A DNA stretch of 21,490 nt from a virus. The notes beneath the pieces were generated by a model. That model had not been told where the DNA came from. It saw only the letters and a list, made by a program, of their open reading frames with translations, and did not search any database. The translations under genes were made by a program, and so were the position numbers. Where the stretch lies: positions 1 to 21,490 of IMG/VR virus record IMGVR_UViG_3300043429_000179. One strand, written 5' to 3'. Each line of letters begins with the position of its first letter. Within the stretch, counting starts at the first letter, position 1. Positions 1 to 21,490 of the stretch are shown one piece after another.

Positions 1-249
1 CAAAAGCCTCGGGCCTCGATCTGACCAAGGCAGCGTCTTGAGGTTGTGCCACAGGCGGCACAGGGCTGCGAAGTCAGCGATCTCCTTACGCAATGTCGTG
101 CCAGCCATGAGGTTCTTGCGAACCTGCGCTGCGTCACTAGCTGCGTTGTTGTCTGCGGCTAGCTTGCTCGACGTGGTGCGATCTACTTTGTTAGCGGTCC
201 ACACGCTGATGTTCAGTTCCACCAGCATGGATGATGATGCGATGCTCAT
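1..249 (-). CDS. Conserved phage protein, C-terminus cut by window edge
   Basis: An open frame of 83 codons runs from ATG at 249 to the window edge without a stop, so only the N-terminal part is present. It begins MSIASSSMLVELNISVWTAN and reaches a WHNLKTLPWSDRGPRLL segment. From general familiarity, this kind of small protein (a short hydrophilic N-terminus, then an L.WSD.G.RLL motif) recurs among hypothetical proteins of podovirus-type phages, but I know no function for it. The start is well supported: AAGGAG lies nine bases upstream, and the leader GGAGCAAACAACATG is identical to the one in front of the gene starting at 925. The ribosome binding site overlaps the stop codon of the upstream DUF551-like gene (262-264), so translation is probably coupled. 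It is the last minus-strand gene visible. Confidence 0.75.
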   Translation of the reverse strand, partial: MSIASSSMLVELNISVWTANKVDRTTSSKLAADNNAASDAAQVRKNLMAGTTLRKEIADFAALCRLWHNLKTLPWSDRGPRLL

Positions 250-261
250 GTTGTTTGCTCC

Positions 262-516
262 TTAGTCTGGGTTATAGTTCGGCAACTCAGGTAGTGGTTG
301 CCAGTGCGTAGCCACGTGGATGTGTCCGTTCACAGCTTGACGCACCTTGTGCTTGGGGTCGCCCTTCTTTCTCCGGGCAATTACTAAACGCAGGTAGGGT
401 GTAGGCTTCTCACCCCAGATAGCCTCGTGCAGCTTGGCCTCACTATGTGGCGGCAGCACCGCGCATAACAGGTATACTTCCTTGGGCGCGGTCTCTATGG
501 GTTGCCAGTCAGTCAT
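262..516 (-). CDS. DUF551-like small protein
   Basis: This 84-aa protein opens MTDWQPIETAPKEVYLL and ends with ATHWQPLPELP. The paired W.PI..APK and THW.PLP signatures are characteristic of the DUF551 family, common in phages and prophages and of unknown function. The open frame extends further upstream, but the ATG at 516 is preferred: the family normally begins within a few residues of the WQPIETAPK motif, and the extension lies inside the gene that ends at 509. The two genes overlap by 8 bases, which suggests translational coupling. No membrane segment or catalytic motif is visible. The family assignment rests on motif recognition, not on a search. Confidence 0.75.
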   Translation of the reverse strand: MTDWQPIETAPKEVYLLCAVLPPHSEAKLHEAIWGEKPTPYLRLVIARRKKGDPKHKVRQAVNGHIHVATHWQPLPELPNYNPD

Positions 517-925
517 CTCCCAGCACCCGTTCAGCTTCAGCCCGCATGTCCACAAGCTCGCACCAAGCGTCACGGGTAATGTCCCCGCTGATGGCGAGCG
601 CACCAGTCCAACTCAAGAACAACTCAAGAACTTGCTCCAGTTGCTTCTCACGCTTGGACTCAGGCACGGGCACAGGGATGGGTAGCACAGCACATACGCT
701 AGCTATGACTTCTTCCACTTCCTTCACGGCCCTCGGCCCGATGCCGTGCTGCTTACGTAGTGTGCGGTTGATGAGCGCCATCTGCGCATCATGTAGGGTG
801 CTGGCCCCGCAATCCTTCAGTGCTTTCAACGTGCGGACGCTAAGCTCTACGTCCTCTAACGGAATAGCTTTGAGCCGCCCGTCTAGCGCGTCGATCATTT
901 GGTTGAGGCGTATATCTACAGCCAT
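509..925 (-). CDS. Small protein with RNA polymerase alpha-CTD-like domain
   Basis: This is a 138-aa protein. Residues about 20-75 read like the C-terminal domain of bacterial RNA polymerase alpha: PLEDVELSVRTLKALKDCG matches the alpha-CTD pattern (D.LELTVRS.NCLK), and GIGPRAVKEVEEVI matches its helix-hairpin-helix (NLGKKSLTEIKDVL). Arg31 aligns with E. coli alpha R265, the main UP-element DNA contact, and Gly63 with G296. The remainder (residues 80-138) is a Pro-Val linker followed by helices that I do not recognise. Full-length alpha is about 330 aa, so this is a free-standing CTD-like module without the assembly domain. A role in redirecting host transcription is inference. Start ATG 925 has AAGGAG nine bases upstream, and the 20-bp palindrome at 939-958 abuts that site. 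A generic DNA-binding HhH protein is the alternative. Confidence 0.75.
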   Translation of the reverse strand: MAVDIRLNQMIDALDGRLKAIPLEDVELSVRTLKALKDCGASTLHDAQMALINRTLRKQHGIGPRAVKEVEEVIASVCAVLPIPVPVPESKREKQLEQVLELFLSWTGALAISGDITRDAWCELVDMRAEAERVLGDD

Positions 926-938
926 GTTGTTTGCTCCT

Positions 939-958
939 TATCTTAACTGGTTGAGATA
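939..958. promoter_or_regulatory. 20-bp palindromic operator-like site, copy 1
   Basis: The sequence is TATCTTAACTGGTTGAGATA. It fills the gap between the VWA gene (stop at 960-962) and the alpha-CTD-like gene (start 925), and directly abuts the latter's AAGGAG. It belongs to a six-copy family with half-site TAKCTYAACY. A DNA operator is likely; a leader RNA hairpin is possible. Confidence 0.75.
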
Positions 959-959
959 C

Positions 960-2162
960 TTATTCTTTGTCCAGATATATGGTCATGCCTGTCTGCGCCG
1001 TGATGCCCTTGCTCGTCACAACCCACAGCACAGGGCAGTCGAAGTCAGGCCACATATCTACGTAGCCATCCGTCAGCATGATGATGCACTCAGGGTTGAG
1101 ATGTTTATCCGTCAAGTGTCGCTTGACGCATGACGGACTTGTGCCCCCGCCACCTCTAGGTTTGGTCGAGGTCGCCAGCATGTCGAGGTTGGTCTCGTTA
1201 TACTCCTCATGGCTAGCCACTGCGCTGTCCCAATAGAGCAGGTCAATCTTCTCAGGCTGCACTTGCTTAGCCACAGCCACCACCTCGGTAAGCATGGCGG
1301 TAATCTCAGGCCCAGTGATGGAGCCCGATGTGTCCACGCCCACCACGATGTGTCCGACACGCTCGCTCTGCATTGAAGGGAGCAGGATGTCTTGCGCTAA
1401 GAATCTACGATTTGGTCTGCGCCATGTGGATGTGTCACGCCCACTGCACGTCGAGCGCACAAACTCGGCCAGCACCTCACGCCAGTTGATCTTGGGATTG
1501 AGTAGCGCACTAAGCTCACGCTCTAGGTTGCTACCTCCCTTGCCGTTCACCTTGCGATGCTCACGCTCACCTTGACGCAGGGCTTGGTCGATGTCCTTGG
1601 CTAGCTTGTCCTTGGCCTCTTGGGTCATGCCGTTGGCAGACTGCCAGTCATGCTCGTCGAAGCCTTGGCCTACGCCGCTAGCGCCACCCCCGTTCTGCTT
1701 CTCCTGTTTGAGGATGCGATAGATGCTGGGCACGTCCATGCCCTTGAACCTAGTGTCGCACACACCGATGCGCTGCCCGTCGATCTTGGGGAAGGCAATG
1801 GTCTGTTCGGCTGGGTCCATATCTACCAGCAGCAGGTTGATGCGGTGGTCACACGCCACGTTGGCAAGCTCTGCGTCCTCCTCGAACAGGCGCTTCCATG
1901 TGGTCAGGTCACGCCCGATCTTGTGCAGGTTCTCGTGCAGCACGACGAAGGCAAGCATCTTCTCGTCTAGTATCTCAACCAGTTTACGTCCGTATAGCTC
2001 GTTACAGCCATCAGTGCAGGCGGTTGGGATGTCATCGCGTAGCTCGGTCCTGCCCACCATCATGATGCCACGCCAGAATGCAAAGCGCGGGTCACGCAGC
2101 AGGTTAATCTTGACACGCTTTAGTTTGCGGTCAGCGGTGTCCACTTGGGTCATCATGTTCAT
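960..2162 (-). CDS. Metallopeptidase-like (HExxH) and von Willebrand factor A domain protein
   Basis: This is a 400-aa protein. The N-terminal half contains HENLH (residues 76-80), an HExxH zinc-peptidase signature set in a helix (AFVVLHENLHKIG). This is typical of the putative metallopeptidase domain that accompanies VWA-like domains in the DUF2201 family. The C-terminal half is VWA-like: the MIDAS motif DTSGSI at 277-282, a Thr within GGGGTSP at 337-343, and LTDG at 363-366. Together these form a complete D.S.S...T...D metal site. A Gly-rich linker lies near 158-166. The gene sits directly downstream of a MoxR-like AAA+ ATPase and a 78-aa protein, so it resembles the general MoxR/VWA partnership (for example RavA-ViaA), in which ATPase and VWA protein remodel client complexes. 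Proteolysis is inferred only from HExxH. Start ATG 2162 has GGGAG eight bases upstream. Confidence 0.85.
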   Translation of the reverse strand: MNMMTQVDTADRKLKRVKINLLRDPRFAFWRGIMMVGRTELRDDIPTACTDGCNELYGRKLVEILDEKMLAFVVLHENLHKIGRDLTTWKRLFEEDAELANVACDHRINLLLVDMDPAEQTIAFPKIDGQRIGVCDTRFKGMDVPSIYRILKQEKQNGGGASGVGQGFDEHDWQSANGMTQEAKDKLAKDIDQALRQGEREHRKVNGKGGSNLERELSALLNPKINWREVLAEFVRSTCSGRDTSTWRRPNRRFLAQDILLPSMQSERVGHIVVGVDTSGSITGPEITAMLTEVVAVAKQVQPEKIDLLYWDSAVASHEEYNETNLDMLATSTKPRGGGGTSPSCVKRHLTDKHLNPECIIMLTDGYVDMWPDFDCPVLWVVTSKGITAQTGMTIYLDKE

Positions 2163-2367
2163 GGTTTGCTCCCTCCATCATTTGGTTTAGTTCGTTGTAG
2201 TCCCCGGTCGTGAATTGAATGTAAGCATCTAGCTCATCCTTGGCCCACAACTTCTGAAGATAGAGAAGGCCATTCTCTGCTCTATATTTAATGTTGTAGG
2301 GCACACACCCCTCGATCCGGTGATACCTAAACCGCTCGTCAAGCTCTGTTACCTCAAGCACCTCCAT
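2131..2367 (-). CDS. 78-aa protein between the AAA+ ATPase and the VWA protein
   Basis: This 78-aa protein begins MEVLEVTELDERFRYHRIEG and ends in a His/Asp-rich tail. I do not recognise the family. The frame could be extended 30 bases to a TTG, but ATG 2367 is preferred because it forms a TGATG junction with the ATPase stop (2367-2369), a classic coupled arrangement. The 3' end overlaps the VWA gene by 32 bases. The position is conspicuous: it is sandwiched with overlaps on both sides between the two halves of a MoxR/VWA pair. It may therefore be an adaptor or substrate of that pair, which is inference from context only. Confidence 0.7.
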   Translation of the reverse strand: MEVLEVTELDERFRYHRIEGCVPYNIKYRAENGLLYLQKLWAKDELDAYIQFTTGDYNELNQMMEGANHEHDDPSGHR

Positions 2368-3434
2368 CACAGCAGGTCTTGGTTCTTGGTCAGCCAATCG
2401 CGGTAGCTTGCGTTGGCAAAGCCCACCTTCTGCTTGTTGGACTTGGCAAGAGCGAGGCAGAATGTCGCCTGCCAGTTGGTGTCGAACCGATCCAAATACT
2501 GCATGAACGGGTCGATGGTCTCAGCCTCCACACGCTGCACTGCACCAAAGACTAGCACAGCAGACGCACCGGGACTGTCCGGCACACGCGCAGACTTAGG
2601 GTTAGCGATGATGTCAGCCCATGCGGGAAGCTCGTTCTGATGCTCGATATACGCACCTAGATCACGCGCTGCTTGCTCACCGATTGTGCCGATCAAGGCT
2701 GCGGTCATGGCGTTGGAGCCAAGCTCACGCCTACGCTTCACGATATGCGATGCGCGGGAGAGCGAGCGAGGTGAGACGTAGACCTTAGACGGGCGGCGCG
2801 GGTTGTAGATGTAGTGATTGTCCTCTTGACCATCGTCTAAGTAGCTAGCGAATAGCTGCGGGACTTCCTTGACGAACGCAATGATCGCGCCATCCACGCC
2901 AGCGTCAACTGCGTAGTTGTGAATCCACTCGTCTGCGGTTGGCTTGCGCATACGCACAGTGGTCTGTCGATTGATGGTGTGCGCCTTGCGGTTGTCGCCC
3001 ACCCCGTCCGTTGTCAGGTTGCCAGTCGTAAACACGATAGAGCCCGGCGGCAGCGGGATGTCACCGAAGCGCGGGTTGGTCTCCTCTAACAGCGGGTGCA
3101 GCATGTTCTGCACGGGGGCTGCGCCCTTGGGAAACTCGTCGAGCATGATGATAACAGGCTCGCCAAGGTGCAGGTTGAACCGCTCGTTAGGGTAATAGCC
3201 AGTGGTCTTGCTGTCGTGCTTGATGACAGGCAACGCCACGTCACCGATGTCCAAGTTGGGCACGTCGATATAGGCCCAGCGGGTGATGCCCGTGCGCTTG
3301 CTGATATGCTGAATGCCAGATGATTTGCCGATACCCATCTCGCCCTCAACGTGAACACGCAGTTCCGGGCAGAAAGAGATCAGGTCGAACGTCTCGTTGA
3401 AGCTCAGCGTCGAGCCAAAGTTAATCATAGTCAT
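2367..3434 (-). CDS. MoxR-like AAA+ ATPase
   Basis: This 355-aa protein has the AAA+ core motifs in order: Walker A GEMGIGKS at residues 31-38, Walker B VIIMLDEF at 94-101, sensor 1 TTGN at 136-139, and arginine-finger candidates at R156 and R161 (NRQTTVRMR). The extended insertion pattern and the downstream VWA gene place it with the MoxR/RavA/CobS-like ATPases, which act as oligomeric chaperones on partner complexes. The frame is open to a GTG at 3461, but ATG 3434 is chosen because AAGGAGC ends about 7 bases before it. A minus-strand promoter (3512-3540) and a palindromic operator-like site (3459-3478) lie upstream, so the three-gene ATPase/VWA unit can be controlled separately from the small genes before it. 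CobS-like chelatase is an alternative, but no cobalamin gene is nearby. Confidence 0.87.
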   Translation of the reverse strand: MTMINFGSTLSFNETFDLISFCPELRVHVEGEMGIGKSSGIQHISKRTGITRWAYIDVPNLDIGDVALPVIKHDSKTTGYYPNERFNLHLGEPVIIMLDEFPKGAAPVQNMLHPLLEETNPRFGDIPLPPGSIVFTTGNLTTDGVGDNRKAHTINRQTTVRMRKPTADEWIHNYAVDAGVDGAIIAFVKEVPQLFASYLDDGQEDNHYIYNPRRPSKVYVSPRSLSRASHIVKRRRELGSNAMTAALIGTIGEQAARDLGAYIEHQNELPAWADIIANPKSARVPDSPGASAVLVFGAVQRVEAETIDPFMQYLDRFDTNWQATFCLALAKSNKQKVGFANASYRDWLTKNQDLL

Positions 3435-3458
3435 GTCAGTTGCTCCTTGTGAGGTATC

Positions 3459-3478
3459 CACCTCAACTGGTTGAGATA
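3459..3478. promoter_or_regulatory. 20-bp palindromic operator-like site, copy 2
   Basis: The sequence is CACCTCAACTGGTTGAGATA. The inner 14 bases, CTCAACTGGTTGAG, are symmetric except at the central pair; the outer left arm has drifted from the family consensus. It lies between the promoter at 3512-3540 and the AAA+ gene, roughly +27 to +46 in the predicted transcript. Repression by roadblock is possible. Confidence 0.65.
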
Positions 3479-3511
3479 GCTGCGGCTGTGCCGTCTCGCT
3501 ATCCTTTACAT

Positions 3512-3540
3512 TGTCTAGCCTATTTGCGTAGGAAAGTCAA
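3512..3540 (-). promoter_or_regulatory. Sigma70-type promoter for the AAA+/VWA genes
   Basis: Read on the minus strand it is TTGACT, a 17-base spacer, then TAGACA. The -35 box overlaps the stop codon of the 55-aa gene (3537-3539). Transcription would begin near 3505 and run through operator copy 2 into the ATPase gene. This is a pattern-based call. Confidence 0.55.
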
Positions 3541-3704
3541 CCTTCGTCGGCCTTGCGGTCATAGTGTTGCGCTTCCAGTTGGCGTTGCTTCTTGAGCAGA
3601 CGCTCCCCTAGCACAATAGCCAGTTCATCCTTGGACTGCCGCGCGATGTCGATCAGTTCCTCAGTGTCCAGCATCCGGTAATAATTGCGGTCATTGGTTG
3701 TCAT
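3537..3704 (-). CDS. Small conserved phage protein (55 aa)
   Basis: This 55-aa protein begins MTTNDRNYYRMLDTEELIDI and continues with ARQSKDELAIVLGERL. The motif YYR.L.TEELI..AR.S.DELA..LGERL is one I associate with small phage proteins of unknown function. ATG 3704 is selected over upstream in-frame codons because GAGGAC lies a suitable distance ahead. It overlaps the membrane protein gene (stop 3691-3693) by 14 bases. It is predicted to be helical and soluble, with no recognisable catalytic residues. Confidence 0.65.
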   Translation of the reverse strand: MTTNDRNYYRMLDTEELIDIARQSKDELAIVLGERLLKKQRQLEAQHYDRKADEG

Positions 3705-3813
3705 CGTCGTTGTCCTCTCTGATTGCTTGCTTGATGGTATCGAGGAACACCACAGCCCCAAGGACAATGATGCCCACGAAAAATAGTTCCGTCATGATGT
3801 GCCAGAATGTCAT
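3691..3813 (-). CDS. Small single-pass membrane protein (40 aa)
   Basis: This 40-aa protein begins MTFWHIMTELFFVGIIVLGA. Residues about 8-26 form one hydrophobic transmembrane helix, followed by an acidic, hydrophilic tail (IREDNDDDNQ). Start ATG 3813 follows GAAGGTGG. It overlaps the neighbouring coiled-coil gene by 4 bases (CATGA-type junction) and the 55-aa gene by 14 bases, so it is embedded in a coupled operon. The function is unknown. A role at the host membrane during early infection is possible, and it is too short and in the wrong module to call a holin. Confidence 0.6.
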   Translation of the reverse strand: MTFWHIMTELFFVGIIVLGAVVFLDTIKQAIREDNDDDNQ

Positions 3814-4019
3814 GCCACCTTCTCCCGTGTGCGTTCTACTTCTAGCGTATTGCGCACGTTCCACTCGTTGAACCAGCCGATAAAGCCACGGCGCTTGCCG
3901 AAAGCATGGCAAGCCTTGGTCAGTTGGGGTTCTAGCTGGCGTAGCTCTCGGCGCAGGTCATCCACGCGGTCGAGCAGGGCGATGCACTCAGCATCCAGTT
4001 GGTCGTTAGTCTTGTCCAT
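3810..4019 (-). CDS. Small coiled-coil protein (about 69 aa)
   Basis: It begins MDKTNDQLDAECIALLDRVD and carries a charged helical segment (DLRRELRQLEPQL), then a basic, aromatic stretch (GKRRGFIGWFNEWNV). ATG 4019 is preferred over the ATG six bases upstream (4025), because the AAGGAG motif would be only a base or two from 4025 but 8 bases from 4019. It overlaps the stop of the preceding gene (4006-4008). No family is recognised; it is probably an early accessory protein. Confidence 0.6.
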   Translation of the reverse strand: MDKTNDQLDAECIALLDRVDDLRRELRQLEPQLTKACHAFGKRRGFIGWFNEWNVRNTLEVERTREKVA

Positions 4020-4191
4020 CGTCATCTCTCCTTGCGCTCACTGCTTGGTGCAGCAGGGCTTTCATGTGTTTTATTTCGTCTTGTAAGTGTTCCACATATT
4101 TCATGAGCTTGCGCAGTAGCGTTTTGTCCTCGCCTTCGAGGTCGTCGCGTAGCTCGATCAGTTTCTTCCACTCGTCTGGTCTGATGTGCAC
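4006..4191 (-). CDS. Small helical protein (61 aa), GTG start
   Basis: It begins MHIRPDEWKKLIELRDDLEG and continues as a heptad-like helix (LLRKLMKYVEHLQDEIKHMKALLHQAV), suggesting a short coiled coil. The start is GTG at 4191, with GGGAG six bases upstream. The upstream gene's TAA ends at 4193, leaving only one base between them. The function is unknown. The close packing and shared ribosome-binding style place it in the same operon as its neighbours. Confidence 0.6.
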   Translation of the reverse strand: MHIRPDEWKKLIELRDDLEGEDKTLLRKLMKYVEHLQDEIKHMKALLHQAVSARRDDDGQD

Positions 4192-4192
4192 G

Positions 4193-4345
4193 TTATTCTC
4201 CCTCCACTGTTTCGATTAGGTCGAACATGCTTGTGTCCTCATTGCGCACGATCTCGGCCAGCAGTTCTAACAGCCCATCACGAGCTTGCTCCTCGCCTTC
4301 GTCGGCTCCGATATAAAAGTCGGTGCTGAATACATACGTCGCCAT
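4193..4345 (-). CDS. Small acidic protein (50 aa)
   Basis: This short reading frame gives a 50-aa acidic protein beginning MATYVFSTDFYIGADEGEEQ and ending MFDLIETVEGE. GGAGAG precedes the ATG. It exactly fills the gap between the zinc-ribbon gene (stop at 4347, one base away) and the 61-aa gene (start 4191, one base away). That spacing is the strongest evidence that it is real. The composition is strongly acidic with a helical C-terminal half. A DNA-mimic or anti-host inhibitor is conceivable, but only size and charge support that. Confidence 0.6.
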   Translation of the reverse strand: MATYVFSTDFYIGADEGEEQARDGLLELLAEIVRNEDTSMFDLIETVEGE

Positions 4346-4346
4346 C

Positions 4347-4550
4347 TCACTCTCCTACTCTCTTAGGGTTAAGCATCTTGAGTTCCTCGGGGTTGGTCAC
4401 GAGGATGTAATTTGATTTGGAAAGCGGCACTGCCGCCCAGCTTACCATGTGCGCCCGCTTGTCTCCGCATGGCATACATACGTCATAGCCTAGCCGCGCA
4501 CGGGCTGCCGGGTAAAGGTCACCGCACTTGCGGCATATAACTTCAGTCAT
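4347..4550 (-). CDS. Small zinc-ribbon protein (67 aa)
   Basis: Two CxxC knuckles are visible: C6/C9 (ICRKCG) and C25/C28 (VCMPCG), separated by 15 residues, forming a four-cysteine zinc ribbon. The C-terminal half (LSKSNYILVTNPEELKMLNPK) is not recognised. Such small zinc-ribbon proteins are common in phage early regions and may bind nucleic acid or RNA polymerase; the specific role is unknown. Start ATG 4550 uses the shared leader GGAGCAAAC, and operator copy 3 (4561-4580) lies immediately upstream of it. Confidence 0.7.
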   Translation of the reverse strand: MTEVICRKCGDLYPAARARLGYDVCMPCGDKRAHMVSWAAVPLSKSNYILVTNPEELKMLNPKRVGE

Positions 4551-4560
4551 CGTTTGCTCC

Positions 4561-4580
4561 TATCTTAACTGGTTGAGCTA
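4561..4580. promoter_or_regulatory. 20-bp palindromic operator-like site, copy 3
   Basis: The sequence is TATCTTAACTGGTTGAGCTA. It fills the space between the 113-aa gene (its stop 4578-4580 lies inside the site) and the GGAGCAAAC leader of the zinc-ribbon gene. It is the same family as copies 1, 2, 4, 5 and 6. Confidence 0.75.
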
Positions 4581-4919
4581 GGCTGCTCGCTTGGCGCGTA
4601 GCTCTGCGTGGTATGCGTCCCCATGATCTTGGATAAACCTGCGGAGCCAATGGCAGGGCGCGTGTTCTGTCGCCTCGTGCGGATGTGCGTAGGTGTAGTG
4701 GTGCGATGTGGTCGGGGAATATTTGTCCTCATTGGAATACCACGTCTCATTGGCGGCATCCCACACGAACAGCGGCCAGTGTTCGCCGTAGCTATAGACG
4801 ACATACAGACCAGATGCCGTCCACCTTGCGTAAAGCTGCTTATTGGAGTTGTCGAAGGGAACGCAGTTGCGCACGTATTTGCGGCAGTCGCGGTTGGTTG
4901 TCTTGACGATCTTGCTCAT
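4578..4919 (-). CDS. Conserved phage hypothetical protein (113 aa)
   Basis: This is a 113-aa protein rich in aromatic and histidine residues. It has a YVRNCVPFDNSNKQLYA segment, then LYVVYSYGEHWPLFVWD, then a region with T.SHH..AHPH (residues about 71-80). I recognise this pattern (a 'YSYGEHWPLFVWD ... W..N.DKYS.TTS.H..H..P' protein) from many unrelated phages, where it is of unknown function. Start ATG 4919 has GGGAGCAAACC upstream, the leader shared by its neighbours. The His/aromatic content suggests a compact fold possibly binding a ligand or metal, which is inference. It lies between two palindromic operator-like sites. Confidence 0.72.
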   Translation of the reverse strand: MSKIVKTTNRDCRKYVRNCVPFDNSNKQLYARWTASGLYVVYSYGEHWPLFVWDAANETWYSNEDKYSPTTSHHYTYAHPHEATEHAPCHWLRRFIQDHGDAYHAELRAKRAA

Positions 4920-4931
4920 TGGTTTGCTCCC

Positions 4932-5147
4932 TTAGTTGATGTTTTGAAGGATGCCGCTCACGTCACGCAACGTGCGGGCGTAGAAATAGGGGATGGTGTT
5001 GTCAGTCACGACAACCTGTGCGGCGCGATAGCCACGATACGAGTCGTGCTTCTGGATGATGTATTGGTTGCCGCTGCGGTCCCACCCGACATACTGGTAA
5101 AACTTGGTGGGCAATGCGCGTTCGATGTTGATGTAGCTTCTAGCCAT
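4932..5147 (-). CDS. First gene of the small-protein operon (71 aa)
   Basis: It begins MARSYINIERALPTKFYQYV and is rich in Tyr and Arg, ending DVSGILQNIN. ATG 5147 is chosen over a GTG at 5162 because GGAG lies nine bases before 5147. It is the promoter-proximal gene: the extended -10 promoter at 5221-5249 and operator copy 4 (5164-5183) lie directly upstream. I do not recognise the family, and no motif or membrane segment is seen. Being first behind a strong regulated promoter suggests an immediate-early product. Confidence 0.65.
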   Translation of the reverse strand: MARSYINIERALPTKFYQYVGWDRSGNQYIIQKHDSYRGYRAAQVVVTDNTIPYFYARTLRDVSGILQNIN

Positions 5148-5163
5148 CGTTTCAGTCTCCACT

Positions 5164-5183
5164 TATCTTAACTGGTTGAGCTA
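5164..5183. promoter_or_regulatory. 20-bp palindromic operator-like site, copy 4
   Basis: The sequence is TATCTTAACTGGTTGAGCTA, identical to copy 3. It lies between the promoter at 5221-5249 and the first gene of the leftward operon, about +31 to +50 of the predicted transcript. With copy 5 it flanks the promoter, a layout compatible with looping or roadblock repression. Confidence 0.75.
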
Positions 5184-5220
5184 AGTTTCCGTCGCGGGCG
5201 TGGTTCGCCCCGACCTCTTC

Positions 5221-5249
5221 TTAATAGCAGCGTAGGTGGACAATGTCAA
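5221..5249 (-). promoter_or_regulatory. Strong extended -10 promoter of the leftward operon
   Basis: On the minus strand it reads TTGACA, a 17-base spacer, then TATTAA, with an extended -10 TGC immediately before the -10 hexamer. This is the best promoter in the window. Transcription would start near 5214 and enter the 71-aa gene. The flanking sequence CTTGACATTGT recurs at about 6674, upstream of the 249-aa gene. Confidence 0.7.
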
Positions 5250-5267
5250 GTGCTGGGTGGTGTGGGT

Positions 5268-5287
5268 TAGCTCAACCGGTTGAGATA
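5268..5287. promoter_or_regulatory. 20-bp palindromic operator-like site, copy 5
   Basis: The sequence is TAGCTCAACCGGTTGAGATA, symmetric at all but one pair and the closest to the consensus. Its centre is 31 bp upstream of the centre of the -35 box at 5244-5249 (about -63). That is a class-I activator-like position. Confidence 0.75.
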
Positions 5288-5310
5288 GGCAGGGCTGATG
5301 CGAGGCTGGG

Positions 5311-5647
5311 GCTTTGTAAGAAAAGGGGACGTAAGAATGTAAGGGCGAAAAACCAAAATCTTACAAAAGATCTTACAAAACCAAAAGCACGGAAATCTGC
5401 GGGGTTGAGGTAGGAAAAATGGTGTAATGTAAGAATGTAAGAAAAATATTTATATTATATATAGAGGGGGGCGGGAAATCTGACGGATTGGTTAATCGGC
5501 GAGAAGGCCCGAACAGACTGTCTAGTTTGGATATAACCTGAAAAAAAATCTTACATTCTTACAATGCCCGGAAAACTGCCAAAAATTTTCTTACAATAGG
5601 CCAGATTCCCTTACGCAGAAATCTTACAAAGCCCAAAAAATCTTACG
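5311..5647. other. Iteron-like array with AT-rich core: candidate replication origin
   Basis: This is a gene-free stretch. Heptamers TGTAAGA (plus orientation) or TCTTACA (inverted), including one-mismatch forms, occur at 5315, 5330, 5338, 5359, 5371, 5428, 5436, 5549, 5557, 5589, 5610, 5622 and 5641. Several are spaced exactly 8 or 12 bp apart. The left cluster is mostly in one orientation and the right cluster entirely in the opposite one. Between them lies an almost pure A/T run (5442-5464). Repeated initiator boxes flanking an AT-rich unwinding element is the usual layout of phage and plasmid origins. No replication initiator gene is identified in the window, so the call is structural. 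A multi-site regulator array is the alternative. Confidence 0.5.
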
Positions 5648-5667
5648 CTTGACAGACCGCCCGCCCG

Positions 5668-5694
5668 TTTGATAAGCACTACGTGCTTATCAAA
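5668..5694. repeat. Perfect 12-bp-arm inverted repeat
   Basis: The arms TTTGATAAGCAC and GTGCTTATCAAA are separated by three bases (TAC). No run of T follows on either strand beyond the arms, so it does not look like a terminator. It lies at the right edge of the heptamer array and may be part of the origin or a protein-binding site. Confidence 0.7.
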
Positions 5695-5788
5695 AACTTG
5701 GCTGGCCCAAATGCCCGAAGGCCGACCGCCCCTCTAAACTATCATAAACTATCACGGCGTGATCTTTTCGGTCGCGGTGCGCGGGCAC

Positions 5789-5817
5789 AAAAAAGCCCGG
5801 GCTGGTTAGGCCCGGGC
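5789..5817 (-). terminator. Rho-independent terminator of the 249-aa gene
   Basis: On the minus strand two GCCCGGGC arms (5810-5817 and 5795-5802) enclose a 7-base loop, followed directly by TTTTTT. It lies 26 bases beyond the stop codon. It isolates the 249-aa gene from the origin-like region. Confidence 0.9.
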
Positions 5818-5842
5818 GGTTAGGTTGTTAGTGCTGGCTGGC

Positions 5843-6592
5843 TCAATCGTCTGCGAAGGCATCCGGGTTGCTAGCCACCAGCGCGGCGATTGCTCGCAGG
5901 TTGGACATGGTGGCAGCGCAAGCGGTCGCCTCGCCCTTGGCGATTAGCTTTGCCACCGCAACAGCAGCGCGGGTGATTTCGCTAGGCGTTGCGGCGCGGC
6001 CTTCGCTCTCATTCTGTGGCGCGGCGCGGCTGGTGCCAGCCTCGCCCTTGGCGGCCTTGACTAGCGCGCTAGTCGATTTGGCAGCAGCGGCCAGCAATTC
6101 ATCGCCTTCTGCCCCGCCTTCTAGCACCAGCTTGTCATCCACCAGCTTGGCGGTGATCGCGCGGCTCAATAGCGCGTTAGCGGTTGGCAAAGCCTTGCCT
6201 GTCACCAAAGCCCATGCGGCCTTGGCACCAGCCGATTGATCGCCGGGAACGCCAAACAAGGCTGGCAGCACAGTCGCGCGGAACGCCGATTGCTTTGTGC
6301 GGTTGTCCGAACCGTCTTCATTCTTGAAGCCAGACAGATAGTCTAGCAAGCTAGCCTTGGCGCTTTCCGTCACGTTGCCAGCGCGGTCTGTAACGTCAAA
6401 GGCAATGGGCAGGTTCATCATCTCGCCCGTGAGGCCAGCGATAATCATATCCAGCGCGGTTGCGCGTCCATCATTAGCGGCTTTGACTTGCTCACCAGCG
6501 ATAGCAGCAGCGCGGCCACCAGCGATCAGCAGATCAGCCGGGGCGGCCTTGGCACGGGCTTTATTGATGAAGGCGGTTGTCTTGTTAGTCAT
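5843..6592 (-). CDS. Unrecognised Ala-rich 249-aa protein
   Basis: This 249-aa protein is dominated by Ala, Lys and Leu helices. The N-terminus is MTNKTTAFINKARAKAAPAD; a more varied central part covers residues 55-150; the C-terminus ends NLRAIAALVASNPDAFADD. I do not recognise a family and see no Walker, zinc or HTH motif, nor signal or membrane segment. ATG 6592 is supported by AAAGGA about nine bases upstream. It stands alone with its own strong terminator, and a TTGACA element (6676-6681) plus operator copy 6 lie upstream, so it forms a single-gene unit next to the candidate origin. Candidates by position are a replication, regulatory or single-strand-binding-type factor; none is supported by motifs. 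Confidence 0.75.
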   Translation of the reverse strand: MTNKTTAFINKARAKAAPADLLIAGGRAAAIAGEQVKAANDGRATALDMIIAGLTGEMMNLPIAFDVTDRAGNVTESAKASLLDYLSGFKNEDGSDNRTKQSAFRATVLPALFGVPGDQSAGAKAAWALVTGKALPTANALLSRAITAKLVDDKLVLEGGAEGDELLAAAAKSTSALVKAAKGEAGTSRAAPQNESEGRAATPSEITRAAVAVAKLIAKGEATACAATMSNLRAIAALVASNPDAFADD

Positions 6593-6675
6593 GATGCAAT
6601 GTCCTTTGCTATGTTCCGGGCGGCGCGGCGTGATTGCCTCGCCCCCAAAGCCGGTGTGCCCGATCGGGTGAACAA

Positions 6676-6681
6676 TGTCAA
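6676..6681 (-). promoter_or_regulatory. TTGACA -35 element upstream of the 249-aa gene
   Basis: On the minus strand CTTGACATTGT is identical over 11 bases to the leftward operon promoter. No good -10 hexamer is found at 16-18 bases spacing (the 17-base position is CACACC), so this may be an activator-dependent or non-canonical promoter. The call is partial. Confidence 0.4.
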
Positions 6682-6689
6682 GCCGGGCC

Positions 6690-6709
6690 TATCTCAACCG
6701 GTTAAGCTA
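6690..6709. promoter_or_regulatory. 20-bp palindromic operator-like site, copy 6
   Basis: The sequence is TATCTCAACCGGTTAAGCTA. Its centre is 21 bp upstream of the centre of the TTGACA at 6676-6681, exactly 10 bp (about one helical turn) closer than the equivalent spacing for copy 5. Confidence 0.75.
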
Positions 6710-6978
6710 ACGCGCTAGCAATGCCGGGGCGGGGCGCGGTGCAAGCGGTGACTAGGGCGGGGGGTCAAAAAGCCTTGCAAGCCTTACCCTACCCGGGGGC
6801 CACCCCCCTAGGACAGCTTGGGACTCTGGCATCCTTATATACATAATAATATGCACAATCAGTGACGCGAATTTTAAAAAACCCTGTCACTATACAAGAC
6901 GACACCCCCCTCCCCCCTCGTTTTTCTAGGCAGCATCTGGTTGGCGCGCTCACAGGAAGACCCCCTAAAGGGGACCCA
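6710..6978. other. Intergenic region without a convincing gene
   Basis: The stretch contains C-rich tracts, an AT-rich patch (about 6834-6852) and a pair of inverted AGTGAC/GTCACT half-sites at 6861-6866 and 6886-6891. A 60-codon GTG-started frame (6862-7044) lacks a ribosome binding site and has low-complexity composition, so I do not call it. Nothing else is recognisable. Confidence 0.5.
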
Positions 6979-7009
6979 TTGACACCTTGCCTAGCCCCAC
7001 TACTATATT
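6979..7009 (+). promoter_or_regulatory. Candidate rightward (late) promoter
   Basis: TTGACA at 6979-6984 is followed by an A/T-rich -10 candidate in ACTATATT (7002-7009); hexamer choices give 17-19 bases spacing. It is the best plus-strand promoter before the terminase genes. Its transcript would meet the terminator at 7049-7087 after only about 70 nt. Confidence 0.5.
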
Positions 7010-7048
7010 TTTTGCTTTCTCTTTGGGTGAGCGAACCGATCTAACTTA

Positions 7049-7087
7049 GGGGTGTCAGGGGTCGCTAACTGGCACCCCTTTTCTTTT
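7049..7087 (+). terminator. Strong rho-independent terminator ahead of the late genes
   Basis: Arms GGGGTGTCAG (7049-7058) and CTGGCACCCC (7069-7078) pair over 10 bp with one G-U, with a 10-base loop, followed by TTTTCTTTT. It sits between the candidate late promoter and the terminase genes, so it may act as an attenuator or mark the end of a short RNA. Confidence 0.8.
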
Positions 7088-7103
7088 ACCACATTTGTGG
7101 TAA
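7086..7103. repeat. TTACCACA..TGTGGTAA palindrome, copy A
   Basis: Arms TTACCACA and TGTGGTAA are separated by two T. The left arm overlaps the last bases of the terminator's T tract. The same core TACCACA-NN-TGTGGTA recurs at 7993-8008. Confidence 0.6.
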
Positions 7104-7127
7104 GCTGGGGTCCTCCTGAGTAAAAGT

Positions 7128-7202
7128 GGGGGTGGCGTAGTTCAGAGGTCAGAACGGTCGCTTCGGTGTCAATGTCGTTGGTTCGAATCCAACCCCACCC
7201 CC
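7128..7202 (+). tRNA. Degenerate tRNA-like sequence
   Basis: Several tRNA hallmarks are present. The 5' run GGGGGTGG (7128-7135) pairs over 8 bp with CCACCCCC (7195-7202). The D arm is GTTC-AGAGGTCA-GAAC (7140-7155). The T arm is perfect: GTTGG-TTCGAAT-CCAAC (7177-7193). The segment that should be the anticodon arm (7156-7176) does not fold into a 5-bp stem and 7-base loop and is one or two bases short, so no anticodon can be assigned (GTC or GTG triplets are present but not properly framed). CCA is not encoded. It could be a decayed tRNA, a tRNA-like structure, or a tRNA-derived attachment sequence. It is followed within 65 bases by the terminase small subunit gene. Confidence 0.45.
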
Positions 7203-7266
7203 TTTACATTCCCCCCACTAAGCTGTTACACAGCAGGTCTGCTCCCTCAAACCGGACGCTGCGCAC

Positions 7267-7890
7267 ATGCCAGTAGTAAAAGTCGAGCCTACCGACGAAT
7301 ATCCCGTTCCATTTAGCTTGGACACGGAAGAACCGGATAATTATCTCGACCAAGTTAGCATTGCAGCGCGTACAGCGGAGCTATTGGAAGAGCTTGGTGC
7401 GCCCCTTGAGGTCGATATTGAAGACCTTGAGAAGGAAAAGAAGCTCATTAAAGCCGCACTCAAACAGCAGGACAAGGGCGCTTTGAAGTCATATCCGGCT
7501 GCCATGGCGGCATCTGCGTTCATTAAGAACTATGGGCACAATCTGGCGCACGACGTGATGGAAGTGCGGGCCGCGCTCACCAATAAGCTGCTAGAAATCG
7601 CAAACTGCGGGGATACTAAATACGAGCTTCGTGCCCTCGAACTGCTGGGTAAGCACTCAGATATTGGCTTGTTCACCGAGCGCAGCGAGATCACCATCAA
7701 CTATAAGTCGCCCGAGGCGTTGGAAAGCGCCATCAAGGAGCGAGTTAAGCGGTTACTGAACGCCGAAGTCATTGATATGCCCACCACTGGCATCGACCTC
7801 AACGAAGAACTGGGCGTTTACCGCCCTGAAGAGGACGATGAGGAAGCCCCCGATGGGGACGAAGAAGGGGGCGACGATGAGCAAGCCTGA
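7267..7890 (+). CDS. Terminase small subunit
   Basis: This 207-aa protein recognises phage DNA and recruits the large terminase. The family signature is the region at residues about 117-146 (TKYELRALELLGKHSDIGLF followed by TERSEITIN), where small terminases end their helical core with a K..LELLGKH..LF pattern. Before it lie two helical segments (residues 30-110), consistent with the DNA-binding and oligomerisation parts. The C-terminal 25 residues are very acidic (EEDDEEAPDGDEEGG), unlike many relatives. The ATG at 7267 lacks a clear Shine-Dalgarno. It is upstream of the 89-aa gene (14-base overlap) and the large terminase gene, the usual order. Confidence 0.85.
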   Translation: MPVVKVEPTDEYPVPFSLDTEEPDNYLDQVSIAARTAELLEELGAPLEVDIEDLEKEKKLIKAALKQQDKGALKSYPAAMAASAFIKNYGHNLAHDVMEVRAALTNKLLEIANCGDTKYELRALELLGKHSDIGLFTERSEITINYKSPEALESAIKERVKRLLNAEVIDMPTTGIDLNEELGVYRPEEDDEEAPDGDEEGGDDEQA

Positions 7891-8146
7891 ACTCAAAGTA
7901 GTGGGAGAAATCACCCCACCCGACTATAAAGACCCGGTCAAGATGCTGCGGAACATCGCAGATAACATCGAGGCGGGCGATTACGGCGATATTACCACAA
8001 TTGTGGTAGCTACATGGGGCGACAACGGAGTTGATACCTTCGGGGGCGGTAAGGACAGTGATATGTTCCACTGCTCTTACCTTTTTGGCGTAGCCCAGAC
8101 TCGGTTACAGAACATCCCGCTAGAGGGCGAGAGGTGGACTGACTAA
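7877..8146 (+). CDS. Conserved 89-aa protein between the terminase genes
   Basis: It begins MSKPELKVVGEITPPDYKDP and continues through MLRNIADNIEAGDYGDITTI. The frame is open further upstream, but the ATG at 7877 is preferred because the extension would lie wholly inside the small terminase gene. It overlaps that gene by 14 bases and the large terminase by one (TAATG). Small proteins with an 'M.L..IAD.IEAG.YGD' segment occur in this position in several phages; their role is unknown. The TACCACA/TGTGGTA palindrome at 7993-8008 lies inside it. Confidence 0.72.
   Translation: MSKPELKVVGEITPPDYKDPVKMLRNIADNIEAGDYGDITTIVVATWGDNGVDTFGGGKDSDMFHCSYLFGVAQTRLQNIPLEGERWTD
7993..8008. repeat. TACCACAATTGTGGTA palindrome, copy B
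   Basis: A perfect 16-bp palindrome inside the 89-aa gene. It shares the TACCACA-NN-TGTGGTA core with copy A (7087-7102). The two copies may be sites for one regulator, but the coding context also allows chance. Confidence 0.5.
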
Positions 8147-9690
8147 TGGGACGCCCCAACCAGCAGCTAATCAACGAGATATCGCTCGACGATATCCCCA
8201 AAATCCTCCCAAAACTGCCAGTTCGGGAGCAGGAGAAGCTGTTAGCCGAGTTGGAGAAGCTCCACGAGCTAAAAATAACCCAATTGGCTAAGGATAAGTT
8301 CTTAGGATTCGTGAAAGAGGTCTGGCCTACGTTTATTGCGGGGAGGCACCATGCGAAAATGGCTGATGCGTTCGAGCGGGTGGCTCGTGGCGAGTGCAAG
8401 CGCCTTATTATTAACATGCCTCCTCGTCATACTAAGTCAGAATTTGCCTCCTACCTCCTCCCTGCTTGGTTCCTTGGCAAATTTCCTCACAAAAAGATCA
8501 TTCAGTGTTCCCACACCGCCGAACTGGCCGTCGGATTTGGCCGTAAGGTGCGTAACTTGGTCGATACCGAGATTTACCACAAGATTTTCCCTGATCTGAG
8601 CCTCGCATCGGACTCGAAAGCCGCTGGTCGCTGGAATACCAGCAAGGGCGGGGACTATTTCGCTATCGGTATCGGGGGTGCTGTGACCGGTAAGGGCGCT
8701 GACGTGCTCATTATTGACGACCCGCACTCGGAACAGGAAGCCGCGTTGGCGGAAGTTAACCCTGATATCTACGATAAGACCTACGAGTGGTACACATCAG
8801 GCCCTCGTCAGCGCCTCCAGCCGGGTGGGGCTATTGTTATCGTGATGACGCGCTGGTCAAAACGCGATCTGACGGGGCAAATCCTGAAAGATGCAGCGGC
8901 CAACGACTCCATCGGGGAGTGGGAAGTCATTGAATTTCCAGCCATTTTGCCGTCAAACAAGCCGCTCTGGCCTGAGTTCTGGGAGCTAAGCGAGCTTGAG
9001 AAGGTTAAACGCGACGTCCCTAACTCCAAGTGGATGGCGCAGTATCAGCAGAACCCGGTCTCTGAGAGCGCGGCTATCGTCAAGCGTGAGTGGTGGCAGA
9101 AGTGGGACAGCGACAGGCCACCCCAGTGCGACTTCATCCTGCAAGCATGGGATACGGCCTTCGAGAAGACGTCACGCGCAGACTACACGGCATGTACTAC
9201 GTGGGGCGTGTTCTACCATGACGACGACACAGGCGTGCCTCAGGCCAATATTATCCTGCTCAATGCCTTCAGGGACCGCATGGAGTTCCCAGAGCTAAAG
9301 CGGTGTGCGGTTGAAGAATACCGCGAGTGGGAGCCAGACGGGGTTATTATCGAGAAAAAGGCGTCAGGTGCGCCACTCATCTACGAGCTTCGCTCCATGG
9401 GTATCCCAGTTCAGGAGTTCACTCCCACGCGTGGCAACGACAAGATCAGCAGGTTGAACGCCGTCGCTGACATATTCGCCTCCGGAAGAGTATGGGCACC
9501 GCCCGCTCGCTGGGCGGAAGAGGTCATTGATGAGGTGGCGGAGTTTCCAGCGGGGGCTCATGATGACTATGTCGATACCGTCTCTATGGCTATGCACAGG
9601 TTCCGTCGTGGGGGCTACGTAACAACAAACCTCGACGAACCCGATGATATCATATACTTTAAGAGCCGTAAGCAACAGGGGTATTATTAA
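8146..9690 (+). CDS. terL: Terminase large subunit (packaging ATPase/nuclease)
   Basis: This 514-aa protein powers DNA translocation into the prohead and cuts concatemers. The ATPase domain has a Walker A-like MPPRHTKSE (residues 91-99), Walker B VLIIDD (187-192) and the coupling motif TRW (235-237). The nuclease domain (residues about 325-485) has an RNase H-like acidic set: D336 in QAWDTAF, E403 in IIEKKASG, and D473/D474 in AHDDYVD. The length is normal for the family. The start at 8146 overlaps the upstream stop as TAATG, and its own stop overlaps the portal start in the same way, so all three are translationally coupled. The form of the Walker A (PPRHTKS) fits the terminase group of P22/Mu-like and podovirus phages. 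Confidence 0.96.
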   Translation: MGRPNQQLINEISLDDIPKILPKLPVREQEKLLAELEKLHELKITQLAKDKFLGFVKEVWPTFIAGRHHAKMADAFERVARGECKRLIINMPPRHTKSEFASYLLPAWFLGKFPHKKIIQCSHTAELAVGFGRKVRNLVDTEIYHKIFPDLSLASDSKAAGRWNTSKGGDYFAIGIGGAVTGKGADVLIIDDPHSEQEAALAEVNPDIYDKTYEWYTSGPRQRLQPGGAIVIVMTRWSKRDLTGQILKDAAANDSIGEWEVIEFPAILPSNKPLWPEFWELSELEKVKRDVPNSKWMAQYQQNPVSESAAIVKREWWQKWDSDRPPQCDFILQAWDTAFEKTSRADYTACTTWGVFYHDDDTGVPQANIILLNAFRDRMEFPELKRCAVEEYREWEPDGVIIEKKASGAPLIYELRSMGIPVQEFTPTRGNDKISRLNAVADIFASGRVWAPPARWAEEVIDEVAEFPAGAHDDYVDTVSMAMHRFRRGGYVTTNLDEPDDIIYFKSRKQQGYY

Positions 9691-12200
9691 TGGCCGTAGA
9701 TAAAGCTCTTAACCAAGCTCCGCTTGGGCTCGATGCCACACTTGCCACAGGCGTAGAGCCGGGGGTGAATATTGAACCTGATCTTGAGATCGAGATCGAG
9801 GACCCGGAAGAAGTTAAGCTTCGCATGGACGGGCTTGAGATTGAGATTGAGCCCGGCGAAGACGAGGAAGAGAGCGAGTTCAACGAGAACCTCGCGGAAA
9901 TCCTCGATAACGGCCAGTTGGCTGAGATTGCTGGTGATCTCATCGGTGACTTTGACGACGACATCGCCTCACGCCGTGACTGGATACAGACCTACGTCGA
10001 TGGCCTAGAGTTGCTCGGCATGAAGGTCGAGGACCGGACTGAGCCGTGGCCCGGTGCATGTGGCGTCTACCACCCGTTGCTTACAGAAGCGGTGGTTAAG
10101 TTCCAAGCTGAGACCATGATGGAGACTTTCCCGGCCCAAGGCCCGGTGAAGACCCAGATTATTGGTCGTGAAACCCCCCAAAAGCGCGATGCGGCTGTGC
10201 GCGTGCAAGATGACATGAATTATCAGTTGACCGAGCGGATGACCGAGTATCGCCCGGAACATGAGCGGATGTTGTGGGGGTTGGGCCTCGCAGGCAATGC
10301 GTTCAAGAAGGTGTACTACGATCCTTCGCTCGGTCGTCAGACGGCGATGTACGCTCCTGCTGATGACGTGGTTGTGCCCTACGGCGCGTCGAATATTGAA
10401 ACCGCAGAACGCGTTACGCACGTAATGAGGAAGACGCCTAACGAGCTACGCAAGCTCCAGCGCGACGGCTTCTATCGTGATATTGATCTGCCTGAGCCTG
10501 ACGGCACTCTTGACGATGTTGAGCAGAAAATCGCAGAAAAGCTTGGTTTCCGGGCTACTAGCGATGATCGCTACAAGCTGCTCGAGATGCAGGTTGACCT
10601 CATCATTGAGGACGACAAGTTTCGTGACGAGGACGATGAGGGGATTGCACTCCCATACATCGTGACCATCGAGAAGAACTCTCAGGAAATCCTTGCAATC
10701 CGTCGCAATTGGCAGCCCGATGACAAACTTAAGCAAAAGCGCAATCACTTCGTTCATTACGCGTATGTGCCGGGCTTTGGCTTCTACGCTTTTGGCCTTA
10801 TTCACCTTATCGGTGCTTTTGCTAAGTCTGGTACCAGCATTATTCGTCAGCTTGTCGATGCTGGTACTCTTTCTAACCTCCCGGGTGGCTTCAAGACTAA
10901 GGGTCTGAGGGTCAAGGGCGACGACACGCCCATTAGCCCGGCTGAATGGCGCGATGTAGACGTAGCCAGTGGCACCATGCGTGATAACATCATGCCGTTG
11001 CCCTATAAGGAGCCGTCAGGCGTCCTGTATCAGCTTCTGGGCACGATTGTGGAAGAAGGTCGCAAGATGGCCGGTATGGCCGACTTGCAGGTCTCTGACA
11101 TGTCTGCAAACGCCCCTGTGGGCACGACGCTCGCTATCCTTGAGCGCACTCTCAAGACAATGTCGGCTGTTCAGGCACGCATTCACTATTCGATGCGCCA
11201 AGAGTTCAAACTCCTGAAGCACATCATCGCCGATTATACGCCAGAAGAGTATAGCTACGAGCCGGAAGAAGGCAGCCGCAAGGCCAAGAAGTCGGACTAC
11301 GACAACGTCGATGTGTTGCCGGTCTCGGACCCCAACGCTGCGACGATGGCACAGAAAATTGTGCAATATCAAGCAGTTATCCAGATGGCGCAGGCTGCCC
11401 CGCAGATTTATGATCTGCCGTACCTGCACCGCCAGATGTTGGAAATCCTTGGGATTAAGAATGCCCAGAAGCTTGTACCGCTGAAGGACGACGAGGACCG
11501 CAAGCCGCGCGATCCGATCAGCGAGAACATGGACATTATCAACAATAAGCCGGTCAAGGCGTTCATGTACCAAGACCATGAAGCCCATATCACGGTTCAC
11601 ATGACAGCTATGCAGGACCCCAAAATCCAGCAAATCCTCGGTCAGAACCCCAACGCGCAGCAGATGATGGCCGCAATGCAGGCGCATATTGCTGAGCACT
11701 TGGCGTTTGAATACCGTCGTCAGATCGAAGAACAGGCCGGTGTGCCGTTGCCTCCGCCAGACTCGGATATGGACGAGAACACCGAGCTTCAGATTTCGCG
11801 TCTGGCTGCCGCCGCAGGGCAGCAGTTGCTCCAGAAAGATCAGGCCGAAGCTGCACAACAGCAGGCCCAGCAGATGGCCCAAGACCCCATCGTTCAGATG
11901 CAGCAGGCCGAGCTACAGCTTAAAGCCCAAGAGCTTCAGCTTAAGGCTCAGAAACTTCAGATCGAGGCTGCCGACAAGGCAGACCGTGTCGAGCTTGAGC
12001 AAGCGCGCATCGCTGCACAAAAAGAAATCGCTGGCCTTCAGGTTGGGGCCAAGATTGCAACGGACAAAGCTATGTTGTCCGCCAAGCAGCAAGAAGCTGG
12101 GCTTCGCATTGGCGTCGAAATCGCCCGTGACGCTACCCAGATGGATACAGCTAAAGAGGAAACCCCTGCTTCTGAAGCCAAGCCTAAGGAGAACGAATGA
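9690..12200 (+). CDS. Portal protein
   Basis: This 836-aa protein is the dodecameric portal vertex through which DNA passes. The N-terminus (1-85) carries acidic near-repeats (DLEIEIEDPEE, GLEIEIEPGEDEE). The portal core (about 95-590) includes PGACGVYHPLLTEAV, RMLWGLGLAGNAFKKVYYDP and VPYGASNIETAERVTHVMRK, recognisable from large podovirus-type portals. Residues about 720-800 form a long Gln/Ala-rich coiled coil with 7-residue repeats (LQLKAQE LQLKAQK LQIEAAD). The large size compared with about 500-725 aa for many portals reflects these terminal extensions, the C-terminal one perhaps resembling the P22 barrel. It follows terL immediately, the standard position. Specific subfamily placement is not certain. 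Confidence 0.93.
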   Translation: MAVDKALNQAPLGLDATLATGVEPGVNIEPDLEIEIEDPEEVKLRMDGLEIEIEPGEDEEESEFNENLAEILDNGQLAEIAGDLIGDFDDDIASRRDWIQTYVDGLELLGMKVEDRTEPWPGACGVYHPLLTEAVVKFQAETMMETFPAQGPVKTQIIGRETPQKRDAAVRVQDDMNYQLTERMTEYRPEHERMLWGLGLAGNAFKKVYYDPSLGRQTAMYAPADDVVVPYGASNIETAERVTHVMRKTPNELRKLQRDGFYRDIDLPEPDGTLDDVEQKIAEKLGFRATSDDRYKLLEMQVDLIIEDDKFRDEDDEGIALPYIVTIEKNSQEILAIRRNWQPDDKLKQKRNHFVHYAYVPGFGFYAFGLIHLIGAFAKSGTSIIRQLVDAGTLSNLPGGFKTKGLRVKGDDTPISPAEWRDVDVASGTMRDNIMPLPYKEPSGVLYQLLGTIVEEGRKMAGMADLQVSDMSANAPVGTTLAILERTLKTMSAVQARIHYSMRQEFKLLKHIIADYTPEEYSYEPEEGSRKAKKSDYDNVDVLPVSDPNAATMAQKIVQYQAVIQMAQAAPQIYDLPYLHRQMLEILGIKNAQKLVPLKDDEDRKPRDPISENMDIINNKPVKAFMYQDHEAHITVHMTAMQDPKIQQILGQNPNAQQMMAAMQAHIAEHLAFEYRRQIEEQAGVPLPPPDSDMDENTELQISRLAAAAGQQLLQKDQAEAAQQQAQQMAQDPIVQMQQAELQLKAQELQLKAQKLQIEAADKADRVELEQARIAAQKEIAGLQVGAKIATDKAMLSAKQQEAGLRIGVEIARDATQMDTAKEETPASEAKPKENE

Positions 12201-12388
12201 GTACAGTATTTATCCACTTAGCTCAGAAAATAGACGAGGCGTGCAAGGACATCGAACGTGACCTTGCGATGGGAAAAGTGTCCGAGTTCGGCGAATATAA
12301 GTTCGCCTGTGGTCGGTATCGCGGACTCCTGACCGCCAAGGATATTATTATCGAAACAGCCCAAAAACTGGAAGAAGATGATGACTGA
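12197..12388 (+). CDS. Conserved 63-aa protein following the portal
   Basis: This short helical protein (MSTVFIHLAQKIDEACKDIE start; GEYKFACGRYRGLLTAKDII) overlaps the portal by 4 bases (ATGA) and the co-chaperonin gene by 11. A small protein with 'ACKDIERDLAMGKV.. .YKFACGRYRGL' in this position is common in phages of this kind. The function is unknown; by position it may assist head assembly. The acidic C-terminus (KLEEDDD) and helices suggest protein binding. Confidence 0.78.
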   Translation: MSTVFIHLAQKIDEACKDIERDLAMGKVSEFGEYKFACGRYRGLLTAKDIIIETAQKLEEDDD

Positions 12389-12815
12389 GATTGTAGGTGT
12401 AGCAGCGCCGGGCCTTGTTAGCGCAAGCGGCAAGCCCATTACTTCGCAACCAAAAGAGCCTGAAGTCCCTATCGAGGACCGGGCCAAGCAGCTTCCCGAC
12501 CCGCAAGGCTATCGCCTGCTTTGCGCCATCCCCGAGATCGAGAAAGAGACCGAGGGCGGCATTCTGAAGGCCGATATGACCATCGAGCGTGAAGAACTCC
12601 TCACAACCGTGCTGTTTGTCGTGAAGATGGGCCCTGACGCCTATCGTGACGAGAAGCGGTTCCCCTCTGGTCCGTGGTGCAAGGAAGGCGACTTTGTGCT
12701 CGTCCGTCCGAACGCTGGGACACGCGTGGAAATTCACGGGCGTGAGTTCCGCATCATCAACGACGACTCTGTTGAAGCTGTTGTGGAAGACCCTCGCGGC
12801 ATCCGCCGCAAGTAA
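12378..12815 (+). CDS. GroES-like co-chaperonin
   Basis: This 145-aa protein has the GroES (Cpn10) fold pattern: a beta start YRLLCAIPEI (45-54), a mobile loop EKETEGGILKAD (55-66) resembling the GGI-containing loop that docks GroEL, then VLFVVKMGPDAY (78-89) and KEGDFVLVRPNAGTRVEIHG (102-121), and a terminal DDSVEAVVED (129-138). It is longer than host GroES (about 97 aa), with an N-terminal extension and an insertion in the middle. Phage co-chaperonins such as T4 gp31 redirect host GroEL to fold the capsid protein. Location just before the scaffold and capsid genes supports the same job here. Two adjacent ATG codons (12378, 12381) are possible starts. Confidence 0.88.
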   Translation: MMTEIVGVAAPGLVSASGKPITSQPKEPEVPIEDRAKQLPDPQGYRLLCAIPEIEKETEGGILKADMTIEREELLTTVLFVVKMGPDAYRDEKRFPSGPWCKEGDFVLVRPNAGTRVEIHGREFRIINDDSVEAVVEDPRGIRRK

Positions 12816-12816
12816 A

Positions 12817-12830
12817 ACGGGCTTGCCCGT
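12817..12830 (+). other. mRNA hairpin between the co-chaperonin and scaffold genes
   Basis: ACGGGCTTGCCCGT forms a short stem, at least five G-C-rich pairs closing a tetraloop. The next bases are ACAAAAGGAG, so no T-run follows and it is not a terminator. It could be a processing or stability element separating chaperone and scaffold expression. Confidence 0.5.
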
Positions 12831-12848
12831 ACAAAAGGAGAAGAACGC

Positions 12849-13799
12849 ATGGCTGACATGCAAGATGATGACTTCGAGTTTGAACTCGAAACCGATGATA
12901 CCCCTGTTCCTGAAGCAGACGACAAACCCGATATTGAGATTGAAGACGACACTCCTGAACAGGATCGTGGGCGTGAGCCTATGCCTAAGGAAATCGTCGA
13001 AGAACTCGAAGCTGACGAGCTTGAGGAGTATTCCGAGAAGGTAAAGCTCCGCCTCAAGCAGATGAAGAAGGTGTGGCACGACGAGCGTCGTGAAAAAGAG
13101 CGCGCCTTCCGCGAACAGCAGGAAGCTTTGGCTGCGGCCCAGCGCCTGCTTGAAGAGAATAAACGGCTCAAATCCTCGCTTACCGAGGGTGAAGGTCACT
13201 TGTTGACTAGCTTCAAAGCTCAAGCAGAATACGAACTTAAGGAAGCTGAACGTGCTTATCGTGATGCTTACGAAGCGTCAGACACTGACCGCGTATTGGA
13301 GGCTCAGAAAAAGCTGACGGCTGCGGCTCTCAAAGTAGAGAACCTCAACAATTATCGTCCTTCTTTACAGACCCAAGAAACTGAGGTACAAATTCCTCAA
13401 GAGCAGGCTAACATTCCCCAGCCTGATCCCAAGACGATGGCGTGGCAAGAGCGCAATCGGTGGTATGGATCAGACCCTGAAATGACGGCTTCTGCGCTCG
13501 GGCTTCATCAGAAGCTCATCAATGAACGGGGTCAGGCTTTTGTCGGCTCCGACGAATATTGGACGACGATTGACAAAACAATGCGTCGCCGGTTCCCCGA
13601 TTACTTTGGGGAAGACGAAGTGGCTAATGGCGGCTCCAAACCTGCCGCACGTGAACCGAAAGCTGCTCCCGTCGTTGCTCCTGCGTCACGCAGCCGATCC
13701 CCCAAGAAGATCAGGCTAACTACATCTCAACTTACGATTGCGAAAAAGTTGGGCTTAACCCCCGAGCAGTATGCCCGGGAAGTTGCAAAGGAGATTTAA
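12849..13799 (+). CDS. Capsid scaffolding protein
   Basis: This 316-aa protein has typical scaffold architecture. There is a very acidic N-terminus (1-55), and a long charged coiled coil (about 60-165, for example KVKLRLKQMKKVWHDERREK). A Gln/Pro-rich linker follows, then a conserved block DPKTMAWQERNRWYGSDPEM..SALGLH (about 193-220). The Ser/Lys-rich C-terminus ends in two helices (LTIAKKLGLTPEQYAREVAKE) that may bind the capsid protein. Scaffold guides prohead assembly and leaves before DNA packaging. The gene lies between the co-chaperonin and the capsid genes. Start ATG 12849 follows AAAGGAG. Confidence 0.87.
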   Translation: MADMQDDDFEFELETDDTPVPEADDKPDIEIEDDTPEQDRGREPMPKEIVEELEADELEEYSEKVKLRLKQMKKVWHDERREKERAFREQQEALAAAQRLLEENKRLKSSLTEGEGHLLTSFKAQAEYELKEAERAYRDAYEASDTDRVLEAQKKLTAAALKVENLNNYRPSLQTQETEVQIPQEQANIPQPDPKTMAWQERNRWYGSDPEMTASALGLHQKLINERGQAFVGSDEYWTTIDKTMRRRFPDYFGEDEVANGGSKPAAREPKAAPVVAPASRSRSPKKIRLTTSQLTIAKKLGLTPEQYAREVAKEI

Positions 13800-13800
13800 C

Positions 13801-14286
13801 ATGACGGACCGTAGCATTTTGGAAGAGTTGGACGCCCAGATTTCTTCTGATCGTGCACCTCGTAAAACACGTGAGCAGTCGGAGCGTCCGAAAGTCTGGC
13901 AGCCTGCCTCGTTGCTGCCCGATCCGGATCAACAGCCGGGTTATGACTACCGTTGGATTCGCGTTGCTTCCGCAGGTAAAGCGGACGGTCAAAATCTTAT
14001 GGCAAAGCGCCGTGAAGGTTGGGAACCCGTCCGTATCGAAGAGCAACCGCAGTTTACCGGTATGACCGACCCTGACAGCCGCTACAAAGACAATATCGAG
14101 GTAGGTGGGTTGCTGCTCTGCAAAGCCCCTAAGGAACTGATGCGCCAGCGTAAGGATTACTTCGCTCGTAAAAATCAGGCCCAGATGGACTCGGTGGACA
14201 ACAACTTCATGCGTGAGAGCGACTCTCGTATGCCTCTCTTCCGTGAGAAGCGGTCTACGACGTCGTTCGGTAGTGGCAATCGTTAA
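13801..14286 (+). CDS. Conserved head-module protein (161 aa), unknown
   Basis: It begins MTDRSILEELDAQISSDRAP. A conserved-looking core is YDYRWIRVASAGKADGQNLM followed by AKRREGWEPV (about 49-75), and a C-terminal segment holds GGLLLCKAPKELMRQRKDYF. ATG 13801 is chosen because GGAG lies just upstream within the end of the scaffold gene. I know proteins with this RW.R...G..D..N...RR.EGWEPV pattern as uncharacterised members of head gene clusters in podovirus- and myovirus-type phages. A structural or capsid-assembly role is inferred from context only. Confidence 0.72.
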   Translation: MTDRSILEELDAQISSDRAPRKTREQSERPKVWQPASLLPDPDQQPGYDYRWIRVASAGKADGQNLMAKRREGWEPVRIEEQPQFTGMTDPDSRYKDNIEVGGLLLCKAPKELMRQRKDYFARKNQAQMDSVDNNFMRESDSRMPLFREKRSTTSFGSGNR

Positions 14287-14302
14287 GCTAGGAGCTTAAA
14301 CA

Positions 14303-14920
14303 ATGGCATATCCTTCCGTTACAAGCCCTTACGGGCTTATTCCGATCAATCTGATCGGCGGGCAGGTTTTTGCCGGTTCCACTCGTCAACTTCCCATCGC
14401 AACCAACTCTTCGACGGCCATTTTCTATGGTGACGTTGTGAAGCTGCTTGCTGGTGGTACGGTTGGCAAGGACACCGGCACTGACTCGGCCACGCCGGTT
14501 GGTGTTTTCCTTGGCTGCACCTACACCGATCCGGTGTATGGTCCGACCTATCGTCAGTACTACCCGGGTACCACGAACATCACCGACATCATGGCATACG
14601 TCCTTGATGATCCGGATGCCCTGTTCAAGGTTGCCGTGTGCGCTGGCACAAACTCGAACACCGTCAGCTACGTCACGCAGGCCGCTGTCGGTTCCAACCT
14701 CAAGTTGGCGAACGGTGCGAACAACACCGGTTCTACCACCACAGGTAACTCCAAGGTCGGTGTAGACTCGACCGAGGGCCAAACCTCGACGTGGCCGATC
14801 CGTGTTGTGGACGTTGTTCCTGAAACCGCAATTGCTGGCAACCCCGGTTCTTACACCGAAGTTGTCGTCAAGTGGAATCAGGGTACGCATTCGTACCTCA
14901 ACCCCACTGGCCTCGCATAA
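14303..14920 (+). CDS. Putative capsid decoration/structural protein
   Basis: This 205-aa protein is rich in Gly, Thr, Ser and Val and is predicted to be almost all beta-strand. The N-terminus is MAYPSVTSPYGLIPINLIGG, which I have seen in proteins encoded just upstream of gpT-type capsid genes in several phages. Cement/decoration proteins typically lie next to the major capsid gene and have this composition. SD is TAGGAG at about 14288. No enzymatic motif is visible. The structural assignment is by context and composition. Confidence 0.7.
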   Translation: MAYPSVTSPYGLIPINLIGGQVFAGSTRQLPIATNSSTAIFYGDVVKLLAGGTVGKDTGTDSATPVGVFLGCTYTDPVYGPTYRQYYPGTTNITDIMAYVLDDPDALFKVAVCAGTNSNTVSYVTQAAVGSNLKLANGANNTGSTTTGNSKVGVDSTEGQTSTWPIRVVDVVPETAIAGNPGSYTEVVVKWNQGTHSYLNPTGLA

Positions 14921-14932
14921 GGAGACTGAACA

Positions 14933-15844
14933 ATGGCAATTTCACGCGCACAACTCCTGAAGGAGCTTTTGCCCGGTCTGAACGCCCTGTTCGGTCTGGA
15001 ATACGCCCGCTATGGCGAAGAGCACAAAGAGATTTTCGAAACGGAAACCTCGGAGCGTTCGTTCGAAGAAGAAACCAAGCTGTCCGGCTTCTCGGCTGCT
15101 CCGGTTAAGAACGAAGGTTCGGCTATCGCTTACGACAACGCTCAGGAAGTCTTCACGGCTCGCTACAACCATGAGACGATTGCCCTCGGGTTCTCGCTCA
15201 CGGAAGAAGCCATCGAAGACAACCTGTATGACAGCCTCTCGGCTCGTTATACCAAGGCGCTGGCTCGTGCCATGGCTTACACCAAGCAGACCAAGGCTGC
15301 TGCTATCCTGAACAACGGTTTTGACACGGACTACCCCGGTGGTGACGGTCAGCCGCTCTTCTCGGATGCTCACCCGCTGGTCTCCGGTGGCACCAACTCG
15401 AACATTCCGTCGGTTGCTACCGACCTGAACGAAACGGCGCTTGAAAACGCTGTTATTCAGATCGCTGCGTGGACGGACGAACGTGGCCTGCTGATCGCAG
15501 CTAAGCCGCGCAAGTTGGTTATCCCGCCGTCACTCCAGTTCGTTGCGACCCGCTTGCTCGAAACCGAGCTTCGCGTTTCGACGGCTGACAACGACATCAA
15601 CGCCATCAAGAGCAACGGCTCGATCCCGGAAGGTTACACCGTTAACCACTTCCTGACCGACACCGATGCTTGGTTCTTGACGACGGATGTGCCGAATGGC
15701 CTGAAGCACTTTGTTCGTACTCCGCTTGCGCAGAGCATGGACGGTGACTTCGACACCGGTAACGTCCGTTACAAGGCCCGTGAGCGTTATTCGTTCGGCT
15801 GGTCTGACCCGCTGGGCATGTACGGTTCCGTAGGCGCTGCCTAA
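14933..15844 (+). CDS. Major capsid protein (Mu gpT-like)
   Basis: This 303-aa protein carries patterns of the Mu-like major head subunit (gpT) family: ALFGLEYARYGEEHKEIFET near the N-terminus, FTARYNHETIALGFSLTEEA.. EDNLYD (about 74-102), PLFSDAHPLVSGGT (138-151), RKLVIPPSL (about 195-203), and RYKARERYSFGWSDPLGMYGS at the C-terminus (about 280-300). The HK97 fold is known for the family. The gene lies after the scaffold and before a strong terminator, as expected. No separate protease is seen, so maturation cleavage is not implied. ATG 14933 follows AAGGAG. The Ala/Leu/Glu-rich codon usage looks optimised for high expression. Confidence 0.93.
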   Translation: MAISRAQLLKELLPGLNALFGLEYARYGEEHKEIFETETSERSFEEETKLSGFSAAPVKNEGSAIAYDNAQEVFTARYNHETIALGFSLTEEAIEDNLYDSLSARYTKALARAMAYTKQTKAAAILNNGFDTDYPGGDGQPLFSDAHPLVSGGTNSNIPSVATDLNETALENAVIQIAAWTDERGLLIAAKPRKLVIPPSLQFVATRLLETELRVSTADNDINAIKSNGSIPEGYTVNHFLTDTDAWFLTTDVPNGLKHFVRTPLAQSMDGDFDTGNVRYKARERYSFGWSDPLGMYGSVGAA

Positions 15845-15855
15845 GGAAGCAGGGG

Positions 15856-15887
15856 GAGGGGGAGAGGGAAACTTCTTCCCCTCTTTT
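15856..15887 (+). terminator. Rho-independent terminator after the major capsid gene
   Basis: Arms GAGGGGGAGA (15856-15865) and TCTTCCCCTC (15874-15883) pair over 10 bp with one G-U around an 8-base loop, followed by TTTT. It allows the capsid gene to be expressed as the 3' end of a transcript and probably limits read-through to the next genes. Confidence 0.8.
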
Positions 15888-15891
15888 CTAT

Positions 15892-15975
15892 TTAGTGCTA
15901 TACCTACGTAACTAGGTGAAATTCTCGTACCGACTGCCCTAGCAGACGTAGTAGAGACGGTACGGGTTAGTGCTA
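15892..15975. repeat. Direct repeat TTAGTGCTA with an inverted repeat between copies
   Basis: TTAGTGCTA occurs at 15892-15900 and again at 15967-15975. Between them CGTACCG (15926-15932) and CGGTACG (15958-15964) can pair with a 25-base loop. It is in the leader before the fibre-like gene. I see no clear -35/-10; a regulatory or RNA structural role is possible. Confidence 0.4.
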
Positions 15976-15992
15976 CTACACGGAGAAAATTC

Positions 15993-16394
15993 ATGGCGAA
16001 TACAACCTTTTCAGGTCCAGTAACCTCACAGAACGGCTTTATCGGTGATGTCACTGGCAATATCACGGGCACCGTCACGGGCACCGTTGTTCAGCCGGTT
16101 TCGGCTGTTGCTGCCGCTGGTACGAACCTTTCCACTGCTGCGGCCCTCGCAAACGGCGTCAACGTCGTTTCTGGCGCAAGTGGCACGAACGGTGTGAAGC
16201 TTCCGACGGCTGTCCCCGGCACGACCATTACGGTTTATAGCTCGGCTGCCACGAATGGCCTTATCGTTTATGCGAACACTGGCGATACCATTAACGGTAC
16301 TGCTTCGGTAACCATGGAAGGCCAGACTTGGCTCCAGTGCATTGCGACTACGGATGCTATTTGGCTGACGACGATCTTCACTGCTAACACCTAA
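15993..16394 (+). CDS. Putative head fibre/decoration protein
   Basis: This 133-aa protein begins MANTTFSGPVTSQNGFIGDV, followed by GNITGTVTGTV. The 'NTTFSGPV.S.NGF' opening is one I associate with small virion head-fibre or decoration proteins encoded immediately after capsid genes. The GD/GN-TG repeats near residues 18-30 look like a beta-strand spike segment, and the rest is Ala/Thr/Gly-rich beta structure. It lies downstream of the capsid terminator, with CGGAGA before its ATG. Location on the capsid surface is inferred. Confidence 0.65.
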   Translation: MANTTFSGPVTSQNGFIGDVTGNITGTVTGTVVQPVSAVAAAGTNLSTAAALANGVNVVSGASGTNGVKLPTAVPGTTITVYSSAATNGLIVYANTGDTINGTASVTMEGQTWLQCIATTDAIWLTTIFTANT

Positions 16395-16422
16395 TCGGTA
16401 ACCTCTAAGAAGGAGAAATCCG

Positions 16423-16731
16423 ATGGCAATGCAAACAGACGTCAAATCCACTAAGCCGTTGGACGCCACTGGTGCGTTCAAGACGCAGTCGGATAGCGCA
16501 ATTGGGTTCCGTACTCGTATCAAAGCCATTTATGCGGCTTGCGGTACGTCAGCGGGCTCGGTTGTGATTAGTGATGGGCAGGGTGGCAGCACCCTGTTTA
16601 CCATGTCGACGCCAACGGCAGCGAGCACTGGCTATGTGTATATCCTGATCCCCGATCAGGGTCTCCTTGCAGAAAATGGTTTGTATGGTACGGTGACCAA
16701 CACTGCTTCCGTAACTATTTTCTATGGGTGA
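16423..16731 (+). CDS. Small putative virion protein (102 aa)
   Basis: It begins MAMQTDVKSTKPLDATGAFK and is dominated by small and beta-forming residues (SAGSVVISDGQGG; TGYVYILIPDQGLL). The composition and position (after the fibre-like gene, AAGGAG before ATG) suggest a minor capsid-associated protein. I cannot name a family. No membrane segment is convincing. Confidence 0.6.
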   Translation: MAMQTDVKSTKPLDATGAFKTQSDSAIGFRTRIKAIYAACGTSAGSVVISDGQGGSTLFTMSTPTAASTGYVYILIPDQGLLAENGLYGTVTNTASVTIFYG

Positions 16732-16734
16732 TAT

Positions 16735-17469
16735 ATGCAAGCGCAGAAAAGCTACGACTTAGCAGGTAAGAGCATCTTTATTGCTCTGCCTGCCTATGAC
16801 TTCAAGGTCTCTTTGAAGTTGGCGGTTTCGCTCGCTCGCTTTGCGCAACAGGCTGCGCAGCACGGGATTGATATTCAGATTGGCAGCATTTGCGGCTGTT
16901 CTGTTGTCTCCCGTGCTCGCAACTTGCTGGCGCAAGACTTGCTGGAGTCAAACTGCGACTACCTCATGTTTATCGACTCGGATATTAACTTCGAGCCGGA
17001 CGATATTTTCCGCCTTATGGCGTGGGGCACAGACCCCAAGAAGGGCATTGTTGCTGGCGTGCCGCGCACCCGCAACGAGAGCAAAGTTTACATCGCTACG
17101 CTCGACTACGACGAAAATGGCGAACTCACCATGAATGGCATGGGGCTCGTACGTGCGAAGCGTGTGGCGACTGCCTTTATGTTGGTGCGCCGCGAAGTCT
17201 TTGAGCGAATGGCAGCAGCCCATCCGGAGTGGCAATATTATGATACTCGCACGGATCGTATGCTCACTGCGATGTTCGATTTCGAAGTTACGTCGGAAGG
17301 TTACATGGGGGAAGACTTCCTCTTCTGTGACCGTGCACGTGAACTCGGTTTCGACGTCTGGATCGACCCGACGATCTCGTTAGGTCACATGGGCGTACAA
17401 GAATACACCGGCAACTACGGTCAGGATATCCTGTATCCGATGGTTGTCCCTGCTCAGAAGGTGGCGTGA
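16735..17469 (+). CDS. GT-A type glycosyltransferase
   Basis: This 244-aa protein has a family-2-like nucleotide-diphospho-sugar fold. The nucleotide-binding strand is SIFIALPAYDF (13-23). SRARNLLAQDLL (59-70) precedes the metal-binding DSD at 81-83 (YLMFIDSDINFEP). An acceptor-side GED appears at 192-194 and a late His within SLGHMG at 215-220. These match metal-dependent GT-A enzymes. The sugar donor and acceptor are unknown. The gene sits between virion genes, not in a DNA-modification cluster, so it may decorate a capsid or fibre protein or alter host surface glycans. It overlaps the next gene at TGATG. Start ATG 16735 has only a weak Shine-Dalgarno. Confidence 0.82.
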   Translation: MQAQKSYDLAGKSIFIALPAYDFKVSLKLAVSLARFAQQAAQHGIDIQIGSICGCSVVSRARNLLAQDLLESNCDYLMFIDSDINFEPDDIFRLMAWGTDPKKGIVAGVPRTRNESKVYIATLDYDENGELTMNGMGLVRAKRVATAFMLVRREVFERMAAAHPEWQYYDTRTDRMLTAMFDFEVTSEGYMGEDFLFCDRARELGFDVWIDPTISLGHMGVQEYTGNYGQDILYPMVVPAQKVA

Positions 17470-17723
17470 TGGCTAAAACCCCGGCATGGCAACGTAAGGA
17501 AGGTAAGAACCCCAAGGGCGGCTTGAACGCCAAGGGTCGCGCGTCTTACAACAAAGCTAATCCGGGGAAGCCGGGGCTCAAGGCTCCGCAGCCTGAAGGC
17601 GGCCCGCGTAAGAAATCCTTCTGCGCCCGTATGCAGGGTATGAAGAAGAAGCTGACGTCAGCCAAAACTGCCAAAGACCCGAACTCCCGCATCAACAAGT
17701 CCCTCCGGGCGTGGAAATGCTAA
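17469..17723 (+). CDS. Small Lys/Gly-rich protein (84 aa), DUF6321-like
   Basis: It begins MAKTPAWQRKEGKNPKGGLN and continues AKGRASY, then KSFCARMQGMKKKL and RINKSLRAWKC. The 'AW.RKEGKNP.GGLN.KGR.SY' opening and 'SF.ARM.GM' middle are patterns I associate with the phage family DUF6321, of unknown function; this name is from memory. It is strongly basic, so binding DNA within the virion is plausible. ATG 17469 overlaps the glycosyltransferase stop (TGATG). Confidence 0.72.
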   Translation: MAKTPAWQRKEGKNPKGGLNAKGRASYNKANPGKPGLKAPQPEGGPRKKSFCARMQGMKKKLTSAKTAKDPNSRINKSLRAWKC

Positions 17724-17724
17724 G

Positions 17725-17967
17725 ATGGAGATGCTCGTATGGAACATCATTCTCAGTGGGATTGTCGCGGTGCTTGGCTTCATGGTGAAGGGCAAGTTCG
17801 ATGAACTCGACCGTCTTGGCATCTTGCTCAACAAAACCCGGGAAGAGGTGGCGCGTGACCACGTCACACGTTCGGAAGTCAATCAAACGCTCGATAAACT
17901 CGCAGAGCGCATCGACAAAAGCATCCAACGCTTGGAAGCCAAGCTGGATGATATGAGGACGAAGTAA
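17725..17967 (+). CDS. Membrane-anchored coiled-coil protein (80 aa)
   Basis: The N-terminal hydrophobic segment (LVWNIILSGIVAVLGFMV, residues 4-21) is followed by a charged helix with heptad spacing (FDELDRLGILLNKTREEVAR; LDKLAERIDKSIQRLEAKLDD). This layout, one TM plus coiled coil, is seen in small phage proteins whose role is often left open (holin-like, tail or spanin-like). There is no second TM and no endolysin neighbour, so I do not call it a holin. ATG 17725 is one base past the upstream stop. It is the only membrane protein in the late module. Confidence 0.7.
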   Translation: MEMLVWNIILSGIVAVLGFMVKGKFDELDRLGILLNKTREEVARDHVTRSEVNQTLDKLAERIDKSIQRLEAKLDDMRTK

Positions 17968-18467
17968 TGCCCAGCACGAGCAAGAAACAGGCTAATTTTA
18001 TGCGGGCAGTCGCCAACAGCCCGAAATTTGCGAAGAAGGTTGGCGTGCCGCAGAGCGTCGGAAAGGACTTTGAGATGGCTGACAAGAAGATGAAGAAATT
18101 CGGTAGCGGTTCAGCTATTAAGCTGACCGACGCCGAAAAGAAAATGGGCGATGCGCTCATGATGACCAAGCGCGGTAAGGACGTAATGGACGCCCAGAAG
18201 CGCATGGAAGCCGAAAAAGAAAAGGCTGACGCTGAAAAGCGCGCTAAGGCTGACAAGTTGTTGGGTATTCCGTCAAAGAAGAAAGGTGGAGCTATGAAAA
18301 TGGGTATGAAGAAGATGGCCGACAAAGCTGGCCGTGCGATGACCAAGAAGTCGGCTGACACCATGGGCCGTGCGATGAAGATGAACAAGGGTGGCAAGTG
18401 CTACGCTAAGGGTGGTTCCATCGATGGTGTTGCTAAGAAGGGCAAGACCAAAGGTAAAATGGTCTAA
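17967..18467 (+). CDS. Lys/Met-rich basic protein (166 aa)
   Basis: The N-terminus MPSTSKKQANFMRAVANSPK with AKKVGVPQSVGKDF is a pattern I know from many phage 'MPSTSKKQ' proteins. The rest is highly Lys/Ala/Met-rich, with a KGG-type tail (MNKGGKCYAKGG) and low complexity from about residue 60. Such basic proteins could bind packaged DNA or act in virion assembly; no direct evidence is available. It is translationally coupled to its neighbours by TAATG at both ends. Confidence 0.72.
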   Translation: MPSTSKKQANFMRAVANSPKFAKKVGVPQSVGKDFEMADKKMKKFGSGSAIKLTDAEKKMGDALMMTKRGKDVMDAQKRMEAEKEKADAEKRAKADKLLGIPSKKKGGAMKMGMKKMADKAGRAMTKKSADTMGRAMKMNKGGKCYAKGGSIDGVAKKGKTKGKMV

Positions 18468-18766
18468 TGCGCCCGTCTCGGGGTATGGGGATTATGAATC
18501 CCTCTAAAATGCCGAAGGCGAAGACTATTCGTCGGAAGGATAACCCCGACGAAGTGACTGTTTACGCCAAGGGTGGCGAAGCCAAAGGCGGTAAGTTCAT
18601 CCAGAAGGCAATCAAGAAGCCCGGCGCTCTCCGGGCTGAAATGGGTGTCAAGAAGGGTGAGAAAATCCCCGCCAAAAAGCTCGCGGCAGCAGCCAAGAAG
18701 CCCGGTAAACTCGGCCAACGTGCGCGTTTTGCGCAGTTGCTGAAGGGCTTCAAAAAGGGGAAATAA
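18467..18766 (+). CDS. Basic small protein with PGAL..GVKKGEKIP motif (99 aa)
   Basis: After a short N-terminus it has MPKAKTIRRKDNPDEV, then YAKGGEAKGGKFIQKAIKKP and GALRAEMGVKKGEKIPAKKL, ending GKLGQRARFAQLLKGFKK. The 'FI..AIK.PGALR...GVKKGEKIP...L..A......GQRARFA..L' block is a recurring short basic module in phage structural regions. The function is unknown. It may bind nucleic acid as a packed helix-turn-helix-like module, but that is inference. ATG 18467 overlaps the previous stop (TAATG). Confidence 0.72.
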   Translation: MRPSRGMGIMNPSKMPKAKTIRRKDNPDEVTVYAKGGEAKGGKFIQKAIKKPGALRAEMGVKKGEKIPAKKLAAAAKKPGKLGQRARFAQLLKGFKKGK

Positions 18767-18767
18767 G

Positions 18768-19163
18768 GTGGCGCGGACAGACGAAGGCAAGTGGAAACGC
18801 ATCGTAGCCAGCGTAAAAGCTGGTGATAAAGGTGGTAAGCCCGGCCAGTGGTCTGCCCGCAAAGCCCAGCTTGCGACCCAGCGGTATAAGAAATCTGGTG
18901 GCGGCTACTCCGGCCCGAAGACAGAAGCTCAGAAATCCTTGTCTAAATGGACCAAGGAAGACTGGGGGACTAAGTCGGGCAAGCCGTCCACTCAGGGTCC
19001 GAAAGCCACAGGTGAGCGTTATTTGCCGAAGAAAGCACGTCAGTCGCTGACATCTTCCGAATATGCTGCTACAACTAAGGCTAAGCGAGAAGGTACAAAG
19101 GCGGGCAAGCAGTTCGTCAAGCAGCCTAAGTCGATTGCCAAGAAGACAGCACGGTTTAGATAA
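18768..19163 (+). CDS. Basic protein (131 aa), DUF5872-like, GTG start
   Basis: Recognisable blocks are GDKGGKPGQWSARKAQLA, KSLSKWTKEDWGTKSGKPST, TGERYLPKKARQSLTSSEYA, and KQFVKQPKSIAKKT. 'QWSARKAQL' and 'WGTKSGKPS...GERYLPKKA' are signatures I associate with DUF5872, found in phages and other large viruses; the function is unknown and the name is from memory. The start is GTG at 18768, right after the upstream stop with AAGG close by. It is basic like its neighbours, so virion or DNA association is plausible. Confidence 0.74.
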   Translation: MARTDEGKWKRIVASVKAGDKGGKPGQWSARKAQLATQRYKKSGGGYSGPKTEAQKSLSKWTKEDWGTKSGKPSTQGPKATGERYLPKKARQSLTSSEYAATTKAKREGTKAGKQFVKQPKSIAKKTARFR

Positions 19164-19174
19164 GGAAGAACTAA

Positions 19175-19882
19175 ATGCCCACTTCAGGCACCTCGAGCTT
19201 CAATCTTGATCTCAACCTCCTCATTGAGGAGGCTTTTGAGCGTTGTGGCGCTGAGTTGCGCACAGGTTACGACCTGCGCACGGCGCGTCGTAGTCTCAAC
19301 CTCCTTACGATTGAGTGGGCGAATAAGGGCATCAACCTTTGGACCATCGAGCAGGGCTCGATTGAAATGGTGCAGGGGCAGATCACGTATAATCTGCCAG
19401 TGGATACCATCGACCTGTTCGACCACGTGATCCGCACGCAGACAGGTCAGGCGCAGACGGATATCAACATCAACCGTATCAGCGCCGATACTTACCTCAC
19501 GATCCCGAACAAAAACGCTCAGGGTCGCCCCATTCAGGTCTGGATTAACCGTCAGTCAGGCGCGCAAACCCCGAGTGGCATTCAGTATCCGAACATCAAC
19601 GTGTGGCCTGCTCCGGATCAGAATAACTATTACACATTTGTTTATTACCGTTTGCGTCGTATTCAGGACGCAGGCGAAGGTATTACCGAGCAGGATATCC
19701 CGTTCCGTATGCTGCCTGCCATGGTTGCTGGGCTGGCGTATCACCTCTCACTTAAGCTTCCCGGCGCTATTGAGCGCACACAAATGCTCAAAGCTATGTA
19801 TGACGAGGCTTGGGATCAGGCCGCTGATGAGGACCGCGAGAAGGCACCGCTGCGCCTCGCGCCTCGCCAGATGTTCTTATAG
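19175..19882 (+). CDS. Head-tail connector/adaptor protein (P22 gp4-like tail accessory)
   Basis: This 235-aa protein begins with a helical region (LDLNLLIEEAFERCGAELRT; RRSLNLLTIEWANKGINLWT, residues 10-60), followed by YNLPVDTIDLFDHVIR. The C-terminal part holds PNINVWPAPDQNNYYTFVYY and helices (LPAMVAGLAYHLSLKLPGAI). The layout (short N-terminal helices, strand-rich middle with NVWPAPD, C-terminal helical domain) is that of tail accessory factor/gp4-type adaptors that seal the portal. Location after head genes and before an SU10-type adaptor agrees. SD is AAGGAAG. Confidence 0.77.
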   Translation: MPTSGTSSFNLDLNLLIEEAFERCGAELRTGYDLRTARRSLNLLTIEWANKGINLWTIEQGSIEMVQGQITYNLPVDTIDLFDHVIRTQTGQAQTDININRISADTYLTIPNKNAQGRPIQVWINRQSGAQTPSGIQYPNINVWPAPDQNNYYTFVYYRLRRIQDAGEGITEQDIPFRMLPAMVAGLAYHLSLKLPGAIERTQMLKAMYDEAWDQAADEDREKAPLRLAPRQMFL

Positions 19883-19891
19883 GGAGGTGCT

Positions 19892-20332
19892 GTGCCTAAC
19901 AGGTTCGCCTCTGGTAAATATGCGATTTCGCAGTGTGACCGCTGCGGCTTTCGTTATAAGCTCAAGGAATTGAAGTCTCTCGTCATTAAGACGAAGAACA
20001 TCAACATCCTTGTGTGCCCGACGTGCTGGGAACCAGATCAGCCACAACTTCAACTGGGTATGTATCCGGTTGATGACCCACAGGCTATTCGCAATCCGCG
20101 TCCTGATACGACCTACTGGCAGGCAGGTTTGACGGGTATTCGCACGCAACCAAACACGCTTCCAACCGAGGATGTAGACGCTTTTGGTACGCCTTCAGGC
20201 GGTAGCCGTGTCATCCATTGGGGTTGGGACCCAGTGGGCTTTCAAAATCCCTTGGGTTTATGGGGTCTTCCTGATACATTAGTAGGTAATGGTCAGGTAG
20301 GGACGGTAACTATTCAGACGACGGAGAATTAA
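19892..20332 (+). CDS. Zinc-ribbon protein with GTG start (146 aa)
   Basis: Two cysteine pairs, C15/C18 (CDRCG) and C42/C45 (CPTCW), form a zinc ribbon, followed by EPDQPQLQLGMYPVDDPQAI and PRPDTTYWQ. The N-terminal MPNRFASGKYAISQCDRCG with RYK.K.L..LVIKTK is a pattern I have seen in conserved proteins beside adaptor genes. The function is unknown. The C-terminal part (GWGPVG-like, Gly/Trp-rich) has no known motif. GTG at 19892 has AGGGAGG just upstream. Confidence 0.72.
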   Translation: MPNRFASGKYAISQCDRCGFRYKLKELKSLVIKTKNINILVCPTCWEPDQPQLQLGMYPVDDPQAIRNPRPDTTYWQAGLTGIRTQPNTLPTEDVDAFGTPSGGSRVIHWGWDPVGFQNPLGLWGLPDTLVGNGQVGTVTIQTTEN

Positions 20333-20333
20333 C

Positions 20334-20459
20334 ATGGCTAAGGGTGGTAAGACCAACGAGCAGATGAAAAAGCTTGGCCGTAACCTCGCTAAGGTTGCGA
20401 ACCAGAAGTCGGGTAAGAAGCCGATTAAGGACATGGGGAAGGTAGTGAAGAATGGCTAA
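20334..20459 (+). CDS. Basic micro-protein (41 aa)
   Basis: This short reading frame encodes MAKGGKTNEQMKKLGRNLAK, then VANQKSGKKPIKDMGKVVKNG. Its ATG follows CGGAG with about 7 bases between, and its end overlaps the start of the next small gene by 8 bases. It is Lys-rich with no acidic cluster. The style resembles the other basic proteins in the block. It is probably real because it fills a gap with good ribosome-binding spacing, but has no known function. Confidence 0.62.
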   Translation: MAKGGKTNEQMKKLGRNLAKVANQKSGKKPIKDMGKVVKNG

Positions 20460-20598
20460 CTACAACCAGCCTAAGCCGTCGCATGAGCCGCTGGGTAATA
20501 ACGGCTACCCGAACAATGTGGCTAATACCCAGACCGTGAAAACTCGCGGGACCGGCGCAGCTACTAAAGGCACGCATAGCAGCAAGAAGATGGGCTAA
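20452..20598 (+). CDS. Micro-protein with RGTGAATKGT motif (48 aa)
   Basis: It begins MANYNQPKPSHEPLGNNGYP and ends TRGTGAATKGTHSSKKMG. The C-terminal RGTGAATKGT box matches a short motif I have noticed in tiny proteins of many aquatic phages; its role is unknown. Its ATG overlaps the previous gene and its stop overlaps the next start (TAATG), so expression is coupled. The length, neighbours and motif support it being real. Confidence 0.68.
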   Translation: MANYNQPKPSHEPLGNNGYPNNVANTQTVKTRGTGAATKGTHSSKKMG

Positions 20599-21260
20599 TG
20601 AACTACGATCAGCTTGTCGAAACGATCAAGGGTTACACCGAGAACGACTTTCCGGATACCGCTGGTTCCGGGGGGCTGACTTCGACTGAGCAGATCAACA
20701 CGTTCATTATTAACGCCGAAGAGCGTATCTTTAACTCGGTCCAACTTTTGGACCTGCGTAAGAACGTGACCGGCAACATGACCGCCAATAACAAGTACCT
20801 CTCGGTGCCGTCTGATTGGCTTGCTACCTTCTCTATCGCTGTGATTGAGCCTAACACGGGCGCTTATTCTTATCTGCTGAACAAAGATGTCAGCTTCATT
20901 CGAGCGGCATTTCCGAACCCGAACGTGACGGGGACGCCTACGCACTATGCCTTTTTTGACGTAGATTCGTTTATTTTGGGCCCAACACCGGATCAAAGCT
21001 ACGGCGTAGAACTTCATTATTTCTATTATCCGCCGTCAATTGTGACGTCTGGTACGTCGTGGCTCGGTGATAATTTTGAAAGCGTATTGCTTTACGGCGC
21101 ACTTCTTGAAGCATACACCTTTATGAAAGGTGAAGCTGATGTTATAGCGCAGTACCAGAAGCGGTACGATGAGGCCCTCGCCATGATTAAACAGCTTGGT
21201 GAAGGCAAGAACCGTCAAGATATGTATCGGACTCCTCAGGTCCGCTACCCGGTGAGGTAA
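20598..21260 (+). CDS. Phage adaptor protein (SU10-type head-tail adaptor)
   Basis: This 220-aa protein begins MNYDQLVETIKGYTENDFPD, followed by STEQINTFIINAEERIFNSV, KYLSVPSDWLATFSI, GTPTHYAFFDVDSFILGPTP, and SYGVELHYFYYPPSI. This pattern (N-terminal helices, 'I..AE.RI.....L', '.L.VP.DWL', 'P..Y.....D.F.LGP.PD..Y...L.YY..P') is typical of the adaptor of podovirus phages such as SU10. The long C-terminal helix (TFMKGEADVIAQYQKRYDEA) may extend the connector. The adaptor ring binds the portal. Start ATG 20598 overlaps the micro-protein stop (TAATG). Confidence 0.83.
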   Translation: MNYDQLVETIKGYTENDFPDTAGSGGLTSTEQINTFIINAEERIFNSVQLLDLRKNVTGNMTANNKYLSVPSDWLATFSIAVIEPNTGAYSYLLNKDVSFIRAAFPNPNVTGTPTHYAFFDVDSFILGPTPDQSYGVELHYFYYPPSIVTSGTSWLGDNFESVLLYGALLEAYTFMKGEADVIAQYQKRYDEALAMIKQLGEGKNRQDMYRTPQVRYPVR

Positions 21261-21261
21261 T

Positions 21262-21490
21262 ATGATTGATTCCGTAGGAACAATGCTAGGTGGGGATGTG
21301 ATGGTAGTGACCACGCAGGGCCGTGGCTTCACCCCCGAAGAAATTGCTGAACGCGCTTTGGACAAGATTATCCACGTGGGCAGCAACACACATCCGGCCA
21401 TCCGGGACCAAGCAGAAGCATTTAAGGACAGCATCCGTCAGGTGCTCATCCATTACATGCACGAGGCTGTTCGGTCCCATAACGTGACTC
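21262..21490 (+). CDS. Conserved phage protein, 3' end outside window
   Basis: The open frame from ATG 21262 continues to the window end. It begins MIDSVGTMLGGDVMVVTTQG, followed by RGFTPEEIAERALDKIIHVG and IRDQAEAFKDSIRQVLIHYM. 'RGFTPEE.AE....KI', 'HPAIRDQA.AF' and 'HYM.EA.RS' are patterns of a small protein I know from podovirus-type structural modules. Its function is not established. GGTGAGG upstream gives a weak ribosome-binding site. About 76 residues are visible, near the usual length for this type, so little may be missing. Confidence 0.73.
   Translation, partial: MIDSVGTMLGGDVMVVTTQGRGFTPEEIAERALDKIIHVGSNTHPAIRDQAEAFKDSIRQVLIHYMHEAVRSHNVT

Follow-up and report, generated by a model that had tools for sequence, protein, structure and literature searches.

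The early-region locus described here probably encodes, by analogy with known systems of AAA+ and VWA-domain proteins, an AAA+/MIDAS remodelling machine of early infection, in which a MoxR-like ATPase would be coupled to a VWA protein, a DUF3150-family protein would be the third subunit, and an early complex would be the probable target. We put the probability of this reading at about 0.55. The locus lies on a viral contig of 21,490 bases, probably a fragment, which is referred to below as the window.

Gene organization

The order of transcription on the minus strand of the window is the ATPase gene (2367-3434; 355 aa), a 78-aa ORF (2131-2367), and the gene of a 400-aa metallopeptidase-like and VWA-like protein (960-2162). 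Beyond these come a gene for a 138-aa protein at 509-925, an ORF that ends at 262, and, truncated by the edge of the contig, a DUF3150 fragment (1-249). The coordinates originally given for the first three ORFs were borne out, as were the TGATG stop/start overlap of the ATPase and 78-aa genes and the overlap of the 78-aa and VWA genes, which extends over 32 nt. A private promoter had also been assigned to the operon, and in this case no sigma-70-type site was found at a plausible position. The terminase, portal, and head genes are carried on the plus strand from 7.3 kb of the window, so that the module and the late genes are transcribed divergently. A tRNA-Pro (cgg) gene at 7130-7202 on the plus strand separates the early and late gene blocks.

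The module is located in the early/replication region. In related loci, two families of about 291 and 114 aa come next, together with a small, apparently nuclease-like protein and a family A DNA polymerase downstream. Two families (c3 and c5, of about 291 and 321 aa; L024:6459-7334, L016:3524-4489, and others) adjoin the module in 58 and 52 loci, respectively, and are absent from the window.

The ATPase and its metallopeptidase-VWA partner

The ATPase matched phrog_1297 in the PHROG search (E=5e-45). Its residues include the Walker A lysine K37, the Walker B pair D99/E100, the sensor-1 asparagine N139, and the arginines R156 and R223. Walker A, Walker B, the sensor-1 Asn, and the arginines were invariant among 55 aligned ATPase sequences; in a larger alignment of 75, the Walker A Lys was present in 74 of the 74 ungapped ATPases, and the Walker B Asp, the sensor-1 Asn, and the two arginines were present in all 75. 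The original prediction of a MoxR-like ATPase with intact Walker A, Walker B, and sensor motifs had placed these positions correctly, and they are kept in the relatives. When a profile of the ATPase was compared with the PDB, it matched Midasin (the best match), NorQ, and MoxR (2r44); single-sequence PDB searches with the ATPase or the VWA protein as query yielded no useful match. Against PF07728 (AAA_5), the window ATPase scored 17.6 bits, which is below the curated cut-off of 22, and its close relative in locus L002 scored 37.5 bits. For PF07726 (AAA_3), the family of MoxR sensu stricto, the L002 relative reached 13.1 bits against a cut-off of 27, and the window ATPase was not listed. Because neither protein attained the AAA_3 cut-off, we refer to the enzyme as MoxR-like and not as MoxR proper.

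The 400-aa partner matched phrog_1314 in the same kind of search (E=1.7e-84) and consists of a PF13203 domain (DUF2201_N, metallopeptidase-like; 75.6 bits, cut-off 23.2), which holds the HExxH motif at residues 76-80, followed by a PF09967 domain (DUF2201, VWA-like; 54.7 bits, cut-off 26.4). The MIDAS is complete (D277, S279, S281, T341, and D365), and each of its residues is found in 82 of 82 aligned VWA proteins, as are the HExxH motif, D105, and N109. The HExxH at 76-80 and the DTSGSI MIDAS from D277 had been located correctly and are kept in the relatives. A check for loss of K37, E77, and D277 found all three catalytic residues conserved in the relatives, so the prediction stands on this point. 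The fourth His of the pattern HExxHxxxxH is replaced by Asp in the window protein only (H85D) and is His in the other 81 proteins; Asp is also able to ligate metal, and the fourth His, though usual among relatives, is not known to be a requirement of the family. Nearly all cellular relatives of full length have HExxHxxxxH as well. In the AlphaFold model of the 400-aa protein, the HExxH is located in a helix and the C-terminal part has a VWA fold, with Z up to 12.7 against VWA/MIDAS structures, including the midasin MIDAS and NorQD. A fold search of solved structures for the N-terminal domain gave no informative match, the match list being almost entirely due to the VWA domain. Judged by its motif, the N-terminal domain is a candidate zincin metallopeptidase.

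Members of this metallopeptidase-VWA family carry the label "HNH endonuclease" in PHROGs (PHROG 1314) and in many GenBank/RefSeq phage records, without Pfam support. We rejected the label, since Pfam matches above the cut-off give PF13203 and PF09967 only.

Distribution of the gene pair

To describe the spread of the two genes, we used a set of 81 loci, composed of 80 IMG/VR loci and the window. Both genes are present in 74 of them and are adjacent, on the same strand, and with the ATPase gene upstream in every one of the 74. In the seven loci that have no ATPase gene, the contig begins inside the VWA gene or within 431 nt of it. Among about 50,700 GenBank phage records, the VWA protein was found in at least 740 and the ATPase in 388, and the ATPase is present in 13 of 13 examined regions around the VWA genes of N4 and other named phages and plasmids. 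Bacillus phage G and jumbo, cyano-, and Thermus phages carry the pair too, as do plasmids and bacterial and archaeal contigs, the cellular ones ranging from Acidobacteria to Archaeoglobales. The earlier view is supported insofar as it saw a MoxR-like ATPase and a metallopeptidase-VWA protein as a pair, encoded in an operon of early type that has an operator.

The pair is gp24/gp25 of phage N4 (Schitoviridae; PHROG 1297/1314), which has the same two genes with the same domain order and shows homology over nearly the full length at an identity of about 20-30%. The same kind of pair has been described in jumbo phages (Iyer et al. 2021, PMC7824862), and for these two reasons the pair is not new. 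In our literature search, we found no functional study of N4 gp24/gp25 and no experiment on any phage member of the pair.

The third gene of the module

The original prediction had included the 78-aa gene in a conserved three-gene system and had suggested that its product is the substrate adaptor. The ORF looks coding, to judge from codon usage: the part that overlaps neither neighboring gene has a score of 0.32, whereas the median of coding sequence is 0.35 and the remaining frames of that strand score about -0.44. The coding-like codon usage, together with the TGATG junction with the ATPase gene and the overlap with the VWA gene, would be in agreement with a dedicated adaptor of the pair. 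However, no relatives of the protein were found in IMG/VR, GenBank phages, Pfam, PHROGs, NCBIfam, or PADLOC, and the gap between the ATPase and VWA genes is at most 60 nt or negative in 37 of 74 loci, while in others it holds small ORFs unlike the 78-aa protein. The gene is thus an orphan confined to the window, inserted locally into a slot whose content varies, and we rejected the conserved adaptor as highly improbable. Lack of conservation of this gene with the pair had been named beforehand as what would refute the three-gene system, and such conservation was indeed not found. Within the best explanation, we lean toward seeing the 78-aa protein as a passenger or modulator that is specific to the lineage and outside the core.

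The conserved third gene of the module, missed by the first reading, is DUF3150. When the 298-aa gene of locus L029 was used to start an iterated search, 73 of 81 loci proved to contain it; in the remaining eight, the contig ends close to the pair. The window ORF at 1-249 was matched in this search at E=4.6e-33, and on this similarity it is assigned as the N-terminus of a DUF3150 protein. The full-length L029 orthologue scored 28.1 bits against DUF3150 (PF11348; cut-off 24.9); the window fragment, only 83 residues long, was unmatched by PF11348. In BFVD, the DUF3150 model matched other phage proteins, of which the best match is annotated as DUF3150, and there was a weak match in Mycobacterium phage Dylan. 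Comparison of the fold with the PDB (Foldseek, VIA-align 2) returned generic helical bundles only (best Z 9.0) and was not informative, and no mention of the term DUF3150 was found in the literature search.

In Burkholderiales plasmids, the gene order is ATPase, DUF3150, and VWA; in one of these plasmids, the middle gene is annotated as hypothetical and was assigned to DUF3150 by profile. The plasmid counts are equal for DUF3150 and VWA (Burkholderia, 13; Cupriavidus, 8; Paraburkholderia, 8; Variovorax, 4; Caballeronia, 4). The same order recurs in cyanophage MinM2, an Acidobacteria contig, and Herminiimonas, and DUF3150 is present on some bacterial chromosomes. DUF3150 was not detected near the pair in the examined regions of N4, phage G, rV5-like, Thermus, S-TIM61, and jumbo phages. 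It is therefore not universal, and we regard it as a lineage extension of the wider pair.

Palindromic sites

A palindromic operator had been noted before the ATPase gene. It is present, and it can be extended to six exact copies of CTYAACYRGTTRAG in the window, where 0 are expected; all lie in the first 6.7 kb, and four are just upstream of a minus-strand gene start. The putative operator upstream of the ATPase gene is at 3462-3475 (CTCAACTGGTTGAG), and another copy is found just past the VWA gene and ahead of the 138-aa gene at 942-955 (CTTAACTGGTTGAG). Further copies are located at 4564-4577, upstream of a 67-aa gene (4347-4550), and at 5167-5180, upstream of a 76-aa gene (4932-5162; its first ATG is a few codons further in). 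The last two are at 5271-5284 (CTCAACCGGTTGAG) and at 6693-6706 (CTCAACCGGTTAAG), the latter upstream of a 249-aa gene (5843-6592), and both have TTGACATTGT downstream on the minus strand.

The palindrome CTCAACYRGTTGAG was absent from every locus of other viruses, and the relatives have their own palindromes. We counted 413 palindromes in 47 loci with distinct patterns, the window included, each locus with its own sequence; these counts are maxima over families, because the most frequent family was picked per locus. Eleven of the 413 fall inside the three genes, compared with about 118 expected, and a palindrome is present at the start of the ATPase gene in 41 of the 47 loci. In MinM2, 21 copies of its own GGTTCA-3-TGAACC element are present within 24.8 kb, and by our count 17 are 32-96 nt upstream of an annotated start. 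Markov-shuffled controls, which were handled alike, had three copies at most. The lineage-specific palindromes between early genes look like a dispersed operator set. The palindrome arms differ between phages and stay complementary (the window and L003, L010, L029, L031, L066, L067, and L082).

Possible function of the module

Several known systems resemble the module. NorQ/NorD, CbbQ/CbbO, and RavA/ViaA likewise consist of an AAA+ ring ATPase and a VWA partner encoded together, and NorQ and NorQD were matched by the ATPase profile and the VWA domain of the window, respectively. The targets of these systems (NOR, rubisco, and respiratory enzymes) have left no sign here, and to our knowledge none of the three has an HExxH domain. 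Midasin (Rea1/Mdn1), the best PDB match of the ATPase profile, also combines AAA modules with a MIDAS, but it is a single giant chain that acts in ribosome assembly. The Burkholderiales plasmid operons contain all three families in one operon, in a plasmid setting.

In the NorQ/NorD system, the VWA domain extends a finger into the pore of the ring, and ATP-driven motion rotates this finger; the mechanism is presumed by the authors to be general for MoxR/VWA pairs, and they suggest that target specificity is due to the N-terminal domain of the VWA protein (PMC13036017, PMC9976466). By analogy, the ATPase of the window would form a ring, and the VWA domain of its partner would plug or dock on this ring and couple ATP hydrolysis to movement. 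The metal-binding N-terminal domain of the VWA chain might be the part that acts on the held target, either by clipping it or through a metal-dependent conformational change. The helical DUF3150 protein would be the third subunit, either as an adaptor or as a substrate, and the target would probably be an early host or phage protein complex. We infer the coupling of the VWA domain to the ring and the place of DUF3150 in the machine from synteny as well as analogy.

A different role, that of a virion assembly chaperone which also processes structural proteins by proteolysis, has been proposed for the same kind of pair in group 2.2 jumbo phages (Iyer et al. 2021, PMC7824862), where a MoxR ATPase likewise accompanies a vWA domain fused to an N-terminal metallopeptidase domain. 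The pair of cyanophage S-TIM61, which is near a gene annotated as virion structural, agrees with this proposal. In the present case, however, the pair is found with DUF3150 in an early-operon setting, on the strand opposite the terminase, portal, and head genes; the module of the relatives lies upstream of DNA polymerase in the early/replication region, and N4 gp24/gp25 have been called middle transcripts in a paper on N4-like phages (PMC4193335). The trio is also found on plasmids without virion genes nearby. The virion-assembly proposal fits less well with this early/replication setting, and we consider it unlikely for the module.

Known MoxR/VWA pairs also insert metal cofactors (PMC13036017), and a NorQD- or CobST-like machine might activate a host or phage metalloenzyme. 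The N-terminal domain, with its invariant HExxH and Asp and nearly always a fourth His, is suited to metal, and nucleotide-metabolism genes are near the pair in some phages. However, no single metalloenzyme gene is linked to the pair across hosts, and an HExxH site usually serves hydrolysis and not metal delivery, so that metal insertion seems equally unlikely. The cobalt-chelatase (CobS/CobT) idea, taken from cyanophages, found no NCBIfam match. The early location, the wide host range, and the varying insertion of small ORFs between the ATPase and VWA genes would suit a counter-defence or host-takeover device directed against a host complex. This explanation appears quite improbable, considering that the pair is also present on plasmids and chromosomes, that there was no meaningful PADLOC match, and that the residues are highly conserved, with no sign of fast change.

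We prefer the remodelling machine of early infection, while noting that H85D in the window protein, the failure to detect DUF3150 near the pair in several phages, and the uninformative fold search of the N-terminal domain are points against it. In its most specific form, which we put forward tentatively as somewhat doubtful, the AAA+ ring, the zincin-VWA protein, and DUF3150 would constitute a protease or remodeller, driven by ATP and gated by the MIDAS, that acts on an early target; it would be shared by phages and plasmids and placed in this phage clade under dispersed palindromic operators that vary from phage to phage.

The pair is widespread, including in the model phage N4, and is widely mislabelled as "HNH endonuclease". 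With DUF3150 as the correct third gene, a defined three-protein set is obtained, while the published idea of a role in virion assembly becomes testable through the early location. The switching of the palindromic operators between phages would raise a second, independent regulatory question.

Follow-up and report, generated by a model that had tools for sequence, protein, structure and literature searches.

A heptamer array that probably serves an uncultured tailed phage as an iteron replication origin

A crowd of TGTAAGA heptamers around an A/T-rich core occupies a non-coding gap in an uncultured tailed phage, which raises the question of whether this array is a replication origin, as originally predicted from the sequence, or serves transcription, packaging or partition. 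The locus lies in a virus record of 21,490 bases, the whole of which was analysed and is referred to here as the window; it encodes TerL (8146–9690), a portal protein (9690–12200) and a major head protein (14933–15844), and its left arm encodes a MoxR-like ATPase and a DUF2201/VWA protein. The array is highly likely to be an iteron replication origin, bound by a self-loading primase-helicase of the SaPI Rep type. In our best reading it is an iteron origin of the SaPI Rep kind, in a variant with the origin unlinked from the initiator gene.

The array and its surroundings

The array consists of nine exact TGTAAGA/TCTTACA heptamers (starting at 5315, 5428 and 5436 on the plus strand and at 5359, 5371, 5549, 5557, 5589 and 5622 on the minus strand) and four near copies (5330 and 5338, plus; 5609 and 5641, minus; Table 1), in agreement with the prediction of at least a dozen heptamers with mismatched forms included. 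The predicted start spacings are also present, that of 8 bp three times (5330/5338, 5428/5436 and 5549/5557) and that of 12 bp once (5359/5371). The claim of inverted orientation around the core holds for the right side, where all six copies are on the minus strand, and not for the left side, which is mixed (five plus and two minus copies). The gap 5163–5842 contains nine exact copies, as compared with a mean of 0.06 and a maximum of 2 in 5000 dinucleotide shuffles, which never yielded more than five copies of any 7-mer; the whole window contains 11 (1.56 expected), the two outside the array being at 14849 and 17544. Chance as the source of the array is excluded, the density being beyond it as predicted, and the label 'iteron-like' is apt.

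Table 1. Features of the array gap (positions in the window)
Feature	Position	Strand	Basis or remark
Whole iteron array, nine exact and four near TGTAAGA, both strands	5315–5647		Word count
Iteron TGTAAGA	5315–5321	+	Exact match
Left outer doublet, CGTAAGA and TGTAAGG, near copies 8 bp apart	5330–5344	+	
TGTAAGA pair, 12 bp apart	5359–5377	-	Exact matches
Left core-flanking doublet TGTAAGAATGTAAGA, 8 bp apart	5428–5442	+	Perfect
A/T run of 22 bases, candidate melting site	5442–5463		Longest A/T run in the window
Core part conserved with L144 and L169, TTAATCGGCGAGA ... GACTGTCTAGTTT	5492–5528	+	Alignment
Right core-flanking doublet, inverse of 5428–5442	5549–5563	-	Perfect
Iteron TGTAAGA	5589–5595	-	Exact match
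Degenerate iteron, two mismatches	5609–5615	-	
Iteron TGTAAGA	5622–5628	-	Exact match
Iteron CGTAAGA, one mismatch	5641–5647	-	
Palindrome, 12-nt arms and 3-nt centre, adjoining the array	5668–5694		Perfect

The core between the two facing doublets starts with the A/T run, which is present as predicted and is one base shorter than the 23 bases given for it. The array gap (680 bases) is flanked by minus-strand ORFs at 4932–5162 and 5843–6592. It had been described as the largest non-coding gap, at the divergence point. The gap at 6593–7266 (674 bases), which holds a tRNA-Pro gene, is about as large, and the array lies between two minus-strand genes. Plus-strand genes begin at 7267, so that the true divergence is one gene to the right of the array gap.

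Several minor observations concern these surroundings. The tRNA-Pro (CGG) gene is at 7130–7202; an Rfam element in the array gap was considered and rejected, the tRNA being the sole match at gathering score within 4900–7300. Just upstream of the leftward gene there is an imperfect 21-nt inverted repeat (5164–5184 and 5267–5287, 90%) with CAACCGGTTGAG-like words, which by its sequence looks like a candidate operator pair of a regulator. A pattern scan of IMG/VR found no relative of the 249-aa ORF beside the array; the gene at the same position in L144 (6261–7118) matches a PHROG of anti-restriction proteins. In the left arm, the MoxR-like AAA ATPase and the adjoining DUF2201 metallopeptidase/VWA protein span 960–3461, and relatives of the ATPase are found in many phage contigs. 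The ORF at 509–925 has a weak match to the C-terminal domain of RNA polymerase alpha (PF03118, E 7e-5, just under the cut-off).

Arrays at the same place in relatives

Arrays were sought de novo in relatives of the window, with an array defined as any 7-mer that occurs six or more times within 450 bases, with two or more copies on each strand. The loci tested (n = 51) were TerL-oriented, extended at least 4.2 kb upstream of TerL and differed from one another in the first 600 nt of TerL. A two-strand array was present between −4200 and −1500 of TerL in 33 of the 51 loci, and elsewhere in the same loci there was one such array in 615,613 bp. These 33 loci include the window and six from the 15-mer word scan described below (L144, L150, L154, L164, L200 and L230); minus these seven, the array is found in 26 of 44. 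The strict 7-mer search detected no array in 18 of the 51 loci. In five whole contigs without a strict array, allowing for mismatches yielded A/T-rich words where an array was expected, of which three look array-like and two are weak (G099 and G107); otherwise the whole contigs of relatives gave the same picture as the TerL loci. The arrays of the relatives are located 1.6–3.7 kb upstream of TerL. Their words include TGTAAGA, AATGTTA, ATTGTTA, ATTGTTC, TGTTATG, TGTTATA, TTGTAAC, TTGTTCC and TGTAGAC, as well as TGTTAGA. The search for the same array in related phages, which had been proposed as a check, thus recovered an array at the same place with words that differ.

In the alignment of the window with L144, the iteron columns are 89% identical and the spacers 63% (p 2e-6). 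Cultured phages gave no nucleotide match to window positions 5200–5760. The TGTAAGA array is absent from the fetched stretches of the cultured TerL relatives HTVC023P, HTVC027P, 023Pt_psg01, DSL-LC04, Pag-Yong1 and CRP-901, and from the covered record parts of Pseudomonas phage Rollin and Rhizobium phage TM29, two cultured relatives by the DUF927 initiator. The place of the array and often its layout are kept as the word changes, and therefore the co-evolution of initiator and iterons can be studied directly in this group.

Association with DUF927 and VapE helicases

IMG/VR was scanned for the exact 15-mer doublet, which occurs at no fewer than 119 loci; among the matches listed, 33 loci have a dense array, and the array records belong to unrelated phage groups. 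Two protein scans of relatives were also made, one of them the source of the new helicases discussed below, and their counts likewise apply among the matches listed. For comparison of gene content, 31 of the 35 distinct non-window array contigs listed (L184, L211, L215 and L227 were left out) were set against 50 control contigs that lack an array and contain the 15-mer by chance, taken from the 86 non-array 15-mer loci listed, among those of at least 15 kb. DUF927 (PF06048) was found in 11 and VapE (PF05272) in five of the 31 array records listed, never both together, as compared with 0 and 1 of the 50 controls; either helicase is present in 16/31 versus 1/50. On contigs of at least 30 kb, a helicase accompanies the array in 13 of 17 cases and is found in none of 25 controls (Fisher p 9e-8, with related records not being independent). 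The array contigs of this length with neither helicase are G001 (44.9 kb) and G029, G030 and G031 (38–63 kb, 5–7 array copies). In addition, DUF927 is encoded in 22 of 31 long records of TerL/MoxR relatives and in G004, the genome of L144.

The helicase of the window group is a DUF927 protein of about 960 aa. A search for an initiator gene near the array had originally been suggested as a check; no DUF927 gene is present in the 21.5-kb window. In six relatives of the window group (G002, G003, G004, G006, G011 and G012), the DUF927 gene lies 16–23 kb from the array along the contig as given, and the array is not directly downstream of the rep gene. Other phage groups do have the origin-next-to-rep arrangement: of the ten helicase-bearing array records of non-window groups, nine have the array no more than 0.5 kb from the helicase gene, G021 being the exception. 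Two VapE phages carry a second TGTAAGA cluster (G022:34764–35048 and G026:23249–23519), 25–28 kb from the one that adjoins the helicase.

We inspected ten cultured phages that encode a relative of DUF927 or VapE, in each of which a gap of 222–421 bases follows the 3' end of the helicase gene. All ten gaps hold a 6-mer with a count reached by at most one of 1000 shuffles, and a significant 6-mer array was found in none of the ten coding stretches of the same size. The words in these gaps differ from TGTAAGA. The notion of TGTAAGA as the mark of one initiator family was rejected, because the word was the search bait and the DUF927 and VapE phages use many words.

These data bear on the alternative that the heptamers are an operator array, at which a phage transcription regulator would control leftward and rightward promoters around the gap. 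The array does lie between early-type leftward genes and rightward structural genes, and two promoter-like matches overlap it (5538–5582), though shuffles give 0.8. However, arrays of the same plan adjoin the 3' end of the helicase gene in other phages, the enrichment of two helicase families in the array records would not be expected of an operator, and at least 12 sites around an A/T core are more than usual operators have; we consider this alternative unlikely. A packaging (pac) site, at which the small terminase subunit would bind repeats close to the terminase genes, would account for the distance from TerL noted above in the array-bearing relatives of the window. It is very improbable, as the arrays of VapE and other DUF927 phages adjoin the helicase gene instead and it is not obvious what an A/T core would do in packaging. 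A centromere-like partition or incompatibility locus devoid of origin function is scarcely credible: iteron clusters double as inc or parS-like sites in plasmids and in the VapE records G022 and G026 a further array lies a long way from the helicase, but no ParA/ParB-like gene was recognized among the window proteins scanned (a subset of the ORFs), and the core with its facing doublets fits melting better.

The reading of the array as an origin is the best supported one, on comparative evidence that was not available to the original prediction: it is supported by arrays with changing words at the same place in relatives, by their co-occurrence with, and elsewhere adjacency to, genes of self-loading AAA+ helicases of the DUF927 and VapE families, and by the C-terminus of the relatives' DUF927 helicase, which resembles the winged helix of SaPI Rep. 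The N-terminal part of this protein matches primase profiles of PHROGs. In profile comparison it aligns with Cch-type DUF927 over most of its length (probability 99.8), and by sequence both the window-group and the Cch-type proteins match the SaPIbov1 replication initiator (8tch) and Cch (5dgk); the DUF927 and VapE families are not alignable with each other. The C-terminal 188 residues were modelled from 43 sequences (mean pLDDT 80, pTM 0.60), with the order strand-helix-helix-strand-strand that is typical of winged helices. The best structural match of the model is SaPIbov1 Rep (8tch_B; Z 9.7, 106 aligned residues, rmsd 3.0), followed by Cch (5dgk_A; Z 8.9, 93 aligned, rmsd 3.0) and the pCW3 relaxosome protein TcpK (5vfy, Z 8.5; 5vfx is its complex with oriT DNA); Foldseek placed the same entries at the top with E no better than 0.003. 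As modelled, the C-terminal domain is a winged helix like that of SaPIbov1 Rep. According to the portion of PMC7581432 available, SaPI Rep uses its C-terminal domain to recognize iterons downstream of its gene, and Cch is related to SaPIbov1 Rep via DUF927.

Proposed mechanism, layout and known systems

In the mechanism that we propose, the phage's own DUF927 initiator, of about 960 aa and encoded outside the fragment, would use its C-terminal winged helix to bind the TGTAAGA iterons. A pair of helicase assemblies, formed on the facing doublets (5428–5442 and 5549–5563), would melt the A/T run (5442–5463), whereupon the helicases would encircle the DNA and travel outwards, together with the fused primase, giving a bidirectional start. 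GC skew, the check originally suggested, gave a mixed answer: the array is 1–4 kb from the minimum in three genomes (G003, G011 and G012) and nearer the maximum in G002 and G006, which form one lineage.

Compared with a SaPI-type origin, the window has the multiple short iterons and the A/T-rich segment within the array, and the relatives have the DUF927 AAA+ initiator and, in the model, a C-terminal DNA-binding domain of the same fold as in SaPIbov1 Rep. Unlike SaPIbov1, a staphylococcal pathogenicity island, this is a phage and not a satellite, its group's initiator is fused to a primase-like N-terminus and the initiator gene of the relatives is remote from the array. Cch of SCCmec shares DUF927 and matches the relatives' initiator by sequence and fold, whereas Cch2 is another helicase family and the repeat words of SCCmec differ; for Cch2, the C-terminal domain is reported to bind repeats (PMC7581432, in the portion available), and the SCCmec origin is itself putative. 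The VapE-type (7pds-like) modules of phiFL4A, LWP01 and 2638A likewise have an iteron gap of ∼300 bases beside an AAA+ helicase gene, and phiFL4A has the same facing-doublet plan as the window; they differ from the window group in the helicase family, the words and the position of the array beside the gene. At the origins of P4 alpha and of iteron plasmids, an initiator with helicase and primase activity binds short repeats, an initiator of a similar type, whereas the families and words differ. The window contains no DnaA box (TTWTNCACA), a feature of DnaA-dependent iteron plasmid origins. The probable origin appears ordinary in kind and, as far as the literature was searched, new in this phage group; no published description of the array was recognized in the portions available of the literature searched, which included PMC7581432, PMC7145576, PMC5862659, PMC10061031 and PMC9894130. 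It offers a concrete and testable candidate origin for uncultured tailed phages of a widespread group and links it to a family of initiators known mostly from mobile elements of staphylococci.

It is also possible, although we are inclined to doubt it, that the origins of DUF927 and VapE phages share a geometry that is independent of the word and that the word changes in step with a residue in the C-terminal wing. The geometry consists of iteron doublets 7–10 bp apart that face each other across a core of 95–125 bp (start-to-start spacings). With thresholds that were set after the spacings had been seen, both doublets are present in four of the ten cultured phages and at least one in six, versus expectations of 0.002 and 0.067 under random placement. 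Among 24 loci with the TGTAAGA word, a set selected for one doublet from which the same or near-same genomes L170, L134, L205, L181 and L184 had been dropped beforehand, the counts are six and 17; for 15 window-group loci with other words, they are three and seven. The geometry is absent in LWP01, Fontainebleau, AC844P1 and phiRg507, in seven of the 24 TGTAAGA loci and in eight of the 15 other-word loci.

Genomes that use TGTAAGA are interspersed in the helicase tree with those that use TGTTA-type words. The wing residue just before the conserved Lys-Arg (residue 913 of the G012 protein) is Val, Thr or Ser with TGTAAG words and Asn (once Tyr) with TGTTA words, and it tied first as the word-separating column among 756 variable columns (this test left out G006, a near-copy of G002, and the genomes of uncertain word G088, G104, G084, G099, G107 and G101). 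A prediction for new genomes was recorded before their residues and words were read. Among the matches listed, G121 (Asn, TGTTAGA) and G126–G128 (Val, TGTAAG) fit, G116 (Val) is mixed and G122/G125 (Thr, then Lys-Gln; TATTAGA) fail, so that by lineage two fit, one is mixed and one fails. Because the G122/G125 lineage failed, the wing code is kept as a hypothesis. If the shared geometry is true, the sequence alone could be enough to locate the origins of a great many uncultured phages, the layout rule allowing origin calls in metagenomic data, and the locus would gain further interest if both rule and code hold.

A separate observation concerns the palindrome that adjoins the array, which is not followed by a T run. 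Of 31 loci, 19 have a palindrome with arms of 9 or more and a centre of 6 or less within the 330 bases that follow the array on its right, compared with ∼2 predicted from the background of 0.16 per kb; their arms vary among the relatives and the pairing is retained.
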